Part shown: positions 1-64,000 of the stretch, one piece after another
How positions within the stretch are numbered: position 1 is the stretch's first letter
How the letters are laid out: every line of letters begins with the position of its first letter
Assembly (NCBI RefSeq): GCF_018918045.1
Contig: NZ_JAHLPU010000015.1
Coordinates: forward strand, 1 to 64,000
DNA from: Pseudoflavonifractor sp. MSJ-30
GTDB taxonomy: Bacteria; Bacillota; Clostridia; Oscillospirales; Oscillospiraceae
Reading direction: 5' to 3'
DNA length: 64,000 nucleotides
The notes under the pieces: generated by a model
Told to the model about the DNA's origin: nothing
Database searches by the model: none
What the model saw: only the letters and a program-made list of their open reading frames with translations
Position numbers and translations under genes: made by a program

Positions 1-78
1 GGCGGGACTTGAACCCGCACGTCCGCAATGAACACTAGAACCTGAATCTAGCGAGTCTACCAATTCCACCACTCGCCC
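1..78 (-). tRNA. tRNA-Leu (CAG), 3' end cut by window edge
   Basis: Read on the minus strand it starts with acceptor arm GGGCGAG, has the leucine-type D arm (GGTGGAATTGGTAGAC), an anticodon loop TTCAGGT (anticodon CAG) on a CTAGA/TCTAG stem, a long variable arm, and the T arm GCGGG-TTCAAGT-CCCGC. The acceptor 3' strand and any CCA lie beyond base 1. The class II fold with a long variable arm plus the CAG anticodon make tRNA-Leu secure. Confidence 0.95.
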
Positions 79-90
79 ATTTCTTCACTC

Positions 91-149
91 AAGCGTCAAA
101 CTCACACTTGACGCTTCGACATAATACCACGTCAGGAAGCATTTGTCAA
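91..149 (-). promoter_or_regulatory. tRNA-Leu promoter with inverted repeat at the start site
   Basis: On the minus strand TTGACA (144-149) and TATTAT (121-126) are separated by 17 bases, a near-consensus sigmaA promoter reading into tRNA-Leu. A perfect 9-bp inverted repeat, AAGCGTCAA (91-99) and TTGACGCTT (108-116), lies at the expected transcription start. It could be an operator or a hairpin at the 5' end of the tRNA precursor; the sequence alone does not decide. Confidence 0.75.
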
Positions 150-176
150 TAGTTTTTTTCGCGGGCGCAAAAGTTT

Positions 177-344
177 TCAGCTTCCACGGTTGTCCGGCGC
201 ATAAATCAGGCAGCCAAAGCCCGCTATCATAGCAAACAGGATCGCGCCCTCCAGCGCGCCGCCAAGGGCCGCCATCCGTAAAAAGCCAACGATTGCGGCC
301 AGAGCCATAACGATCACCGAGGCAACTGCCCCGCATTCTTTCAT
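177..344 (-). CDS. Small two-helix membrane protein, unknown function
   Basis: A 55-residue ORF whose ATG overlaps the stop codon of the upstream P-loop kinase gene in the motif ATGA (bases 341-344), the usual sign of translational coupling. The product is almost entirely hydrophobic: one segment about residues 6-22 and another about 28-48, with short polar ends, so it is probably a small inner-membrane protein. I do not recognise a family. Its only functional clue is co-translation with the FlaR-like kinase. It is too short for routine gene calling and could be missed, but the tight overlap and clean hydrophobic pattern favour a real gene. Confidence 0.55.
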   Translation of the reverse strand: MKECGAVASVIVMALAAIVGFLRMAALGGALEGAILFAMIAGFGCLIYAPDNRGS

Positions 345-841
345 GTCGCATTCTCCAACCGCTTTAGGAAAACATCCGCTTCTCCCCTGCTTTTGAATAC
401 GATCACCTGCCGGCCGTCTCCATACCGCTGCAACAGCGCATAGATATGGGGCAATTTGGTCTGTGGAAAAGATTCAATAAACGCCCGAAATTCCGGGTCC
501 ATCTTCTCCTCTATCCACGGCATTTCCGGTCTGGGCTTTCCGATTCGGTCCCGTACGCCCTGCAGACAGGTTTCCAGAGGGTAGTCCAGCAAAAATACCG
601 TATCGCAGCGCCGCAGACGCATTTCCATTGTCCTGCCGAAATTGCCGTCCAGAATCCATGTATTCCCGGCCATAATTTCTTCCAGCTTGCGGACAAAGGC
701 TTCTTCGGAAACAGCAGTCTTGTCCGGTTTGTGCCAGATAGAATCCAGATGATACAGCAGCAGCCCTGTGATCCGCGCCAGATGTCTGGAAAATGTTGTC
801 TTCCCGGAACCGGGACAGCCGATGATGATGACCTTCCGCAT
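341..841 (-). CDS. P-loop nucleotide kinase-like protein (FlaR / DNA topology modulation family)
   Basis: A 166-residue protein with an N-terminal Walker A (GCPGSGKTTFS, about residues 8-18) followed by the motif around LLYHLDSIWHKPD and a lid-like basic segment (RDRIGKPRPEMPW). This arrangement is typical of the small adenylate-kinase-like family annotated as topology modulation protein FlaR; the true substrate is not established. The start at 841 gives MRKVIIIGCPGSGK, matching the family; the frame stays open upstream but there runs into the tRNA-Ser gene. It lies after a terminator-like hairpin that separates it from the tRNA genes and overlaps the next small membrane ORF by four bases. 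Confidence 0.8.
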   Translation of the reverse strand: MRKVIIIGCPGSGKTTFSRHLARITGLLLYHLDSIWHKPDKTAVSEEAFVRKLEEIMAGNTWILDGNFGRTMEMRLRRCDTVFLLDYPLETCLQGVRDRIGKPRPEMPWIEEKMDPEFRAFIESFPQTKLPHIYALLQRYGDGRQVIVFKSRGEADVFLKRLENAT

Positions 842-865
842 TGCCGTTTTCACCTCATTTATAGG

Positions 866-899
866 AAAATCCGCCGCTGTTATCCAGGCGGCGGACTTT
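866..899 (-). terminator. Rho-independent terminator after tRNA-Ser(UGA)
   Basis: Inverted repeat TCCGCCGC (870-877) and GCGGCGGA (888-895) with a 10-base loop. On the minus strand it follows the tRNA-Ser CCA directly and is followed by TTTT; the plus strand also ends in T residues, so it could act both ways. Confidence 0.7.
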
Positions 900-988
900 T
901 GGCGGAGAGAGTGGGATTCGAACCCACGGCGCGTTGCCGCGTCACTGGTTTTCAAGACCAGCTCCTTAAACCACTCGGACATCTCTCC
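900..988 (-). tRNA. tRNA-Ser (UGA)
   Basis: Minus strand: acceptor GGAGAGA pairs with TCTCTCC, discriminator G, and CCA encoded at 900-902. The anticodon loop CTTGAAA sits on CTGGT/ACCAG, giving anticodon TGA, and a long GC-rich variable arm is typical of serine tRNAs. The T arm reads GTGGG-TTCGAAT-CCCAC. Confidence 0.97.
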
Positions 989-1032
989 GTAAACATATTG
1001 CCTGTTCTACTGAAAAAAGTAAAACAGGCAAA

Positions 1033-1124
1033 TGGCGGAGTGAGAGGGATTTGAACCCTCGCGCGCTTTTTAGACGCCTACTCCCTTAGCAGGGGAGCCC
1101 CTTCGGCCTCTTGGGTATCACTCC
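1033..1124 (-). tRNA. tRNA-Ser (GCU)
   Basis: Minus strand: acceptor GGAGTGA pairs with TCACTCC, encoded CCA at 1033-1035, anticodon loop CTGCTAA on CTCCC/GGGAG giving anticodon GCT, long variable arm, T arm GAGGG-TTCAAAT-CCCTC. It lies 44 bases upstream of tRNA-Ser(UGA) and is probably co-transcribed with it, so two serine isoacceptors share one transcript. Confidence 0.97.
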
Positions 1125-1156
1125 GAATGAAAAGCTATTCAGCTGACTGCCCGGAT

Positions 1157-1185
1157 ATATTAGCATATCTGGGTAGAATTGTCAA
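1157..1185 (-). promoter_or_regulatory. sigmaA promoter of the tRNA-Ser pair
   Basis: Minus-strand TTGACA (1180-1185) and TAATAT (1157-1162) with a 17-base spacer, about 25 bases before the tRNA-Ser(GCU) 5' end. Confidence 0.75.
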
Positions 1186-1195
1186 GGAGAAATTT

Positions 1196-1237
1196 GCCGA
1201 GACGATGAAGAAACGTCTCGGGAAGAAACGTCTCGGC
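1196..1237. repeat. Hairpin with internal 15-bp tandem duplication
   Basis: The 15-mer GAAGAAACGTCTCGG occurs twice back to back (1207-1221 and 1222-1236). GCCGAGACG (1196-1204) can pair with CGTCTCGGC in either copy. It lies just past the gtrA stop codon and may be its terminator, with the 3' arm duplicated; the T-run behind it is weak. Confidence 0.6.
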
Positions 1238-1243
1238 AGGAAA

Positions 1244-1660
1244 TCACTTTTTCCGGAACACCAGCAGCTTGCTGCCCACATAGTTGACGATAATGACCAG
1301 CACCTGCGTGACCAGCTTCCAGATATTGCCGTTCCCATGCAACATATCCACAGAGATGAAGAGAATCAGCGTCTCAATCAAACCGGAGGAAATGCGGGTA
1401 GCCACAAATTTGCTCAGCTCCGGCAGAACCACCTCTTTGGACCAGTCATGGCTCTGAAAGACGAAGGGCTTGTTGGTCACAAAGGCGAAGGCCACAGCCA
1501 CTACCCAGGAAATGCAGTTACTTACCGAGGCAGGCAGATGGAGCCAGTTCAGGCAGGGCAGGTAAATCAGGTAGTTGACCACCGTGGTCAGCACGCCGAA
1601 CACCAGATAGGTCACAACATCCAAATGGGCCTTCACGAAAGCCAGCAGCTTTTCTTTCAT
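1244..1660 (-). CDS. GtrA-family membrane protein
   Basis: A 138-residue protein with four predicted membrane helices (roughly residues 14-34, 40-60, 78-98 and 108-130), the core pattern of the GtrA family: a YLVFGVLTTVVNYLIY start, a VAVAFAFVTNKPFVF second helix ending in the conserved NK-x-F-V-F motif, and a KLLVFRKK tail. GtrA-like proteins are thought to help move undecaprenyl-phosphate-linked sugars across the membrane or work with cell-wall glycosyltransferases. The start at 1660 gives MKEKLLAFVK; the longer open frame upstream is unlikely because a sigmaA promoter occupies it (1688-1715). It is monocistronic. Confidence 0.85.
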   Translation of the reverse strand: MKEKLLAFVKAHLDVVTYLVFGVLTTVVNYLIYLPCLNWLHLPASVSNCISWVVAVAFAFVTNKPFVFQSHDWSKEVVLPELSKFVATRISSGLIETLILFISVDMLHGNGNIWKLVTQVLVIIVNYVGSKLLVFRKK

Positions 1661-1687
1661 TGCGTTCTCTCCCGTTGCGTTTTCTCC

Positions 1688-1715
1688 ATTATAACACCGT
1701 TTCCCGAAAAAGCAA
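1688..1715 (-). promoter_or_regulatory. sigmaA promoter of gtrA-like gene
   Basis: Minus-strand TTGCTT (1710-1715), 16-base spacer, TATAAT (1688-1693), ending 27 bases before the chosen start codon. Confidence 0.65.
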
Positions 1716-1816
1716 CCGGAAAGAAATCCTTGCCGACAATGTGTATGAAATTCCGCAGCCGGAAGCACACTATTTTATAGGTTCCTTCAAAATTCAGCGA
1801 ATTGATCATTTTCCTA

Positions 1817-1845
1817 TTGACTATCCCGTTCTATTTCGCTATTAT
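1817..1845 (+). promoter_or_regulatory. sigmaA promoter of the D-LDH gene
   Basis: TTGACT (1817-1822), 17-base spacer, TATTAT (1840-1845). GGAGG at 1870-1874 then precedes the ATG at 1883 with good spacing, fixing the start at MKVAFFD rather than the longer open frame. Confidence 0.7.
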
Positions 1846-1882
1846 TGTATCGATAAATAAATACTTTATGGAGGTTCTTCTT

Positions 1883-2875
1883 ATGAAAGTTGCTTTTTTT
1901 GATACAAAATCCTATGATGTCCCCGGCTTCGACCACTATGCCGCCGATTCCGGCCTGGAGATCAAGTATTTCGAGACCCGTCTGAACGAGGATACCGTGT
2001 CCCTGGCCGCGGGCTACGATGCCGTTTGTGTATTCGTCAACGACACCGTTTCCGCCCCTGTGGTGGAAACACTCCATGCACTGGGCGTGAAGGTCATTGC
2101 CTTGCGCTGCGCGGGCTTTAACAATGTAGATATCCGGGCCTGTCAGGGAAAGCTGCCCGTCTATCGTGTTCCCGCCTACTCTCCTTATGCCGTCGCGGAG
2201 CACGCTATGGCACTGCTTCTGACCATCAACCGCCGGACCCACAAAGCCTATATCCGCACCCGGGACTTCAACTTCAGCCTTCAGGGTCTGGCAGGCTTTG
2301 ACCTCCACGGCAAGACCGTAGGCATCATCGGCACCGGCAAAATCGGCAGGGTCTTCGCCGATATCTGCCGGGGATTCGGCATGCACATTCTTGCCTATGA
2401 TAAATTCCCGGCGGAAAACAGTGGACTCCGCTATGTGGACCTTCCCGAGCTTTTTGCCAAATCTGACATCATCTCCCTGCACTGCCCCCTGACAGAGGAA
2501 ACCAGGCACCTGATCGACGCCAAGTCCATTGCTCAGATGAAGAAGGGCGTTACCATCCTCAACACCTCCCGGGGTGGCCTCATCAACACCGAGGATCTCA
2601 TCACCGGCATCAAGGAGAAAAAGGTTGGCGCAGCCTGTCTGGATGTCTACGAAGAGGAAGGCGACTTTTTCTACGAGGATTTCTCCGGTCATATCGTTCA
2701 GGACGACAAGCTGGTGCGGCTCATCGCCATGCCCAACGTCATCGTCACCTCTCACCAGGCATTTCTGACGCAGGAGGCCCTGGACAGCATTGCCGCCACC
2801 ACCGTGGACAATCTGCAGAAGTTCTTCGCCGGCACACCTAACGCTTCCACAGAGGTCCGGTATACGATCCAATAA
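1883..2875 (+). CDS. ldhA: D-lactate dehydrogenase (2-hydroxyacid dehydrogenase family)
   Basis: A 330-residue NAD-dependent D-2-hydroxyacid dehydrogenase. It has the Rossmann motif GIIGTGKIG (G150-x-G152-x2-G155), the substrate Arg in NTSRGG (about 234), the acidic partner in DVYEEEG, and the catalytic His in TSHQAFLT (about 295). The combination with SHQAFLT and a YDKFP segment after the nucleotide fold is typical of fermentative D-lactate dehydrogenases, which reduce pyruvate to D-lactate and regenerate NAD+ in the cytoplasm. Length matches the family. It has its own promoter and a strong terminator downstream. No convincing Rex operator was found in its leader. Confidence 0.92.
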   Translation: MKVAFFDTKSYDVPGFDHYAADSGLEIKYFETRLNEDTVSLAAGYDAVCVFVNDTVSAPVVETLHALGVKVIALRCAGFNNVDIRACQGKLPVYRVPAYSPYAVAEHAMALLLTINRRTHKAYIRTRDFNFSLQGLAGFDLHGKTVGIIGTGKIGRVFADICRGFGMHILAYDKFPAENSGLRYVDLPELFAKSDIISLHCPLTEETRHLIDAKSIAQMKKGVTILNTSRGGLINTEDLITGIKEKKVGAACLDVYEEEGDFFYEDFSGHIVQDDKLVRLIAMPNVIVTSHQAFLTQEALDSIAATTVDNLQKFFAGTPNASTEVRYTIQ

Positions 2876-2971
2876 GTTTTTCCCATTCGACAAAATCCCC
2901 TTGCAAATCCCCGTGTAGATTCGCTATTCTTGACGATGGCGGACACTTCCCCCAGGATGCGACAGTCTGCC

Positions 2972-3009
2972 AAAGGCGCCGCCCCGGCTCTCCCCCGGGA
3001 CGGCGCTTT
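2972..3009. terminator. Bidirectional terminator between ldhA and the SPOCS gene
   Basis: GCGCCGCCCCGG (2976-2987) pairs with CCGGGACGGCGC (2995-3006), flanked by AAA and TTT. It lies between two converging genes and can serve both. Confidence 0.8.
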
Positions 3010-3012
3010 GTG

Positions 3013-4497
3013 TTATACCACAGGAATCAGCAGCATCCTTCCCGGCTCCGGTTCCCCTTCCAGCTTGTTGGCAGTCCGGATAGCCTCCACCGTGGAGCCG
3101 TTGTCCTTTGCCAGGTTCCAGAGGCTCCTTCCCCCCGTCCGGCACAGGATCAGCGAGGGACGGGAAGCGTCCTTGCTCTCCGGCTCTCCAAGCTCGATGG
3201 ACGTAACCACCGGTATACCGGCCCCGGCGAAGCTCGTCACCTGGAATCGGCACTCCCCCGTCACCCTTCCCGCTCCCGGACTCAGTTGGGGCCGCACCGG
3301 CTGGAGGGCGGTCAAAGCCAGCTTTGTCTGAGCGTCAGCCGCCATTTCCTTCTTCCCTTCCCAGTGCGGATGGGCGCCGTTCAGGCCCTGATCGGTTTGG
3401 TAAAGCATCTGGGTCACTCCCTGCGTCTCCAGGCTGAAGCCGTCTTCCGTGCGCTCCCAGGTGGGGATATCCCATGCGCCCCGCAGGTCTACGGCGTTGT
3501 CCGCATCCTCCGGCAGCTCTGCTTCTCCGCTGAGGCTCTCCCAACGGCGCTCCAGAATGGGGGTAAGTTCCAGGGTGTCCCAAGTCATTTTCAAGGGTCT
3601 TCTGGTGCTGTAGCCATCCTCCAGGGTCTCCGTCATGGTCACGTCGCTGAGGGCATACTGGGCCGTCAGCCCCACCCGCAGGCGGTGCTCCCCCTCTTGA
3701 TCCGTCTCTGCCTCAAAATTGGTAACGCAGAGCTGGATATCCGCTTCGCCGTCGTTCCCATAGGCCCGGTCCAACTCGATAATCTGGGAAAAAGGCAGCG
3801 TAAAGCGCTGATCCCGCGGCTTTCCCTCTCCGTCCAGCAGCAGCCCCGTGACCTCCGCGCTGCCCCGGAAGGCGATCTTATCTCCGACCACCCTCTGATC
3901 CGTCAAATTTGTAAGCACCGTGCAGGCAATCAGCTTTCCCTGCCCGTCCCCCTGAGACGCCGCGCTGTCCTCCAACGCAAAGCTCTTCTCCCCTGCCTCC
4001 GTGTACAGCCGCAGAGGATACTGCTTCCGAAGCAGCTGCACATCCTCCGGCACCTGTTCCGCCCGGTACAGTTCAGCCTGCTTCGGCATCAATGCCAGAC
4101 AGTTCAGGCCGATCCCCGCCCGCACCAGAATCTTTCTGGGAGAGACGGGCCTTGCGTCCAGTGAACGCAGAACGGTCTGCACCATCATATGCCCATCCTC
4201 GTTATTCTCCGGCAGATCCCACTTTCCCTGAAAGCTGATCCAGCCATCCAGCGCCCTGAGCTGGGAACCGTCTTCCGGCTGATAGAGGACCCATACCAAT
4301 ACGCCTCCGGCTGCCGTAAGCGTGTCGGAGCGCCATTCCTTGCTCCGCAGCACCGTCTGGCCCCAGCAGCCAATGATCCGCTCTACGTCCGGCATACCGT
4401 CCGGCAGACGGATCTGCTGGGTCTGTTCCAGATTCCTGCTGCCTGCGGCCACCGGTTCCAGATAGGAAATCGATGTGCTTTTCAATTGCATTTCCAT
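3013..4497 (-). CDS. SPOCS (DUF3794) and LysM domain protein, spore-coat/peptidoglycan associated
   Basis: A 494-residue protein with SPOCS/DUF3794-like segments, repeated through about residues 10-420 (for example VVGDKIAFRGSAEVTGLLL and the C-terminal TSIELGEPE), and a C-terminal LysM domain (about 450-494: SLWNLAKDNGSTVEAIRTANKL then PGRMLLIPVV). SPOCS domains occur in spore-coat morphogenetic proteins; LysM binds peptidoglycan. Together they suggest a protein anchored at the spore cortex or coat. No signal peptide is visible, as expected if made in the mother cell. The ATG at 4497 is preceded by GGAG seven bases upstream; the longer frame lacks such a site. Strong SPOCS plus LysM assignment, unknown exact role. 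Confidence 0.8.
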   Translation of the reverse strand: MEMQLKSTSISYLEPVAAGSRNLEQTQQIRLPDGMPDVERIIGCWGQTVLRSKEWRSDTLTAAGGVLVWVLYQPEDGSQLRALDGWISFQGKWDLPENNEDGHMMVQTVLRSLDARPVSPRKILVRAGIGLNCLALMPKQAELYRAEQVPEDVQLLRKQYPLRLYTEAGEKSFALEDSAASQGDGQGKLIACTVLTNLTDQRVVGDKIAFRGSAEVTGLLLDGEGKPRDQRFTLPFSQIIELDRAYGNDGEADIQLCVTNFEAETDQEGEHRLRVGLTAQYALSDVTMTETLEDGYSTRRPLKMTWDTLELTPILERRWESLSGEAELPEDADNAVDLRGAWDIPTWERTEDGFSLETQGVTQMLYQTDQGLNGAHPHWEGKKEMAADAQTKLALTALQPVRPQLSPGAGRVTGECRFQVTSFAGAGIPVVTSIELGEPESKDASRPSLILCRTGGRSLWNLAKDNGSTVEAIRTANKLEGEPEPGRMLLIPVV

Positions 4498-4570
4498 AGA
4501 ACTCACTCCTTCGCACCCCGGCAAATGCACTGCCTGCTCTTACTGTATGCCCGCGGTAAAACATCTATGC

Positions 4571-4720
4571 CTATCTTCCCCGCAAAACGCAGCAGCCAAT
4601 GGTCATGAGCATCAGCCCCAGCAGGACGCACAGAAAAACGGAGTTGATCCAGGTCCCCAGCAATATTCCAATGCCCAGAGCGATCATACAGAACCCGTGC
4701 AGATATCTTTTTCGACACAC
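4571..4720 (-). CDS. Possible 49-aa small membrane protein
   Basis: A GTG-started ORF, basic at the N-terminus (CRKRYLHG) and then hydrophobic in two stretches (about residues 10-22 and 26-45) ending in LRGR. A GGGGGG run 10-16 bases upstream could be the ribosome site, but that run is also the 3' arm of the liv terminator, so expression would need read-through or refolding. An internal ATG would give 38 residues. It lies 73 bases upstream of the SPOCS gene on the same strand. Not recognised; moderate-to-low certainty. Confidence 0.4.
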   Translation of the reverse strand: MCRKRYLHGFCMIALGIGILLGTWINSVFLCVLLGLMLMTIGCCVLRGR

Positions 4721-4721
4721 G

Positions 4722-4757
4722 CAAAAAACACCCCCCGCACAGTCTATGCAGAGGGTG
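4722..4757 (-). terminator. Terminator of the liv operon
   Basis: Minus strand: ACACCC arm, 18-base partly self-paired loop, GGGGTGT arm, then TTTTTT, 23 bases past the livF stop codon. Confidence 0.7.
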
Positions 4758-4779
4758 TAATTCCTATGGAAAAAATTTC

Positions 4780-5484
4780 TCAGCCGCCCAGATATGCCTT
4801 CCGGACCTCGTCGGATTTGGCAAGTTCCACGCCGGTACCGGTCAGGGTGATGGAACCGGTCTCCAGAACATAAGCCCGATCCGCAATCTGCAGGGCCTTT
4901 CTGGCGTTCTGCTCCACCAGCAGGATGGTGGTTCCGGACTTATGCAGTTCCTTGATGATGCCGAATACCTGATCCACGATAATAGGGGCAAGGCCCATGG
5001 AGGGCTCATCCAGCATCATGAGCTTGGGGTGGGACATCAAAGCCCGGGACATGGCCAGCATCTGCTGCTCGCCGCCGGACAGGGTGCCTGCCACCTGCTT
5101 ACGCCGCTCCTTCAGGCGTGGGAAATAGTTGAAGACCATTTCCAGATCCTCCTGGGAAACGGACTTGTTGATGTATGCACCCATCTCCAGATTTTCCTGA
5201 ACGGACATCTGCAAAAAGATGCGGCGTCCCTCCGGCACATGGGCCAGACCCGTGCGCAGCAGCTTATAGGCCTCCGTGTGGGTGATGTTCTGGCCGCAGA
5301 AGGTAATGGTTCCCGTCCGGGGGTGCATCAGGCCGGAGACAGTCTTCAGGATGGTGCTCTTGCCTGCGCCGTTGGCGCCGATCAGGGCCACGATTTCCCC
5401 GTCGCCCACCTCGAAAGACACGTTTTTCACCGCGTGAATGGCGCCGTAGTATACGTCAATATTCTCAACCTTCAGCATTTGCAT
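4780..5484 (-). CDS. livF: Branched-chain amino-acid ABC transporter ATPase LivF
   Basis: A 234-residue ATPase with Walker A GANGAGKST, Q-loop, the LivF-type HVPEGRRIF segment, signature LSGGEQQ, Walker B LMMLDEPSMGLAP and the H-loop replaced by the family-typical VEQN. LivF pairs with LivG to power uptake of Leu/Ile/Val through LivH and LivM. The start is set at 5484 because AGGAGG lies correctly upstream; a GTG at 5487 and an ATG at 5478 are alternatives. The gene overlaps the end of livG by 20 bases, so translation is coupled. It is the last gene of the operon. Confidence 0.93.
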   Translation of the reverse strand: MQMLKVENIDVYYGAIHAVKNVSFEVGDGEIVALIGANGAGKSTILKTVSGLMHPRTGTITFCGQNITHTEAYKLLRTGLAHVPEGRRIFLQMSVQENLEMGAYINKSVSQEDLEMVFNYFPRLKERRKQVAGTLSGGEQQMLAMSRALMSHPKLMMLDEPSMGLAPIIVDQVFGIIKELHKSGTTILLVEQNARKALQIADRAYVLETGSITLTGTGVELAKSDEVRKAYLGG

Positions 5485-6322
5485 CACCCTCCTCCTTGCC
5501 TAAGTAGGCCTCAATAACCGCGGGATTTGTCCGGATTTCGTCCGGAGTGCCCTTGGCAATGATGCGCCCGTAGTTGACCACGGCGATGGCCTCGCAGACG
5601 TTCATGACCAGGTTCATATCGTGCTCAATGAGAAAAATAGCCACATGGAAGGTATCCCGGATACGGCGGATCTGGTGCATCAGCTCCGTGGTCTCGCTGG
5701 GGTTCATACCGGCGGCAGGCTCGTCCAACAGAATAACGGACGGATTGGTCGCCAGAGCGCGGACAATCTCCAGACGGCGCTGGACGCCGTAGGGCAGACT
5801 GCCGGCCTTGGTATCGGCAAACTCCGCAAGGCCCATAAAATCCAGCAGCTCCATAGCCTTCTGGTTGGCTCTCTTCTCAGCCTTGTAGTAACCGGGCAGA
5901 TGAAGTACGCTCTCAAAGAAGGAGCACTTGATATCGTTGTGCATCCCCACCTTTACATTGTCCAGCACGGACATATCCGTAAACAGGCGGATGTTCTGGA
6001 AGGTACGGGCGATGCCGAGCTTATTGACCTTATGAACCGGCATACCCTTGATATCAATGCCGTTGACCAGTACGCTGCCCCGGGTAGGCTGGTACACGCC
6101 GGTGAGCAGATTGAAAATTGTGGTCTTGCCGGCGCCGTTAGGGCCGATGAGTCCGGATATCTCGGTGGGACCGATGGTGATATTGAAGCCGTCCACAGCG
6201 GTCAGGCCCCCGAAGTCGATGCCCAGATTCCGAACGTCCAGAACGGGCTGCTTGCCCTGGTCCTGTTCCCGGACAAAAGTAACGGTAGGCACCTTCAGAA
6301 TTTTTTTGGAATACTCATTCAT
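5465..6322 (-). CDS. livG: Branched-chain amino-acid ABC transporter ATPase LivG
   Basis: A 285-residue ATPase with Walker A GPNGAGKTT, the LivG-specific ARTFQNIRLF segment, signature LPYGVQRR (LSYGxQRR type), Walker B VILLDEPAAGMNP and IEHDM. Residues 1-30 form an N-terminal extension before the ABC fold. Start at 6322 (MNEYSKK) is supported by AGGAGG 8-13 bases upstream and overlaps the livM stop by 8 bases. It works with LivF on the cytoplasmic face of the LivHM channel. Confidence 0.94.
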   Translation of the reverse strand: MNEYSKKILKVPTVTFVREQDQGKQPVLDVRNLGIDFGGLTAVDGFNITIGPTEISGLIGPNGAGKTTIFNLLTGVYQPTRGSVLVNGIDIKGMPVHKVNKLGIARTFQNIRLFTDMSVLDNVKVGMHNDIKCSFFESVLHLPGYYKAEKRANQKAMELLDFMGLAEFADTKAGSLPYGVQRRLEIVRALATNPSVILLDEPAAGMNPSETTELMHQIRRIRDTFHVAIFLIEHDMNLVMNVCEAIAVVNYGRIIAKGTPDEIRTNPAVIEAYLGKEEGDANAEG

Positions 6323-7385
6323 GGAAAGCTGCCTCCTTCTCGTTTTTACGGAATACACCCCGCACCTTATCCGTCACCACAGAGATAATATCCTTCATCT
6401 TGGGAGACCAGGTAAAGAGCATAACCAGAATCAGAACAACGGCGTAAAGAATCATCCGGTAGTCCTGCAAACCGCGCATGGCCTCCGGCAGGATATACAG
6501 AACCGTTGCGGAGATAATGGAACCCAGAATGTTGCCCATGCCGCCCAGCACCACAAACACCAGAATGTTGATGGAGGTGTTGAAGTTAAACTTGGAGGCA
6601 GTGATGGAGCCATAGTTCATGGCATACAGCGCGCCAGCCATACCTGCCAGAAAAGCAGAAACCACAAAGGCTTTCATGCGGAAAGCGGTGACGTTAATGC
6701 CAACGGATTCCGCCGCGATCCGGTTATCCCGGACGGCCTTGATGGCCCGGCCTTCCCTGGAGTTGATCAGGTTCTGCACCACGAACAGGGTGAAGAGAAT
6801 CAGCACGAAGCCGATTGCAAAGGTAGAGAGCTTGGTAATGCCCGTAGCGCCCCGGGGACCGGAGATGATCATCTTTCCGCCCTCGGCCAGGGTCAGGCCC
6901 TCGGTCTTGAGGGTGGCGTGCAGACCGGTTTCGTCCACGCCCAGGTAGAGGTTGCCGAACACATTCTTCATGATCTCACCGAAAGCCAGGGTCACGATGG
7001 CCAGATAGTCGCCTCGCAGCCGCAGCACGGGGATGCCGATCAAAAAGCCTACAACGCCTGCCAGTACACCGCCGGCAATCATGCCCATCACCAGCCGCAG
7101 CACACCGTTCGGCACCGCTTCAGCCAGCAGGGATGTTACAACGATTCCCGTAAAAGCGCCGATTCCCATAAATCCCGCGTGGCCCAGGCTCAACTCACCG
7201 CAGATACCAACCAGCAGGTTCAGAGATACCGCCAGCACAATATAAGCGCATGCGGGCACCAGGAAGCCCTTGGTGGTGCTGTTCAGCTTTCCCTGGGTAG
7301 ACAGCACCTGCAGAATAAGAAACGCGGCTGTTACCAAAATGTAAGTGGAAGCATTTTTTACTTGATTCCGATTCAGTTTCTTCAT
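6315..7385 (-). CDS. livM: Branched-chain amino-acid ABC transporter permease LivM
   Basis: A 356-residue permease with about eight to ten hydrophobic helices and the family core ICGELSLGHAGFMGIGA, then GIPVLRLRGDYLAIVTLAFGEI, and the cytoplasmic motif REGRAIKAVRDNRIAAESVGIN that docks on the ATPase. The start at 7385 (MKKLNRNQ) lies 10 bases after the livH stop; the longer frame would overlap livH. Forms the membrane channel with LivH. Confidence 0.94.
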   Translation of the reverse strand: MKKLNRNQVKNASTYILVTAAFLILQVLSTQGKLNSTTKGFLVPACAYIVLAVSLNLLVGICGELSLGHAGFMGIGAFTGIVVTSLLAEAVPNGVLRLVMGMIAGGVLAGVVGFLIGIPVLRLRGDYLAIVTLAFGEIMKNVFGNLYLGVDETGLHATLKTEGLTLAEGGKMIISGPRGATGITKLSTFAIGFVLILFTLFVVQNLINSREGRAIKAVRDNRIAAESVGINVTAFRMKAFVVSAFLAGMAGALYAMNYGSITASKFNFNTSINILVFVVLGGMGNILGSIISATVLYILPEAMRGLQDYRMILYAVVLILVMLFTWSPKMKDIISVVTDKVRGVFRKNEKEAAFHE

Positions 7386-7395
7386 TGGACGCACC

Positions 7396-8277
7396 TCAAA
7401 CCTTCTCCTGAACCTGCTTGCCAAGGAGGCCCGCCGGTTTCACCAGCAAAATGACAATCAGCACGCCAAACACAATGGCATCACTGAACTGGGGGCTTAA
7501 ATATGCCTTGCTGAAGGTCTCGATAACGCCAAGCAGAATACCGCCCAGCATTGCGCCGGGAATAGAACCGATGCCGCCCAGAACAGCCGCCGTAAAGGCA
7601 CGAATGCCGGGCATGGAACCGGTGGTAGGCTGCAGCGTCGGCACGGTGGAACACAGCAGCACGCCCGCAATAGCAGCCAGCGCGGAGCCAATGGCAAAGG
7701 TCGTAGAGATGGTCTTATTCACGCTGATGCCCATGAGTTCCGCGGCCTCCCGGTCCTCAGAGACGGCACGCATGGCCTTCCCCGTGCGGGTCTTGCCCGT
7801 AAACCAGGTCAGGCCCACCATGATGACAATGGAAGCAATAATGGTTACAATGACCTCTCCTGTGATTACCAGCTGACCTCCCGCCAGCCGCAGAGGCTGG
7901 AAGGTAACAACGCTGGTATAGTTCTTGGGGCTGGAGGACCAAATCAGCTGGGCCGCGTTCTGCAGAAAGTAGCTGACGCCGATGGCCGTAATCAGAACGG
8001 CCAGGCTGGGAGTCCCCCGCAGAGGCTTGTATGCAAGCGCCTCAATGAGCATACCAAGAGCCGTACAGACTGCCATAGCCGCCAGGATGGAAACCACAAC
8101 GGGCAGTCCCAGGTAATTGGTAACGCAGAAGGAAATATAAGCACCCACCATGATAATATCACCGTGGGCAAAGTTCAGCATTTTCGCAATGCCGTAGACC
8201 ATGGTATAGCCCAGCGCGATAATGGCGTAAACGGAACCGATGCTGATACCATTGATCAGATACTGAATGATTTTCAT
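7396..8277 (-). CDS. livH: Branched-chain amino-acid ABC transporter permease LivH
   Basis: A 293-residue permease with about eight helices. It has the conserved GSVYAIIALGYTMVYGIAKMLNFAHGDI start, the RAVSEDREAAELMGI coupling segment and the AAVLGGIGSIPGAMLGG signature. A GAGAGGGG site precedes the ATG. It is separated from livK by 125 bases that fold into two hairpins (8303-8388). Confidence 0.94.
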   Translation of the reverse strand: MKIIQYLINGISIGSVYAIIALGYTMVYGIAKMLNFAHGDIIMVGAYISFCVTNYLGLPVVVSILAAMAVCTALGMLIEALAYKPLRGTPSLAVLITAIGVSYFLQNAAQLIWSSSPKNYTSVVTFQPLRLAGGQLVITGEVIVTIIASIVIMVGLTWFTGKTRTGKAMRAVSEDREAAELMGISVNKTISTTFAIGSALAAIAGVLLCSTVPTLQPTTGSMPGIRAFTAAVLGGIGSIPGAMLGGILLGVIETFSKAYLSPQFSDAIVFGVLIVILLVKPAGLLGKQVQEKV

Positions 8278-8302
8278 AATATCCCCTCTCTTTTTATTTC
8301 AA

Positions 8303-8388
8303 CAGCCTATGACAGCGTCAAGAGCCTCGCCGCTCTCATAGACTGCTGAATTCCGTTGAAGGGATGGAGGGCTTTTGCCCCCCATCCC
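8303..8388 (-). promoter_or_regulatory. Two hairpins in the livK-livH intercistronic region
   Basis: Reading with transcription: first GGGATGG...CCATCCC (8361-8388), then an imperfect 15-bp stem CAGTCTATGAGAGCG pairing with CGCTGTCATAGGCTG (8303-8347). Neither has a clear T-run on the minus strand, so they more likely stabilise the livK 3' end or give partial termination. Such structures commonly raise binding-protein level over permease level; that role here is inferred. Confidence 0.6.
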
Positions 8389-8402
8389 AGCGTTTTTAGA
8401 AA

Positions 8403-9605
8403 TCAGGCCATGGGAACGTAGACGCCGTTCTCAACAACCACAGCGGCAGGAGCCTTGGAGATCATGCCGTTCTCATCCCAGTGCATGCCGGAGCCGGTCA
8501 GACCGTCAACGGACATGGTGGCGAACTGAGCCTTCAGGGCATCGCAGATCTCGGAAGCGGATTCATCGCCCGTGATATTGGCAGCAGTCAGGGCATCGTA
8601 GATGGCGTAAATCACATCGTAGCCGTCAGCAGCAAACTGGTTGGGCACCAGACCGTCCATCTTGGCCTTGAACTTGGTAACGAAGGACTGAGTTGCCTCG
8701 TCGGAAGCGTTGGCATCGAAGGGGGTCATCAGCACCAGGCCCTCGGCAAGAGAGGTATCAAAGCCTTCCACAGTCAGGATACCGTCCATACCGTCGCAGC
8801 CGAAGAACTTGGGAGCATAGCTGATACGGCTCGCGTAAGTCAGGATCTGAGAAGCCTCCGTATAGTAGATGGGCAGGAAGACCAGATCGGCGCCTGCATT
8901 CTGGCACTGGGTCACCTGGGTAGACAGGTCGGCCTTGCTGTCAGCGGTGAAGGAAGTAGTGGCGACAACCTCAACACCCAGCTCGGCAGCCTTGGTCTTA
9001 AAGCCGTTGTACAGGCCGGTAGAGTAGTCGTCGGAAGAGTCGTAGATGACACCGACCTTGGCGCCGGCATACTTGGTGGAAACCAGCTCAGCGGCGGAAG
9101 CACCCTGGTTGGGGTCGGTGAAGCACATCTGGAAGATATTGTCGCCGGTGAGGGCCAGAGCCTCAGCAGAGGCAGAGGGAGTCAGGTTGAACATGTTGTC
9201 GGCAACGGACTCAGGCGCGACGGCCAGAGCGGAGCCGGTGGTAACCTGACCGGCCATGACCTGCATGCCCCAGTCCTTCAGGGCGTTGTAGGCGGAAACG
9301 GCCTTTTCGCCGTCGGCCTCGTCGTCCTCAGCTTTGAACTCGATTTGCAGACCGCCCTTGGCGTTGATTTCCTCAACGGCGACCTCCATGCCGGCGCGGA
9401 CAGCCAGACCGTAAGCGGAAGCACGGCCGGTCAGAGGACCGGACATGCCGATCTTTACGGTACCGACGCCTTCGGCAGCGGTTTCACCGGCGGCAGCCGT
9501 GGTCTCGGCAGCGGCGGTGGTTGCGGTGGACGCGCTCTTGCCGCAGCCTGCGAAGGAAGCGGCGACCAGGGCCAGAGCCATGGTCAATGCAAGTACCTTT
9601 TTCAT
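8403..9605 (-). CDS. livK: Branched-chain amino-acid ABC transporter substrate-binding lipoprotein
   Basis: A 400-residue periplasmic-binding-protein-fold lipoprotein. Residues 1-20 are a lipoprotein signal peptide with lipobox SFAG-C21, followed by a low-complexity Ala/Thr linker (about 22-45), then the type I binding fold beginning GTVKIGMSGPLTG. It captures extracellular Leu/Ile/Val (or related amino acids) for LivHMGF. First gene of the operon; an AAAGGAGAAAAG site precedes the ATG. It is preceded by a leader ORF and terminator that look like an attenuator. Confidence 0.93.
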   Translation of the reverse strand: MKKVLALTMALALVAASFAGCGKSASTATTAAAETTAAAGETAAEGVGTVKIGMSGPLTGRASAYGLAVRAGMEVAVEEINAKGGLQIEFKAEDDEADGEKAVSAYNALKDWGMQVMAGQVTTGSALAVAPESVADNMFNLTPSASAEALALTGDNIFQMCFTDPNQGASAAELVSTKYAGAKVGVIYDSSDDYSTGLYNGFKTKAAELGVEVVATTSFTADSKADLSTQVTQCQNAGADLVFLPIYYTEASQILTYASRISYAPKFFGCDGMDGILTVEGFDTSLAEGLVLMTPFDANASDEATQSFVTKFKAKMDGLVPNQFAADGYDVIYAIYDALTAANITGDESASEICDALKAQFATMSVDGLTGSGMHWDENGMISKAPAAVVVENGVYVPMA

Positions 9606-9630
9606 TTTTCTTTTCTCCTTTACTTACAAA

Positions 9631-9665
9631 ACTACAAAAAAGCGATTGCACACCGCAACCGCTTC
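9631..9665 (-). terminator. Attenuator terminator in the liv leader
   Basis: Minus strand: AAGCGGTTGC (9655-9664) pairs with GCAATCGCTT (9640-9649) over a 5-base loop, then a T-rich tail from 9641 down. It lies between the leader ORF and livK, inside one transcription unit, so it must be conditional. Its 5' arm core CGGTTGC can instead pair with GCAATCG (9686-9692) just after the leader stop codon. Confidence 0.75.
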
Positions 9666-9694
9666 TTCATACGAAATGAATACCCCGATTGCTT

Positions 9695-9820
9695 TCAGCT
9701 CCGAATAATGGGCAGCAGGCGCAGAATGGCAACCCGCAGACCGGCCAGCTTCAGCTCGGGAATCAATCGTCCGGAGGCCCGGGATGCAGCGTTTTGAAAT
9801 TGCGTTTCCATCGTCTTCAT
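9695..9820 (-). CDS. Leader peptide of the liv operon (41 aa, Leu/Ile/Val rich)
   Basis: A 41-codon ORF starting about 25 bases after the predicted transcription start, with a GGGGG ribosome site 8-12 bases upstream. The last 23 codons hold 12 Leu/Ile/Val residues, including the run VAILRLLPII just before the stop. It encodes no recognisable protein and sits between the liv promoter and the conditional terminator. A copy of the terminator's 3' arm (GCAATCG, 9686-9692) starts three bases after the stop, where a ribosome ending translation would cover it. All this fits a classical amino-acid leader peptide whose stalling on charged-tRNA shortage allows an antiterminator. It is inference from layout; no expression evidence. 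Confidence 0.7.
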   Translation of the reverse strand: MKTMETQFQNAASRASGRLIPELKLAGLRVAILRLLPIIRS

Positions 9821-9850
9821 CTGGGCAACCCCCTTCTTGAATGTGTCCAT

Positions 9851-9879
9851 ATTGTATCTCGCACAAGGACATTTGTCAA
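9851..9879 (-). promoter_or_regulatory. sigmaA promoter of the liv operon
   Basis: Minus strand TTGACA (9874-9879), exactly 17 bases, TACAAT (9851-9856). The start site would be near 9844, giving a short 5' end before the leader ATG at 9820. Confidence 0.8.
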
Positions 9880-9987
9880 CAAGGTAAACACTACATATAA
9901 TGTTTAACAGTTCCTTCATTTTTTGTACAAAATAACAAGAGAAATTGTCATTCCTCTCCGGACAACTGTCCGCACAGGAAAGCAAAT

Positions 9988-10017
9988 GAGCCATTGCGGT
10001 ATCCTGCGCAATGGCTC
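9988..10017 (-). terminator. Terminator-like hairpin after the PBP gene
   Basis: Perfect 10-bp arms GAGCCATTGC (9988-9997) and GCAATGGCTC (10008-10017), 11 bases past the PBP stop. The trailing T-run is weak. Confidence 0.6.
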
Positions 10018-10028
10018 AAAACAAGTCT

Positions 10029-11405
10029 TTAGTTCCGGCTATCCAACGCAGCCTTGCAAATCGGCAGGACCTGAGAAAGAATAGGCACACAGGTTGCACT
10101 GCCGTAGCCGCCGTTTTCAACAACGACAATGAAGGCCAGCGGATACGCCTCATCCATTACAAAACCGGCGAACATGGCGTTGGACTTCTGTCCCCCGCCC
10201 AACTGGCTGGTGCCGGACTTGGCACAGACGGACAGGCCCGGGAAATTCCCGTCGCCGTAAATGGTCCGCACATTGTTGCGGAGGTACTGCTGCAGCTTTT
10301 TTGCCGTAGCTTCGCTCATAATCCGTCCCGTGCTTTTCCCGGAGGCGGTATACAGGGTCTCCTCACCCCGGGTAACATCGGAAACCAGATAGGGCTCCAC
10401 GCCTTTGCCCCCCGCGGCGATGGTGCCGACAAAGGTCATAAACCGGGCAGGGTTGATAAGATCGGAATGCTGCCCGATGCAGCTCCAGGCAAAAGAGGCT
10501 CCGCCGGTGTCTTTGATATCGTAATTGCCCTTGGCGCTGGTCACGCCGTCGAAGGACACAGTGTCCGTAATGCCGTATTTCGCGACGTATTTTTCCATAT
10601 TCTTCCGGCCCACCAGCTGAGCAATCTGGGCAAAGCTGCAGTTGCAGGAGTGGGCCAGGGCACCCTTCAGGTCCAGGGTTCCGTGGGCCCGCTCGCAGGT
10701 CACGGCTTCTGTGCCGTATTCATAGGAGCCTGTGCAGGTAAAGGTCCGGCTTTCGATATCCGGCACGCATTCCAGGGCCGCCGCCGTGGTGACGATCTTG
10801 AAAATGGATCCCGGCACATAGGTGGACTGTAAAAACCGGTTCAAATACACGCCCTCGTATTTTCCGGAGGTGTCCCCGGCAATATCCGGCACATTGTCCG
10901 GGTCATAGGTGGGCGAGGTTACTGCGCAGAGGATCTCCCCTGTTTTGTAATTATAGATGCCTACGGTGCCCTTCCTGCCGTTCAGGGCCCGCAGCGCCGC
11001 ATTCTGCACAGCCGCGGAAATGGTCAGAGATTCCACGCCTGTTTCTCCGGCATAGTTATACAGGCCATTGACCTTATCGTACCCTGCCAGAATAGCCGCG
11101 TAGTTGGCGACTGCCTTTGCCTGAATCCTGCCGTTCCGGTCTCCCAGCCAATGCATGGTAGATGCCCTTGTTTCGGCATTGTCCGAGTAGGCGCGGTTGC
11201 CGGAAACATCCAGCAGGACAACACCGTCCCGGTCCACAACGGTGCCGTTGCCCAGATTGCTGTTGTTATAAACATGGGGAGACCCCGTGGCAACGACCCA
11301 CCGGTCTGCTTTCAGGGCATACTCGCCTGCAAAGAAGGCCATGCCGCCCAGAAGCAGCGCCACGAATATGGCCATCATCCAAGTTCTTTTGGTTACTCTG
11401 TTCAT
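10029..11405 (-). CDS. Class B penicillin-binding protein (peptidoglycan transpeptidase)
   Basis: A 458-residue transpeptidase with one N-terminal membrane helix (about residues 9-28), a short dimerisation-type region with the NGTVVDRDGVVLLD motif, and the catalytic domain: SxxK at S200-I-F-K203, SxN at S253-C-N255 and KSGT at K396-T399. It cross-links peptidoglycan outside the membrane. It is short for the class because the pedestal domain is reduced, resembling the PbpA-type enzymes of actinobacteria and clostridia that partner with a SEDS glycosyltransferase. It lies 9 bases behind the FHA-FtsW gene, supporting a matched polymerase/cross-linker pair. Confidence 0.88.
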   Translation of the reverse strand: MNRVTKRTWMMAIFVALLLGGMAFFAGEYALKADRWVVATGSPHVYNNSNLGNGTVVDRDGVVLLDVSGNRAYSDNAETRASTMHWLGDRNGRIQAKAVANYAAILAGYDKVNGLYNYAGETGVESLTISAAVQNAALRALNGRKGTVGIYNYKTGEILCAVTSPTYDPDNVPDIAGDTSGKYEGVYLNRFLQSTYVPGSIFKIVTTAAALECVPDIESRTFTCTGSYEYGTEAVTCERAHGTLDLKGALAHSCNCSFAQIAQLVGRKNMEKYVAKYGITDTVSFDGVTSAKGNYDIKDTGGASFAWSCIGQHSDLINPARFMTFVGTIAAGGKGVEPYLVSDVTRGEETLYTASGKSTGRIMSEATAKKLQQYLRNNVRTIYGDGNFPGLSVCAKSGTSQLGGGQKSNAMFAGFVMDEAYPLAFIVVVENGGYGSATCVPILSQVLPICKAALDSRN

Positions 11406-11414
11406 AGTAAACTC

Positions 11415-13124
11415 CTATTTGTGAAAACGCACCGCGAAGCTGGCATTCTGCCGGGTGTCCGCCGCCTTGACAAAGGCCAGTAAGCCCCAGGCGCCAATCA
11501 TACTGGTGCCGCCGTTGGAGATGAACGGGAAGGTCACGCCTGTAAAGGGCAGAATATCCACGGTCCCCAGGCAATTGAGTGACGCCTGAATCAGCAATAT
11601 CCCCGCCGCGGTGCAGCCGCCGATGCAGTAAAAGCTGCTGCGGGACATCCGGGAAGTCCGGATGGCAAACAAGCCCAGTGCCGAAATGGCAAGCACCATC
11701 TGCAGGGCAACAAGAAGACCCCATTCCTCAGAAATCGTTGCGAACACGATGTCCGAATCCGCCGCGAAAACCTTCTGCAAAAATCCATTCCCCGGCCCCA
11801 ATCCAAACAGGCCACCGGAGGCAATGCACATAATGGCCTGGGTCTGCTGGTAGCCGCTGTTGTAAGGATTCTCCCAGATATGCCGCCAGGTGGCAAACCG
11901 GCTCAGTGCGTGGGGCGCAATACGCAGGGCCAGAACCCCCGCAAAAACCAGAGCCGTGCAGGCCAGGGCGATGGTGCCCATGCTTCCGGAACGAAGATAC
12001 GCAATAATCAGGAACGCGCAGAAGAAAATCAGCGCCGTGCCGAAGTCATTCATCAGCGCCAGCAGTCCGCAGATCACCACGGAATAGGCAATGAACAAAA
12101 TCAGGTTCCGCTTGTTCATAATCCGGTCCATGGTGGACGCGCCGGCGTAGACAAAACACACCTTGGTCAGCTCCGAGGGCTGCAGAGACAGTCCGCCGAT
12201 GACCAGCCAGTTCTTCGCGCCATAGTACTCCGTGCCGAACAGCAGCGTAATGACCAGGAAGCCCACGCCCGCCAGCACCGCCAGATACCGGAAGCGTTTG
12301 GCCCGCTCCAGATCCCGCAGGGACCAGCCGATCATAAGGAACACCAGAATACCCAAAACCATGGCCGCCGACTGCTTGCCCAGCTCCTGAGGCTTCACCG
12401 TGGCAATGGCCGCCACGCCCAGAGTGCAAAGGAAAAAGGCCAGGGTCTCCACCTCAAAGGAGCTTCTGCGTATCATCAAATAGAAGAGAAACAGCACCCA
12501 CTGGCAGACCGTTACGGCACCGAAGCCCAGAAAATAGGTCTGGAACTCCTCCTCCGGCCCGTTCAGCAGGAATCCCGCCAGCATAACCGCCTGCAGCAGC
12601 GTCAGAATCAACAGCCCCAGCAGTCCGCTCCAGCCGCCGGAGCCCCTGGTCCGCAGCTGGGCCTGAAGCTGCTCCTGCCGCTTGGTAATAACCTGCAGCT
12701 CCATATCCACACCGCCGATGGAAATGGTATCCCCCTCATGGACGGCACGGATATCCACTTTTTCCCCGTTGACCCAGGTCCCGGTTTTGGAGCTGGCATC
12801 CGTAATCGTCCAGCTGCCGTCGTCATATCGCGTAAGTACTGCGTGATTTCGGGACACCGTTGACAGCGCAATGTTGATATCGCTGCTCTTGCTTCTTCCG
12901 ATGACGTTTTCCCAGTGGGTCACCGCCACCTGGCTGCCGTCCCCGAATTTCAGCCAGGCCCAGATCTCCGGCTCCCGCCGGAAGGAGATCAGAGGCCGGG
13001 CGCAGTGCAGCAGCAGCCACACCCCCAAAGCAGGCACCAGATACCGGGATACCGCCAGAAATACGGCCGCATAGGTCTCCCGGGATGCCGCGATCAGGTT
13101 CAGGATCTCTTGAATTCGCTCCAT
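11415..13124 (-). CDS. FHA-domain/FtsW-RodA-SpoVE (SEDS) fusion, peptidoglycan polymerase
   Basis: A 569-residue fusion. Residues 17-38 form a membrane helix; residues 55-145 form a forkhead-associated phosphothreonine-binding domain (GRSKSSDINIALSTVSRNHA, then SSKTGTWVNGEKV); residues about 165-560 are a SEDS polymerase with about ten helices, including the GAKNWLVIGGLSLQPSELTKV segment with its conserved catalytic-region residues, and the C-terminal LPFTGVTFPFISNGGTSM motif. SEDS proteins polymerise lipid II into glycan strands. The FHA module suggests control by Ser/Thr phosphorylation. Sits between nfo and the PBP gene in one operon. Confidence 0.9.
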   Translation of the reverse strand: MERIQEILNLIAASRETYAAVFLAVSRYLVPALGVWLLLHCARPLISFRREPEIWAWLKFGDGSQVAVTHWENVIGRSKSSDINIALSTVSRNHAVLTRYDDGSWTITDASSKTGTWVNGEKVDIRAVHEGDTISIGGVDMELQVITKRQEQLQAQLRTRGSGGWSGLLGLLILTLLQAVMLAGFLLNGPEEEFQTYFLGFGAVTVCQWVLFLFYLMIRRSSFEVETLAFFLCTLGVAAIATVKPQELGKQSAAMVLGILVFLMIGWSLRDLERAKRFRYLAVLAGVGFLVITLLFGTEYYGAKNWLVIGGLSLQPSELTKVCFVYAGASTMDRIMNKRNLILFIAYSVVICGLLALMNDFGTALIFFCAFLIIAYLRSGSMGTIALACTALVFAGVLALRIAPHALSRFATWRHIWENPYNSGYQQTQAIMCIASGGLFGLGPGNGFLQKVFAADSDIVFATISEEWGLLVALQMVLAISALGLFAIRTSRMSRSSFYCIGGCTAAGILLIQASLNCLGTVDILPFTGVTFPFISNGGTSMIGAWGLLAFVKAADTRQNASFAVRFHK

Positions 13125-13147
13125 CCTTCACCATCCTTTCTTTTGTG

Positions 13148-13984
13148 TCAATAGATTTCTGCCTCCAGCCTGCGCAGCAGGGCAATTTCCCGCGCGTAGC
13201 CGGGAAGCTCGTTGGGCGTCTCCAGAATCATGGGTCTTCCCCGAAGCGCCGGATGATTCACGATCTTCCGGAAGGTCTCTACACCCAGAGAACCCTTCCC
13301 GATGCACTCATGCCGGTCCTTATGGCTGGCGAAGGGATTCCTGGAGTCGTTCAGATGCAGGGCCTTCAGTCTGTCCAAACCGATCACTCTGTCAAATTCC
13401 GTCAGAACCCCATCCAGGTCGTTTACGATATCGTAGCCCCCGTCATACACATGGCAGGTATCCAGGCAGACGCCAACCTTGGCGCTGCCCACCGCGTCCA
13501 GAATGGCCCGCAGCTCCTCAAACCGGCCGCCGATCTCGCTGCCCTTTCCCGCCATGGTCTCCAGCAGCACCGTTACGGGATAGTCCGGCTCCAGAGCCTT
13601 GCGGAGAGCCTGGGCAATATAGGCAATGCCCGCGTCCACGCCCTGACCTACATGGCTGCCGGGGTGGAAATTGTAAAAGTTCCCGGGCAGTGCCGCCATC
13701 CGGCGCAGATCATCCGCCAGAACAGAAGCAGCAAATTCTCTGGCCTCCTCATCTGCCGTACACAGGTTCATGGTATAAGCCCCATGCGCAACCAGCGGGC
13801 CAAAGCCGTTTTCCGAAAGCAGTTCCCGGGCATGAGCCTCGTCCTTGGGGTTTTCCGCTTTGGCGCTGCTGCCCCTGGGATTTCTGGTAAAAAAGGCGAA
13901 GGTATTGGCATCCAGCTGCATAGCCTGCCGCACCATGGCGGCATAGCCCTTCGAGGCAGACAGATGGCACCCAACTGTAAGCAT
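13148..13984 (-). CDS. nfo: Endonuclease IV (AP endonuclease)
   Basis: A 278-residue TIM-barrel metal-dependent AP endonuclease. Visible metal-site motifs are LLLETMAGKGSEIG, VGVCLDTCHVYDGGYD and HLNDSRNPFASHKDRHECIG. It cleaves DNA 5' to abasic sites in base-excision repair. The start at 13984 (MLTVGCHLS) matches the family. It is the first gene of the operon and lies 23 bases upstream of the FHA-FtsW gene, so transcription is probably shared. Confidence 0.93.
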   Translation of the reverse strand: MLTVGCHLSASKGYAAMVRQAMQLDANTFAFFTRNPRGSSAKAENPKDEAHARELLSENGFGPLVAHGAYTMNLCTADEEAREFAASVLADDLRRMAALPGNFYNFHPGSHVGQGVDAGIAYIAQALRKALEPDYPVTVLLETMAGKGSEIGGRFEELRAILDAVGSAKVGVCLDTCHVYDGGYDIVNDLDGVLTEFDRVIGLDRLKALHLNDSRNPFASHKDRHECIGKGSLGVETFRKIVNHPALRGRPMILETPNELPGYAREIALLRRLEAEIY

Positions 13985-14093
13985 AGCGCATCCTTTCCGC
14001 ATCTTTCAAAAAAGATGCTGCTGTAATTTTGCATATGGTATCATATTTCTTTCCAAAAATCAAATTAACGTTTCCCCTTTTCGAAAACTATGC

Positions 14094-14099
14094 TATAAT
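14094..14099 (+). promoter_or_regulatory. -10 element of the WYL regulator gene
   Basis: TATAAT at 14094-14099; the best -35 is TTTCCC 17 bases upstream. The predicted start near 14106 leaves a short leader and excludes ATG codons further upstream. Confidence 0.5.
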
Positions 14100-14124
14100 A
14101 TGCGTCAGAAAGACAGAAAGGCGT

Positions 14125-15150
14125 GTGAGAACCTTGGCAAGATCGGACAACCAAAAGCTGAAGATCCTGTATATTCTGGACTATCTTCAAAAAAACTCCC
14201 ACCAGGAGCACCCGGTGAGAGCAACAGAGCTTGTGGAAATGCTGGAAAAGCGCGGCATTCCATGTGACCGCAAGACCATCTATTCCGATATTGCGGCCTT
14301 GCAGGATTTCGGCATCGACATTCTGACCTGCCGGGGCAAGGGGGGCGGCTATTACATTGGCGAGCGGGAATTTCAGCTGCCGGAGCTGAAGCTGCTGATT
14401 GGTGCCGTCCAATCCAGCCGGTTTCTGACAGAAGGCAAATCTCTGGAGCTGATTGAAAAGCTGTCCCGTCTTTGCAGCCAGCAGGAGGCCGAGCAGGTTC
14501 GGCGGAACGTGGTGGTGGCAGGCCGGATCAAGAACATGAACCAGTCCATCTACTACGATGTGGACACCATCCAGGAGGCCATTTTCCAGAACCGGCAGAT
14601 ATCCTTCCGCTACTTCGACTGGGGCATTGACGGAAGGCCGAAATACCGGGATAAGGACTATACCGCCAGCCCTTACGGCCTGTACCAGGACAACGAGAAC
14701 TGCTACCTGCTGGCCCTCTCCCCCCGCCACGGCGTTACGGCCTACCGGGTAGACCGCATGACCCACATTGAGCTGCTGCCCGCTGCCCGCCAGCCCTGTC
14801 CGGAACTCACCGGTCAATCCCTGAATGATTACGCTCAGAAGCGTTTCCAGATGTTCAATGGGGATACTGTCAGCGTAAAAATGCGTTTTCACAGAAGCCT
14901 GACCAACGTGGTCATGGACCGCTTTGGAAACAACACCATGCTGTTTCCGGATGGCGAAGACCACTTTGTCTTCACCGTGGACGTGGCGGAGTCCCCCATG
15001 TTCCTCAGCTGGGTCATCGGCTTTGGTGATAAAGCACAAATCCTATACCCGCCCCGGATCCGGGCAGCCGTTCAGGACCTCTGCCGGGAGGTGCTGGCTC
15101 AGTACGGATCTGACGACTCCGGCTCCAGGCCAAAGGATGAAAACACCTGA
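14125..15150 (+). CDS. WYL-domain transcriptional regulator
   Basis: A 341-residue regulator: N-terminal winged helix of the DeoR-like HTH_11 type (about residues 8-75, VRATELVEMLEKRG then RKTIYSDIAALQDFG), a WYL domain (about 150-230, with ISFRYFDW and ASPYGLYQDNENCYLLAL), and a C-terminal WCX segment. WYL domains bind ligands, often nucleic acids or nucleotides, and occur in DNA-damage and defence regulators, but nothing around it identifies a target. GTG at 14125 is chosen because it follows the -10 box and a GAAAGG site. Its 3' end overlaps the convergent lipoprotein gene by 52 bases. Confidence 0.82.
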   Translation: MRTLARSDNQKLKILYILDYLQKNSHQEHPVRATELVEMLEKRGIPCDRKTIYSDIAALQDFGIDILTCRGKGGGYYIGEREFQLPELKLLIGAVQSSRFLTEGKSLELIEKLSRLCSQQEAEQVRRNVVVAGRIKNMNQSIYYDVDTIQEAIFQNRQISFRYFDWGIDGRPKYRDKDYTASPYGLYQDNENCYLLALSPRHGVTAYRVDRMTHIELLPAARQPCPELTGQSLNDYAQKRFQMFNGDTVSVKMRFHRSLTNVVMDRFGNNTMLFPDGEDHFVFTVDVAESPMFLSWVIGFGDKAQILYPPRIRAAVQDLCREVLAQYGSDDSGSRPKDENT

Positions 15151-15614
15151 CTCCATACCACCTGAGAGACCTTTTCCGGGTCTGCCGGACGCTCCACGGA
15201 CAGGCAGTAGTGGTAGTTCCCATCATCCAGAATGATGCCCCTGCCCAGTCGGTCCCCCTCCTCTCCGGCGGTGGCCCAGACGAATTCGTAGCGCTTGAGA
15301 CCATTCTCCCGGGTTTCCAGAACCGTGAGTTGGTCTTTGGATCTGCCCGTCAGTTCCAGAAGCGTGGCGTCCAGATCTCCGGAATCCATAGTCTCCAGAA
15401 TGATCTCATAGTCGTCCGTGACATACAGCCGCCCGGATGCGGTTTCCAGCGCCCCCTGCTCTGCCTCGCCCGGAATGTCCACCGTAACAGTCCGGGGCTG
15501 GGCAAGGACAGGCACATCCAGTTCGTCCGCCACCGTTTCAAAGGTCTCCGCTTTTCCGCAGCCGCCAAGCAGGATGGCTGCCGCCAGCATTCCAAACAAA
15601 ACCCGTTTTTTCAA
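15099..15614 (-). CDS. Hypothetical lipoprotein
   Basis: A 171-residue protein with a lipoprotein signal peptide (MKKRVLFGMLAAAILLGGC, Cys at 19). The mature part is acidic with mixed alpha/beta character and no family I recognise. Its 3' end overlaps the WYL gene tail-to-tail (15099-15150), and its start is only 26 bases from the divergent DUF1294 gene, so promoters must lie inside neighbours. Probably an exported, membrane-anchored protein of unknown role. Confidence 0.65.
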   Translation of the reverse strand: MKKRVLFGMLAAAILLGGCGKAETFETVADELDVPVLAQPRTVTVDIPGEAEQGALETASGRLYVTDDYEIILETMDSGDLDATLLELTGRSKDQLTVLETRENGLKRYEFVWATAGEEGDRLGRGIILDDGNYHYCLSVERPADPEKVSQVVWSQVFSSFGLEPESSDPY

Positions 15615-15640
15615 AAAATCCCCTCCAGAAAGGTTTTTTC

Positions 15641-15916
15641 ATGAAAGAAATCATCTTGCTTTACCTGCTGATAATCAATGCCATTGCTTTCCTGCTTATG
15701 CTAGTGGACAAGTACAAAGCCAGGAAAAATCTCTGGCGCATCCCGGAAGCGACCCTCATGACCTCCGCCGCCCTGGGCGGCAGCATCGGCGCGCTGCTCG
15801 GCATGTACGCTGTCCGGCATAAGACCAAACACCCGAAATTCACAGTCGGCATTCCTTTGATCCTCGCGGCGCAGATCATTCTGTGCGTGTTTGTGTACAT
15901 CCGGACAAGGCAATAA
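15641..15916 (+). CDS. DUF1294-family small membrane protein
   Basis: A 91-residue protein with helices at about residues 4-22, 42-58 and 70-86. The central motif DKYKARKNLWRIPEATL followed by ALGGSIGALLGMYAVRHKTKHPKF is the DUF1294 hallmark. Function unknown; membrane location predicted. A GAAAGG site precedes the ATG, and a strong bidirectional terminator follows directly. Confidence 0.85.
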   Translation: MKEIILLYLLIINAIAFLLMLVDKYKARKNLWRIPEATLMTSAALGGSIGALLGMYAVRHKTKHPKFTVGIPLILAAQIILCVFVYIRTRQ

Positions 15917-15920
15917 AATC

Positions 15921-15945
15921 GGGCGGCCGTATCGGCCGCCCTTTC
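15921..15945. terminator. Bidirectional terminator
   Basis: GGGCGGCCG (15921-15929) and CGGCCGCCC (15933-15941) with a 3-base loop, AAAA before and TTT after, between converging genes. Confidence 0.85.
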
Positions 15946-17520
15946 CTATGCTTGACCTTCCAGTATTGCCTCGGCTGTTAAGATGCCGTCAACAGCGGCG
16001 GACATGATGCCGCCGGCGTAGCCGGCGCCCTCGCCGGTTGGGTACAGTCCCCGGATAGCGGACTGCCGGGTCTCGTCCCGCAGGATACGCACCGGAGAGG
16101 AGCTGCGGGTCTCCGGGGCGGTGAGCACCGCGTCCGGGCCGGCGAAGCCGGGAAGCTTTTTATCCAGTTCCGGCAGTGCCTGACCAAGCGGTCCGGTAAT
16201 GCACTCCGGCAGGCACCGATGCAGGTCCGTCCAGGTAACGCCCGGCGCGTAGGTGGGTGTTACCTCGCCCGGGCCTTCGCTGGGCCTGCCTGCCAGAAAA
16301 TCCCCCACCCGCTGGGCCGGGGCACGATAGCTCCCGGTCAGGCGGTAGGCCGCCTCCTCGATTTCCCGCTGCCAGTACATGCCGCCGAGAGGCCCTTTCT
16401 CCGGAAATATCGTCGGATTGACCGTAACCAGCAGTGCCGCGTTGGCGTTTTCCCCATTCCGGTCCGCATAGCTCATACCGTTTGTCACGGTACGCCCCTT
16501 CTCCGAGGCCGCCGCCACTACATAGCCGCCGGGACACATGCAGAAGGTGTAAACCGTACCGTTCTCCAGATGCTGGACCAGCTTATAGTCCGCCGGAGGC
16601 AGATGGACATCCTGCTTTCCGTACTGGGCAAGATTGATCTTTTCCTGCTTCTGCTCAATGCGGACGCCCATGGCAAAGGGCTTCGGCTCCATGGGAACGC
16701 CCTGGGAATGCAGGGTCTCGAAGGTGTCCCGGGCGCTGTGGCCGATGGCCAGCACCACCTTATCGCAGGGGATGCTCTCGCCGCTTTCCAGCTTCACCCC
16801 GGAAAGGGCATCCCCTTCCAGCAAAAATTCCGTAACCCGGCTGCAAAAGCGCACCTCACCGCCCAAGGCGATGATCTTCTTTCTGAGGCTCTGGACTACC
16901 TCCAGCAGCACATCCGTTCCCACATGGGGTTTGGCGTCATACAGAATGTCCTCCCGGGCACCAAAGGCAACAAACTGCTCCAGGATCCAGTGAATTCTGG
17001 GATTGCTGATACCGGTATTCAGTTTTCCATCAGAAAAGGTCCCCGCGCCGCCCTCGCCGAACTGGACATTGCTTTTGGGGTCCAGAGTGCCGTTTTTCCA
17101 GAAAGCCGCCACCTTTTCATGGCGGGACTTCGCATCCTCGCCCCGCTCCAGAACGATGGGGCGCTGCCCCGCCTGGGCCAGAATCAGGGCGGCGAACATA
17201 CCCGCAGGGCCAAAGCCGATGACCACAGGCCGCTTTTCCGCTTCCGGTTGTTTTTTCGGCGGCCGGTAACGCTCCGCGGGGGCCAAAGTCACTTTTTTGC
17301 TTCCGCACTTTTTCAGGACCTTCCCCTCGCCGCTTTTCAGGGCCACATCGACCGTATAAATGAACTTCACATCCGGCTTTTTCCGGGCGTCCACCGACCG
17401 GCGGACCAGATGCAGGCTCTGAATTTCCGAAGCAGATACCCGCAGTATTTTCGTCGTCTCAAAGAGCAGGGCCGTCGTATCCTGCTCCGGACCCATGGCA
17501 ATATCTCGAATACGCAGCAT
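15946..17520 (-). CDS. FAD-dependent dehydrogenase (COG2509 type)
   Basis: A 524-residue flavoprotein. A distinctive N-terminal domain (about 1-90, RRSVDARKKPDVKFIYTVD) precedes the FAD fold at VVIGFGPAGMFAALILAQAG (about 98-117) and the motif QFGEGGAGTFSDGKLNT. The C-terminus carries PTGEGAGYAGGI, the second flavin contact. This is the uncharacterised COG2509 dehydrogenase family; substrate unknown. It lies 3 bases downstream of a second flavoprotein gene, so the two form an operon. Confidence 0.85.
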   Translation of the reverse strand: MLRIRDIAMGPEQDTTALLFETTKILRVSASEIQSLHLVRRSVDARKKPDVKFIYTVDVALKSGEGKVLKKCGSKKVTLAPAERYRPPKKQPEAEKRPVVIGFGPAGMFAALILAQAGQRPIVLERGEDAKSRHEKVAAFWKNGTLDPKSNVQFGEGGAGTFSDGKLNTGISNPRIHWILEQFVAFGAREDILYDAKPHVGTDVLLEVVQSLRKKIIALGGEVRFCSRVTEFLLEGDALSGVKLESGESIPCDKVVLAIGHSARDTFETLHSQGVPMEPKPFAMGVRIEQKQEKINLAQYGKQDVHLPPADYKLVQHLENGTVYTFCMCPGGYVVAAASEKGRTVTNGMSYADRNGENANAALLVTVNPTIFPEKGPLGGMYWQREIEEAAYRLTGSYRAPAQRVGDFLAGRPSEGPGEVTPTYAPGVTWTDLHRCLPECITGPLGQALPELDKKLPGFAGPDAVLTAPETRSSSPVRILRDETRQSAIRGLYPTGEGAGYAGGIMSAAVDGILTAEAILEGQA

Positions 17521-17523
17521 TTT

Positions 17524-18735
17524 TTATTCCCCTCTCCCGGCATTCTGTCCCGCAAGGCTTCCGGAGCTCCAGGCCCATTGCAAATTGTAGCCGCCGCAGT
17601 CCCCATCCACATCCAGCACTTCGCCGCAGGCGTACAGTCCGGGAACAAGCCTGCTTTCCATGGTAGTCCCGTCAAATTCCTCCGTTACAACGCCCCCCGC
17701 AGTGACCTGGGCGCTGTCCATGCCCAGAGGCTCCGTCAGGTGAACGGAAAAGCATTTCGCGCTGGCCGCCGCCCTGGCAACGGCTGTCTCCGGCAGCTGG
17801 GCAATGGGCATATTGAGGCCGATGCCGATCTCCTGAACCAGCACCCGGCCAAGACGGTTGTGGAGAATACCCGTGAACAATTCTCCCGCATTCAGTTTTG
17901 TTTCCCTTCGGGCCAGCAGCATTTTTTCCAACTGCCGTTCTGAAATCTGAGGCAGCAGATCCAGACGGCACTGCCAGTCCCCTTTTCCCTGGCACACATC
18001 CCGGGAGACCTCGAAAATCACCGGGCCGGACAGGCCGTACTCTGTGAACTGAATTTCTCCGGCACTCTCAGACCAAAGGGTGTCGTCCCTGTAAACTTCC
18101 GCGCGGCACTCCGCCCGGACGCCCTTCAGAGCCGAGACCCCCGGCCAGTCGGTTTTCACCTGCACCAGGGTAGGCCGCAGCCGGGTACAGCTGTGGCCCA
18201 GAGATCGCAGCAGCTTATAGCCGGACATGGAGCCCCCCAGCTTTGTCCCCGCCAGACCGCCGCAGGCGATGATCAGCCTGTCGCAGGAAATCGCTTCGCT
18301 GTCCGTCTCAATGCGGAATCCCTCTGCCTCCCGCCGAATCTTTTGGACTTCACATCCGGTTTTCAGTGTGATATTGGGCTTTTCCAGGGCGAATCGCAGC
18401 ACATCCACCACGGAATTTGCCTGGTCCGAAAAGGGATAGACCCGTCCCGATGGCTCTGCCACAGTCAGAAGTCCCAGCTTCAGAAACCATTCCCGGGTCT
18501 TTTCCGGGCTTAGCTGCTCCAATGCGGTACGGGAAAAGGCAGGATCATCCCCATGGTAGCCGCCCTCCAGGGCATGGAGATTGGTCAGGTTGCACCGCCC
18601 ATTTCCCGTAGCCTGGAGTTTTCTGCCCACTCTCGCCTGCCGCTCCAGCAGAAGCACCTGACAGTCCGGATTTTCCGCCGCCCGCAGCGCCGCCGCCATA
18701 CCGGAAGCGCCGCCGCCAATGATCCCAACAACCAT
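17524..18735 (-). CDS. BaiN/YhiN-like NAD(P)/FAD-dependent oxidoreductase
   Basis: A 403-residue flavoprotein of the HI0933/YhiN/BaiN family. N-terminal GIIGGGASGMAAALRAA binds FAD; then ERQARVGRKLQATGNGRCNLTN, the family signature; C-terminal TAGGVVTEEFDGTTMESRLVPGLYACGEVLDVDGDCGGYNLQWAW is also characteristic. Some members act in gut bile-acid metabolism, but the family is broad and that role should not be assumed here. Own promoter upstream; co-transcribed with the COG2509 gene. Confidence 0.88.
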   Translation of the reverse strand: MVVGIIGGGASGMAAALRAAENPDCQVLLLERQARVGRKLQATGNGRCNLTNLHALEGGYHGDDPAFSRTALEQLSPEKTREWFLKLGLLTVAEPSGRVYPFSDQANSVVDVLRFALEKPNITLKTGCEVQKIRREAEGFRIETDSEAISCDRLIIACGGLAGTKLGGSMSGYKLLRSLGHSCTRLRPTLVQVKTDWPGVSALKGVRAECRAEVYRDDTLWSESAGEIQFTEYGLSGPVIFEVSRDVCQGKGDWQCRLDLLPQISERQLEKMLLARRETKLNAGELFTGILHNRLGRVLVQEIGIGLNMPIAQLPETAVARAAASAKCFSVHLTEPLGMDSAQVTAGGVVTEEFDGTTMESRLVPGLYACGEVLDVDGDCGGYNLQWAWSSGSLAGQNAGRGE

Positions 18736-18768
18736 GCCTGATCCCTCATTTTCCTTTTATCTGGGGTT

Positions 18769-18797
18769 ATTATACACGATTTAATCCACAGGCACAA
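18769..18797 (-). promoter_or_regulatory. sigmaA promoter of the flavoprotein operon
   Basis: Minus strand TTGTGC (18792-18797), 17 bases, TATAAT (18769-18774). Confidence 0.65.
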
Positions 18798-18807
18798 GAA
18801 AAACTTC

Positions 18808-18836
18808 TTTCACAAAGGGGGTTTCTGTGCTATAAT
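18808..18836 (+). promoter_or_regulatory. sigmaA promoter of ylmH
   Basis: TTTCAC (18808-18813), 17 bases, TATAAT (18831-18836); AAAGGTG precedes the ATG at 18853. Divergent from the flavoprotein promoter. Confidence 0.65.
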
Positions 18837-18852
18837 AGGGAAAGGTGATGCT

Positions 18853-19638
18853 ATGGAACGCAGCGGAATTGAAAAAATCGCAAAAACGCCGGAGGACAGG
18901 CTCCTGCTTGCCAAGCTCTATGACAAAATTAACGCCGGTGTTCGGAAGAATATAACTGCCAACACCTGCTTTCTCTCCCCTCGGGAACTGGAACTGGCGG
19001 ACTTTCTCTTTGGAAATCTCCCGGGGCTGCATCGCTTTGGCGGCTACGAAGACGCGGAGCGAAAAATGCTGATCTATCTGCCGGATTATTTGGAAGAAAG
19101 CACGCTTTACGGGGAGGACAGTCCGCTTTGCTGTCTGGAAGCCAACTTTTTTGAAGCGGACAAACTGAGCCATCGGGATTTTCTTGGCGCGCTGATGGGG
19201 GCGGGGATTGCCCGGGAGACCGTTGGCGACATCTGCGTGGAGCCGGGCCGCTGCCTGTTTTTCACCACCGCCGAGATCACCCCCTATGTGCTGGACAATC
19301 TGCGGGAAGCAGGCCGGACAAAGCTGCGTTTGAAGCAGATTTCCCTTGCGGGGCTGACCATGCCGGAGCCGGAATTTCAGGAAATCCGGGACACCATGGC
19401 CGCTCTGCGGCTGGACAGCGTGATCTCCTCCGGCTTCCGCATTGGCCGCGCTCTGGCGGCGGATTACGTCCACGCCGGGAAGGTAAGCATTGACGGTCTG
19501 CCCTGCGAAAAGCCGGACAAGGCTGTTGCCGAGGGTGCGAAGGTATCCGTCCGGGGGCTTGGCAAGATCAGGCTGGCCCAGATCGGCGGAAAGACAAAAA
19601 AGGACCGCATTGCGGTCATCATTCAGAAATATGTGTGA
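18853..19638 (+). CDS. ylmH: YlmH-type S4-domain RNA-binding protein
   Basis: A 261-residue protein: an N-terminal YlmH domain (about 1-160; TCFLSPRELELADF, FGGYEDAERKMLIYLP, ALMGAGIARETVGDI) and a C-terminal S4 RNA-binding domain (about 180-250, LDSVISSGFRIGRALAADYVHAGKVSIDG). YlmH proteins bind ribosome-associated RNA and are linked to ribosome rescue/quality control. Usually it lies near division genes; here it leads a short operon with DUF896, NUDIX and a radical SAM gene. Confidence 0.88.
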   Translation: MERSGIEKIAKTPEDRLLLAKLYDKINAGVRKNITANTCFLSPRELELADFLFGNLPGLHRFGGYEDAERKMLIYLPDYLEESTLYGEDSPLCCLEANFFEADKLSHRDFLGALMGAGIARETVGDICVEPGRCLFFTTAEITPYVLDNLREAGRTKLRLKQISLAGLTMPEPEFQEIRDTMAALRLDSVISSGFRIGRALAADYVHAGKVSIDGLPCEKPDKAVAEGAKVSVRGLGKIRLAQIGGKTKKDRIAVIIQKYV

Positions 19639-19648
19639 GGAATTGCTT

Positions 19649-19864
19649 ATGAACATGAACGAAGTCATTGCCAGAATCAACGCTTTGGCCAAAAAAGCCA
19701 AAGAGGGTTCTTTGACCCCGGAGGAGCTGGCAGAGCGGGACAAGCTGCGCCGCATCTACATCGACTCCGTAAAGGCCAATCTGGTGGGGCAGCTGGAAAA
19801 CACCTATATTTTGCAGCCCGACGGCACCAAAAAGAAGATCGAAAAGAAGGTCGAAAAGAATTAA
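19649..19864 (+). CDS. DUF896-family protein (YnzC-like)
   Basis: A 71-residue helical protein. The core EVIARINALAKKAKEG followed by LTPEELAERDKLRRIYID is the DUF896 pattern; the tail is Lys/Glu rich. Function unknown; family members are short cytoplasmic helical hairpins. Starts 10 bases after ylmH and its TAA overlaps the next ATG by one base (TAATG), so it is tightly coupled. Confidence 0.88.
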   Translation: MNMNEVIARINALAKKAKEGSLTPEELAERDKLRRIYIDSVKANLVGQLENTYILQPDGTKKKIEKKVEKN

Positions 19865-20430
19865 TGGATATCGCGTCAGAAATCAGAGCCTTCTCCCCCG
19901 GCTGTGAGCAGGAGCAGAAGGACAAGGCGCAGATGCTCAGCTGGCTCAACACTTCCCCGGATCCCTTTTCCCGGGAAAACACCTTTGCCCACTTCACGGC
20001 TTCCTCCTGGGTAGTCAGTCCGGACCGGCAGCAGGTATTGCTGATTTACCACAATATCTACAGGTCCTGGGCCTGGATGGGCGGTCACGCCGATGGGGAT
20101 CGGGACCTGCTGGCCGTCGCCCTGCGGGAGACCCGGGAGGAAAGCGGGCTGGAAAATCTCAGGCTATTGCACAATGGCATCTTCTCTCTGGAAACCCTGA
20201 CAGTAGACGGCCATGTCAAGCGCGGAACCTATGTTTCCAGCCATCTGCACCTGAATGTAACCTATCTGCTGGAAGCGGACCCGAAGCAGACGCTTCGAAT
20301 CAAGTCCGATGAAAACAGCGGCGTGGCCTGGTTCCCGGTTTCCTCCGTGCCCCGGAAGGTCACGGAGCCTTGGATGGTGGCGCACGTCTATCAAAAGCTC
20401 ATGGAGCGCGTACTCTCTCTGGGCGAATAA
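19864..20430 (+). CDS. NUDIX hydrolase
   Basis: A 188-residue protein with a Nudix box at about residues 73-97: GGHADGDRDLLAVALRETREE then SGL. The REx2EE catalytic helix is intact but the first Glu of the canonical GX5E element is Arg; this GGHADGD subtype is common among clostridial NUDIX proteins. It would hydrolyse a nucleoside-diphosphate derivative, identity unknown. Coupled to the DUF896 gene. Confidence 0.87.
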   Translation: MDIASEIRAFSPGCEQEQKDKAQMLSWLNTSPDPFSRENTFAHFTASSWVVSPDRQQVLLIYHNIYRSWAWMGGHADGDRDLLAVALRETREESGLENLRLLHNGIFSLETLTVDGHVKRGTYVSSHLHLNVTYLLEADPKQTLRIKSDENSGVAWFPVSSVPRKVTEPWMVAHVYQKLMERVLSLGE

Positions 20431-20443
20431 ATTGGAGAACAAC

Positions 20444-22381
20444 ATGGAATTTTTACCGATCACCAAACAGGAAATGCTGGACCGGGGCATCGAGCAGCCG
20501 GATTTTGTCTATGTTATTGGCGACGCCTACGTAGATCACCCCTCCTTCGGCCACGCCATCATCAGCCGGATCCTGGAAAACCGCGGCTACAGCGTGGTCA
20601 TTATCTCCCAGCCGGACTGGCGGAATCCAAAATCCATTGACGTCTTCGGCCGCCCGCGTCTGGGCTTTCTGGTCAGCGGCGGCAACATGGACTCCATGGT
20701 CAACCACTATTCCGTCACCCGGCACCGCCGGAAAACAGACTCCTTCACCCCCGGCGGCGTCATGGGCAGGCGGCCCGATTACGCCACCACCGTTTACTGC
20801 AACCTGATTCGGCAGACCTACAAAGATGTACCTATTTTGATTGGCGGTATTGAGGCCAGTCTGCGCAGACTGGGGCACTATGACTACTGGTCCGACGGCA
20901 TGAAGCGTTCCATTCTTCTGGACTCCCAGGCAGACCTTTTGATGTACGGTATGGGCGAAAAGAGCATTGTGGAGATTGCGGACGCCCTGAACGCCGGTAT
21001 GGACGTAAAGGATATCACCTACATTGACGGCACAGTCTATAAGTGCAGAGAGCTGGACGAAAGTCTGCCGACCATCGTCCTGCCCGGCTTTGAGGAAATC
21101 TCTAAAAACAGACGCAGCTATGCCGAATCCTTCAGAATCCAGTATGGCAACTGCGACCCCTTCACCGCCAAACGGCTGGCAGAGCCCTATGGCAAGGAGT
21201 TTGTGGTGCAGAATCCACCTCAGAAACCATTGACCACAGAAGAGATGGACGCGGTCTATGATCTGCCCTACTGCCGGACCTACCACCCCAGCTACGAAAA
21301 GCTGGGCGGCGTACCTGCCATTGAAGAGGTCAAATTCAGTCTGGTCAGCAACCGGGGCTGCTTCGGGGCATGCTCCTTCTGCGCCCTGACTTTCCACCAG
21401 GGCCGGATCGTCCAGGTGCGGAGCCACGAATCCATTCTGGCAGAGGCCCAAAAAATGGTGAAGGATCCGGACTTCAAGGGCTACATCCACGATGTAGGCG
21501 GCCCCACCGCCAATTTCCGGCACCCGGCCTGTGAAAAGCAGATGACCAAGGGCGCCTGCGGCGGGCGGCAGTGCCTGTACCCTGCCCCCTGCAAGAATAT
21601 GAACGCCGACCACAGCGACTATGTGGACCTGCTGCGCAAGCTGCGGAAGATACCCGGGGTCAAGAAGGTCTTCGTCCGCAGCGGCATCCGCTTTGACTAT
21701 CTGCTGGCAGATAAAAAGGACACCTTCTTCCGGGAGCTGGTACAGTACCATATCTCCGGACAGCTGAAGGTAGCCCCGGAGCATGTAGCCGACGCGGTGC
21801 TCTGCCGCATGGGCAAACCCCGGAACGCGGTGTACAACCGGTTTGTGGAGAAATACTTTGCCCTGAACAGGCAGTACGGAATGGACCAATATCTGGTGCC
21901 TTACCTCATGTCCAGCCACCCCGGCTCTACCATGAAGGAGGCCGTGGAGCTGGCGGAATATATCCGGGATATGGGCTACAACCCCGAGCAGGTCCAGGAT
22001 TTCTACCCGACCCCCTCCACTCTCTCCACCGTCATGTACTACACCGGACTGGATCCCCGGACCATGGAGCATGTCTATGTACCCACGGACCCCCACGAAA
22101 AGGCCATGCAGCGGGCATTGATCCAGTACCGGAATCCCAAAAACTACTATCTGCTCAAGGAAGCCCTCTTAAAAGCCCACCGGGAAGACCTGATTGGCTC
22201 CGGCCCCAAATGTCTTATCCGGGCCATACCGCCCAGAAGCGGCGGTTATACCGCCGGGGCCAGAGTTCCGGCAAAGACCGGTAAAACGACAAAACCTGCG
22301 GCAAAGCCTCAGGGCCGGAGCAACACTGCCGGAAAGCCGAATACCGGAAACCGCCCCGCCGCTCCCAGAAAAAAGCGCTGA
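20444..22381 (+). CDS. YgiQ-family radical SAM protein
   Basis: A 645-residue protein. N-terminal domain with VYVIGDAYVDHPSFG, then the radical SAM cluster C-FGA-C-SF-C (about residue 304-312) within SNRGCFGACSFCAL, and a C-terminal YgiQ region (YPTPSTLSTVMYYTGLDP). The last 50 residues are basic and Pro/Lys/Arg rich (NRPAAPRKKR), possibly nucleic-acid binding. YgiQ proteins are uncharacterised [4Fe-4S] enzymes. GGAG before the ATG sets the start at 20444, 13 bases after the NUDIX gene. Confidence 0.9.
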   Translation: MEFLPITKQEMLDRGIEQPDFVYVIGDAYVDHPSFGHAIISRILENRGYSVVIISQPDWRNPKSIDVFGRPRLGFLVSGGNMDSMVNHYSVTRHRRKTDSFTPGGVMGRRPDYATTVYCNLIRQTYKDVPILIGGIEASLRRLGHYDYWSDGMKRSILLDSQADLLMYGMGEKSIVEIADALNAGMDVKDITYIDGTVYKCRELDESLPTIVLPGFEEISKNRRSYAESFRIQYGNCDPFTAKRLAEPYGKEFVVQNPPQKPLTTEEMDAVYDLPYCRTYHPSYEKLGGVPAIEEVKFSLVSNRGCFGACSFCALTFHQGRIVQVRSHESILAEAQKMVKDPDFKGYIHDVGGPTANFRHPACEKQMTKGACGGRQCLYPAPCKNMNADHSDYVDLLRKLRKIPGVKKVFVRSGIRFDYLLADKKDTFFRELVQYHISGQLKVAPEHVADAVLCRMGKPRNAVYNRFVEKYFALNRQYGMDQYLVPYLMSSHPGSTMKEAVELAEYIRDMGYNPEQVQDFYPTPSTLSTVMYYTGLDPRTMEHVYVPTDPHEKAMQRALIQYRNPKNYYLLKEALLKAHREDLIGSGPKCLIRAIPPRSGGYTAGARVPAKTGKTTKPAAKPQGRSNTAGKPNTGNRPAAPRKKR

Positions 22382-22459
22382 CAAAGCCATCGGCCGCTTC
22401 CCTGACCGCCGTTCTTCCGTGCCGCCGCTTACAGCGCAGGGCAGCCCAATCGCATAAAA

Positions 22460-22514
22460 ACAGAGACTCGCGGCAGCTTCGGATCGCAAAATATCCGGCT
22501 GCGGCGAGTCTCTT
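22460..22514. terminator. Long terminator between the radical SAM and trmD genes
   Basis: AGAGACTCGCGGCAGC near the start pairs with GCTGCGGCGAGTCTCT near the end, a 16-bp stem. It lies between two converging operons and can serve both. Confidence 0.75.
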
Positions 22515-22543
22515 ATGTTTAAACGTGATTTTCCGCCAATGGT

Positions 22544-23317
22544 TCACTCCGATTTGACCCGGCACGACTCTCCGGTGCCTCCATCCTCCGCGGCCATTTC
22601 CCGAAGGAGCTTCTGATCCTTTTTGGAAGACAGGTCCAGCTTTTCATACATATCCGGGCGGCGTTCTCTCGTGCGGCGGAGGGACTGCTTACGACGCCAC
22701 TGGTTTACCTTTTCATGGTTGCCGGAAAGCAGAATTTCCGGTACTTCCCGGCCATGCCAGACAGCGGGACGGCTGTACTGGGGATATTCCAGAAGTCCGG
22801 AGAAATGGCTTTCGTCCTCAAAGCACTCCGGATCCGCCAGAACGCCCGGAACCATACGGCACACGGCGTCCGTCACAGCCATGGCGGCGATCTCGCCGCC
22901 GGTGAGGACAAAATCCCCCAGGGATATCTCCTCGTCCACGCACTCGTCGATAAAACGCTGGTCGATACCCTCATAATGGCCGCAGACCAGAATCAGATTC
23001 TCCATTTTGCTCAGGCGGATAGCATCGGCCTGCTTGAAGGTATGACCGCAGGGGGACATATAGACGGTATGCACCGGCCCGCCGGCTTCGTCACAGACTG
23101 CCTCCCAGCAGCGATAGATGGGGTCCGCCTGCATGATGGCGCCCCGGCCTCCGCCGTAGGGGTAGTCATCCACCTGGTTCTGCTTGTTGGAGGTATAGTC
23201 CCGGATCTGGTGGGCTTCGATTTGGATATAGCCGCGCTCTTGCGCCCGGCCCAGAATGCTTTCGGACAACACATCCCCCAGTGTATCCGGGAACAGGGTC
23301 AGAATATCAATCCGCAT
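22544..23317 (-). CDS. trmD: tRNA (guanine-N1-)-methyltransferase
   Basis: A 257-residue SPOUT methyltransferase making m1G37 in tRNA. Visible: MRIDILTLFP, DYPYGGGRGAIMQADPIY, the trefoil-knot segments LVCGHYEGIDQRFID and GDFVLTGGEIAAMAVTDAVCRMVPGVL, and a C-terminal HGREVPEILLSGNHEKVNQWRR helix. The basic/acidic tail after about residue 235 is slightly longer than usual. The start overlaps rimM by 11 bases. Last gene of the ribosome-maturation block. Confidence 0.95.
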   Translation of the reverse strand: MRIDILTLFPDTLGDVLSESILGRAQERGYIQIEAHQIRDYTSNKQNQVDDYPYGGGRGAIMQADPIYRCWEAVCDEAGGPVHTVYMSPCGHTFKQADAIRLSKMENLILVCGHYEGIDQRFIDECVDEEISLGDFVLTGGEIAAMAVTDAVCRMVPGVLADPECFEDESHFSGLLEYPQYSRPAVWHGREVPEILLSGNHEKVNQWRRKQSLRRTRERRPDMYEKLDLSSKKDQKLLREMAAEDGGTGESCRVKSE

Positions 23318-23798
23318 CGGTTTCCATCCCCTCCAGCAGCCTGACCTCCATCCGGTTTTCCTCCATCTCTACAGACAGAATAAAAGCGCTCACCGCCGGA
23401 ATCATGTATTCCCGGTCGCCTTTGACCACATAGACCTGGTTGCCGGGATAATCCAGTACATCTGTAATTTTTCCGATGGCATTTCCCCGGCTGAACACAT
23501 CCATGCCCACCAGCTCTGCCGCAAAAACCACATCGTCGTCCACGTCTTCCCGGTAGATCTCCACAGTTTTGCCCCGGAGCGCCTGGGCCTGTTCCATGGT
23601 TTCCACGCCGGAAAGCTTCAAAAGATCACAGGTGCCCTGCACCCGGCAGGCAGCGACAGTATAGTCCTTCCCGCCGATCCGGCAGCGGTCAAAATCAAGC
23701 ATACACTCGGGGCTGTCCAGCCAGGAGAGCATTTTCACCTCACCCCGGACGCCGTGGGTATTCACAATCTCGCCTGCTTCAATAAATTGGAGTTTCAT
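23307..23798 (-). CDS. rimM: Ribosome maturation factor RimM
   Basis: A 163-residue protein: N-terminal barrel with AGEIVNTHGVRGEVKML (family signature GxxxGxHGxxG-like) and a C-terminal PRC-barrel with GKITDVLDYPGNQVYVVKGDREYMIPAV. It binds ribosomal protein S19 during 30S assembly. Preceded by a hairpin (23862-23892), so part of its expression may come from partial read-through. Confidence 0.93.
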   Translation of the reverse strand: MKLQFIEAGEIVNTHGVRGEVKMLSWLDSPECMLDFDRCRIGGKDYTVAACRVQGTCDLLKLSGVETMEQAQALRGKTVEIYREDVDDDVVFAAELVGMDVFSRGNAIGKITDVLDYPGNQVYVVKGDREYMIPAVSAFILSVEMEENRMEVRLLEGMETDAD

Positions 23799-23861
23799 GG
23801 TTTCGTCTCCTCATTTTATGGTTATGAAAGGGAGCATTCCCTTGAAAAAATCATAAATAAA

Positions 23862-23892
23862 CGAAAATGCGTGACGAAATCGCCACGCATAG
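23862..23892 (-). terminator. Hairpin between the KH gene and rimM, possible partial terminator
   Basis: Minus strand ATGCGTG and CACGCAT arms with a short inner stem, followed by TTTTCGTTTATTT, five bases past the KH stop. A weak internal terminator splitting the operon is likely. Confidence 0.55.
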
Positions 23893-23896
23893 CCGT

Positions 23897-24127
23897 TTAG
23901 TCCACAATTTCGACAGTAACCTTTTCGCCAGTGCGCTGGGCTACGGTCTTAATAATGGTACGGATCTCCTTGGCGATCCGTCCCTGGCGTCCGATCACCT
24001 TGCCCATGTCACCTTCGGCCACATGGAGCTCCAGCACCTTGCCTTCCTCGTCAGAGGTTTCCACAACGGTGACGGCATCCGGGTCATCCACCAGGCTCTT
24101 TGCCATATACAGCAAAAGTTCCTTCAT
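23897..24127 (-). CDS. khpA: KH-domain RNA-binding protein (YlqC/KhpA type)
   Basis: A 76-residue single KH domain with the GxxG loop in GKVIGRQGRIAKEIRTIIK (about residues 40-58). KhpA pairs with KhpB in Gram-positives to bind RNA and influence division and elongation. Its position between rpsP and rimM is the standard one. Confidence 0.92.
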   Translation of the reverse strand: MKELLLYMAKSLVDDPDAVTVVETSDEEGKVLELHVAEGDMGKVIGRQGRIAKEIRTIIKTVAQRTGEKVTVEIVD

Positions 24128-24150
24128 TGTGCCACTCCTTCAGAAAGGGC

Positions 24151-24390
24151 TTACAGAACGCCGGCGTTCTTCAGCAGGCCCCGAACGGTATCGGTAGGCT
24201 GGGCACCGTTCTTGATCCAGTTCTGAGCCTTCTCAACGTCAACGGTAACGGTGGCGGGAGCGGTCAGGGGGTTGTAGGTGCCGATCTCTTCGATGCAGCG
24301 GCCATCACGGGGAGAACGGGAATCGGCAACAACGATACGGTAGTAAGGAGCCTTCTTGGCGCCCATTCTTCTCAGTCTGATCTTAACCAT
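24151..24390 (-). CDS. rpsP: 30S ribosomal protein S16
   Basis: 79 residues with the S16 core [30 protein letters not shown] and a C-terminal [23 protein letters not shown]. Typical length. A GGAGGTG site precedes the ATG; located between ffh and the KH gene. Confidence 0.96.
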
Positions 24391-24458
24391 GAAAGTTTCA
24401 CCTCCATAAAATATTTGAATTTATCTATCGCAAAGCAATTTGCTTTCAGCGAACCAAC

Positions 24459-25805
24459 TTAGAACCCCGGAAAACGCATACCGCCGAAGCCGCCCATACG
24501 CTTGAGCTTCTTGGCCGCGCCGGGAGAAGAGAACTGCTTCATGAGCTTTTTCATCTGCTCAAAGGATTTGAGGAGCTTGTTCACATCCTCCACCCGAAGG
24601 CCGCAGCCGGCGGCAATTCTCTTTTTTCTGCTTGCCCCGATAATGGAGGGGTTTTCCCGCTCCTTGGGGGTCATGGACAGGATAATGGCCTCGGTATGGG
24701 CCATAGCCTTGGGATCCAGCTTGATGTCCTTCATGGACGCGCCGCCGGGCATCTGGGCCAGGATATCCTCCATAGAACCCATGCTCTTCAGCTGCACCAT
24801 CTGGTCGTAGAAATCCTGGAGGGTGAAGCGGTTGGTCCGCATCTTCTCCTCCATCTTGGCGGCCTGCTTGGCGTCATAGGCTTTCTCCGCCTTTTCAATG
24901 AGGCTCAGCACGTCGCCCATACCCAGAATCCGGCTTGCCATCCGGTCCGGGTGGAAGACCTCAATGTCCTCCAGCTTTTCGCCGACACCGGCGAACTTGA
25001 TGGGCTTGCCGGTCACAGCCTTGACGGACAGGGCCGCGCCGCCTCTGGCATCACCGTCCAGCTTGGAGAGCATGACGGAATCGATGTCCAGCCATTCATT
25101 AAAGGTCTGGGCGGCGTTCACCGCGTCCTGACCTGTCATGGCGTCAACCACCAGCATAATCTCGTTGGGTTTAACGGCGGCTTTGATGTTTTTCAGCTCT
25201 TCCATCAGAGCCTCGTCCACATGCAGACGGCCGGCGGTATCCAGAAATACCATATCATAGCCACGCTGGCGAGCGTACAGCACGGCCTCTTTGGCTGTTA
25301 CAACGGGATCCTGCGTGCCCTTTTCGAACACCGGAATGCCCAGCTTTTCGCCGCAGACCTTCAGCTGCTGAATTGCCGCGGGACGATAGACGTCGCAGGC
25401 CACCAGCAGGGGATTCCTTCCCTGGCGCTTCATAAGGCCCGCCAGCTTGGAGCCGTTGGTGGTCTTGCCGGCGCCCTGCAGACCCACCAGCATAACCACT
25501 GTAGGTCCGTTTGGATTGATATTCAGGTGCTTGGTCTCGTTGCCCATGAGCTTGCACAGCTCTTCATTGACAATCTTGACGATCATCTGGGCAGGCGTCA
25601 AAGATTCCAGCACATCCGCGCCCACACAGCGCTCGGTAACGGACTTTGTAAAGTCCTTTACCACTTTATAGCTCACGTCTGCTTCCAGCAGTGCCATACG
25701 GATATCCCGCATAGCCTCCTTCACATCCGCTTCCTTCAGGCGGCCTTTGCCACGAAGCTTTTTGAAGGTGGAAGAGATTTTTTCAGTCAAGCCTTCAAAT
25801 GCCAT
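24459..25805 (-). CDS. ffh: Signal recognition particle protein Ffh
   Basis: A 448-residue SRP54 GTPase: helical N domain (1-90), G domain with GLQGAGKTT, DTAGRLH and KLDGDARGG, and a methionine-rich M domain (about 300-448) containing GCGLRVEDVNKLLKSFEQMKK and ending GGFGGMRFPGF. It binds signal sequences with SRP RNA and delivers ribosomes to FtsY. Starts 3 bases after the ylxM stop. Confidence 0.96.
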   Translation of the reverse strand: MAFEGLTEKISSTFKKLRGKGRLKEADVKEAMRDIRMALLEADVSYKVVKDFTKSVTERCVGADVLESLTPAQMIVKIVNEELCKLMGNETKHLNINPNGPTVVMLVGLQGAGKTTNGSKLAGLMKRQGRNPLLVACDVYRPAAIQQLKVCGEKLGIPVFEKGTQDPVVTAKEAVLYARQRGYDMVFLDTAGRLHVDEALMEELKNIKAAVKPNEIMLVVDAMTGQDAVNAAQTFNEWLDIDSVMLSKLDGDARGGAALSVKAVTGKPIKFAGVGEKLEDIEVFHPDRMASRILGMGDVLSLIEKAEKAYDAKQAAKMEEKMRTNRFTLQDFYDQMVQLKSMGSMEDILAQMPGGASMKDIKLDPKAMAHTEAIILSMTPKERENPSIIGASRKKRIAAGCGLRVEDVNKLLKSFEQMKKLMKQFSSPGAAKKLKRMGGFGGMRFPGF

Positions 25806-25808
25806 ACC

Positions 25809-26153
25809 TTACTCCTCAAGTTCCTTTGCCGCTGCCAGGATTTGCCGGGCCAGTTTCCCCACCTCCGGATCTTTGGAGGTGGACAGCATCTCCGCCGCCC
25901 GGATGATTTGCTGGGCAGCCGAGCGGACCTTTTCATCCCGGCGCAGGAAGCCTGTTTTTTCTTCCATATTCCGCAGGAGCGTCTCCGCCCGGCTCAGGTT
26001 GTCATAGACCCCCTGGCGGCTGACGCCAAGCTCCTGGGCGATCTCTCCCAGAGACATATCCTGGTTGTAACGCATATCCAGGCAGTCCCTCTGCCGCTGG
26101 GTCAAAAGCTCGCCGTAGTAATCAAACAGCAGCGTCATTTCCAGTGCATCCAT
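25809..26153 (-). CDS. ylxM: YlxM family putative DNA-binding protein
   Basis: A 114-residue sigma-region-4-like helix-turn-helix protein (LTQRQRDCLDMRYNQDMSLGEIAQELGVSRQGVYDNL). YlxM is usually encoded just upstream of ffh and may regulate or assist it. The ATG at 26153 follows GAGGAGG; a longer frame is excluded by the predicted transcription start. A 5'-end hairpin lies just upstream. Confidence 0.9.
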   Translation of the reverse strand: MDALEMTLLFDYYGELLTQRQRDCLDMRYNQDMSLGEIAQELGVSRQGVYDNLSRAETLLRNMEEKTGFLRRDEKVRSAAQQIIRAAEMLSTSKDPEVGKLARQILAAAKELEE

Positions 26154-26168
26154 GGGCGATCCTCCTCT

Positions 26169-26192
26169 GTCAAGCAAATCCACTTGACAGCT
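26169..26192 (-). promoter_or_regulatory. 5'-end hairpin or operator before ylxM
   Basis: Perfect 8-bp arms CTGTCAAG and CTTGACAG separated by TGGATTTG. The predicted transcription start falls at its upstream edge, and the ribosome site AGGAGG begins right after it. It may stabilise the mRNA end, block or space the ribosome site, or be an operator. Confidence 0.55.
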
Positions 26193-26198
26193 CGGATA

Positions 26199-26227
26199 TC
26201 ATACACGATTTTCTGTTCTTTGTCAAG
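26199..26227 (-). promoter_or_regulatory. sigmaA promoter of the ylxM-ffh operon
   Basis: Minus strand TTGACA (26222-26227), 17 bases, TATGAT (26199-26204). Confidence 0.8.
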
Positions 26228-26259
26228 TATTTTTCCTTGACAGTCAGAAAATATTTGTT

Positions 26260-26895
26260 TTATCGAACCCGATACCACCGGGACAGCTCTTTTACCTTCA
26301 GAAATCCGACTTTTTCATACAGCGCAATGGCCCGTTCGTTGGTTCCGGCTACCTCCAGACGCAGCGGCACCCCGGGGCACACAGAGGCCAGCGAGTGCAG
26401 AACACGTTTCCCCGCACCGGGAAACGCGGCGGCAATGGCCTCAATGCAGTCCTCCCGCAAATAGCCGATGCCCAGAAGCTCCCCCCGATGATGGACAAAA
26501 TAAGCCCCGCCCTCCAGCAGCCGGGCCTCATCCCGCCTTTCCAGGGTTCCGGCATTATCCACCGCGGACATGGCTTCATTGTAAAGTGCCCGCCACCGGC
26601 TGACCGTGGCCTCCGTTACCGGAAACAGGGACTCGATCAGCGCTTCCTCCACATTGGGGATGCCCCGCATTTCAAAAATCGCCGTATGCGGCGGATATTC
26701 CTCCAGTATCTCGCTGCCGGAGGCATAAATCTTCTCTGCCCCGCAGGCGGCACAGAAGGATACGCATTCCTCCAGCAGGGCTTTGGGATCCTGAGAATCC
26801 CGAAGGTGGATATAGGCCTCTCCCCGATAGGGAACCTCCTTCAGGATCAGGCTGGCAACACCGTTTTCCGTCGTAAACACAGGAAAGTCTTTCAT
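26260..26895 (-). CDS. GNAT-family N-acetyltransferase
   Basis: A 211-residue protein whose C-terminal half is a GNAT fold: YFVHHRGELLGIGYLREDCIEAIAAAFPGAGKRVLHSL then RLEVAGTNERAIALYEKVGFLKVKELSRWYRV, the final motif being the acetyl-CoA-binding/C-terminal beta pattern. The N-terminal half (1-100) is unlike common GNATs and may fix substrate specificity. Start at 26895 is supported by GGGGGATAT upstream. Divergent from the PHP phosphatase. Substrate unknown. Confidence 0.82.
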   Translation of the reverse strand: MKDFPVFTTENGVASLILKEVPYRGEAYIHLRDSQDPKALLEECVSFCAACGAEKIYASGSEILEEYPPHTAIFEMRGIPNVEEALIESLFPVTEATVSRWRALYNEAMSAVDNAGTLERRDEARLLEGGAYFVHHRGELLGIGYLREDCIEAIAAAFPGAGKRVLHSLASVCPGVPLRLEVAGTNERAIALYEKVGFLKVKELSRWYRVR

Positions 26896-26917
26896 GGATA
26901 TATCCCCCGTAACCACA

Positions 26918-26945
26918 TTGCATTTTATAAAAAACGTGGTATAAT
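26918..26945 (+). promoter_or_regulatory. sigmaA promoter of the PHP phosphatase gene
   Basis: TTGCAT (26918-26923), 16 bases, TATAAT (26940-26945). Confidence 0.75.
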
Positions 26946-26976
26946 GTGTAAAAAAGGTAAAGAAAGAAGATATTTT

Positions 26977-27747
26977 ATGATTGCGAATTATCATACCCAT
27001 ACGCCCCGCTGCAACCATGCCCAGGGCAGCGAGCAGGAATATGTGGATTCGGCGCTGTCTGCCGGGCTGAAGATTTTGGGTTTCTCGGACCATACACCCT
27101 ATTTTTTCCCCGGGGACTACTACTCCACCTTCCGGATGCGCCCGGAAGAGCTTCCCGGCTATGTATCCACAGTGAACGCTCTGCGGGACCGCTATGCAGA
27201 CCGGCTGGAGATCCATGTCGGCGTGGAGGCGGAATACTACCCCAAATACTTCGACCGGCTCGTGGACTTTCTCCGGCAGGAGCAGGTGGAATACATGATT
27301 CTGGGCCAGCACTTCGTTGGCAACGAGCCGGATGGGGTCTACAGCAGTCAGCCCACGGCAGACAAAGCAATTCTGGAGGCCTATGTCCGCCAGGGCATTG
27401 CCGCCATGGATACCGGACTGTACACCTATATGGCCCATCCGGATATTCTCAATTTCACCGGAAACCGGTCTGTCTATAACGAATGGATGGGGCTGCTCGT
27501 CCGGGAAGCCAAGGACCACGGTCTGCCCCTGGAATTCAATTTCCTGGGCTTCCGGGAGGGCCGAAACTACCCCGACCAGAGATTCCTGGAGCTGGTTGCT
27601 CAGGCAGGCCTGCCTATGGTGCTGGGCTGCGATGCCCACCAGCCGGAGGCACTGCAGGTGCCAAAGGTTGAGACCCAGGTCCGGGAAAAGCTCGGAAAGC
27701 TGGGCATTCCCATTCTGGAAACAGTTCCCTTAAAAAAGCTTGGGTAA
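26977..27747 (+). CDS. PHP-domain phosphatase (histidinol-phosphatase-like)
   Basis: A 256-residue PHP-fold metal-dependent phosphatase. Metal motifs: NYHTHTPRCNHA, GFSDHTPYF, VGVEAEYYP, LGQHFVGNE, YMAHPDILNF and GCDAHQPEAL. It most resembles HisJ-type histidinol-phosphatases, which make histidinol, but no his genes are nearby, so another phosphoester may be the substrate. Followed by a strong terminator shared with yajC. Confidence 0.82.
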   Translation: MIANYHTHTPRCNHAQGSEQEYVDSALSAGLKILGFSDHTPYFFPGDYYSTFRMRPEELPGYVSTVNALRDRYADRLEIHVGVEAEYYPKYFDRLVDFLRQEQVEYMILGQHFVGNEPDGVYSSQPTADKAILEAYVRQGIAAMDTGLYTYMAHPDILNFTGNRSVYNEWMGLLVREAKDHGLPLEFNFLGFREGRNYPDQRFLELVAQAGLPMVLGCDAHQPEALQVPKVETQVREKLGKLGIPILETVPLKKLG

Positions 27748-27751
27748 AGAA

Positions 27752-27786
27752 AAACCACATCGGTATGGAGCCGATGTGGTTTTTTC
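27752..27786. terminator. Bidirectional terminator
   Basis: CCACATCGG (27755-27763) and CCGATGTGG (27771-27779), AAAA before and TTTTTT after, between the converging PHP phosphatase and yajC genes. Confidence 0.88.
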
Positions 27787-27791
27787 TTTGC

Positions 27792-28166
27792 TTACTTGCC
27801 CTTCTCGGCCTTCTTGGCGGCCTTGGCCTTTGCCTTGGCTTCCTGGGCCTTCTTGGCCTCAGCCTTGGCGGCCTCAGCGGCGGTCTCGTTGGTGGACATA
27901 GCCCACTTGGCGATCTCGATACGGACCTGATCGGCGCCGGTCTCGATGACCAGATTGTTTTCCTTCACGTTGACAACGGTGCCGACAATGCCGCCGATGG
28001 TGGTGATCTTGTCGCCGGTCTTCACAGCGGAACGCATCTGTTCTGCTTCCTTCTTCCGCTTGTTTTCAGGGCGGATGAGCATGAAGTAGAACACGGCCAG
28101 CATGAGGACCAGAGTCACCAGCATGCTGCCCATTCCGGCGGAGCCGGTAGCAGTCAAAATAGTCAT
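27792..28166 (-). CDS. yajC: Preprotein translocase accessory subunit YajC
   Basis: A 124-residue protein: one membrane helix (about 13-30, MLVTLVLMLAVFYFMLIRP), then the YajC core QMRSAVKTGDKITTIGGIVGTVVNVKENNLVIE, and a Lys/Ala/Glu-rich tail (about 95-124) likely forming a charged helix. YajC associates with SecDF; those genes are not in this window. Own promoter at 28199-28226. Confidence 0.93.
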   Translation of the reverse strand: MTILTATGSAGMGSMLVTLVLMLAVFYFMLIRPENKRKKEAEQMRSAVKTGDKITTIGGIVGTVVNVKENNLVIETGADQVRIEIAKWAMSTNETAAEAAKAEAKKAQEAKAKAKAAKKAEKGK

Positions 28167-28198
28167 TGGGATAAACTCCTTTGTATGTGATGGATTTT

Positions 28199-28226
28199 AT
28201 TATACCATCCGCGGCGCAAATTGCAA
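28199..28226 (-). promoter_or_regulatory. sigmaA promoter of yajC
   Basis: Minus strand TTGCAA (28221-28226), 16 bases, TATAAT (28199-28204). CCGCGG arms just upstream may form the uvrB terminator. Confidence 0.7.
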
Positions 28227-28270
28227 GGACAATTTACCGTGCCGCGGAATATTTTTGGAATGAGGGCTTT

Positions 28271-30238
28271 TCAGAGTCCGTTCCCCCGCAGCTCCACGAT
28301 CTGATCCCGGAGCACGGCGGCATACTCGTACTCCATCATCTTGGCCGCCTCCTTCATCTGCTTTTCCAGACGGGCGATCTCCTTTTCCTTTTCCGCCTTG
28401 GTCATCTTCACACCATTGCGTCCCTTCCGCTCTGCGGTGGGCGAGGAAATCTCGATCAGATCCCGGACGGACTTGATAACGGTCTTGGGAACAATGCCGT
28501 GGGCCTTGTTGTAGGCGTCCTGGATATCCCGGCGGCGGGCAGTCTCGTCCATGGCGATGCGCATGGAGGGCGTCACCGTATCGGCATACATAATAACCTT
28601 GCCCCCGGCGTTTCGGGCCGCCCGGCCCATGGTCTGGATCAGGCTGGTCTCGCTGCGCAGGAAGCCCTCCTTGTCCGCGTCCAGAATGGCAACCAGGCTC
28701 ACTTCCGGCAGGTCCAGGCCCTCACGGAGCAGGTTGATTCCTACGAGCACGTCAAATTTCGCCAGCCGCAGATCCCGGATGATCTCCATCCGCTCCATGG
28801 CGCCGATATCCGAATGCATATACCGGACTTTGATGCCCGCCTTTTGCAGGTACACCGTCAGATCTTCTGCCATTTTCTTGGTCAGGGTCGTCACCAGCAC
28901 CCGCTCCTGCTTAGCCGTGCGGGCATTGATCTCGCCGATCAGATCATCAATCTGCCCCTCAATGGGCCGGACCTCCACCACGGGGTCCAGCAGGCCCGTA
29001 GGCCGGATGACCTGCTCCACAATCTGGCCGGAACGGGTACGCTCATACTCGCCGGGAGTAGCGGAGACGTAAATCACCTGATTGATCTTCTCATCGAACT
29101 CCTTGAAGTTCAGGGGCCGGTTGTCGTAGGCGGAGGGAAGGCGGAAGCCATAGTTCACCAGAGCATCCTTCCGGCTCCGGTCTCCGGCGTACATGGCCCG
29201 GCACTGGGGCAGGGTGACGTGGCTTTCGTCAATGAACATAAGAAAATCTTTCGGGAAATAATCCAGCAGTGTGGTAGGAGGCGATCCCGGGGCCCGGCCC
29301 TGAATGACCCGGGAATAGTTCTCAATGCCGTTGCAGAAGCCGATTTCCGTCATCATTTCCAGGTCGTAGGCGGTGCGCTGGGCAATACGCTGGGCTTCAA
29401 TGAGCTTGTTTTCCGCCCGGAATTTTACAACCTGCTCGTCGCACTCCTTCTGGATTTCCAGCATGGCCCGCTGGAGCTTTTCCCTGGAGGCCACATAATG
29501 GCTGGCGGGGTAAATCGCCACATGGTCCACATAGCGCTCCACCATGCCGGATACGGCGTTGATCTCGCTGATGCGGTCGATTTCGTCCCCGAAAAACTCC
29601 ACCCGGATAGCCCGGCCGGACCAATAGGCAGGATAGACCTCCAGCGTGTCCCCCCGGACCCGGAACTTATTTCGGGAGAAGTCGATATCGTTGCGCTCAT
29701 AACGGATCTCCGTCAGCTTTTTGAGTATCTCATCCACAGGCCGCTCCTGGCCCACACGCAGGGAAATGACCATGCTCTTGTAGTCAATGGGATCCCCCAG
29801 GCCATACAGGCAGCTGACGGAGGCCACGATGATTACATCCCGCCGTTCAAAAAGGGACGATGTGGCCGAATGGCGCAGCCGGTCGATCTCCTCGTTGACG
29901 GAAGCATCCTTTTCGATATAGGTGTCCGTATGGGCAATATACGCCTCAGGCTGGTAGTAATCGTAGTAGGAAATGAAGTACTCTACCACATTTTTTGGAA
30001 AAAACTCCCGGAACTCCGAGCACAGCTGGGCCGCCAGGGTCTTGTTGTGGGCCAACACCAGAGTTGGCCGGTTGAGCTTCGCAATAACCGAGGCCATGGT
30101 AAAGGTCTTGCCGGAGCCGGTGACACCCAGCAGAGTCTGCTCCCGCAACCCCCAGTTCACGCCGTTGGCCAGAGCCTCAATGGCCTCCGGCTGGTCGCCG
30201 GAGGGCTTATATTCCGAAACCAGTTCAAAATGATCCAT
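28271..30238 (-). CDS. uvrB: Excinuclease ABC subunit B
   Basis: A 655-residue DEAD-like helicase of nucleotide-excision repair: [13 protein letters not shown], Walker A GVTGSGKT, the beta-hairpin region with [11 protein letters not shown], helicase motif DESHVTLPQ, and a C-terminal UVR domain ([30 protein letters not shown]). It verifies DNA lesions with UvrA and recruits UvrC. Full length. It lies 12 bases after the radC stop, so both are likely one unit; uvrA and uvrC are not here. Confidence 0.96.
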
Positions 30239-30250
30239 AGGTAATCTCCT

Positions 30251-30937
30251 TTATATCAGCAGGCAGTCCCGAAAGCGGTCATCAGACATGGCAACGGAAA
30301 CATAGTCCCCGTCCGCCACGATGATGTGATCCGCCAAAGTGATCTCCACAGCCTGCAAAGCGTGGGCAATGCGGCGGGTGGTCTGGATATCCTCCGCCGA
30401 GGGCACCGCCAGACCGCTGGGATGATTGTGGGCCAGTACAACGGTGGTTGCGTTGACGCCGATGGCCGTCTCCACGATCTTGCGAATAGAAACTCCGGCA
30501 GAATTGGTGCCGCCCTCTCCCAGCTCCTTGCAGCACAGCAGCTTGCACTTGGCATCCAGACAGAGGATAAACACCGTTTCCAGCTTCCGCCCGAAAAAAT
30601 GGGGCACCAGATAGTCCGCGCATTGTTCCAGGGTCGGCAAAGCCTTCACATGATTGGCCCGGTCCACCATATAAAATCTGCCCATCTGGGGAATCAGGGT
30701 CAGAAACACCGCCGCGTTTTCCCCGATACCCGGCACCTTCATCAGCTCCTCCGGGCTGGCCTCCAGCACCTGGGAAAAGCTGCCGAAATGGTCCAGCAGG
30801 GCATGGGCAATGGGGTTTGTATCCACCCGTGGGATCACATAAAACAGCAGCAGCTCCAGGGCCTGGATGTCCGAAAAACTGTCCAGTCCCTCCTGGCGAA
30901 ACCGCCTTTTCACCCGTTCTCTGTGGCCTTCGTGCAT
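30251..30937 (-). CDS. radC: RadC-family JAB/MPN-domain protein
   Basis: A 228-residue protein: N-terminal helix-hairpin-helix region (LMKVPGIGENAAVFLTL) and C-terminal JAMM metalloprotease-like fold with VLAHNHPSGLAVPSAED, the conserved His-x-His-Pro-Ser-Gly-x7-Asp metal site. The family's DNA-repair role is doubtful; activity unknown. Start at 30937 (MHEGHRERV) matches the family. Confidence 0.92.
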   Translation of the reverse strand: MHEGHRERVKRRFRQEGLDSFSDIQALELLLFYVIPRVDTNPIAHALLDHFGSFSQVLEASPEELMKVPGIGENAAVFLTLIPQMGRFYMVDRANHVKALPTLEQCADYLVPHFFGRKLETVFILCLDAKCKLLCCKELGEGGTNSAGVSIRKIVETAIGVNATTVVLAHNHPSGLAVPSAEDIQTTRRIAHALQAVEITLADHIIVADGDYVSVAMSDDRFRDCLLI

Positions 30938-30970
30938 AGAACTGCCTCTCTTCCGCGTCAAAAATCCTTC

Positions 30971-30999
30971 TTGCTATTTGCAAACAAGGGCGTTACAAT
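30971..30999 (+). promoter_or_regulatory. sigmaA promoter of the kinase-like gene
   Basis: TTGCTA (30971-30976), 17 bases, TACAAT (30994-30999). Confidence 0.6.
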
Positions 31000-31077
31000 A
31001 GTCTGAGAGAAATGTCGAAACCTGCCGGGAAAGTTTTTCCCGATTCTGCGCATGCTATCACTGTCAGGAGGACTGTC

Positions 31078-32130
31078 ATGGATAAGGAAACCATTCCCTT
31101 TGAGACGCTGAATCTCATCGTTTCCCCCTGTCTCTGCGTCAAGGACGGGCGCATTTTCCGGTGCAATCAGGCTGCCGACCCTCTGATGCTCCCGGAGGGA
31201 TGCGAAATTACGCCGCTTCTGGCCACAGGCCGGGAAGAATACGCTGCCTTTCGGGGTGGAAGCCTGTACCTGACGCTGAACATTTCCGGCACCGTCTTCG
31301 GTGCGGAGGTGGAACGTCGGGGAGATTGGGATTTCTTCCTGCTGGAAGGTCCCGAAGAGACCCGTGAACTCCGGGCCCTGGCCCTGGCTGCCGCTGACCT
31401 GCGGGAGCCCCTGGCAGACATTCAAGCATCCGCGGAAATGCTGGCCCGGGAGGCAGGCCCAGAAGCGGAAAAGCAAACCGCGGCGCTGAACCGCAGCATG
31501 GCGCAGATGCTGCGCGTTATCGGCAATATGTCCGCCGCGGCGGCGGGACTGAGCCACCAGGAGCTGGTGGAGATCACCGCCGTTTTCCGGGAGATTTTTG
31601 AAAAGGGTCAGACCTTGTTGCGCGGAATTGATCTGTCCCTCAGCTATCATGGACCGGAGCATAGCCTTTACTGCGTTGCCGATACCCAGGAGTTGGAGCG
31701 GGCGATTCTGAACCTGCTGTCCAACGCCGCCAAATTTACCCCAAAGGGCGGCAGTATCACCGCCAGTCTCACCAGACAGGGCCGAATGCTGCGGCTTTGT
31801 GTTCAGGATACCGGCAGCGGCATTTCTGACGCCATCCGGGGCAGCGTCTTCCGGCGCTATCTGCGGCAGCCCTCCATCGAGGACGGGCGTTCTGGTTTGG
31901 GCCTGGGCATGGTCATGGTCCGCTCTGCCGCCTCTCACCACGGAGGCACCGTGCTTATGGATCGCCCGCCCCAGGGAGGCACCCGGGTCACCATGACCAT
32001 TGCCATCCGTCAGGACGGCGGCACCCAGCTGCGCTCCCCTCTGCTGCGCATCGACTATGCCGGAGAACGGGACCACGCCCTCATGGAGCTGTCCGACGTG
32101 CTTCCGGCGGAATACTATAGGGATTTCTGA
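31078..32130 (+). CDS. Histidine-kinase-like ATPase lacking the phospho-accepting His
   Basis: A 350-residue cytoplasmic protein: an N-terminal PAS-like segment (about 8-90), a dimerisation-helix region (about 95-160) and a HATPase_c domain (about 210-330) with N-box ERAILNLLSNAAKFTP, G1 DTGSGI and G2 GLGLGMVMV. In the HisKA-like helix the usual S-H-E-L-R-T-P reads A-A-D-L-R-E-P, so the His is Ala106 (codon 31393-31395). No membrane segment and no response-regulator gene adjoin. It may be a phosphatase-only or pseudokinase partner, or use another phospho-site. CAGGAGG precedes the ATG. Confidence 0.8.
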   Translation: MDKETIPFETLNLIVSPCLCVKDGRIFRCNQAADPLMLPEGCEITPLLATGREEYAAFRGGSLYLTLNISGTVFGAEVERRGDWDFFLLEGPEETRELRALALAAADLREPLADIQASAEMLAREAGPEAEKQTAALNRSMAQMLRVIGNMSAAAAGLSHQELVEITAVFREIFEKGQTLLRGIDLSLSYHGPEHSLYCVADTQELERAILNLLSNAAKFTPKGGSITASLTRQGRMLRLCVQDTGSGISDAIRGSVFRRYLRQPSIEDGRSGLGLGMVMVRSAASHHGGTVLMDRPPQGGTRVTMTIAIRQDGGTQLRSPLLRIDYAGERDHALMELSDVLPAEYYRDF

Positions 32131-32156
32131 ACATCTCCCCGCCGGCCGCGGGGAGA

Positions 32157-32555
32157 TCAGTCTATTCTCTGTAAAAAGATGTCTTTTTTTACAAGGGCAA
32201 TGCCATTGCCATCCTCGCCAAGGACCAGCAGTTCCTCACCGGAACGGATTGAGAAAACCTCCAACGCCTTTTCCGGCAGTCGGAACACACCATTCTCCCC
32301 TACCGTCACCGCGCCGAAGAAATGCTTTCCCTTTGGCGGGATAGGCAGTAGCTGTCCCTCCGGCGCGTAGCGAACCAGATCATCCAAAGTCACATTATAA
32401 AAATTCGCCAGAGCGATACAATTGTCAATATCCGGAGCAGACTCCCCTGTTTCCCATTTGGAAAGGGCCTGGCGGGACACGCCCACAGCCCCTGCCACCT
32501 GCTCCTGAGTCAGGCGGTTTCGCTTGCGCAGATACAGCAGATTCTCAGCCAGCAT
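32157..32555 (-). CDS. Xre-type HTH regulator with AbrB-like C-terminal domain
   Basis: A 132-residue protein: Xre helix-turn-helix at residues 5-62 (RLTQEQVAGAVGVSRQALSKWE) and a C-terminal segment (about 78-130, GAVTVGENGVFRLPEKALEVFSIRSGEELLVLGED) resembling the SpoVT/AbrB swapped-hairpin DNA-binding fold. Two different DNA-binding folds in one short chain is uncommon. It is divergent from, and likely controls, the ABC transporter genes at 32705-34068. Confidence 0.83.
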   Translation of the reverse strand: MLAENLLYLRKRNRLTQEQVAGAVGVSRQALSKWETGESAPDIDNCIALANFYNVTLDDLVRYAPEGQLLPIPPKGKHFFGAVTVGENGVFRLPEKALEVFSIRSGEELLVLGEDGNGIALVKKDIFLQRID

Positions 32556-32581
32556 GGTCGCCCTCCTTTCACATACTTTCT

Positions 32582-32610
32582 ATTATACCCGTCCCGGCTG
32601 TAAAATGCAA
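32582..32610 (-). promoter_or_regulatory. sigmaA promoter of the Xre regulator
   Basis: Minus strand TTGCAT (32605-32610), 17 bases, TATAAT (32582-32587). Confidence 0.7.
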
Positions 32611-32653
32611 CCGGGGTTAACATTTTTTCCGCAAAAATGTTCGCCTACAATGG

Positions 32654-32682
32654 TGGACTTTTTCGATGCCCTGTCCTAAAAT
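32654..32682 (+). promoter_or_regulatory. Promoter of the ABC transporter pair
   Basis: TGGACT (32654-32659), 17 bases, TAAAAT (32677-32682). AAGGAGG at 32691-32697 then favours the ATG at 32705 over that at 32699. Confidence 0.55.
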
Positions 32683-32704
32683 AGAGCCATAAGGAGGGAT
32701 GACT

Positions 32705-33421
32705 ATGGGACCTGTTTTGGAAGTTTCCGGGCTTTGTAAGCAATATCCAAATTTTTCGCTGAAAAATGTTAGCTTTTCTCTGGAGAAAGGCCATATCATG
32801 GGTTTTCTTGGCCGAAATGGCGCTGGAAAGACCACGACTATGAAATCGATTCTGGGGCTTGTCCACAGGGACGGCGGTATCGTCCATGTCCTTGGGCAGG
32901 ACGATACCGGCAGTGACGTCCGCAGACATATCGGTTACGCCTCCGGCGGAGCAGTATTTTATCCCCGGAAAACTCTGGCGCAGATCACCGCTCTGACCAG
33001 GAGCTTTTACCCGGACTGGGACGACGCCGCCTTTGCCCACTATCTGGAAGTCTTCCGGCTGGACACCGGCAAACAGATTCGGCAGCTGTCCGAGGGCATG
33101 AAAGTCAAATTCCAGCTGGCACTGGCCCTGTCCCATGGGGCTGAACTTCTGATTCTGGACGAACCATCCAGCGGCCTGGACCCGGTATCCCGGGCGGAAC
33201 TGACGGATATTTTCCGGCAGCTGGCGGCGAAAGGTGCATCCATTCTGTTCTCCACCCACATCACCACAGACCTGCCGGGCTGTGCCGACGACATCACCTA
33301 TATTCAGGCAGGTGAAATTATCGCGTCCAAACCCCTTCCCGCCTTCCTGGCGGATTACGCGGACTGCGATGGTCTGGAGGCCATCATGGTCAAGCTGGAA
33401 AAGGAGGAGATACAACTGTGA
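32705..33421 (+). CDS. ABC transporter ATP-binding protein
   Basis: A 238-residue ATPase: Walker A GRNGAGKTT, signature QLSEGMKVKFQLALAL, Walker B LLILDEPSSGLDPVSR and H-loop STHITTDLPG. It resembles the YtrB/EcsA-like drug or lantibiotic-type exporter ATPases that pair with an ABC-2 permease. The start at 32705 gives correct ribosome-site spacing. Overlaps the permease start by four bases (GTGA). Confidence 0.9.
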   Translation: MGPVLEVSGLCKQYPNFSLKNVSFSLEKGHIMGFLGRNGAGKTTTMKSILGLVHRDGGIVHVLGQDDTGSDVRRHIGYASGGAVFYPRKTLAQITALTRSFYPDWDDAAFAHYLEVFRLDTGKQIRQLSEGMKVKFQLALALSHGAELLILDEPSSGLDPVSRAELTDIFRQLAAKGASILFSTHITTDLPGCADDITYIQAGEIIASKPLPAFLADYADCDGLEAIMVKLEKEEIQL

Positions 33422-34068
33422 AGCAGCTTGTAAAAAAGGAATTCACGTTTACAGCCCTGCCCCTGTGCTATCTCTTTTTGCTTTTTTCCGGCATGACCAT
33501 GATTCCCGGCTATCCCATCGCCATGAGCAGCTTTTTCCTGTGTCTTTCCCTGTTCCAGTCCATGATGAACAGCCGGGAGCAAAATGATCTGAGTTACACC
33601 CTGTTGCTGCCTGTCAGTAAGGCGGACGTGGTAAAGGCAAACTATCTGTTCTGCGTCGGAATGCAGCTGCTTTTCTTCCTGCTCTGCGCCGTCTTGACGG
33701 CTATCCGCGCGGGTTTCCTCTCTGAGACCGCGGTATACACCCAGAATGCCATGATGAACGCCAATCCGGCCTATCTGGGTAACCTGCTGCTGGTATTTCT
33801 GAGCTTTAATGTTCTGGTGCTGGGCGGCTATTGGAAAACGGGCTACGCCCTGGGGAAGCCCTTCGTATATTTTTCCATCACAGCCTTTCTCATCGTAGCC
33901 GCAGGCGAAACCCTGCACCATATTCCCGGCCTTGAATGGCTGAATGCCACAGCCGGGCATTGGGGGCTCCAAACCACCGTACTGCTCCTGTGCGCCATTG
34001 CCTATGCTCTGGGAAGCAGGCTTGCTATGAAAAAAGCCCAAAGGCGTTTTGACAAGGTAGATCTGTAA
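33418..34068 (+). CDS. ABC-2-type transporter permease
   Basis: A 216-residue membrane protein with about six helices (near residues 12-30, 37-50, 75-95, 118-138, 145-165 and 180-200). The segment SMMNSREQNDLSYTLLLPVSKADVVKANYL is characteristic of the ABC2 membrane family 5. It starts with GTG overlapping the ATPase stop. Substrate unknown. Terminator at 34089-34117. Confidence 0.85.
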   Translation: MKQLVKKEFTFTALPLCYLFLLFSGMTMIPGYPIAMSSFFLCLSLFQSMMNSREQNDLSYTLLLPVSKADVVKANYLFCVGMQLLFFLLCAVLTAIRAGFLSETAVYTQNAMMNANPAYLGNLLLVFLSFNVLVLGGYWKTGYALGKPFVYFSITAFLIVAAGETLHHIPGLEWLNATAGHWGLQTTVLLLCAIAYALGSRLAMKKAQRRFDKVDL

Positions 34069-34088
34069 ACCGAAACCGAGAGGAATCC

Positions 34089-34117
34089 AATGGGCGGCGC
34101 ATATGCCGCCCATTTTC
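34089..34117 (+). terminator. Terminator of the ABC pair
   Basis: AATGGGCGGC (34089-34098) and GCCGCCCATT (34105-34114), followed by TTT. Confidence 0.8.
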
Positions 34118-34183
34118 TGATTGCCACCACGCCGTTTTCCCAATAATTATTTGTGGAATTATCGTGAATTATTTTCCTCTTTC

Positions 34184-34212
34184 TTGCATTCATTGACCGA
34201 TTGTGGTATAGT
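34184..34212 (+). promoter_or_regulatory. sigmaA promoter of the LRR-like lipoprotein
   Basis: TTGCAT (34184-34189), 17 bases, TATAGT (34207-34212). GGAGG precedes the ATG at 34245. Confidence 0.65.
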
Positions 34213-34244
34213 AATGGCATTATGTTTACTGGAGGCCATACCCC

Positions 34245-35753
34245 ATGGGCTTGCGCGGAAATACCAAAAAATATGCGTTCCTGCTGCTTCTTTTGCTTCT
34301 GCTCACCGGCTGCGGCAAGCAGGAGGCGGTGACGGAAACCACCACCGCTCCGCCGGAAACCACGGACCCCAAATACCTGGCGACGGAACTGCAGATGATC
34401 GTCACCTATGAAAATCTGGGCGACCTGGAAAAATATGAAAACCTGACTTTGCTGGACGCCACCGGCTCCACCGCCTATCCCGCCTTGGAGGTCTACGCCC
34501 AAAGCCATCCGGATGTCAACATCATCTATACCGTTGACCTGGGCAAGAAGTCTGTGGCCCACGGCACCCCGGAGATTACCCTGACTGCTGAGGAAACGGA
34601 CTATGAGACACTGATGACCAACCTGTCCTATCTGAAGGACACCAAGAAACTGATTCTGCCAAAGACTTGCCTGACCGCCGACGAGCTGAGCAATCTGCAA
34701 AATGAATATCCAAATCTGGAAATCAGCTATACCCTGGGGCTGGCCGGGCAGGAGTTCACCGCGGACACCACCTCCCTCGACCTCTCCCAGCTGACCTCCG
34801 GCCAGCTCAACGCCGCTCAGGAGGTTCTTGCCCGTCTGCCCCAGCTGGAGACTGTGGAGCTGATGCGCGCCGACGGCACCAGCAGCCTGAGCCAAGCCGA
34901 CGTGGAGTGGCTGGTAAACGCCGCCCCCAACGCCAGCTTCCACTATACCTTCACGCTTTTTGGCAAACAGATAGCCACCAACGATATCAAAGTGGAATTC
35001 AAGGATCTCTCCCTGACAGAGGATGACATTCCCGCCCTGCGGCAGGCTCTGGCCATTATGACGGACTGCGAGGCCTTCGTACTGGACAACTGCGGCCTGG
35101 ACAACGAGACCATGGCCTCCATCCGGGAGGATTACCCCAGGACGGAGCTGGTCTGGCGCATCCAATTCGGCAAATACAGTGCCTGGACCAACGCGGAAAC
35201 CATCCGCGCCGTTTACAACGTCTTTGACGACACCTGTGAAAACCTGAAATACTGCTGGCGCACCAAATATATGGATATCGGCCATAACGAAACGCTGACA
35301 GATCTGAGCTTTGTGGGGTATATGCCGGACCTGGAAATTTTCATTGCCTCCGGCTGCGCCGTGAAGCAGCTGGACGGGTTTGAGAACTGCAAAAAGCTGG
35401 AATTTCTGGAGCTGGCTTACTGCTACAAGCTGCAATCCATTGATCCGCTGGCAGGCTGCGAAAATCTCAGGAACCTGAACATCTGCTATTCCAAGGTCTC
35501 GGATCTCCACGCTCTGGACGGTCTGCCTCTGGAGCAATTCATGTGCAAGCAGACACGGGTCCCGGCGGACGAGCAAAAAATCTTCAAGGAGATTCACCCG
35601 GACTGCGTGACCAATTTCTATGGCAAGGAGCCCTACGCCGGCGCGGGCTGGCGCTACAAGGACAACGGCAAGACCTACACCGAGATCTACAAAAAGGTCC
35701 GGGAGGTCTTCGACTACGACGATATGCCCATGCCGACGGTCGCAAAGAAATAG
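34245..35753 (+). CDS. Lipoprotein with leucine-rich-repeat-like C-terminus
   Basis: A 502-residue lipoprotein: hydrophobic signal ending LLTG-C23, a Thr/Pro linker (30-40), an alpha/beta region with repeated about 65-residue units beginning with ITLT/LDLS/FKDLSLTEDDIPAL patterns, and a C-terminal stretch (about 345-450) of LRR-like units (LTDLSFVGYMPDLEIF, LEFLELAYCYKLQSIDPLAGCENLRNLNICYSKVSDLHAL). Probably a surface-exposed binding protein. The repeated LPxxLTADELSNL-like helices suggest a superhelical array. Monocistronic, with its own promoter and terminator. Confidence 0.72.
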   Translation: MGLRGNTKKYAFLLLLLLLLTGCGKQEAVTETTTAPPETTDPKYLATELQMIVTYENLGDLEKYENLTLLDATGSTAYPALEVYAQSHPDVNIIYTVDLGKKSVAHGTPEITLTAEETDYETLMTNLSYLKDTKKLILPKTCLTADELSNLQNEYPNLEISYTLGLAGQEFTADTTSLDLSQLTSGQLNAAQEVLARLPQLETVELMRADGTSSLSQADVEWLVNAAPNASFHYTFTLFGKQIATNDIKVEFKDLSLTEDDIPALRQALAIMTDCEAFVLDNCGLDNETMASIREDYPRTELVWRIQFGKYSAWTNAETIRAVYNVFDDTCENLKYCWRTKYMDIGHNETLTDLSFVGYMPDLEIFIASGCAVKQLDGFENCKKLEFLELAYCYKLQSIDPLAGCENLRNLNICYSKVSDLHALDGLPLEQFMCKQTRVPADEQKIFKEIHPDCVTNFYGKEPYAGAGWRYKDNGKTYTEIYKKVREVFDYDDMPMPTVAKK

Positions 35754-35756
35754 AAA

Positions 35757-35790
35757 ATATATATGGGCGGCAGCTTGCCGCCCATATTGT
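35757..35790 (+). terminator. Terminator after the lipoprotein gene
   Basis: ATATGGGCGGCA (35761-35772) and TGCCGCCCATAT (35776-35787); T-run short. Confidence 0.7.
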
Positions 35791-35807
35791 ATAAGAGGGA
35801 GAGAATC

Positions 35808-36680
35808 ATGAACTACATTATTTTTGATCTGGAATGGAACCAGCCCACAGAAGAGGCTACCGCCATCCGGGAACCCTTTTACCTGCCGGGGGAGATCATT
35901 GAAATCGGCGCTGCCAAACTGGACGAGCACTTCCATGTGATTGACACTCTGCGGGTGTACAGCAAGCCCCAACACTATAAGAAAATGCACAAGCGGATCG
36001 CGTCCCTCACCGGAATCCACGACAGACTTCTGGAAGAACAGGGGCTTCCTTTCCCGGAGGCTTATCGGAAATTCATCGACTGGTGCGGTGAGAAATACGC
36101 TTTCATGACCTGGAGCATGAGCGACCTTCCCACGCTGATCGACAACATGGCCCTCCACGGCATTGATATTTCCGGTCTGCCGGATTGGTACGATCTGCAG
36201 CGAATATTCGGCCGGGAAATCATGCGCGGCACCGTGAAGTACTCTCTGGAATACGCCATGGAGGTGCTTGGTGAATCCGGTGATGCCGCCCATGATGCCA
36301 TGAACGACTCCGTAAACACCGCCAAGATCTGTGACCACCTGGATCTGGAGGAATATCTGGACGAGTACGCCTCACGGGTCTTCGCCGAATTGCCCAACGA
36401 CCGGAGCTTCGACAGCCAGCAGACCGTTTTGCAGGATCCTGAGCTGCTCCGCTTTTCCTGCCCCTGGTGCGGCAAGGCCGTCGCCTGTGAGGGCTGGATC
36501 CACGATTGGAAGCAAAACTACGTCAGCTATGGTCAGGATGAGGATGGAGACGAATTCTATGTCACCTTATCCGTCTCCCGCCTCTGTGACGGAACCTTCC
36601 GGGCAAAGCGGATCTTCCAGGAGATGAGCGACGATCTGTGGGAACAGTACCAGGATAAAAAAGAAGCGCTGGAGGTATAA
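35808..36680 (+). CDS. DEDDh 3'-5' exonuclease
   Basis: A 290-residue protein: N-terminal exonuclease fold with YIIFDLEWN (Exo I Asp-x-Glu), SLTGIHDRLL, Exo II around SDLPTLIDN, and Exo III HDAMNDSVNTAKI; the C-terminus (about 220-280) has a CPWCGKA zinc-ribbon-like pair. Such proteins degrade RNA or DNA 3' ends; this C-terminal extended form is of unknown substrate. GAGGGAGAG precedes the ATG. Confidence 0.85.
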   Translation: MNYIIFDLEWNQPTEEATAIREPFYLPGEIIEIGAAKLDEHFHVIDTLRVYSKPQHYKKMHKRIASLTGIHDRLLEEQGLPFPEAYRKFIDWCGEKYAFMTWSMSDLPTLIDNMALHGIDISGLPDWYDLQRIFGREIMRGTVKYSLEYAMEVLGESGDAAHDAMNDSVNTAKICDHLDLEEYLDEYASRVFAELPNDRSFDSQQTVLQDPELLRFSCPWCGKAVACEGWIHDWKQNYVSYGQDEDGDEFYVTLSVSRLCDGTFRAKRIFQEMSDDLWEQYQDKKEALEV

Positions 36681-36696
36681 ATCTCCCAACAAAGAA

Positions 36697-36804
36697 CGCA
36701 GAGGACGACGCCCTCATCTCCCCGAAGCCCAATCAGCGGAACAGTATTCGTACGCACCGCTCTGTTGTTGAACGCTCGGGACGATGGGGGCATCGCCTCC
36801 TGCG
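36697..36804. repeat. 108-bp palindromic repeat element, copy 1
   Basis: Ends CGCAGAGGACGACGCC and GGCATCGCCTCCTGCG form an imperfect 16-bp terminal inverted repeat (13 of 16). Interior matches copy 2 at 45747-45854 in GCCCTCATC...CCCGAAG, ACGCAC..CTCTGT and CTCGGGACGATG..GGCATCG. Same length in both copies. Confidence 0.7.
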
Positions 36805-36837
36805 TTTGAGAATTTTCGCCGGTAGCGGTAAATGGCC

Positions 36838-37101
36838 AGCAGGGGCGGCAAATCTGCCGCCCCTGCTCAGCTTGTAGAAAAAGTCTCGCAGAGTTCGCAG
36901 ACTTTTGTCTGCGAATAAAGTCCAATCATTTTCTGCCGGGGCGTGTACCTGGCAGAAAATACCTATCAGGCTGCAAGTGTGGAATTTGTCCGCCAAAGGC
37001 GGACAAATTATGCACGCAGCAGACTGCAAAAGTTTGTCTAAAAAGCCCTTAAGGGGTTTTTAGACAGTCTAAGCAGGGGCGGCAAATCTGCCGCCCCTGC
37101 T
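36838..37101. repeat. Cluster of palindromes including a perfect 30-bp duplicated hairpin
   Basis: The 30-mer beginning AGCAGGGGCGGCAAAT and ending CTGCCGCCCCTGCT occurs identically at 36838-36867 and 37072-37101. Between them lie further inverted repeats: CGCAGAC...GTCTGCG (36895-36912), TTTTCTGCC...GGCAGAAAA (36930-36961), ATTTGTCCGCC...GGCGGACAAAT (36988-37012) and GTCTAAAAA...TTTTTAGAC (37036-37065). No ORF is supported in this 427-base gap. Only the last copy is followed by a T-run on the plus strand. Confidence 0.75.
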
Positions 37102-37107
37102 GTTTTT

Positions 37108-38382
37108 TTACCGCATATACTCAAATTGCAGATCGTAAATATCCACAGTATCCCCATCCTGAATGCCCATTTCCTCCAGGCGGGCAAAGAGACCGCATTT
37201 GCGCAGCATCTGGTCGAAATAGTTCCGTGATTCGTAGTCGTCGAAGTTGATATTCTGCACCAGTCGTTCCAGCCAGATTCCGGTAACGACCCAGGTGGAG
37301 CCCAGATGCTCGACGGTCAGCTCCTGAGGGTCTCCCGCCTCGGGCTGCTTTTCTACATACTCCGGCTCATAAATGGTCACAGGCGGCAGCGTCCGCAGCT
37401 TTTCGGCCACCACACGCATGAGATTCCGGGTGCCCTGGGTGGTTCCGGCAGAGATCTCATACAGCTCACAGCCGGCGGCCTCCACGCAGGCGCGCAGGCG
37501 CTGCAAATTGTCGCTGTCCGGGGGCAGAAGGTCAATTTTATTGGCGGCAACGATCATAGGCCGGTTGGAAAGGTCCACGGAGTAGTTTGCCAGCTCGTCA
37601 CAGATGGCGTTAAAATCCTCCACCGGGTCCCGGCCCTCGCTGCCGGAAACATCCACCACATGAACCAGCAGACGGCAGCGGTCGATGTGCCGCAGGAAGT
37701 CATGGCCCAGACCCGCGCCCTCCGCGGCGCCCTCAATGATGCCGGGGATATCGGCCATAACAAAGGACACACCCTCGTCCACATAGATTACCCCCAGGTT
37801 GGGGAACAGGGTCGTAAAGTGATAGTTGGCGATCTTGGGGCGGGCGTTGGAGGTAACGGAAAGCAAAGTGGATTTGCCCACATTGGGAAAGCCCACCAGG
37901 CCCACATCCGCCAGAAGTTTCAGCTCCAGAATCACGTCCCGCTCCTGACCCTTGAGGCCCACCTTGGCAAACCGGGGCACCTGCCGGGTGGCGGTGGCAT
38001 AATGGGCATTGCCCCAGCCCCCACGGCCACCCTTGGCAATGACGAAATCCTCACCGGTGGACATATCCACAACGATCTGGTTGGTCTCCGCATCCCGCAC
38101 CACGGTACCCCGGGGGACCTCAATGATCAGATTCTCTCCCCGCTTGCCGCTCATATTCCGGCCAAGACCATTGGCGCCGGACTGGGCAGAATACTTCCGT
38201 TTATAGCGAAAATCCAGCAGCGTGGACAGATTGTCGTTAACCCGCAGCATCACGCTGCCGCCATGGCCGCCGTCGCCGCCGTCAGGGCCGCCGGACGCCA
38301 CATATTTCTCCCGGTGGAAGGCCACGGCGCCATCGCCGCCCCGTCCGCCGCAGACTGTAATTCGAACCTTATCTACAAACAT
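37108..38382 (-). CDS. obgE: GTPase ObgE
   Basis: A 424-residue GTPase: glycine-rich Obg domain (1-157, GGRGGDGAVAFHREKYVASGGPDGGDGG), G domain with GFPNVGKST, DIPGIIEGAAEG and NKID, and a C-terminal OCT domain (about 345-424, WVVTGIWLERLVQNINFDDYESRNYFDQMLRK). It acts in 50S subunit assembly and stress control. A strong terminator lies between it and the upstream rpmA, so it has its own promoter or depends on read-through. Confidence 0.96.
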   Translation of the reverse strand: MFVDKVRITVCGGRGGDGAVAFHREKYVASGGPDGGDGGHGGSVMLRVNDNLSTLLDFRYKRKYSAQSGANGLGRNMSGKRGENLIIEVPRGTVVRDAETNQIVVDMSTGEDFVIAKGGRGGWGNAHYATATRQVPRFAKVGLKGQERDVILELKLLADVGLVGFPNVGKSTLLSVTSNARPKIANYHFTTLFPNLGVIYVDEGVSFVMADIPGIIEGAAEGAGLGHDFLRHIDRCRLLVHVVDVSGSEGRDPVEDFNAICDELANYSVDLSNRPMIVAANKIDLLPPDSDNLQRLRACVEAAGCELYEISAGTTQGTRNLMRVVAEKLRTLPPVTIYEPEYVEKQPEAGDPQELTVEHLGSTWVVTGIWLERLVQNINFDDYESRNYFDQMLRKCGLFARLEEMGIQDGDTVDIYDLQFEYMR

Positions 38383-38479
38383 AGTAGTATACCTCCATGC
38401 TTCACAGTGGGTGACACAGAAAAGAGCGCCCTGCCCTGGGGCTGTTAAAAGGATGGCCTGTTCTCTGCCACCCAGATTT

Positions 38480-38517
38480 CAAAAAAAGGACTGCCGCATT
38501 GTTCCGCAGCAGTCCTT
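38480..38517 (-). terminator. Terminator of the L21-Prp-L27 operon
   Basis: Minus strand AAGGACTGC...GCAGTCCTT stem with inner GC pairs, followed by TTTTTTT, 17 bases past the rpmA stop. Confidence 0.85.
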
Positions 38518-38533
38518 CATTCATAGGCTTGTC

Positions 38534-38815
38534 TTACTGCTCAGCGTAAACGGAGCACTTCCGACGATCCTTGCCCATGCGCTCAAACTTGACGGTGCCG
38601 TCAACCAGGGCGAACAGGGTGTCATCCTTGCCGATACCAACATTGGTGCCGGGATGGATGTGGGTGCCTCTCTGGCGAACCAGAATGTTGCCAGCCAGAA
38701 CAAACTGACCGTCAGCACGCTTGCAGCCCAGTCGCTTGGACTCGGAATCACGGCCGTTCTTGGTGGAACCGCCGCCCTTGTGGTGAGCGAAGAACTGAAT
38801 ACCAATCTTCAGCAT
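38534..38815 (-). CDS. rpmA: 50S ribosomal protein L27 with cleavable N-terminal extension
   Basis: 93 residues. Mature L27 begins [21 protein letters not shown]; the preceding MLKIGIQFF is the Firmicutes extension removed by the Prp protease after the FF. Cleavage exposes the L27 tail that reaches the peptidyl-transferase centre. The protease gene is directly upstream (4-base gap). Confidence 0.96.
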
Positions 38816-38819
38816 TGTA

Positions 38820-39143
38820 TTACACCTCCAAAACTTCGATGTTGTCGGGATATTGATCCCGCAGACTGCAAAGATACAGCATCATACCGGCTAAACAAGC
38901 CTGAACGCTTTCCTCTTCATCGCAGCTTACGGGGAGCGTCAAAGTAATGCGGGCGTCCGCTTCCTTGACGCGAACCTTGGCCTTTGCGCCGCACACATCG
39001 TTGATGGTGGCCTCAGCCATGGTGACAGCGGCAGAAACCGCGGCGCAGACAATATCGCTGCCCGTTTCGGCATAACCGCTGTGACCGGAGACGGAGAATC
39101 CGGTGATCCGCTCGTCCTCGGTAAAAAATTCGATCTTTGTCAT
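38820..39143 (-). CDS. prp: Ribosomal-processing cysteine protease Prp
   Basis: 107 residues with catalytic His21 and Cys33 in [18 protein letters not shown]. Cleaves the N-terminal extension of L27 (and phage scaffold proteins in other species). Sits between rplU and rpmA as in other Firmicutes. 9-base gap to rplU. Confidence 0.95.
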
Positions 39144-39152
39144 ACTCTTTGA

Positions 39153-39464
39153 TTACAGAGCGATCTTGGTGATCTCGACCTTGGTATAGGGCTGACGATG
39201 ACCGATGTGGGTCTTCTCGTTCTTCTTTGCCTTGTACTTCAGCACGTCGATCTTCTTGCCCTTGCCGTTCTTCACGACCTTGGCCTCAACAACAGCGCCC
39301 TCCACAACGGGAGCACCGATCTTGGAGTTCTCACCGTCCAGGACAGCCAGGACCTTGTCAAACTTCACGGTCTGCTCAGCCTCAACAGCCAGCTTCTCAA
39401 TGAAGAGGACATCGCCCTCGGCAACGGTGTACTGCTTACCACCGGTAACAAAAACTGCCTTCAT
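39153..39464 (-). CDS. rplU: 50S ribosomal protein L21
   Basis: 103 residues with the L21 start [25 protein letters not shown] and the C-terminal [22 protein letters not shown]. First gene of the L21-Prp-L27 operon, preceded by a structured leader. Confidence 0.96.
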
Positions 39465-39549
39465 TTCTCATTTCACCTACTTTAATCGCGTAGTCTCGCT
39501 CTAAAGGCGGCTGCTTTTGGGCAGCACTTGTAAGCCTTCTCAATGCGGC
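39465..39549 (-). ncRNA. L21 leader (ribosomal-protein autoregulatory RNA)
   Basis: The transcribed leader between the predicted start (about 39549) and rplU contains GC-rich inverted elements (GCTGCCCAAAAGCAGC and the pairing CCGCATTGAGAAGGC / GCCGCC) with GTGAAATGAG before the ATG. Position and shape fit the Firmicutes L21 leader, which lets L21 repress its own operon. Assigned by position and partial structure only. Confidence 0.55.
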
Positions 39550-39555
39550 TGGGTT

Positions 39556-39584
39556 ATTTTATCATTGTTTCCTTCAAAAGTCAA
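39556..39584 (-). promoter_or_regulatory. sigmaA promoter of the L21 operon
   Basis: Minus strand TTGACT (39579-39584), 17 bases, TAAAAT (39556-39561). Confidence 0.75.
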
Positions 39585-39765
39585 CACGAAATTTGAAAAA
39601 AATTCGTGTTTTCCGAAGCCGTTTTCAACGTTTTCCCTCTGTCCGCTTTTCCTGAACTTCTCCTCCGCTGCGGTGTTCAACGCGTCCCTCCATCAGCGGT
39701 ACCTCTGCCGCCTCCAGACCTCTCCTCTTTGAATGGGCCGAAACAGGGCTTCCTTATTCCTGATA

Positions 39766-39800
39766 GAAAAACTTCCCGCGGGAGACCCCGCGGGAAGCTT
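39766..39800 (-). terminator. Terminator of the aldolase gene
   Basis: CTTCCCGCGGG (39772-39782) and CCCGCGGGAAG (39787-39797), followed on the minus strand by TTTTT. Confidence 0.88.
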
Positions 39801-39817
39801 TATTGGTCCGTTGTTTT

Positions 39818-40786
39818 TTACGCCTTGCCGTCGGAGCCCAGAACGTGGACGATCTTGTGGGCGACCATGTCCTTGACAGCCTGACGAGCGGGCTTCAGGT
39901 ACTGACGAGGATCGAAGTGATCGGGATGCTCGTAGAAGTACTTGCGGATATTGCCGGTCATTGCCAGACGGATATCGGAGTCGATATTGATCTTGCAGAC
40001 AGCCAGCTGAGCAGCCTTCCGCAGCTGATCCTCGGGGATGCCGATAGCGTCGGGCATGTTGCCGCCGTAGGTATTGACCATCTTCACGAATTCCTGGGGA
40101 ACGGAAGAGGAGCCGTGCAGAACGATGGGGAAGCCGGGCAGACGCTTGATGCACTCCTCCAGAACGTCGAAACGCAGGGGGGGCGGAACCAGAATGCCGT
40201 CGGCATTCCGGGTGCACTGAGAGGGCTTGAACTTGTAAGCGCCGTGGCTGGTGCCGATGGCGATGGCCAGGGAGTCGCAGCCGGTGCGGGAAACGAACTC
40301 CTCAACCTCTTCGGGATGGGTATAGCTTTCCTTGCCGTGCTCAACAGCCACTTCGTCTTCCACGCCGGCCAGAGTGCCCAGCTCGGCCTCGACAACAACG
40401 CCGTGGTCATGGGCATACTCAACGACCTTCTTGGTCAGAGCGATGTTCTCCTCGAAGGACTTGGAGGAGGCGTCGATCATAACGGAGGTAAAGCCGCCGT
40501 CAACGCAGCTCTTGCACAGCTCAAAGCTGTCGCCATGGTCCAGATGCAGTGCAATGGGAATTTCGGGGTTTTCAATAACGGCAGCCTCAACCAGCTTCAC
40601 CAGATAGGTGTGGTTGGCATAGGCGCGGGCGCCCTTGGAAACCTGCAGGATGACGGGAGACTTCAGCTCGCCGGCAGCCTCAGTGATGCCCTGAACGATC
40701 TCCATGTTGTTGACGTTGAAAGCGCCGATGGCGTAGCCGCCGTCGTAGGCTTTCTTGAACATTTCGGTTGTTGTTACGAGAGCCAT
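39818..40786 (-). CDS. fba: Class II fructose-1,6-bisphosphate aldolase
   Basis: A 322-residue zinc aldolase: zinc-site IALHLDHGDSFELCKSC, VVEAELGTLAGVEDEV, CDSLAIAIGTSHGAYKF and VLHGSSSVPQEFV. It splits fructose-1,6-bisphosphate in glycolysis. Start at 40786 (MALVTTTEMF) follows AAAGGAT; the longer frame runs into the promoter. Monocistronic. Confidence 0.95.
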   Translation of the reverse strand: MALVTTTEMFKKAYDGGYAIGAFNVNNMEIVQGITEAAGELKSPVILQVSKGARAYANHTYLVKLVEAAVIENPEIPIALHLDHGDSFELCKSCVDGGFTSVMIDASSKSFEENIALTKKVVEYAHDHGVVVEAELGTLAGVEDEVAVEHGKESYTHPEEVEEFVSRTGCDSLAIAIGTSHGAYKFKPSQCTRNADGILVPPPLRFDVLEECIKRLPGFPIVLHGSSSVPQEFVKMVNTYGGNMPDAIGIPEDQLRKAAQLAVCKINIDSDIRLAMTGNIRKYFYEHPDHFDPRQYLKPARQAVKDMVAHKIVHVLGSDGKA

Positions 40787-40841
40787 TGGAATCAATCCTT
40801 TCATATATAGAGAGCTGACGCTCTCCTGTATTCCAGTAAAT

Positions 40842-40869
40842 ATTATAGCACATTCTGGGAATAATTCAA
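40842..40869 (-). promoter_or_regulatory. sigmaA promoter of fba
   Basis: Minus strand TTGAAT (40864-40869), 16 bases, TATAAT (40842-40847). Confidence 0.75.
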
Positions 40870-40889
40870 TCATTATATTTGTCAAACGG

Positions 40890-41082
40890 AAGTATTTATG
40901 CTATACCATCGCCAGTGCGGGTTTTTGATGACGCATTTCCGTCAGAATCCACAAAGGAATATATTCTTTTTTATATAGAGGTATTAAAAATATTTGAAAA
41001 TGGGATGTATCCGCGGCACGCCGTTTTTCCGGAACCGGATTCCGTTTCAAGAGACACAAACCGGGTCAATTTGTTCAATGCA
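40890..41082. other. AT-rich non-coding gap
   Basis: A stretch of about 190 bases between the fba promoter and the palindrome at 41083. Open frames exist but have no ribosome sites or protein-like composition. It may be the remains of a lost gene. Confidence 0.5.
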
Positions 41083-41105
41083 GTACTATGCATGCTGCAT
41101 AGTAC
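41083..41105. promoter_or_regulatory. Perfect 23-bp palindrome, TetR-type operator candidate
   Basis: GTACTATGCA, TGC, TGCATAGTAC: 10-bp perfect arms. TACTAT inside could double as a -10 box. Operators of this shape are typical of TetR-family repressors, and a TetR gene ends 65 bases away, but no gene starts just behind it. Confidence 0.6.
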
Positions 41106-41133
41106 CGTTTCCGAAAGTAAACATCCGGAGCAG

Positions 41134-41166
41134 CAAAAGGCCGCCGGGCGAACACGCCCGGCGGTC
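41134..41166 (-). terminator. Terminator of the tetR-family gene
   Basis: CCGCCGGGCG (41141-41150) and CGCCCGGCGG (41155-41164); TTTT follows on the minus strand. Confidence 0.82.
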
Positions 41167-41169
41167 AAA

Positions 41170-41730
41170 TCATACCTTGTTCAATCTGATGACCGTATCG
41201 GTGATTCTGGATGCCAGGAAGTCGCCCAACGACTCCACATCCTGCGCCATACCGGTCATAAACCAGGTTGCGACAGTACCGACAACGCCGCTGATGGCAT
41301 AAACCGTCAGGTTGTCGTAGTCATAGGTCTGCTGAAGTGTCTGGAACTCAGGGTAAGTCTCCTTCGCCAGCGCAATGGCCCGTTCCCGGATTTTATCAAA
41401 GATATCTTCCCGGAAACTCTTGGAGGACAGAGCCATGAACAGATCTCTATGCTCCTTAATATAGTTCAACTGTTCCGCAATTTCTCTGCGGTCCGCCGCA
41501 CCATTGGTCAGCTTTACCGGCCACTTCACACCGGAAAGGATCTTGTTCTCCACTTCCTCTTTCAACTGAGAAATGCTCTTGTAATTCCGGTAGAACGTGG
41601 ATCGATTGATTCCGGCGTGCTCACAGAGCTTCGCAGGAGAGACATCCTCAAAGTCCCCCTCCAGAAGCAGCCCGACAAGCGCTGCCGATAACTTTTGTTT
41701 TGTTTTACGAACGCGTGCATCCTCTGCCAT
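41170..41730 (-). CDS. TetR/AcrR-family transcriptional regulator
   Basis: A 186-residue regulator: TetR helix-turn-helix at about residues 8-55 (LLEGDFEDVSPAKLCEHAGINRSTFYRNYKSI) and an all-helical ligand/dimer domain of the TetR_C_8-like type. Ligand unknown. The flanking genes (aldolase, ProX-type deacylase) are divergent or opposite, so its target may be the palindrome at 41083 or distant. Confidence 0.85.
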   Translation of the reverse strand: MAEDARVRKTKQKLSAALVGLLLEGDFEDVSPAKLCEHAGINRSTFYRNYKSISQLKEEVENKILSGVKWPVKLTNGAADRREIAEQLNYIKEHRDLFMALSSKSFREDIFDKIRERAIALAKETYPEFQTLQQTYDYDNLTVYAISGVVGTVATWFMTGMAQDVESLGDFLASRITDTVIRLNKV

Positions 41731-41898
41731 ATGACCGCTCCTCGTTTTCTTGAAAATTGAGTATCTGCATTATAGCATATATTTCAAAAAAATCAACCAT
41801 TTGACAAAACTTTTTTATTTCATATTTTTGTAATAAATATTCAAAACATGGAAAGTTTTCATCTTTGTAAAGCCGCATCCACTTCCGCAAGAAAAGGA

Positions 41899-41927
41899 TT
41901 GAAACCCAGCGAAAAAGGGGGTATAAT
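41899..41927 (+). promoter_or_regulatory. sigmaA promoter of the ProX-like gene
   Basis: TTGAAA (41899-41904), 17 bases, TATAAT (41922-41927). Confidence 0.75.
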
Positions 41928-41960
41928 TTAAGAAAAATAACACTACAAGGTGGTCTGTTT

Positions 41961-42497
41961 ATGGAAGACAATCCTTTCTCCGGCTCCCGGCAGGAACGGG
42001 AGCTTCGTACCTACGCTCTTTTGGATGAAATTAAAATTCCCTATGCCCGCATAGATCACGTCCCCGCCATGACTATGGAAGCCTGCGAGGATGTGGACAA
42101 AGCACTCGGCACCCGGATGTGCAAAAATCTGTTTCTCTGCAACCGGCAGCAAACGGTTTTTTACCTGCTTCTGATGCCCGACGCAAAAAAATTCCGCACG
42201 AAAACGCTCTCCGCCCAGCTGGGCTGCTCCCGGCTGTCCTTTGCGGACGAAGAACATATGGCGCAGCTGCTGGACATCCATCCGGGTTCCGTCAGTGTTC
42301 TTGGGCTGATGAACGACCATGGGAACCGGGTGCAGCTGCTCATTGACGAAGACCTCCTGCAGGACGAATACATCGGCTGCCATCCCTGCGTCAATACATC
42401 CAGTCTGAAAATCAGGCTTTCCGATATTCTGGAGAAATTTCTGCCCGCGGTGCACCACAGTTATCGTCCCGTGGCGCTGCCGGAGGAAAACGCATAA
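41961..42497 (+). CDS. Prolyl-tRNA deacylase-like protein (YbaK/ProX family)
   Basis: A 178-residue YbaK-fold protein: RIDHVPAMTMEACEDVDKALGTRMCKNLFLCNRQQTVFYLLLMP, then KTLSAQLGCSRLSFA, LLDIHPGSVSVLGLMND and a C-terminal GCHPCVNTSSLKI. These are hallmarks of the ProX/PrdX branch, which removes alanine mischarged on tRNA-Pro. AAGGTGG precedes the ATG. Confidence 0.88.
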   Translation: MEDNPFSGSRQERELRTYALLDEIKIPYARIDHVPAMTMEACEDVDKALGTRMCKNLFLCNRQQTVFYLLLMPDAKKFRTKTLSAQLGCSRLSFADEEHMAQLLDIHPGSVSVLGLMNDHGNRVQLLIDEDLLQDEYIGCHPCVNTSSLKIRLSDILEKFLPAVHHSYRPVALPEENA

Positions 42498-42748
42498 TCT
42501 CCCCCCTCTCTGACATTGGATATGGAGGAATGGCTGTGTACCCGGAATGACTCCCGGCTCTGGCGCGTCGGCTCAGATTCCTCCCCCTATGTGGAATTGC
42601 GGTGCCGGTTCCGCCATCCGGGTGGATACGCGGCCGGAACGCAAGCGTGTTCTGTACGAGCGTCTTTTGTGCCCCTACTATAATAATAACAGTTCCCTGA
42701 CGAAGCGGCAGAGGGCCCTTCATGGGATACCATAAGGAGAAACCTATC
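42498..42748 (+). other. Leader region of the amidohydrolase gene; no confident feature
   Basis: 251 bases with a TATAAT at 42679-42684 (weak -35) and a short open frame of 54 codons that lacks a good ribosome site. GGGTGG at 42620-42625 and the following bases resemble a T-box core but differ at three conserved positions, so it is not called. AAGGAGA precedes the ATG at 42749. Confidence 0.5.
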
Positions 42749-44032
42749 ATGGAAAAATACGCGCTTACCAATTTCGTCCTGCTGGACGGCACAGAGCATA
42801 TGCAGCCCCAAAAAGGTCTGGCAATTCTGGTAGAAAACGGACGGATCAACGCCATTGTACCCGAAGGGGCCATTTCCGGTGACTTCAAGAAGCAGGATCT
42901 GGACGGGCAGTATCTTCTGCCGGGTCTTATCAATCTGCATGTGCATCTGGCAGGCTCCGGCAAACCCAGAAAAAAGCAGACGGACCCCGTAAAGGCCGTC
43001 AAGCTGGTAACGGCAAACGGCCTGACCCGGCGTCTGGGCAAGGCCATGGTTACGGGCTATGCCAAGCAGCAGCTGCTCTCCGGTGTGACCACCATCCGCA
43101 CCGTAGGCGGCATTCTGGATTTCGACGCCCAGCTGCGGGACGCCATTGACGCCGGACGTCAGACTGGCCCCCGAATTCTGGCAGGCAATATGGCCGTCTC
43201 CGTTCCCGGCGGACATATGGCCGGGTCTCTGGCCCACATCGTCACCACGCCTCAGGAGGCGAAAGCCTGCGTAAAAACCATTGCCGAGACCAAAGCTGAC
43301 CTCATCAAGCTGATGGTCACCGGCGGCGTGTTGGACGCGGTGAAAAAGGGTGAGCCGGGCGTGCTGAAAATGGACCCCGCCATCATCAGGGCCGCCTGCG
43401 ATCAGGCCCACGCTCTGGGGCTGAAGGTTGCCGCCCATGTGGAAAGCCCGGAGGGCGTCAGGGCCGCTCTGGAAAACGGCGTGGATACCATTGAGCACGG
43501 CGCCATGCCGGACCCGGAGATTCTGGAGCTGTTCAAGGAGCGGGGCGCCAGTCTGGTGACCACCATCTCCCCCACCCTGTCCTTCTCCCTGTTCGATCAG
43601 TCCATCAGCCACGCCACGGATATGCAGAAGTACAATGGCCGCATCGTTATGGACGGCATTGTTGGCTGCGCCAAGGCCTGCCTGGAGGCGGGCATCCCCG
43701 TCGGTCTGGGCACGGACACCGCCTGTCCCTATGTAACCCAATACGACACCTGGCGGGAGCTGACCTATCTGCGCCGGTTCTGCGGCGTTTCCAACGCCCA
43801 GGCCCTGTACATCGCCACTCTGGCAAGCGCGAAAATTGCGGGCATTGAAAAGGAGACCGGCTCTATTGAGGCCGGAAAATCCGCGGATATGCTGGTATGC
43901 CGGGAGAATCCGCTGACAAATCTTTCCGCGCTGCGGGAACTCTCCATGGTGATCTTCCGAGGAAAGCAGATCAAGGCTCCGAAGGTCAAGGTTATTCCCC
44001 AGGTCGAGCAGGAGCTGGATAATTATCTGTAA
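42749..44032 (+). CDS. Amidohydrolase-family metallohydrolase
   Basis: A 427-residue TIM-barrel amidohydrolase: LPGLINLHVHLAGSG (metal HxH), KLMVTGG with the carboxylated-Lys region, KVAAHVESPEG, TIEHGAMPD and GLGTDTACPYV (final Asp). This matches the imidazolonepropionase/Xaa-Pro dipeptidase-like subgroup; the exact substrate is unknown. A C-terminal MVIFRGKQIK strand completes the fold. Confidence 0.88.
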   Translation: MEKYALTNFVLLDGTEHMQPQKGLAILVENGRINAIVPEGAISGDFKKQDLDGQYLLPGLINLHVHLAGSGKPRKKQTDPVKAVKLVTANGLTRRLGKAMVTGYAKQQLLSGVTTIRTVGGILDFDAQLRDAIDAGRQTGPRILAGNMAVSVPGGHMAGSLAHIVTTPQEAKACVKTIAETKADLIKLMVTGGVLDAVKKGEPGVLKMDPAIIRAACDQAHALGLKVAAHVESPEGVRAALENGVDTIEHGAMPDPEILELFKERGASLVTTISPTLSFSLFDQSISHATDMQKYNGRIVMDGIVGCAKACLEAGIPVGLGTDTACPYVTQYDTWRELTYLRRFCGVSNAQALYIATLASAKIAGIEKETGSIEAGKSADMLVCRENPLTNLSALRELSMVIFRGKQIKAPKVKVIPQVEQELDNYL

Positions 44033-44055
44033 TAAAAAGATTTCCCCTACTTTTG

Positions 44056-44086
44056 TTTCCATCCCCTTCTTTGCCTACTATATAGG
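44056..44086 (+). promoter_or_regulatory. Candidate ECF-sigma autoregulatory promoter, copy A
   Basis: TTTCCAT (44056-44062), then 19 bases, ATAGG (44082-44086). The same CCAT/ATA[A/G]G spacing occurs before the other two sigma genes. A 17-bp palindrome, GTGTAAGG-C-CCTTACAC, follows at 44086-44102. Confidence 0.55.
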
Positions 44087-44125
44087 TGTAAGGCCCTTAC
44101 ACAAAAAGCAAACAAGGAGCAAGCT

Positions 44126-44686
44126 ATGGAAGACAATGCCATTGTGGCGCTGTACTTTGCCCGGTCGGAACAAGCAATCCGGGAAACCGGCAAGAAATAC
44201 GGCGCATACCTGAATACCATTGCCGAAAATATTCTCCACCGGCATGAGGACGCGGAGGAGGCGGTGAACGATACCTATCTCGCTGCCTGGAATACCATCC
44301 CGCCTACCCGGCCCCGGGTGCTGCGGCACTTTCTCAGCCGCATTGTCCGGAATCAGTCCTTCACACGCTACAGCTACCTGACCGCCGCCAAGCGGTCCGC
44401 AGAAACGGACATTCTGCTGTCCGAAATCGAGGACTGCCTGCCGGACGGGCGGCAGAATCCCGCCCAGCGCATGGAGCAGCGGGAGATCACCAGAAACATC
44501 AACGCGTTTCTGGGAAGCCTTTCCCGGGAGGAGCAGGGTATTTTCGCAGCCCGGTACTTTTACGCCGTGCCATTGGAGCAGATTGCCGAAACCTACGGGA
44601 ATTCCGTGCGGCAAATTCAATATCGCCTGCAAAAAATGCGGTCTTCCCTGCGCAAGCGTTTGGAACAGGAGGGTATTGCGGTATGA
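44126..44686 (+). CDS. ECF-type sigma-70 factor, paralog A
   Basis: A 186-residue sigma factor: region 2 (about 10-75, FARSEQAIRETGKKYGAYLNTIAENIL, then EDAEEAVNDTYLAAWNTIPP) and region 4 (about 125-178, LPLEQIAETYG type helix-turn-helix, here VPLEQIAETYGNSVRQIQYRLQKMRSSL). It would direct RNA polymerase to a small regulon. It overlaps the downstream membrane protein by four bases (ATGA) and shares its N-terminus with paralog C at 59958. Confidence 0.88.
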   Translation: MEDNAIVALYFARSEQAIRETGKKYGAYLNTIAENILHRHEDAEEAVNDTYLAAWNTIPPTRPRVLRHFLSRIVRNQSFTRYSYLTAAKRSAETDILLSEIEDCLPDGRQNPAQRMEQREITRNINAFLGSLSREEQGIFAARYFYAVPLEQIAETYGNSVRQIQYRLQKMRSSLRKRLEQEGIAV

Positions 44687-45720
44687 CCATTTCGGAATTC
44701 AACAAGGCCATGAACGGCATCGATGACCGTTTCCTCTCCGCCTGGGAGGAACGGCAAAAAAAAATCGCCCCCCTGCCCGAGGGCAAGGGGAAATACGAGG
44801 CCAGACCCGGCCATCGGCGGCTGTGGGTGCTGGTATTGGCGGCCTGCCTGGTTATCGCCATGGCGCTCACGGCCTACGCGGCCAACTTCATGGGCATCCG
44901 GGAAGCGATGACGGGAACACTCAAGCAGGTCTCCCCGGGAGAGGCGGCCTATATCACCCCGGAGACCGCCGCGGCGGAATCGGACGCCGGTTGGAGCTGC
45001 GCCCTGACGGAAAGCCTGTATACGGGTGAGAAAATCATGCTCAGCGTCACCATCCGGGCCGGAGAAGATTATATTCTGATCCCGGCCTATATAAACGGCT
45101 CGTACCCAGTCGGCGAGATCGGCCTAAGCGGAAACGAAACCTTACAGGAATACGCGGACCGGCTGGGGAAAACACTGCTCAAGGCCGAAGCCAGCATGGA
45201 TTTCACTGACTGGGACGTCAACGGTCAGGGTATATTCCCCAGAAGCAACGGCACCAACGAACTGACGCTGATCCTGTCCAGCGAGCACACTCTGCGCGGT
45301 CCGGAAACCCTGACCGGTACCTGCACGGTCTACGTGTGGCCCCTTGGTCAGGAAGAACCCACTATAGAGACGCTGCCCCTGTCCCTGACAGCCGCTCCCG
45401 AGCCGGAGGGCGACAAGCAGATTTTCCATCCCGTGGTATCGGACAGCGTTCCCGGTATGCTGTTCCAGGACGGCACTCTGTCAAAGTCCCTGTCCGGCTA
45501 CCGCCTGCAGCTGCCCTTTACCGTTACGGACAAGGGTCTCGTGGACGATTATCTGAAGACCTACTGTGAGGAGCTGGACCTCTGGGGGCTGCTGGACAAG
45601 AGTACCGGAAACGTCTTCTATGACATTCCCACCAATGATTTTGGGCAGGCCACGATCCAGATTCGGAACTCGGATTCCGAGGTCGTCGGAACCGTGTGGA
45701 TCGTGGAGCAAATCGGGTAG
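44683..45720 (+). CDS. Membrane anti-sigma-like protein A
   Basis: A 345-residue protein: a short cytoplasmic N-terminus with the motif FNKAMNGIDDRFLSAWEE, one membrane helix (about 47-66), then a large extracytoplasmic beta-rich domain of the DUF4179 type. The N-terminal motif recurs in the two other anti-sigma-like proteins and probably binds the sigma. The outer domain probably senses a wall or envelope signal. Confidence 0.78.
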   Translation: MTISEFNKAMNGIDDRFLSAWEERQKKIAPLPEGKGKYEARPGHRRLWVLVLAACLVIAMALTAYAANFMGIREAMTGTLKQVSPGEAAYITPETAAAESDAGWSCALTESLYTGEKIMLSVTIRAGEDYILIPAYINGSYPVGEIGLSGNETLQEYADRLGKTLLKAEASMDFTDWDVNGQGIFPRSNGTNELTLILSSEHTLRGPETLTGTCTVYVWPLGQEEPTIETLPLSLTAAPEPEGDKQIFHPVVSDSVPGMLFQDGTLSKSLSGYRLQLPFTVTDKGLVDDYLKTYCEELDLWGLLDKSTGNVFYDIPTNDFGQATIQIRNSDSEVVGTVWIVEQIG

Positions 45721-45746
45721 AATATAGCAGACACATTATAATATAA

Positions 45747-45854
45747 GTAGGGGACGATGCCCTCATCGTCCCGAAGGTTCGACTACAGAGCTTAACGATC
45801 AAACGCACTTCTCTGTCAATCTGGCCTCGGGACGATGCAGGCATCGTCCCCTAC
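45747..45854. repeat. 108-bp palindromic repeat element, copy 2
   Basis: Perfect 15-bp terminal inverted repeats, GTAGGGGACGATGCC (45747-45761) and GGCATCGTCCCCTAC (45840-45854). Each end is itself a hairpin (GGGACGATG...CATCGTCCC). The element fills the gap between converging genes and might also terminate transcription. Confidence 0.78.
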
Positions 45855-45871
45855 ATTTTTTCATTTGCCCC

Positions 45872-47209
45872 TTATACCGCGCCTAAGTACTCCTCCAGGC
45901 ACAGCCCGGTGTCCTTCATGTCCATGGCCACCTCAACGCCTACATAGCGGAAGTGCCATGGCTCGTTGGTAATGCCGGTGATTTCCTCCTTGTCCGCAGG
46001 GTAGCGGAGGATAAAGCCGTACTCCCAGCAGTGGACAGCCAGCCATTCGTTGGCCTCCTTGCCTACAAGGTCTGTGGACAGGCCCAGCTCATGCTCACTG
46101 GTGCCGGGCAGTGCCACGGTTTTCAGGGTCTCCTCATAGGCCTCCTCATAGGTCATGCCCTTTTCTTCATATTCCTGCGTCCGCAATTTCAGTATTTCGG
46201 TCTGCTGCTTATGGGTCCGGTAGGCGCTGTTTAAGTAGCAGTTGTTTCCGGCAGCTCTGCAATCGGCCAGCATCTGCCGCAGCGGCTCCGCCGCGATGCG
46301 CTGAATGGGCCGGTCCTTTTCCACTTCCACGGTGTCCCAAGTCCAGTCATCGGGAATGGGATTGTCCTTATTGACCAGCACCACCTGAATGCCCTTGGGG
46401 GTAAAGTACCAGGTTCGGCCGTCAATACTCTGCTTTCCCACAGCGGCACTGCCGTCCTCCTGGAGGTAATAGCGATACTCCCCTTCTTCACGCCAGCCGG
46501 TCTGTACAAGTCCGTCATCCGAGAGGAAATAGCGTTTCCCTTCCAGTTCCAGCCAGCCGGTTTGCATCAGCCCGGAATCGTCATACCAACGTTTCCCGTC
46601 TTCCTCGTCCAGCCAGCCGGTGACCATGGTGCCGTCTTCCCGGAAGAAGCGGACGCCGTCCTCCATGTCCTGTCTGCCCGTGCGGGGAACGCCGTCATCG
46701 CCTAAGTAGTAGGTGCCGGTCTCCAGAGTCAGCCACTGGGTAGCCAGCACACCGGATTCGTCAAAATAATACCGGTTTCCCTCGATTTCCTGCCAACCGG
46801 TGACCATAGGGCCGGAGGCGGAAAAATAATGGGTACCATTCTCTATGGTTTGCCAACCGGTAGACATGGCCCCCGTGGAGGGATTGAAGTAGTAGATCTG
46901 CCCATCCACCTGGGTCAGCCCCAGCCGCAGGACGCCGTCGGCGCCAAAGTAGCACCGTCCGACCTCCAGATCCTGCCAGCCGGTCTGCATCCTGTATTCG
47001 GCGTCAAAATGGTAGATCTTGTCCGCAATGGTCTCCCATCCTGTTACCTTTTTTCCGTGAAAATTCCGGTAGGAATAAACACCGTCCTCCTGGACCCAGC
47101 CGCTGCGGTCCACATTCTCGTCAAACCAAACCCAGCCTGCCACGCCAATCATGGCGAGGCCCGCAATAATCAGAACCGCACACAGCCAATTTCGGACTTT
47201 TTTACTCAT
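45872..47209 (-). CDS. D-Ala-D-Ala carboxypeptidase (VanY-type) with choline/cell-wall-binding repeats
   Basis: A 445-residue protein: an N-terminal membrane helix (9-28), about eleven 20-residue cell-wall-binding repeats (about 38-290; units of the form TGWQTIENGTHYF), and a C-terminal VanY domain (about 310-430) with zinc motifs SEHELGLSTD and EPWHFRYVG. It trims the terminal D-Ala of peptidoglycan or of pentapeptide. The DNA repeats are similar (CCAGCCGGT recurring), so unit number may vary. The start at 47209 gives MSKKVRNW and the helix; the longer frame is not supported. Confidence 0.88.
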   Translation of the reverse strand: MSKKVRNWLCAVLIIAGLAMIGVAGWVWFDENVDRSGWVQEDGVYSYRNFHGKKVTGWETIADKIYHFDAEYRMQTGWQDLEVGRCYFGADGVLRLGLTQVDGQIYYFNPSTGAMSTGWQTIENGTHYFSASGPMVTGWQEIEGNRYYFDESGVLATQWLTLETGTYYLGDDGVPRTGRQDMEDGVRFFREDGTMVTGWLDEEDGKRWYDDSGLMQTGWLELEGKRYFLSDDGLVQTGWREEGEYRYYLQEDGSAAVGKQSIDGRTWYFTPKGIQVVLVNKDNPIPDDWTWDTVEVEKDRPIQRIAAEPLRQMLADCRAAGNNCYLNSAYRTHKQQTEILKLRTQEYEEKGMTYEEAYEETLKTVALPGTSEHELGLSTDLVGKEANEWLAVHCWEYGFILRYPADKEEITGITNEPWHFRYVGVEVAMDMKDTGLCLEEYLGAV

Positions 47210-47306
47210 GGAAAAGAGCCTTCCTTGTTTCTTTTTTCGATATATTACCACAAAAGCACTTGAATTGCAACCACAACAGCAAAGCAGCCCCTGCCGGGGC
47301 TGTTTT

Positions 47307-48482
47307 CTATACAATGCTTTCCATGACCTCCCGGCGGGAGAGTGGAATGAAATCCTCAGGCTGCGTCAGCTTTCGGTTTCCCAAGTATTGCCAAGTACCG
47401 TCCGGCCGCTTTTTTATAGTCACCTCATGACTGTACAGGCTGTCCAGCTTCAGATCCGTGCAGACGGTCTCCACCATAACGTTCAGACTGCCGTCCTCAT
47501 TTTCCCGGCAAGCCGTTATTTCCGGCTCCACCAGGGGATGCCCAAAGCGAATGATCAACTCGCTCTCCAGCGGGAGCCAGGAATAGGTGTCCGTTTTAGG
47601 GTCGTAATCCGCCACGCTTTGCAGTTCTTCCCTGCTCATGGGAAACCGGGGCAGAATCAGTTCTTCAAAATCCACTGCCGGGATCCGATAGCACCGGCTC
47701 TCCCGGTCATAAGAGAATTCTTCCGGATTCGGCATATTCCCAGTCTTTCTATAATAAAACAGATCCCACAGATCATTCAGACTCAGGTTCCCATAGTCCG
47801 GCGCAGCCCAATCCACAAGGAACATATTTGTCCCGCTGTAGCCGATGGACAGGATGCATTCCCGCGTCATCTGCCACAGCACTGGGTCTGGCTCTCTCAG
47901 GCGGATGCGGGAATAGTTGGCAAAGTGCTGGTCATCCTCCCAAAAGACTTGATAGAAGAAATTCCCCGCTTCGGAGACCGTCCAATTCCGAACAGAGTAG
48001 GTCTCCCGGACAAGGATGGAGCTCTTCCCTTTCACCGCCGGGTCGCAGGTCAGTGTAGTCAGGTAGAACTGCCTGTTCTCCTGCCAGAAATAGCGGCAGG
48101 AAAGCATTCCCGTTTCCGTGATTTGAAACAGGGAAAAAAAGCAGTCTTTGCCTGCCTGTACCTGATCCAGAAATTGCAGCAGTCCTTCCGGCTCCGCCAG
48201 ATACTCCGGGATATCCCGGCCGCTGCGCAGAATGCAGAATCCTGCCCCCGCGGCAACAGCCTCCACCCGCGCCCTGTCCTCGGGAATCAACGTGGACCGC
48301 TGCCATTTTTCTGCCGGAGAATCATAGCCGCAGGCGGACAACTCCCCGCTGATTTTGGCGAGCAGTCTGCCGCACTGCTTCCAGGCGGCCTTTTCCGGAG
48401 TGGAAAGTTTGACCTCCCCGCAGCCGGTAAACAAGAGTATTAACAGCAGGAGCGACACGCACCGAAGGAAACAGGCTTTCAT
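47307..48482 (-). CDS. Hypothetical lipoprotein
   Basis: A 391-residue protein with a lipoprotein signal peptide (LLLLILLFTG-C21). The mature chain is mixed alpha/beta, ending KKRPDGTWQYLGNRKLTQPEDF, and lacks a family I recognise. Its start overlaps the phosphosugar mutase stop by four bases, so it is the last gene of the sugar-nucleotide operon. It may be a surface protein tied to glycan synthesis, by location only. Confidence 0.65.
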   Translation of the reverse strand: MKACFLRCVSLLLLILLFTGCGEVKLSTPEKAAWKQCGRLLAKISGELSACGYDSPAEKWQRSTLIPEDRARVEAVAAGAGFCILRSGRDIPEYLAEPEGLLQFLDQVQAGKDCFFSLFQITETGMLSCRYFWQENRQFYLTTLTCDPAVKGKSSILVRETYSVRNWTVSEAGNFFYQVFWEDDQHFANYSRIRLREPDPVLWQMTRECILSIGYSGTNMFLVDWAAPDYGNLSLNDLWDLFYYRKTGNMPNPEEFSYDRESRCYRIPAVDFEELILPRFPMSREELQSVADYDPKTDTYSWLPLESELIIRFGHPLVEPEITACRENEDGSLNVMVETVCTDLKLDSLYSHEVTIKKRPDGTWQYLGNRKLTQPEDFIPLSRREVMESIV

Positions 48483-50152
48483 TTCAGCCTTTCCTCAGCG
48501 CAGCGCAGAATGGCCGCCTCCGTCTTCTCCGCTGCGGCTTTGTTTTCAGCACTGATGGAAGCATAGAGCTTCAGCTTCGGCTCCGTGCCGGAGGGGCGAA
48601 CCACCAGAGAGCAATTTCCTTCCAGCAGGAATTTCAGCACATCGGACTTGGGCAAACCGTCCAGTCCGGCGCTGTAATCCAGAACCTTTTCCACTTTCTT
48701 TCCCCCAAATTCCGAAATACTTTCCCGGAAAGAGGCCATAATGCGCTGCATTTTGGCAAAGCCCGCGCTGCCGTCAAATTCATAGCTGTGCAGGGTATTC
48801 AGGCAATAGCCATAGGTGCGGTATAGTTCCTCCAGCTTGTCCAGAAGGCTGATGCCCCGGGTGGCGTAGAAGCTAAACATCTCGCAAATCATATAGGCCC
48901 CGTCCACACCGTCCTTATCCCGGACATAGGAGCCGGTCAGGTAACCGTAGCTTTCCTCAAAGCCGAAGATATAGCTGTTTTCCCGGCCCTGCTTTTCCAA
49001 TAAGCCGATCTGCTCCCCGATAAACTTGAAGCCCGTCAGCACATTGCGGGTTTCCACCCCATAATGTGCCGCGATCCGCTCCGCAAGGTCCATAGTCACA
49101 ATGGTCTTGACCATGACAGGATCCTGCGGCATCTTGTCATGCTTGACGCGCTGGGCACAGATGTAGTCCAGCAGCAAAAGGCCCACCTCATTGCCGCTGA
49201 GCAGGGTGTAATCCCCCGCCTTGGTGCGCACGGCGATGCCCACCCGGTCGCAGTCCGGGTCCGTTGCCAGCAGCAGGTCCGCGTTGGTCTTTTTCGCATA
49301 TTCCATACCCAGCGCCATGGCCTCCCGAATCTCGGGGTTGGGATAAGGGCAGGTGGGGAAATGGCCGTCCGGCTGCTCCTGCTCGGGGACTACCGCAATA
49401 TTGGTGTAGCCCATCTCCTTCAGCGTCCGGGTAACAGGCTTCAGGCCTGTGCCGTTCAGAGGGCTGTAAACAATGGCAACGTCTCTGTTTACCCCCTCCC
49501 CGAAGAGAACAGACTGGGCCTTGACTGCATTAACAAAGGCGGTATACACTTCTTCGGGAATATAGCGGATGTTCCCATTCTGCAGCTCTGTCTCAAAATC
49601 TCCGGTTTTTACATCTTCGAAAATATCCAGTTTTTCGATTTCCGTCAGAACTGCCGCGGCGGCCTGAGTCGTGATCTGGCAGCCATCAGGGCCATAGACC
49701 TTGTAACCGTTGTATTTGCTTGGGTTGTGGGAGGCGGTAATCATAACACCCGCGGAGGTCTTCAGATAGCGGGCCGCAAAGGACACCGTTGGAACCGGCA
49801 TCAGTACAGGCCAGATATGCACCTGAACTCCGTTTGCCGCAAACACCCCCCCCGCAACCCGGGCGAACAGATCGCTCTTGATACGGCTGTCATAGCCAAT
49901 GGCCACGGACGGTTTCTCAAAATGACTCCTGAGATAGTTCGCCAGACCCTGGGTGGCTTTTGCCACGGTATAGACGTTCATCCGATTCGTGCCCGCACCG
50001 ATCACACCCCGCAGGCCGCCGGTGCCGAAGGCCAAATCCCGATAAAAGGCGTCCTCTTTTTCAGCGGCATCCATGCTTTTCAGCTCTTCCGCCACATCCG
50101 CGTCCGCAAGGGCTTTTTCCAGCCAGCGACTGTATTCTTTTTCGATTTCCAT
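48479..50152 (-). CDS. Phosphosugar mutase (phosphoglucomutase/phosphomannomutase)
   Basis: A 557-residue alpha-D-phosphohexomutase: catalytic-serine loop TASHNPSKYNGYKVYG, metal loop DPDCDRVG, sugar-binding GFEESYG and phosphate-binding RPSGTEPK. It is long, as are bacterial PGM/PMM-type enzymes with an N-terminal helical segment (YSRWLEKALADADVAEEL). It would supply mannose-1-P or glucose-1-P for the neighbouring manC and ugd enzymes. Confidence 0.9.
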   Translation of the reverse strand: MEIEKEYSRWLEKALADADVAEELKSMDAAEKEDAFYRDLAFGTGGLRGVIGAGTNRMNVYTVAKATQGLANYLRSHFEKPSVAIGYDSRIKSDLFARVAGGVFAANGVQVHIWPVLMPVPTVSFAARYLKTSAGVMITASHNPSKYNGYKVYGPDGCQITTQAAAAVLTEIEKLDIFEDVKTGDFETELQNGNIRYIPEEVYTAFVNAVKAQSVLFGEGVNRDVAIVYSPLNGTGLKPVTRTLKEMGYTNIAVVPEQEQPDGHFPTCPYPNPEIREAMALGMEYAKKTNADLLLATDPDCDRVGIAVRTKAGDYTLLSGNEVGLLLLDYICAQRVKHDKMPQDPVMVKTIVTMDLAERIAAHYGVETRNVLTGFKFIGEQIGLLEKQGRENSYIFGFEESYGYLTGSYVRDKDGVDGAYMICEMFSFYATRGISLLDKLEELYRTYGYCLNTLHSYEFDGSAGFAKMQRIMASFRESISEFGGKKVEKVLDYSAGLDGLPKSDVLKFLLEGNCSLVVRPSGTEPKLKLYASISAENKAAAEKTEAAILRCAEERLK

Positions 50153-50155
50153 ATG

Positions 50156-51142
50156 TTATCCTTTCACGTCCAAGAATTGTGCCTGCCCATGGATGGTCAG
50201 CGTCACGGAATTCGCCGGAACGAAAACGCAGTCTCCCTTGTAGAATGGGATGCTCCCGCCGTCATAGGCGATCGTCCCGCAGCCGCCCACGCAGAGCAGC
50301 ACCCGGAAGGCCAGCTCGTCGGCCCGGTATTCCACCCGCTGCCGTCGCTCGGTATTGACCAGCATTCTGTAAACTTCGAAATACTTACACCGGCACAGCA
50401 GCTCCGAGGCCGCGCCCGGCCGGTATTTCAGCACCCGCAGAGGCTGCCGGGGTTCCGCGCAGCCCCGAAGATCTGCCACATCCAGAGCTTTTTCAATATG
50501 CAATGGCCGTTTCTGCCCGTTCTTGTCCACCCGGTCATAGTCATAGAGCCGGTAGGTCAGATTGGAGCTCTCCTGAATTTCCGCCACCAGAGTTCCCGCC
50601 CCAATGGCATGGATGGTACCCGGCGGGATGAAAAAAAGGTCATCCCTGTGAATGGGGAGCTTTTGCAGGTATTTCTCGACCGTTCCATCCGCGATTGCCC
50701 GGCGCAGCTGCTCTCTCTTGCAGCTGCGCCGGAGACCATAGACCAGCTTGGTGTCCGGCTTTGCGTCCAGCACATACCACATCTCGGTTTTGCCCAGCTG
50801 GCCGTTTTCATGGAGCCTTGCGTAATCGTCTCCGGGATGGACCTGAACGGACAGGTCTTTTTTCGCGTCAATGAACTTAATGAGGATGGGAAGCCCCGTT
50901 TCACCCCGGTGCCGCGCACCCAGATAACCTGGGTTGGCTTCCAGCACCTCCGCCAGAGGCCGCCCGTCAAAGCGTCCCCCAACCACAAAGCTGGGGCCAT
51001 CCGGATGGGTGGAGCATTCCCAGGTTTCCGCCAGAGGGGACAAGGGTATATTCTTTTCAAAATCATCGTTCAGCCGGGTCCCGCCCCAGAGGTAATCCTT
51101 TCCGGCAGGGCGCAACAGCAGCGGTTCATTCTTTTCAGGCAT
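50156..51142 (-). CDS. manA: Mannose-6-phosphate isomerase, class I
   Basis: A 328-residue cupin-type zinc isomerase: KDYLWGGTRLND, VQVHPGDDYARLHENG with zinc ligands, EMWYVLDA, PPGTIHAIG and a C-terminal second cupin. Interconverts fructose-6-P and mannose-6-P. Starts 19 bases after manC. Confidence 0.93.
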   Translation of the reverse strand: MPEKNEPLLLRPAGKDYLWGGTRLNDDFEKNIPLSPLAETWECSTHPDGPSFVVGGRFDGRPLAEVLEANPGYLGARHRGETGLPILIKFIDAKKDLSVQVHPGDDYARLHENGQLGKTEMWYVLDAKPDTKLVYGLRRSCKREQLRRAIADGTVEKYLQKLPIHRDDLFFIPPGTIHAIGAGTLVAEIQESSNLTYRLYDYDRVDKNGQKRPLHIEKALDVADLRGCAEPRQPLRVLKYRPGAASELLCRCKYFEVYRMLVNTERRQRVEYRADELAFRVLLCVGGCGTIAYDGGSIPFYKGDCVFVPANSVTLTIHGQAQFLDVKG

Positions 51143-51161
51143 GGGCCTCTCCCCTGTTTTG

Positions 51162-52475
51162 TTACTCCAGTTCAAATTTCTGCTTGTCCTGGGCGTTGAT
51201 CTCCTCGCCCAGCTGTACCTCAATGAGCTTCAGTTCCGTATCCGCCAGCACCGTATGGCGGCAGCCTGCGGACATGGTCACCACATCCCCGGCGTGGACC
51301 TTCTGCTCCATGCCGTCCACAATGGTCCGGCCCTCTCCGGCAATAACCACCCAGACCTCGTCCCGGTGCTTATGACTGTGGTAATTCATGCTGTGGCCCG
51401 GATTCAAGGTCACCTTGATGGTCATGGAGGCGTTCTCCACATCGATCACCTTGAAGCTGCCCCAGCTCTTTTCAGCGAACATGATCTGCTGCACAAATTT
51501 GTCCACAAAGGGCTTGATGTAGGAGCTCTGCTCTTTGTCGGAGACCAGAATCCCCTCCGGAGACGCGGAGATAATGACATCGTGCAATCCCATTGCCAGC
51601 ACGGGCACATCCATCTCATTGATGATATGCACCCCGGAGCATTTGTCGTTCAGCTCACCCTTGCCGATGATATTCTCGTCCATGGATTCCGTCAGGGTGT
51701 TCCATGTACCCAGGTCCTTCCACATCCCGGCATAGCGCACCACCTGGATCTTCGGCTCGTGCTCCACCACCGCATAGTCAAAGGATATCTTTTTCAGGGT
51801 CTCATACTTGTCAAACAGGTCCTGATAATCTGTGAAATCCATGAGTTCATGGGCCTTCCGCATGACATAGCCCAGCTTATAGGCAAAGACGCCGCCATTC
51901 CACAGGGCGCCCTGGGCAATGTACTCTGCCGCCACATCCGCCGTGGGTTTTTCCTTGAAGGTTCTGACGGAAGCCACATGGTCTCCGCTCTCCGGGATGA
52001 TATAGCCGTACTTCTCACTGGGATAGGTGGGCTCGATGCCCATAAGCACCAGATTGGCCTCCCCTTTATCCGCCTGGGCAGACAGCTCCTTCAGGGCCTC
52101 AAAATAACTATCCTCTACATAAGGGTCCACCGGGCAGACAACTACAGACTCCGCGGGTGAAACATGCAGCACGTCCACAAGGTAAGCCGTCGCCAGAGCG
52201 ATGGCCGGAAAGGTGTCCCGGCGGCAGGGCTCCACGCTGATGCCCACGTCTTCCCCCAGCTGATTGTGAATGGCAGAGACCTGGGTCTTGCTGGTGGCAA
52301 TGGTCACGGTGGCGTCAACGTCCACCTTTTTGATCTGCCGGTAGACCCGCTGAACCATGGACTCGTAGCCGCCGTCCTCTTTTTTGAAGAACTTGATAAA
52401 CTGCTTGGAGCGGACGTCATTGGAAAGGGGCCAAAGCCGTTTCCCGGAGCCGCCGGAAAGCAAAATGATATTCAT
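51162..52475 (-). CDS. manC: Mannose-1-phosphate guanylyltransferase
   Basis: A 437-residue two-domain enzyme: nucleotidyltransferase with LLSGGSGKRLWPLSN, FKEKPT, NGGVFAYK; and a C-terminal cupin (about 330-430, MNYHSHKHRDEVWVVIAGEG). It makes GDP-mannose from mannose-1-P and GTP. The C-terminal cupin resembles type II phosphomannose isomerase; with a separate manA present its isomerase role is uncertain. Confidence 0.93.
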   Translation of the reverse strand: MNIILLSGGSGKRLWPLSNDVRSKQFIKFFKKEDGGYESMVQRVYRQIKKVDVDATVTIATSKTQVSAIHNQLGEDVGISVEPCRRDTFPAIALATAYLVDVLHVSPAESVVVCPVDPYVEDSYFEALKELSAQADKGEANLVLMGIEPTYPSEKYGYIIPESGDHVASVRTFKEKPTADVAAEYIAQGALWNGGVFAYKLGYVMRKAHELMDFTDYQDLFDKYETLKKISFDYAVVEHEPKIQVVRYAGMWKDLGTWNTLTESMDENIIGKGELNDKCSGVHIINEMDVPVLAMGLHDVIISASPEGILVSDKEQSSYIKPFVDKFVQQIMFAEKSWGSFKVIDVENASMTIKVTLNPGHSMNYHSHKHRDEVWVVIAGEGRTIVDGMEQKVHAGDVVTMSAGCRHTVLADTELKLIEVQLGEEINAQDKQKFELE

Positions 52476-52487
52476 AAATCTTCTCCC

Positions 52488-53432
52488 TCAGCGCTCAGCC
52501 CGCATGGGGTTATGCAGGAAGTCTTCGTAAGCCAGACGGATACCATCCTCCAGCTCGGTCTTATAGGTCCAGCCCAGGGCCGTGGCCTTGGAAACATCCA
52601 GCAGCTTTCTGGGAGTCCCGTTGGGCTTGCTGGAATCCCACCTGATTTCCCCGGTATACCCCACGACTTTGGCAACCAGCTCGGTCAGCTCCCTGATGGA
52701 CAGTTCCTTGCCGGTACCGGCGTTGACGGTCTCATTGCCGGAGTAGTTGTTCATCAGGAAGACACAGAGGTTCGCCAGATCGTCTACATACAGGAACTCC
52801 CGCAGGGGGCTGCCGTCACCCCAGCAGGTGACACTTTCCGCGCCGCTGACCTTTGCCTCATGGAAGCGGCGGATCAGCGCGGGCAGAACATGGCTGTGGG
52901 TAGGATGGTAATTGTCGTTGGGTCCGTAAAGATTGGTAGGCATAACGGAAATATAGTCCGTGCCGTACTGCCGGTTCAGGAACTCACAGTATTTGAGTCC
53001 CGATATTTTTGCCAGGGCGTATGCCTCGTTGGTCTTCTCCAGCTCGCTGGTCAGCAGACAGCTTTCCTTCATGGGCTGTGGCGCCATGCGAGGATAGATG
53101 CAGGAGGAGCCCAGAAATTCCAGCTTTTTGCAGCCGTTCTGCCAGGCCGCATGGATGGCGTTCATTTCCAGCACCATATTGTCGTACATAAAATCGGCCA
53201 GCGCATTCTGATTGGCCACAATGCCGCCTACCTTCGCCGCCGCCAGGAACACATACTCCGGCTTCTCCGCGGCAAAGAATGCCTCCACCTGGTCCTGCCG
53301 GGTCAGATTCAGTTCCTTATGGGTGCGGGTGATGATATTGGTATAGCCCTGGCGCTGCAGCTCCCGGACTATGGCGGAACCTACCATGCCCCGGTGTCCC
53401 GCCACATAGATCTTCGCGTTTTTCTCCATCAT
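52488..53432 (-). CDS. fcl: GDP-L-fucose synthase
   Basis: A 314-residue short-chain dehydrogenase: [15 protein letters not shown] (NADP site), [25 protein letters not shown], and the [13 protein letters not shown]yr-x3-Lys. It epimerises and reduces GDP-4-keto-6-deoxymannose to GDP-L-fucose. The start at 53432 overlaps the gmd stop (ATGATG at the junction); an in-frame ATG three bases later is possible. Confidence 0.94.
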
Positions 53433-54475
53433 CTCGCCGCCTCCATCATTGCCTTTTCCCGCTTTGCCAAAGCACGGTCGTGCTCTGCCATGATCCGCAC
53501 CAGCTGCGCATAGCTGGTCTTCTGGGGGTTCCACCCCAGCTTCGTTCTGGCCTTGGTGGGATCGCCCCACAGATTATCCACATCCGTTGGCCGGAACCAT
53601 TGGGGATTGACCGACACCAGCAGTTTGCCGGTTTCCGCGTCGTAGCCCTTTTCGTCAATACCGGTGCCCTCCCAGCGGATGGTCATGCCGTTGGCGGCAA
53701 AGGCCTTCTCCGTAAAGTCCCGGACGGTGTGCTGCTCGCCGGTGGCGATAACATAGTCATCCGGAGTCTCCTGCTGCAAAATCAGCCACATGCATTCCAC
53801 ATAGTCCCTGGCATAGCCCCAGTCCCGGAGGGAATCCATATTGCCAAGCTCCAGATGGTCCTGCAAGCCCTCGGCAATGCGTCCGGCAGCCAGCGTGATC
53901 TTTCGGGTGACGAAGTTCTCGCCCCGGCGCTCAGACTCGTGGTTGAAGAGAATGCCGTTGACGGCAAACATACCATAGGCCTCCCGGTACTCCTTGGTCA
54001 TCCAGAAACCGTACTGCTTGGCAACGGCATAGGGGGAATAGGGGTGGAAAGGTGTGGTTTCCCGCTGCGGAACCTCCTCCACCTTGCCGAAAAGCTCGGA
54101 GGTAGATGCCTGATAAATGCGGCAGGTACCGGCAAGTCCGCAGATGCGGACCGCCTCCAGAATCCGCAGAACGCCCAGGGCATCCACATCGCCGGAATAT
54201 TCGGGCACGTCAAAGCTGACCTGCACATGGGACTGGGCCGCCAGATTGTAAATTTCATCCGGCTTGACCTGACCGATGATGCGAATCAGGCTGGAGGAAT
54301 CGGTCAGGTCCCCGTCATGGAGTTTGATCTTCCCCATAAGGTGGTCAATGCGGGCAGTATTGGAAATGGACGCCCGGCGGGTGATGCCATGGACCTCGTA
54401 GCCCTTTTCCAGAAGGAATTCGGCAAGATAAGAGCCGTCCTGGCCGGTAATGCCGGTGATCAGTGCTTTTTTCAT
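53429..54475 (-). CDS. gmd: GDP-mannose 4,6-dehydratase
   Basis: A 348-residue dehydratase: [52 protein letters not shown], and [11 protein letters not shown] (Tyr-x3-Lys). Converts GDP-mannose to GDP-4-keto-6-deoxymannose. First gene of a five-gene path that ends in GDP-fucose. Upstream TATAAT at 54508-54513 on the minus strand with weak -35 GAGACA. Confidence 0.95.
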
Positions 54476-54539
54476 TGTGACAAACCTCTTTCAGACATTT
54501 TTGCTTTATTATAACACATTGCTTTTCATTTGTCTCCCC

Positions 54540-54585
54540 CAAAAAAAAGGAATCCGGCAGGGGCCTTGAAGCTCCTGCCGGAAAA
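54540..54585 (-). terminator. Terminator of the ugd gene
   Basis: CCGGCAGGAG / CTCCTGCCGG type stem, followed on the minus strand by a run of eight T, directly past the ugd stop. Confidence 0.85.
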
Positions 54586-54586
54586 A

Positions 54587-55825
54587 TCAATCTCTGCGGA
54601 ACAGATCCCGGGTATAGACCTTTTCCCGTACATCATCCAGACAGCTGTCGTAGCGGTTGGCGATGATGGCCTGGCTGTTCTTTTTGAACTCTGCCAAATC
54701 GTTTACCACCCGGCTGCCGAAAAAGGTCGTGCCGTCCTCCAGGGATGGCTCATAGATGATGACCGCGGCGCCCTTGGCTTTGATGCGCTTCATGACGCCC
54801 TGAATGGAGGACTGGCGGAAATTATCAGAATTGGCCTTCATGGTCAGGCGGTAGACCCCGATGACGCAGGTTTTTTCCGCGTTGGCATTGTATTCATTGT
54901 CCTCGTCGTAGCCATAGTATCCCGCCATTTGCAGCACCCGGTCCGCTATGAAGTCCTTCCGGGTGCGGTTGGATTCTACAATAGCCCCGATCAGGTTTTC
55001 CGGCACATCCCGGTAGTTGGCCAGCAGCTGCTTTGTGTCCTTGGGCAGGCAGTAGCCGCCGTAGCCGAAGGAGGGATTGTTGTACTGGTCGCCGATGCGG
55101 GGATCCAGGCACACGCCTTTGATAATCTGCCTGGTATCCAGTCCCTTCATCTCGGCGTAGGTGTCCAGCTCATTAAAGTAGCTGACCCGCAGGGCAAGAT
55201 AGGTGTTGGCAAAGAGCTTGACGGCCTCAGCCTCCGTAAAGCCCATAATAAGGGTATCGATATTCTCCTTGATGGCCCCCTCCCGCAGAAGGGACGCAAA
55301 GATTTCGGCAGCCTCCACCAGCCGGGCATTCTTCAGGTCCGTACCCACAATAATGCGGCTGGGATACAGATTGTCATAAAGCGCCTTGCTCTCCCGCAAA
55401 AATTCCGGGGAGAAAAGGATATTTTCGCAATGGTATTTTTCCCGGACAGATTCGGTGAATCCCACGGGAATGGTGGACTTGATTACAATGACCGTCTCCG
55501 GATTGCACCGCAGCACAAGCTGGATCACAGACTCCACGGCGGAGGTGTCGAAGAAATTCTTCTGGGAATCATAGTTTGTGGGCGCGGCGATAATCACGAA
55601 GTCCGCATCCCGATAGGCACTTTCCCCATCCAGAGTAGCCTTCAGATTCAGTTCCTTTTCCGCCAGATAACGCTCGATATATTCATCCTGAATGGGGGAT
55701 CTGCGCTGATTGAGCAGCGTAACCTTCTGAGGAACAATGTCCACAGCCGTAACCTCGTGCTTCTGGGCCAGCAGCACCGCTAAAGAAAGGCCCACATAGC
55801 CGGTTCCCGCAACCGCGATTTTCAT
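54587..55825 (-). CDS. ugd: UDP-glucose 6-dehydrogenase (nucleotide-sugar dehydrogenase)
   Basis: A 412-residue enzyme: [21 protein letters not shown] (NAD fold), [35 protein letters not shown] and the catalytic [12 protein letters not shown]ys. It oxidises UDP-glucose to UDP-glucuronate. GDP-mannose is a conceivable alternative substrate. Its start overlaps the Xre/TPR regulator stop by four bases. Confidence 0.92.
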
Positions 55826-56637
55826 AATGATACTCCTTTGTTTTTTTCGTCCCGATTTCTGCAGGCAGCCCGATAGGCGTTTTCAAAGTCGCCCAGCTCC
55901 CGGTAGCATTCTTCCAGCTGTCTGCCGCAGCCCCTGCCGCCCTTTTCAGCCATTAAAAATGCCGCAAGCGCAAGGGGATAGTCTTTTTTGCGCAGATATG
56001 CCAGGCCGGACAGGTATTCCGTCTCCGCAGTCCGCGTCTCCACCGCGCTCAGCAGCGCCAGGGCTCGTTCCGCGTTTCCCGCCTCAAGCTGCTGCTCCGC
56101 CCGGAGCAGCAGCTGTTCGTCCAGGCTCGGCAGGGCCTCGCCCTTCCGGCGCTGACCCAGGCGCTGGCGCAGAGCATCCCGGCGGGCCAGCAGCTCCTGG
56201 GTAATATAGGGGCTTTCAAAGCGTCCGCTCCGGCTCAGCAGCTTTTCCGCCACCGGCCCGCGCCGCTCTCGCGCCGCCGTTTCTGCCAGCTCCAGGCAGC
56301 TGAGATAGCCGAGAAGCCCACACTCCCAGTCCAGCGTGTCGTCCGGAGCGGCATAGTCCTCCAAAAGGTTCAGCACCAGACGGAAATTCTTTTTCTGAAA
56401 AGCTCCCCGGGCCAAGGCCATGAGCCGCTGATTATCTGTCAGCACCGTTTCTCCCAGAAAATAGCTTACAGGCTTGCCCAAGGCATCCGCCAGGTATTGC
56501 AGGGTCGCCATGGAGGGCCGGGCGGTGCCGTTCTCAATTTGCGAGAGCATATTGCGGGTGATCCGGTCGCCGCACAGCGCCCGCTGACTCAGCCCTGCCT
56601 CCTGCCGCGCCTGCCGCAGCAGCTGTCCCATCTCCAT
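55822..56637 (-). CDS. Xre-type HTH regulator with TPR-like helices
   Basis: A 271-residue protein: Xre helix-turn-helix at about 3-60 ([36 protein letters not shown]), then helical repeats (about 70-260) with TPR-like pairs such as [10 protein letters not shown] and [17 protein letters not shown]. Regulators of this kind often bind signalling peptides. It is coupled to ugd, suggesting control of UDP-glucuronate supply. Confidence 0.82.
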
Positions 56638-56772
56638 GGCTCCACCCCCCTATTTCGCTCATTATACCAAAAGAAACGCAGGAAATCCACCTTTTCAAAA
56701 AATTCATTTGCTATTTCCGCGCAAATGGTTTATAACTATTGCTATGATGTGTAATTTGGAGGAAACCGCACT

Positions 56773-57771
56773 ATGACCTTATCCAGCCGCGATCTCAAAA
56801 GGACGGCCCATGAGAAGCTGCACAACGCAAAAAACCAGAGGGAAATCATCCTTCTTTACGCCGCCATTACTCTGGGGCTGGGACTTGTGATCCTGCTGCT
56901 GCAGCTCACGCTGAACCAGAAAATCTCCCATACCGGCGGTCTCTCCGGCATGAACAGCCGGAATATGCTCTCCGCCCTGTCGAACTTTCTGCCCCTTGTC
57001 TCCTCTATTGTGACCATGTGTCTGGCTTTTGGCTATATGGGCGGCATGCTGCGGGTCAGCCGGGGACAGTATGCCTCCCGCAATGCCCTGAAAACCGGCT
57101 TTGAGCGCTTCTGGCCACTGCTGCGGCTGAAGCTGCTGCTTGGGGCCATGATATTGGGTCTGGGCTTCGGCGCCAGCTATCTGGCCTCGCTGATTTTCAT
57201 GCTCTCGCCCTTTTCCGATTCCTTTATGAACGCCGTCGCCCCGGCTGTCAGCGGCGGCAGTCTCCTGACCGGCGGAACCATCACTCTGGACGAGACTGCG
57301 CTGGACGCCATTACCGCCGCCTCCGGCCCCCTGATCGTTATTTTTCTTGCGCTGATTCTTGCCTTTGTGGTGCCCATGCTCTACCGGTTCCGTATGGCAG
57401 ACTATGTGCTCTATGACCATCCAGAGGTGGGCGCCATGTACGCTCTGCTGGCAAGCCGCAAGATGATGCAGGGCAACCGCTGGCAGGTCTTCAAGCTGGA
57501 TATGAGTTTCTGGTGGTACTATCTCATCACCGTGCTGACAGCGGTTCTTGCCTATGGAGACGTGCTGCTGGCTCTGGTTGGTGTTTCTCTGCCGATGGAC
57601 GGCACGCTGAGCTACATTCTCTTCTACCTGCTCTCCGTTGCCGCAACCTTTGCCCAGCTGTACTTCCTGCGCAATCCCATGGAGGTCACCTACGCGCTGG
57701 CCTATGACCAGCTGAAGCCCAGGGAAGAAAAGCAGAACGGCGCGGTGCTGGGGAATATTTTCCAGATGTAA
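56773..57771 (+). CDS. DUF975-family membrane protein
   Basis: A 332-residue polytopic protein with about six helices (near residues 28-48, 72-92, 118-142, 196-220, 250-272 and 280-300). The pattern MTLSSRDLKRTAHEKL followed by LKTGFERFWPLLRLKLLLGAMILGLGF and SRKMMQGNRWQVFKLDMSFWWYYL is characteristic of DUF975. Function unknown; often near envelope genes. A TATAAC/TATGAT box lies about 20-40 bases upstream. Confidence 0.87.
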   Translation: MTLSSRDLKRTAHEKLHNAKNQREIILLYAAITLGLGLVILLLQLTLNQKISHTGGLSGMNSRNMLSALSNFLPLVSSIVTMCLAFGYMGGMLRVSRGQYASRNALKTGFERFWPLLRLKLLLGAMILGLGFGASYLASLIFMLSPFSDSFMNAVAPAVSGGSLLTGGTITLDETALDAITAASGPLIVIFLALILAFVVPMLYRFRMADYVLYDHPEVGAMYALLASRKMMQGNRWQVFKLDMSFWWYYLITVLTAVLAYGDVLLALVGVSLPMDGTLSYILFYLLSVAATFAQLYFLRNPMEVTYALAYDQLKPREEKQNGAVLGNIFQM

Positions 57772-57799
57772 CAGTAAGTCAATCCTGTACGGCGGCTGT

Positions 57800-57885
57800 C
57801 GGCCGCCCGCTGGACATCGAAGTTGAGTGCTCTGAAATCAGCCGCTCAATTTTGTTGTCACACGGGCAGCAGGCGGCCGTTTTTA
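57800..57885 (+). terminator. Long structured terminator region
   Basis: CGGCCGCC (57800-57807) pairs with GGCGGCCG (57872-57879), enclosing TTGAG...CTCAA, and is followed by TTTTT. Confidence 0.6.
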
Positions 57886-57897
57886 TGATATTTGTGA

Positions 57898-57926
57898 CCA
57901 TTCCGGGCGAATCGGTAGTAGATAAG
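57898..57926 (+). promoter_or_regulatory. Candidate ECF-sigma autoregulatory promoter, copy C
   Basis: CCAT (57898-57901), 20 bases, ATAAG (57922-57926), followed by TGAAGG as in copy B. Confidence 0.5.
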
Positions 57927-57962
57927 TGAAGGCCTTCAAAAAATCAGAAAGGAGGACGCGAA

Positions 57963-58523
57963 ATGACTGACAGCCAGATCGTTGACCTCTATTGGAACCG
58001 TCATGGAAACGCCGTAACAGAGACAAAGAAGAAATACGGACAGTACTTATTTTCCATTGCAAACCACATTTTGTCACAGCGTGAGGATTCCGAGGAATGC
58101 GTGAACGATACACTTTTGGGCGCCTGGAACTCTATCCCGCCCCACAGGCCAACAACTTTATCCACCTACCTTGGGAAAATCACCCGCCGATTGGCACTGA
58201 ACAGGCATCGCAGAAACACAGCAGAAAAACGAGGCGGAACGGAAGCTGACCTGTCACTGGAGGAATTATCCGACTGCATTCCGGCGGGGCGATCCATTGA
58301 CGAACAGTTGGATAGCCGTGAGCTGGCGGCAACCCTGAACCGTTTTCTGTCCGGGCTGGCCCCGGAACAGCGGCAGACCTTTGTATGCCGCTATTGGTAT
58401 TGCGATTCCATTGGTGAGATCGCCCGGAAATTCTCCTGGAGCGAAAGCAAAACAAAAATGACATTACTGCGAACCCGTGAAAAACTCAGGCAGTATCTGA
58501 AAAAGGAGGGAATTTTTGTATGA
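57963..58523 (+). CDS. ECF-type sigma-70 factor, paralog B
   Basis: 186 residues: region 2 (QIVDLYWNRHGNAVTETKKKYGQYLFSIANHIL, EDSEECVNDTLLGAWNSIPP) and region 4 (SIGEIARKFSWSESKTKMTLLRTREKLRQYL). GGAGG precedes the ATG. Overlaps its membrane partner by four bases. Confidence 0.88.
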   Translation: MTDSQIVDLYWNRHGNAVTETKKKYGQYLFSIANHILSQREDSEECVNDTLLGAWNSIPPHRPTTLSTYLGKITRRLALNRHRRNTAEKRGGTEADLSLEELSDCIPAGRSIDEQLDSRELAATLNRFLSGLAPEQRQTFVCRYWYCDSIGEIARKFSWSESKTKMTLLRTREKLRQYLKKEGIFV

Positions 58524-59770
58524 ACGCCATTCGATTGCAGAATGCCATAGGAGATATTCAGGATACCTATATTCTGGAAGCGCACGCCCCGGCATCCCGC
58601 CCAAGTGCCAGGAAATGGCTCGGGGTACTGCTGGCGGCGGTACTGCTGGCCCTGAGCCTCATAGCCTGCGCCCCGATGCTTTTCAGCAGCATTTCCGGGG
58701 ATGATCTGTCTCTCGAAGCTGCTTACATTGGGAACGGAGTCGTTGAGATCACCGTAGAAAACAAGTCCAGCAAAAAACTGAGCTTTCAGCCCACGCTGAA
58801 ATTAATGCTCTGGTCCGACGGAACGGAAATTCCAGCCCACGGCAAAGTTCGTTTCGCAAATACCGAAATCGCCCCAAACAGCACCGGTGTTCTGACCATC
58901 GATCTCTCTGCCGCCTACGATATGGCAGAGCTGGAAAAGCCGATTTCAAATGACGGGTACTACTTCGTGCTGACCAACCATAGCTTTGCCTTTGGCCAGG
59001 ACTGGATGTGTACTGTCCGCTTTTCGGAAACGGAAGCCGCAGTCCCGCCGGCCTATCCGGTACAGCCCAGCCCCGCGGAGGCGGACCCGGCGCTTATCCA
59101 AAAAGTTGAACCGGAGCTGCAAAGCTTCTTTGAAAGCTCCATCCTTGCGGATAAGGAAAGACGTGAGGAGATCACCGCCGCCTATTTTGCGCGCTGTACG
59201 GAAATCATCCGGGAATCCGGAAAAAATGTCATCCGCCCGGTATCGCCTGCCCCGGTCTTTCTGCTGGATGCACCGCCTGAGGGAACAATTCTGGATAATA
59301 ATCTGCCAGAGGAAATGCAGTACCAGCTGATCGGACAAAGGACAGCATCCATTGACAGCTATGCCTTTCCGATCGGTGCTTCCCCCGAGGACACCGCCTG
59401 TATTTTCAGTGCAGCCGTCCCGCAGACGGAAGCCGATCTTTCCAACGCGGATGGATCCACCTTGCCCGTAACCTACGTCATGGTCTATGATTCCGCCCAG
59501 GCCCGGCAGCCGGATGCTTACGCATTTATCCGGGGACAACTGATCCCGTTTTCGGACTTGCAGCCTAAGGTTGTCTATGAAGACGATCAATACACCGCAT
59601 TTAACGTCACCGACTGCTTCTTTACGGACCTGGACACCCAGATTGCGGCATTCCTGCAGTGGCGAACGGATCTGTTCTTCAATGACGACGTAGAGGAACG
59701 CATCCGGAACGTCTATGCTTACCTGCAGGATGCAATCAGGGAAATACATCTTTCCGCAGATGTATTCTGA
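58520..59770 (+). CDS. Membrane anti-sigma-like protein B
   Basis: 416 residues: N-terminal motif LQNAIGDIQDTYILEAHA, membrane helix about 33-55, then a long extracytoplasmic region in two parts: a beta-sandwich-like segment (55-165) and a mixed domain (190-416). The outer domain differs strongly from A and C, suggesting a different signal. Confidence 0.75.
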   Translation: MNAIRLQNAIGDIQDTYILEAHAPASRPSARKWLGVLLAAVLLALSLIACAPMLFSSISGDDLSLEAAYIGNGVVEITVENKSSKKLSFQPTLKLMLWSDGTEIPAHGKVRFANTEIAPNSTGVLTIDLSAAYDMAELEKPISNDGYYFVLTNHSFAFGQDWMCTVRFSETEAAVPPAYPVQPSPAEADPALIQKVEPELQSFFESSILADKERREEITAAYFARCTEIIRESGKNVIRPVSPAPVFLLDAPPEGTILDNNLPEEMQYQLIGQRTASIDSYAFPIGASPEDTACIFSAAVPQTEADLSNADGSTLPVTYVMVYDSAQARQPDAYAFIRGQLIPFSDLQPKVVYEDDQYTAFNVTDCFFTDLDTQIAAFLQWRTDLFFNDDVEERIRNVYAYLQDAIREIHLSADVF

Positions 59771-59789
59771 ACTGCCGGTTATCTGACGT

Positions 59790-59837
59790 GTAAGGGCCTG
59801 CTTCCCGGTTTTTCGGAAAGCGGGCCCTGTTACTTTC
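59790..59837 (+). terminator. Terminator between ECF cassettes
   Basis: GTAAGGGCC (59790-59798) pairs with GGCCCTGTTAC (59823-59833) around an inner CCG...CGG stem, followed by TTT. Confidence 0.7.
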
Positions 59838-59898
59838 TAATCAACCGTTCGGAATATTTGTCTTTTTCCAAAAAATGTGCTATCCTTTTTCTATATTT

Positions 59899-59930
59899 TT
59901 TCCATTTCCCGTTTTTCTGCGTGTATAAGG
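59899..59930 (+). promoter_or_regulatory. Candidate ECF-sigma autoregulatory promoter, copy B
   Basis: TTTCCAT (59899-59905), 19 bases, ATAAG (59925-59929). Matches copy A in element and spacing. AAAGGAGG precedes the ATG at 59958. Confidence 0.55.
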
Positions 59931-59957
59931 GTGAAGATACCAAAAGGAGGTAAGCCC

Positions 59958-60515
59958 ATGGAGGACAATGAGATTCTGGACCTGTATTTTGCCCGGTCGG
60001 AGCAGGCCATTGCTCAGACAGAGCGGAAATACGGGCCATACTGCTTTCATATTGCCAACCATATTCTATCCGATCCCTCGGACGCGGAGGAAAGCGTCAA
60101 CGATACCTATTATGCCGCCTGGAAACTGATCCCGCCACGTCGGCCCCAACGGTTCGCCACCTTTCTCGGAAAACTCACCCGCAACCTCTCCATTGACCGC
60201 TGGCGGAAAAAAACCGCCGGAAAACGGGGCGGCGGCGAGACCCGGCTGGTGCTGGACGAGCTGGCGGAATGTGTAGCAGGCAGCGAAAGCCCGGAAACGG
60301 ATGTATTGCGCAAAGAGCTGTCCGCCGCCCTGAACCGCTTTCTGCGAAAGCTCCCTGAAAAAGGCCGCACCATCTTTCTGCTCCGGTACTACTACGCCAA
60401 CACCCAGGAGGAGATTGCCCAAAAAACAGGGCTGTCGTCCAATCAGGTAAAGTACATTCTGCAAAGGACCCGGAAGGACTTAGCCGGTATGCTCAAAAAG
60501 GAGGGCCTGCAATGA
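59958..60515 (+). CDS. ECF-type sigma-70 factor, paralog C
   Basis: 185 residues: MEDNEILDLYFARSEQAIAQ (near-identical start to paralog A), EDAEESVNDTYYAAWKLIPP-like region 2 (here SDAEESVNDTYYAAWKLIPP), and region 4 TQEEIAQKTGLSSNQVKYILQRTRKDLAGML. Overlaps its partner by four bases. Adjacent to cassette B but separated by a terminator. Confidence 0.88.
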   Translation: MEDNEILDLYFARSEQAIAQTERKYGPYCFHIANHILSDPSDAEESVNDTYYAAWKLIPPRRPQRFATFLGKLTRNLSIDRWRKKTAGKRGGGETRLVLDELAECVAGSESPETDVLRKELSAALNRFLRKLPEKGRTIFLLRYYYANTQEEIAQKTGLSSNQVKYILQRTRKDLAGMLKKEGLQ

Positions 60516-61918
60516 CATCTTTTCAGCTTTTCAAGGGATTGAGCGGCGTAGATTCCGAATTGCTTATCCAGGCGGAACAGCAGGCGTTTCAGGAAGCGCC
60601 TGCCGCACGGAAACACCCCGCGAAAAAGATCTGGCTGATTGCGGCGATCATCGCGCTGGCTCTGCTGCTGGTTGGCTGCGCGGTGGCCTATGCCACAATT
60701 CTTTTCGGCAGTCCGGCGGATATGATCTCCGGCCTGTACGGTGAAAACACCGGATTCGACCGCGCCGACCCAACTGAAGTCAGCGATCCGGGTAAAATCG
60801 GCGGCAGCTGGACCGTCCCGGGATATGAAAAAAAGCCCGTGGAGGAAACGGTTGCCCAGGAGCTGGAAAAATGGGTGTCCCCCGTGGGGAAGAGTATTTC
60901 CACTGACGGCTTTAAGCTGACCGTGGACGCCTACGTCTATGACAGCACCACCCAATGCGGCTTCATGACCATGCTCCTGGAGCACGACAAGCCCATTCCG
61001 GAGGAATATCTTCTTCTGAATAACGACGGAGAGATCGGCGGGTTGAGCGGCCTTTACCTGAATTTCAATCAATATGGCCGCTGCTACCTGATCCCCGAAA
61101 AAACAACGCCTGCGCTTCTGGCGTTTACCTTCTATTTCCGGGCAGACATGACCGCAGGGACCAATCTGCTGGTCTCCTTTCCCGAACCTGTAGCATCCCG
61201 CCAGTTGGAGGCTGAACAGGCACGGGAGGCGGCGATCCCCGTCATTCGGGAGCGGCTGAAAAAAGAGCTGACCCCGGAGCAGGCCGCCGAAAAAGTCCGG
61301 GAGCTGGGCTTCCCCGGAGGGTACACAGGCGAGTATGACGACTACTATTACCTCGCGGCCTCGGAATACGACACCGCCCAGGACGACGAGCCCAGCCCCA
61401 TGACGCAGGAATTACAGGCACTGGAAGCACAGCTGAAGCAGGAGCTGACTCCCGAGGAGGCCGAGCAGAAGCTGCGTTCCCTCTGGGGGGACGAGCTGGT
61501 CGAGGAGGCCTTTGCGGATCAGATGGAGAATGTTCCCATTTTTGCCTACAACATTCTGGCGGAAAGAGCCTATGAGCAGAACCATATGGACGAAATGCTC
61601 TGCGTCTCTCTCCCGGACAGCGGCAGTCTGCCCTGCAAAACCTTCGGTCAAGGGGCCGTCTATGTGAACTCTCTGTGTGTCCAAATCTCCCATTCCACGG
61701 TACCGGACGATGATCTGCGGTCCCTCGTTTTCCACATGACAGACGGCACTGACTTTGTGGTTGCAGACTCGCTGACGGACAATACCCTGTTCCGAAGAGT
61801 GATCGAGCACGGCGATTTGCTCTATATGCTCAACAGCGCCGTCAACATCGACAAGATCCAGTCTGTGGAAATCCTATGCCGGCGGTCCGACGCGGTACTG
61901 GATGCGGATGCCCAGTAA
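60512..61918 (+). CDS. Membrane anti-sigma-like protein C
   Basis: 468 residues: N-terminal motif LFKGLSGVDSELLIQAEQ, membrane helix about 40-60, extracytoplasmic domain with two similar short helical units (LKKELTPEQAAEKVRELG near 250 and LKQELTPEEAEQKLRSLWG near 310). These duplicated helices are absent from A and B. A lone cassette sensor by layout. Confidence 0.75.
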   Translation: MTSFQLFKGLSGVDSELLIQAEQQAFQEAPAARKHPAKKIWLIAAIIALALLLVGCAVAYATILFGSPADMISGLYGENTGFDRADPTEVSDPGKIGGSWTVPGYEKKPVEETVAQELEKWVSPVGKSISTDGFKLTVDAYVYDSTTQCGFMTMLLEHDKPIPEEYLLLNNDGEIGGLSGLYLNFNQYGRCYLIPEKTTPALLAFTFYFRADMTAGTNLLVSFPEPVASRQLEAEQAREAAIPVIRERLKKELTPEQAAEKVRELGFPGGYTGEYDDYYYLAASEYDTAQDDEPSPMTQELQALEAQLKQELTPEEAEQKLRSLWGDELVEEAFADQMENVPIFAYNILAERAYEQNHMDEMLCVSLPDSGSLPCKTFGQGAVYVNSLCVQISHSTVPDDDLRSLVFHMTDGTDFVVADSLTDNTLFRRVIEHGDLLYMLNSAVNIDKIQSVEILCRRSDAVLDADAQ

Positions 61919-62041
61919 TGTTTCCGCAGAATCGTTAGCGAGCTTGCCCTTTAACAGCGTCTTACATCAGCACTCCAATATTCATTGCTTTCATTACCAG
62001 TATATGTACCGGCATAGAATGACGGAAAACAAATGCTTTTT

Positions 62042-62129
62042 CGCAGGGGGCGATGCCCACATCGCCCCGTGGGGTGCGTCTCCAGCGCGGTCAGAAAAAA
62101 CGGACACGCCCATACCGTCGGCCCCTATG
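62042..62129. repeat. Degenerate copy of the palindromic repeat
   Basis: GCAGGGGGCGATGCCC at the left and GTCGGCCCCTATG at the right echo the ends of copies 1 and 2; the interior is not clearly related and the length is shorter (about 88). Tentative. Confidence 0.4.
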
Positions 62130-64000
62130 ATTTCCTCTTCATAAGAAACTCCCCCATTCCGAGCCCCTCGCAGATATCCTCCCGGTGGGAGATCAGCAGG
62201 AGGCCGCCCTGCCGCTGACGCAGCTTTTCTTTTACGACCTCCGCAGCCTGCGCGTCCAGGTGGTTCATGGGTTCGTCCAGCAGAAGAAAGGGCGCATCCC
62301 GTAGGAACGCTCTGGTCAGCAAAATCTTTTTCCGCTCTCCCGGGGAGAGATTCCCGCCGCCGGGTTCGACGGTGTACTCCAGCGTTTTCCCAAAGCCCAT
62401 TTCTTCCAGCAGCGCTTCTGCCGCCGGACGCTTATCCTCCCCAAGGAACAGGTTTTCCCAAACCGCTCCGGAGAAAATCGCGCCGTTCTGCTCCTGCAGA
62501 GCGGTGCTTTTTCGTCTCTGCCCCACAGCCGCGCCGCCGCACACGATTCCCGACGATGGCTCGTACAGTCCCGCCAGGATGGACAGCAGCGTGGTCTTTC
62601 CGCTTCCGTTTTGGCCTGCAAGACGCACATTTTCCATACTTGTCATATGGAAATCAACGCCCGAGAGGATATTCTTTCCATCCTCCGAATAGGAAAAGCA
62701 GACATTTTCCGCATCCAAAGAGATCAAAGCCGGGGCTATACCTTTGCCGTCTTCAAATTCACCGTAAAACACGGAGATGCGATCCAGATACTTTGCTTCG
62801 TCATGCTTTTCGGTGATCCAGCCGCGGACATACGCAAAGCACCGGGTCAGCGAGGGAAGTATCAAAAAGCCTGTCAGCAGCATGCCGAGCTCCATTCTGC
62901 CCCGGGCAGCCTGGAATGTCCCCGCCAGCACAACGCAGAGCCGGGAGCCCTGACTGCTCAAAAAGTCCAGTGCCTCTACAAGGGCGTCCACGCGGCACTG
63001 GGCCTGTCCTGTTTTTTGCAGAAAAACGCGAAAACGTTTTTCCAGGCGGCTGACGAAAAAGCCATGCAGCGAGTAGCTTTTTGCGAAGTCTCTCGCACCG
63101 AAAAGCTCCTGCTCCAGCTGTTTCCGATCTTCACTATATTCCGATGCTTCCTTTTTGAGCCTTGTCCGAATCCCGGCCATGCAGGCCGTACGGGCAAGCG
63201 GCAGCGCCGCCAACGCAAAAATCGTCAGCGCAAAAATCACCGGGCAGCCGCTGCGGAACAAAGCCGCAATCACCCCCGCGCCGAAAACAGACAGCACCGG
63301 CTCTTCCTGTAGGCAGACTGCACACTGCTGTCTCGGAATGCCCAGGCGAACTTCACCGGAATCCGGCTCCTCCAGTCCCAGCAGGAGCCGCAGGAGCGTG
63401 CTCTTCCCGGAACCGTTGGGCCCATGCAGAAGAATCCGCTCCCCCTCCCGGATATCCAGGCTGGCACCTTGCAAAGCGGGTTTTCCATCGTAAGACTTCG
63501 TAACAGCATGGATACGGATAATCGATTGTCCGTCAGGCTCCGGCACATTTTCCACCCGCAATTTCAGACGCTTACAAGCCTCCTCGCTGTTGATCTGCTG
63601 AAGCCGCAGATCAAAAACAGTGCTGATAGAGGAAAACAGGCAGCCCGCCAGCACGATCAGGTACGGCGCGCGGCTCAGCTCCGCCTTTCCGCAAAGTATA
63701 AACAGCCCCACAACCAAATAGCTTCCATAGTTCAGAAGACTATCCACCGCATTGAACACGATATTCTCCACCGTTCCGGTCTTCTCGGCCCGCTTCCCGG
63801 AGTCCACAATGGCCCGGTTGAGCTGATGGTACCGGGCCATGAACCAACGCTCCATACCGTAGGCCTTCAAGGTTCGAATGCTGCGGTAGCCCTCCAGCAT
63901 CCAGTTGCAGTAGGCTTCCTCATCCGAATGGGTCTGCTCGTAGATTTGCCGCGCCCAGTTTTCGTACAGAAAGATGGGCAGCAATTGGATCAGATTCAGG
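62125..64000 (-). pseudogene. Fused ABC exporter with internal deletion, 5' end outside window
   Basis: One open frame from the window edge to 62125 (619 residues after the first in-window Met at 63984). Order: end of a transmembrane domain, NBD1 with Walker A GPNGSGKST (residues 188-196) and a Q-loop (Q226), then at about residue 230-238 an abrupt switch to a membrane helix and half of a second transmembrane domain, then a complete NBD2 (Walker A GQNGSGKTT, signature LSPGERKK, Walker B FLLLDEPMNHLD). NBD1 lacks its ABC signature and Walker B; TMD2 lacks its first helices. Best read as an in-frame fusion of two adjacent exporter genes by deletion. It may be dead, or a degenerate heterodimer-like half. 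Confidence 0.72.

Follow-up and report, generated by a model that had tools for sequence, protein, structure and literature searches.

A probable leader-peptide attenuator upstream of a branched-chain amino acid uptake operon in Oscillospiraceae

A stretch of 64,000 nucleotides, referred to here as the window, carries on its minus strand a livKHMGF operon for the uptake of branched-chain amino acids (BCAAs). This operon is very probably controlled by a ribosome-mediated (leader-peptide) transcription attenuator, for which we infer termination in the cell, a kinetic choice between folds and the charging of Leu, Ile and Val tRNAs as the signal. The genome had been called clostridial from the sequence alone, which holds in the broad sense of the class Clostridia and not in any narrower one. 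The elements of the leader and the genes behind it are as follows.

9851 to 9879, minus strand: sigma-70/A-type promoter, TTGACA-17-TACAAT, 11/12 consensus positions
9829 to 9835, minus strand: Shine-Dalgarno (SD)-like AAGGGGG, its end 8 nt upstream of the leader ATG
9695 to 9820, minus strand: leader ORF of 41 codons, peptide MKTMETQFQNAASRASGRLIPELKLAGLRVAILRLLPIIRS, stop TGA at 9697-9695
9756 to 9769, minus strand: segment 1, CGATTGATTCCCGA, the protector strand, spanning the first Arg-Leu-Ile control codons plus the bases after them
9683 to 9692, minus strand: segment 2, GCAATCGGGG, immediately after the leader stop, partner of segment 1 or segment 3
9655 to 9661, minus strand: segment 3, CGGTTGC, central part of the terminator 5' arm, which doubles as 3' strand of the antiterminator
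9643 to 9649, minus strand: segment 4, GCAATCG, central part of the terminator 3' arm
9633 to 9671, minus strand: intrinsic terminator hairpin before livK, 18 pairs including G-T, with a U-rich 3' side
8403 to 9605, minus strand: livK-like substrate-binding protein for branched-chain amino acids, first gene of the putatively controlled operon
7396 to 8277, minus strand: livH-like permease
6315 to 7424, minus strand: livM-like permease
5465 to 6358, minus strand: livG-like ATPase
4780 to 5487, minus strand: livF-like ATPase

Much of this anatomy had been pointed out by a sequence-only reading of the DNA. The sigmaA promoter that it placed at 9851-9879 is present, and the promoter stretch TTGACAAATGT...GAGATACAAT was found again in relatives. 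The 41-codon ORF with its ribosome site is also as described, 12 of its last 23 codons being for Leu, Ile or Val; in many relatives, the SD position of the leader reads GGAGG. The short segments GCAATCG (9692-9686), its copy (9649-9643), CGGTTGC (9661-9655) and CGATTG (9769-9764) are all exact. The terminator before livK exists as a hairpin, with its limits at 9671-9633 instead of the proposed 9665-9631. For each of the liv genes, the best NCBIfam match is the high-affinity branched-chain transporter subunit of the same name; all these matches lie below the curated cut-off, and the names livKHMGF stand for the best family only. A terminator-like hairpin at 9987-10018 on the minus strand, upstream of the liv promoter, probably ends the preceding penicillin-binding-protein-like gene (10029-11405). 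An opposite-strand promoter-like site, TTGTCA-17-TATAAT (11/12), at 9873-9901 on the plus strand overlaps the liv promoter.

It is proposed that the leader responds to the supply of charged tRNA. When the Leu, Ile and Val tRNAs are charged, the ribosome would get to the leader stop with its footprint over segment 2, and the 3:4 terminator would then form before livK. When charged Leu, Ile or Val tRNA is short, the ribosome would stall on the control codons, and a stall at the first Leu-Ile codons would make it occupy segment 1 itself. Segment 2, left free, would pair with segment 3, the terminator would come too late, and transcription would read through into livK. With no ribosome on the leader, the window RNA is predicted to form 1:2, and termination would be the default.

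The composition of the leader ORF sets it apart. Among the 19 ORFs of 20-70 amino acids in the window that start with ATG behind an SD-like motif, it alone has at least half Leu, Ile and Val in its last 23 codons, and 40 shuffled windows (a crude shuffle of dinucleotide blocks, 35 such ORFs each) gave no ORF with an end rich in these residues. Over the 46 aligned leaders described below, Leu, Ile and Val make up 46.5% of the second half vs 5.9% of the first half. The codons chosen also differ from those of LivK, a strongly biased codon yardstick: ATT serves for 82% of Ile in the second halves vs 27% in LivK, TTG for 28% vs 4% of Leu, and GTA for 38% vs 6% of Val. It is quite improbable, in our estimate, that the attenuator works and yet senses a general slowing of ribosomes, caused by an antibiotic or by a shortage of Arg or rare codons, instead of Leu/Ile/Val-tRNA charging. 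Such a signal would suit the Arg codon CGA, which makes up 38% of the Arg codons in the second halves vs 0% (rounded) of the 37 in LivK, the other LivK-rare codons that are also present there, and the excess of Arg over LivK, which is 21-fold, next to 5.8-fold for His and 2.2-fold for Cys. It would also have a Gram-positive precedent, as the available text on bmrCD of B. subtilis ties the ribosome-mediated attenuation of an ABC transporter to antibiotics (PMC4191407). However, the Arg and His ratios are inflated because LivK is very poor in both, whereas Leu, Ile and Val are each enriched 2- to 3-fold over LivK and fill nearly half of the second half. The control codons fit the cargo of the operon, which by best family match is of a type that moves Leu, Ile and Val.

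Folding energy alone would give the attenuator no support, as the whole-leader minimum free energy (MFE) was no better than that of shuffled sequences (z 0.20). The claim is decided by the relatives. In the leader MFE fold, a 1:2 helix does appear, between UCCCGA (9761-9756) and UCGGGG (9688-9683), and it overlaps the CGATTG:CAATCG pairing of the sequence-only reading. A LivK match at E <= 1e-40 is present in 80 of 136 genomes of the same genus. Where LivK scores at least 300 bits (55 genomes), the element lies directly upstream of it and on the same strand in 46. Nine of the 55 lack an element match: in one, the contig ends and leaves no match (G006), in a second, the region sits on a different contig and has lost its peptide (G140), and the upstream regions of the other seven gave no recognisable full leader.

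The upstream regions were read at 126 loci, named public contigs included, and the 46 loci with a clear leader, the window's own among them, form the alignment A1. It omits five named-record copies of loci already used and one near-copy (L115), two loci with a misplaced livK start (L104, L110), one partial locus (L043), those without a recognised leader, and L026, L028 and five Mogibacterium-type loci, which are too divergent; one locus was kept after its livK start had been reset by hand (L036). Conservation of the leader ORF and the arms in relatives had been set in advance as a test, and both are conserved at the 45 loci besides the window, each with an SD-led ORF whose second half is rich in Leu, Ile and Val. 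The named records that carry the element are metagenome-assembled genomes (MAGs) labelled Oscillospiraceae, Clostridia or Bacillota, and one uncultured Oscillospiraceae record (L075) is included in A1.

A covariance model, R1, was built from the 46 aligned leaders, and the best 25 candidates per genome were scored in the 136 genus genomes. Among the scored candidates, 48 matched at E <= 1e-8, and 48/48 lie directly before LivK; 45 of these are the training sequences of the model and match by construction, while G088, G146 and G158 are the loci that it added, again all before LivK. No strong match away from LivK was found among the best 25 candidates per genus genome. The scored candidates also held 28 weaker matches (E 1e-4 to 0.01), and the six of them that were read proved to be five gene ends with terminators and the livK leader of G140.

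Within A1, the helices have changed in step. The 3:4 terminator is paired in 93.3% of cells, six of its pairs have changed on both sides, and none of 500 shuffles scored as high on any of five measures. The 2:3 antiterminator is paired in 84.9% of cells vs 26-43% in versions slid along the alignment. It has 20 doubly changed cells vs 10.5 in shuffles, a count to be read beside the 18 reached by one slid version, and it beats the shuffles on three of the five measures while the other two do not exceed them. Column 207, which is the last base of the stop codon in many members, pairs with the terminator arm as A-U in 22 sequences and as G-C in 10. The stop codon starts within columns 203-208, that is, in segment 2, in 29 of the 46 sequences; in the window, it stands just before segment 2.

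For 1:2, scanning frames of 16 columns were moved over columns 60-210 of A1, and their duplex with the segment 2 of the same sequence was compared with that formed with another sequence's segment 2. The sole match came from frames within columns 90-115 (z -4.1 to -6.3; 0/2000 permutations), all other positions giving z -2.1 to +2.0. This complementarity had been spotted by eye before the scan, and the permutation leaves sequence relatedness in place. After thinning to 75% identity, z was -5.6 (32 sequences) and at 65% it was -4.5 (24 sequences), while six other stretches treated in the same way gave z -0.3 to +1.8. Columns 90-115 are the region of CGATTG; hence the scan picked the very place that the sequence-only reading had named as a third segment able to pair with segment 2. 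The comparison of relatives thus supports coevolution of 1:2, 2:3 and 3:4, and with it the proposed layout of classical attenuation.

The effect of the ribosome was explored by folding the window RNA up to the end of segment 3 with an assumed ribosome footprint masked. A ribosome whose A site holds the stop codon leaves 0.0 expected 2:3 pairs under the narrower definition of segment 2, in agreement with the claim that a ribosome finishing the leader covers this segment; under a wider definition, 3.6 pairs are kept. A full antiterminator is predicted for stalls at the first Leu-Ile (22-23 codons before the stop; 6.5-6.9 pairs) and at the last Ile-Ile (codons three and four before the stop; 7.0 pairs), as would be expected if a ribosome stalled at Leu/Ile codons frees segment 2. 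Stalls 12-16 codons before the stop, where a Val and a Leu are found, give only 1.7-4.8 pairs in the window. For a ribosome that has yet to reach segment 1 (A site 25-29 codons short of the stop), 0.6-1.4 pairs are expected, and 4.2 at 30. If the RNA behind the ribosome is allowed to pair, stalls at codons 5-13 give 0.0-1.6 pairs in the window. Over the 46 sequences before terminator synthesis, the median is 0.1 pairs at the stop vs 7.0 for a stall 11 codons upstream of it.

Without a ribosome, the window RNA forms 1:2 (9.8 expected pairs) and does not form 2:3. Many relatives, folded up to the same point, favour 2:3 over 1:2 (medians 4.4 and 0.2); thus, being off by default is not a general property, and in these folds the default state may differ among members. 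Once the whole terminator has been made, the window RNA settles into 3:4 at equilibrium whatever the state tested, and no relative keeps more than 2.1 pairs of 2:3. The switch must, therefore, be kinetic and act while RNA polymerase moves. Classical attenuators likewise switch while the polymerase is moving.

Most leaders other than the window's carry a hairpin within the leader ORF, termed H1 (GGACACUGC...GCAGUGUCC), placed after segment 1 and ahead of most control codons; by eye, the window, L014 and L007 are without it. H1 is paired in 96.3% of cells, and seven of its pairs have changed on both sides vs 0.9 in shuffles. Its ten doubly changed cells are matched by one slid version, in which, however, no more than 33.6% of cells are paired. 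The peptide motif LDTAxxLAVSIC is explained by H1. This bears on the idea that the ORF encodes a small membrane protein with a function of its own and that the terminator merely lowers livK expression. By eye, stretches such as LDTAxxLAVSICV... could make a short membrane helix. Yet the conserved motif coincides with an RNA hairpin that shows compensatory changes, segment 1, which lies in the ORF, has coevolved with segment 2, the leader ends vary in length and charge, and the ORF occurs together with the terminator and LivK. Thus, such a protein is a very unlikely explanation.

A second hairpin, H0, is suggested upstream of H1 in many leaders by predicted folds: 29 of the 46 sequences have z below -1, a value also reached by 20% and 39% in two other stretches. 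At columns 46-90 of A1, many leaders have a Cys-Cys-Ala-Ala-rich peptide motif in their first half, at the place of a predicted RNA hairpin. In textbook attenuators, the 1:2 helix provides RNA-polymerase pausing, a role that H1 could have taken over from it here. A lineage-specific geometry may be imagined, in which a long-range 1:2 on the first control codons encloses H1 (often with H0 before it), pausing has moved to H1, and the stop lies in the antiterminator strand. This proposal is tentative, and we lean somewhat against it. If true, it would describe an upstream-ORF switch for nutrient uptake in which pausing and protection are split between two RNA elements, and in which the bases of the stop codon covary with the terminator arm in many members.

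T-boxes bind tRNA directly; the leader of the window has no T-box match. The chance that a T-box, a riboswitch or a CodY site controls livK, with the leader being incidental, appears exceedingly small. The genome does contain T-boxes elsewhere, with 11 matches at E <= 0.001 and five of them confirmed above the cut-off, and the available text of PMC2494555 has T-boxes controlling some BCAA symporters in a group including Clostridia. However, a scan of the leader with Rfam 15 gave no family at its gathering score, T-box (RF00230) included; the sole sub-threshold match was a microRNA family on the terminator. A consensus search for CodY-box-like sites gave none near the leader and two in the whole window, as many as chance would produce. 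A T-box stands upstream of an ABC transporter, MetN/MetI/MetQ-like by eye, in G000 (contig C59, 24000-29560; L134).

The same switch was sought on BCAA biosynthesis and rejected: in six relatives, an ilvA-like gene that precedes leuA (both named by eye) was inspected with its surroundings and upstream sequence, which gave neither an Rfam match nor a small BCAA-rich ORF preceded by an SD motif. One of ten longer stretches had a T-box, situated some kb upstream beside another gene. The idea that auxotrophy is what the switch serves was also rejected. The window genome, a 94.5% complete MAG, has no ilvB match at E <= 0.001 and no ilvD match at E <= 1e-20. Several relatives keep both genes within a few kb, so one lost piece of the assembly could explain their absence. 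Moreover, ilvD is present in 22 of 48 leader-bearing genus genomes vs 16 of 88 without a strong leader match; thus, the leader does not track auxotrophy. The window genome also encodes a BrnQ-type carrier. For a 505-amino-acid ORF at 3013-4530 on the minus strand of the window, NCBIfam gave nothing at E <= 0.001.

That leader peptides attenuate BCAA biosynthesis is established for enterobacteria (PMC6123439). As given in the available text of that review, the leaders of E. coli ilvGMEDA, ilvBN and leuABCD are BCAA-rich, and the rate of their translation sets the terminator against the antiterminator, as proposed here; they serve biosynthetic operons in another phylum. According to the available parts of three papers, such attenuation has been demonstrated or predicted in S. 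aureus, Listeria, Lactococcus, Corynebacterium and streptococci (PMC6123439, PMC5794164, PMC5864092). Rli60 of Listeria monocytogenes (ilv-leu; PMC5864092) and the Leu-rich leader of S. aureus ilvD (PMC5794164) are likewise Firmicutes leaders with many branched-chain codons and, as here, an alternative antiterminator and terminator; mutations in them relieve or tighten termination, according to the accessible text. Both control biosynthesis, whereas the leader of the window sits on the livKHMGF uptake operon. Most A1 leaders differ from them further in the in-ORF hairpin, and a majority in a stop that begins within segment 2; the window has neither trait.

In 2010, amino-acid leader peptides were pointed out in Firmicutes, and the available text describes His leader peptides that stand before hisS paralogs of bacilli (PMC2965389). 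These too are amino-acid-specific; they use His codons and precede hisS-family genes, and the ABC-transporter leaders of that text are other elements. The T-box leaders known on BCAA symporters also sense tRNA charging and control BCAA uptake by antitermination, as far as the available text of PMC2494555 goes. Searches of the open-access literature in its available text, most subscription journals being outside this scope, gave no paper naming a leader-peptide attenuator on a liv uptake operon. The present reading would extend classical leader-peptide attenuation to an operon for BCAA uptake in gut Clostridia that are uncultured and have T-boxes as well, and nearly 50 natural variants would make the rules of attenuation readable by comparison.

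Beyond the genus, R1 was searched against the whole order, with the best 8 candidates per genome at most. Matches at E <= 1e-4 were found in 6/394 genomes, two of them in the genus. The only true case outside the genus in this search is a genome from another genus of the same family (G475), where a BCAA-rich ORF with H1 precedes a gene that is livK-like by eye; four other matches, in three genomes beyond the genus, looked like chance. A different leader rich in Ile, Leu and Val, for example MYLTSSLIVISIISVLLVGRLVEDGFML, stands before livK at L087, L089-L091 and L093, with a terminator-like hairpin ahead of livK. These loci belong to another clostridial group, two being labelled Mogibacterium, and their sequences suggest that the same solution exists elsewhere. 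L026 and L028 come from genus members with about 40% LivK identity to the window; their leaders upstream of livK are longer and very Leu/Ile/Val-rich and seem to have a similar hairpin in the ORF.
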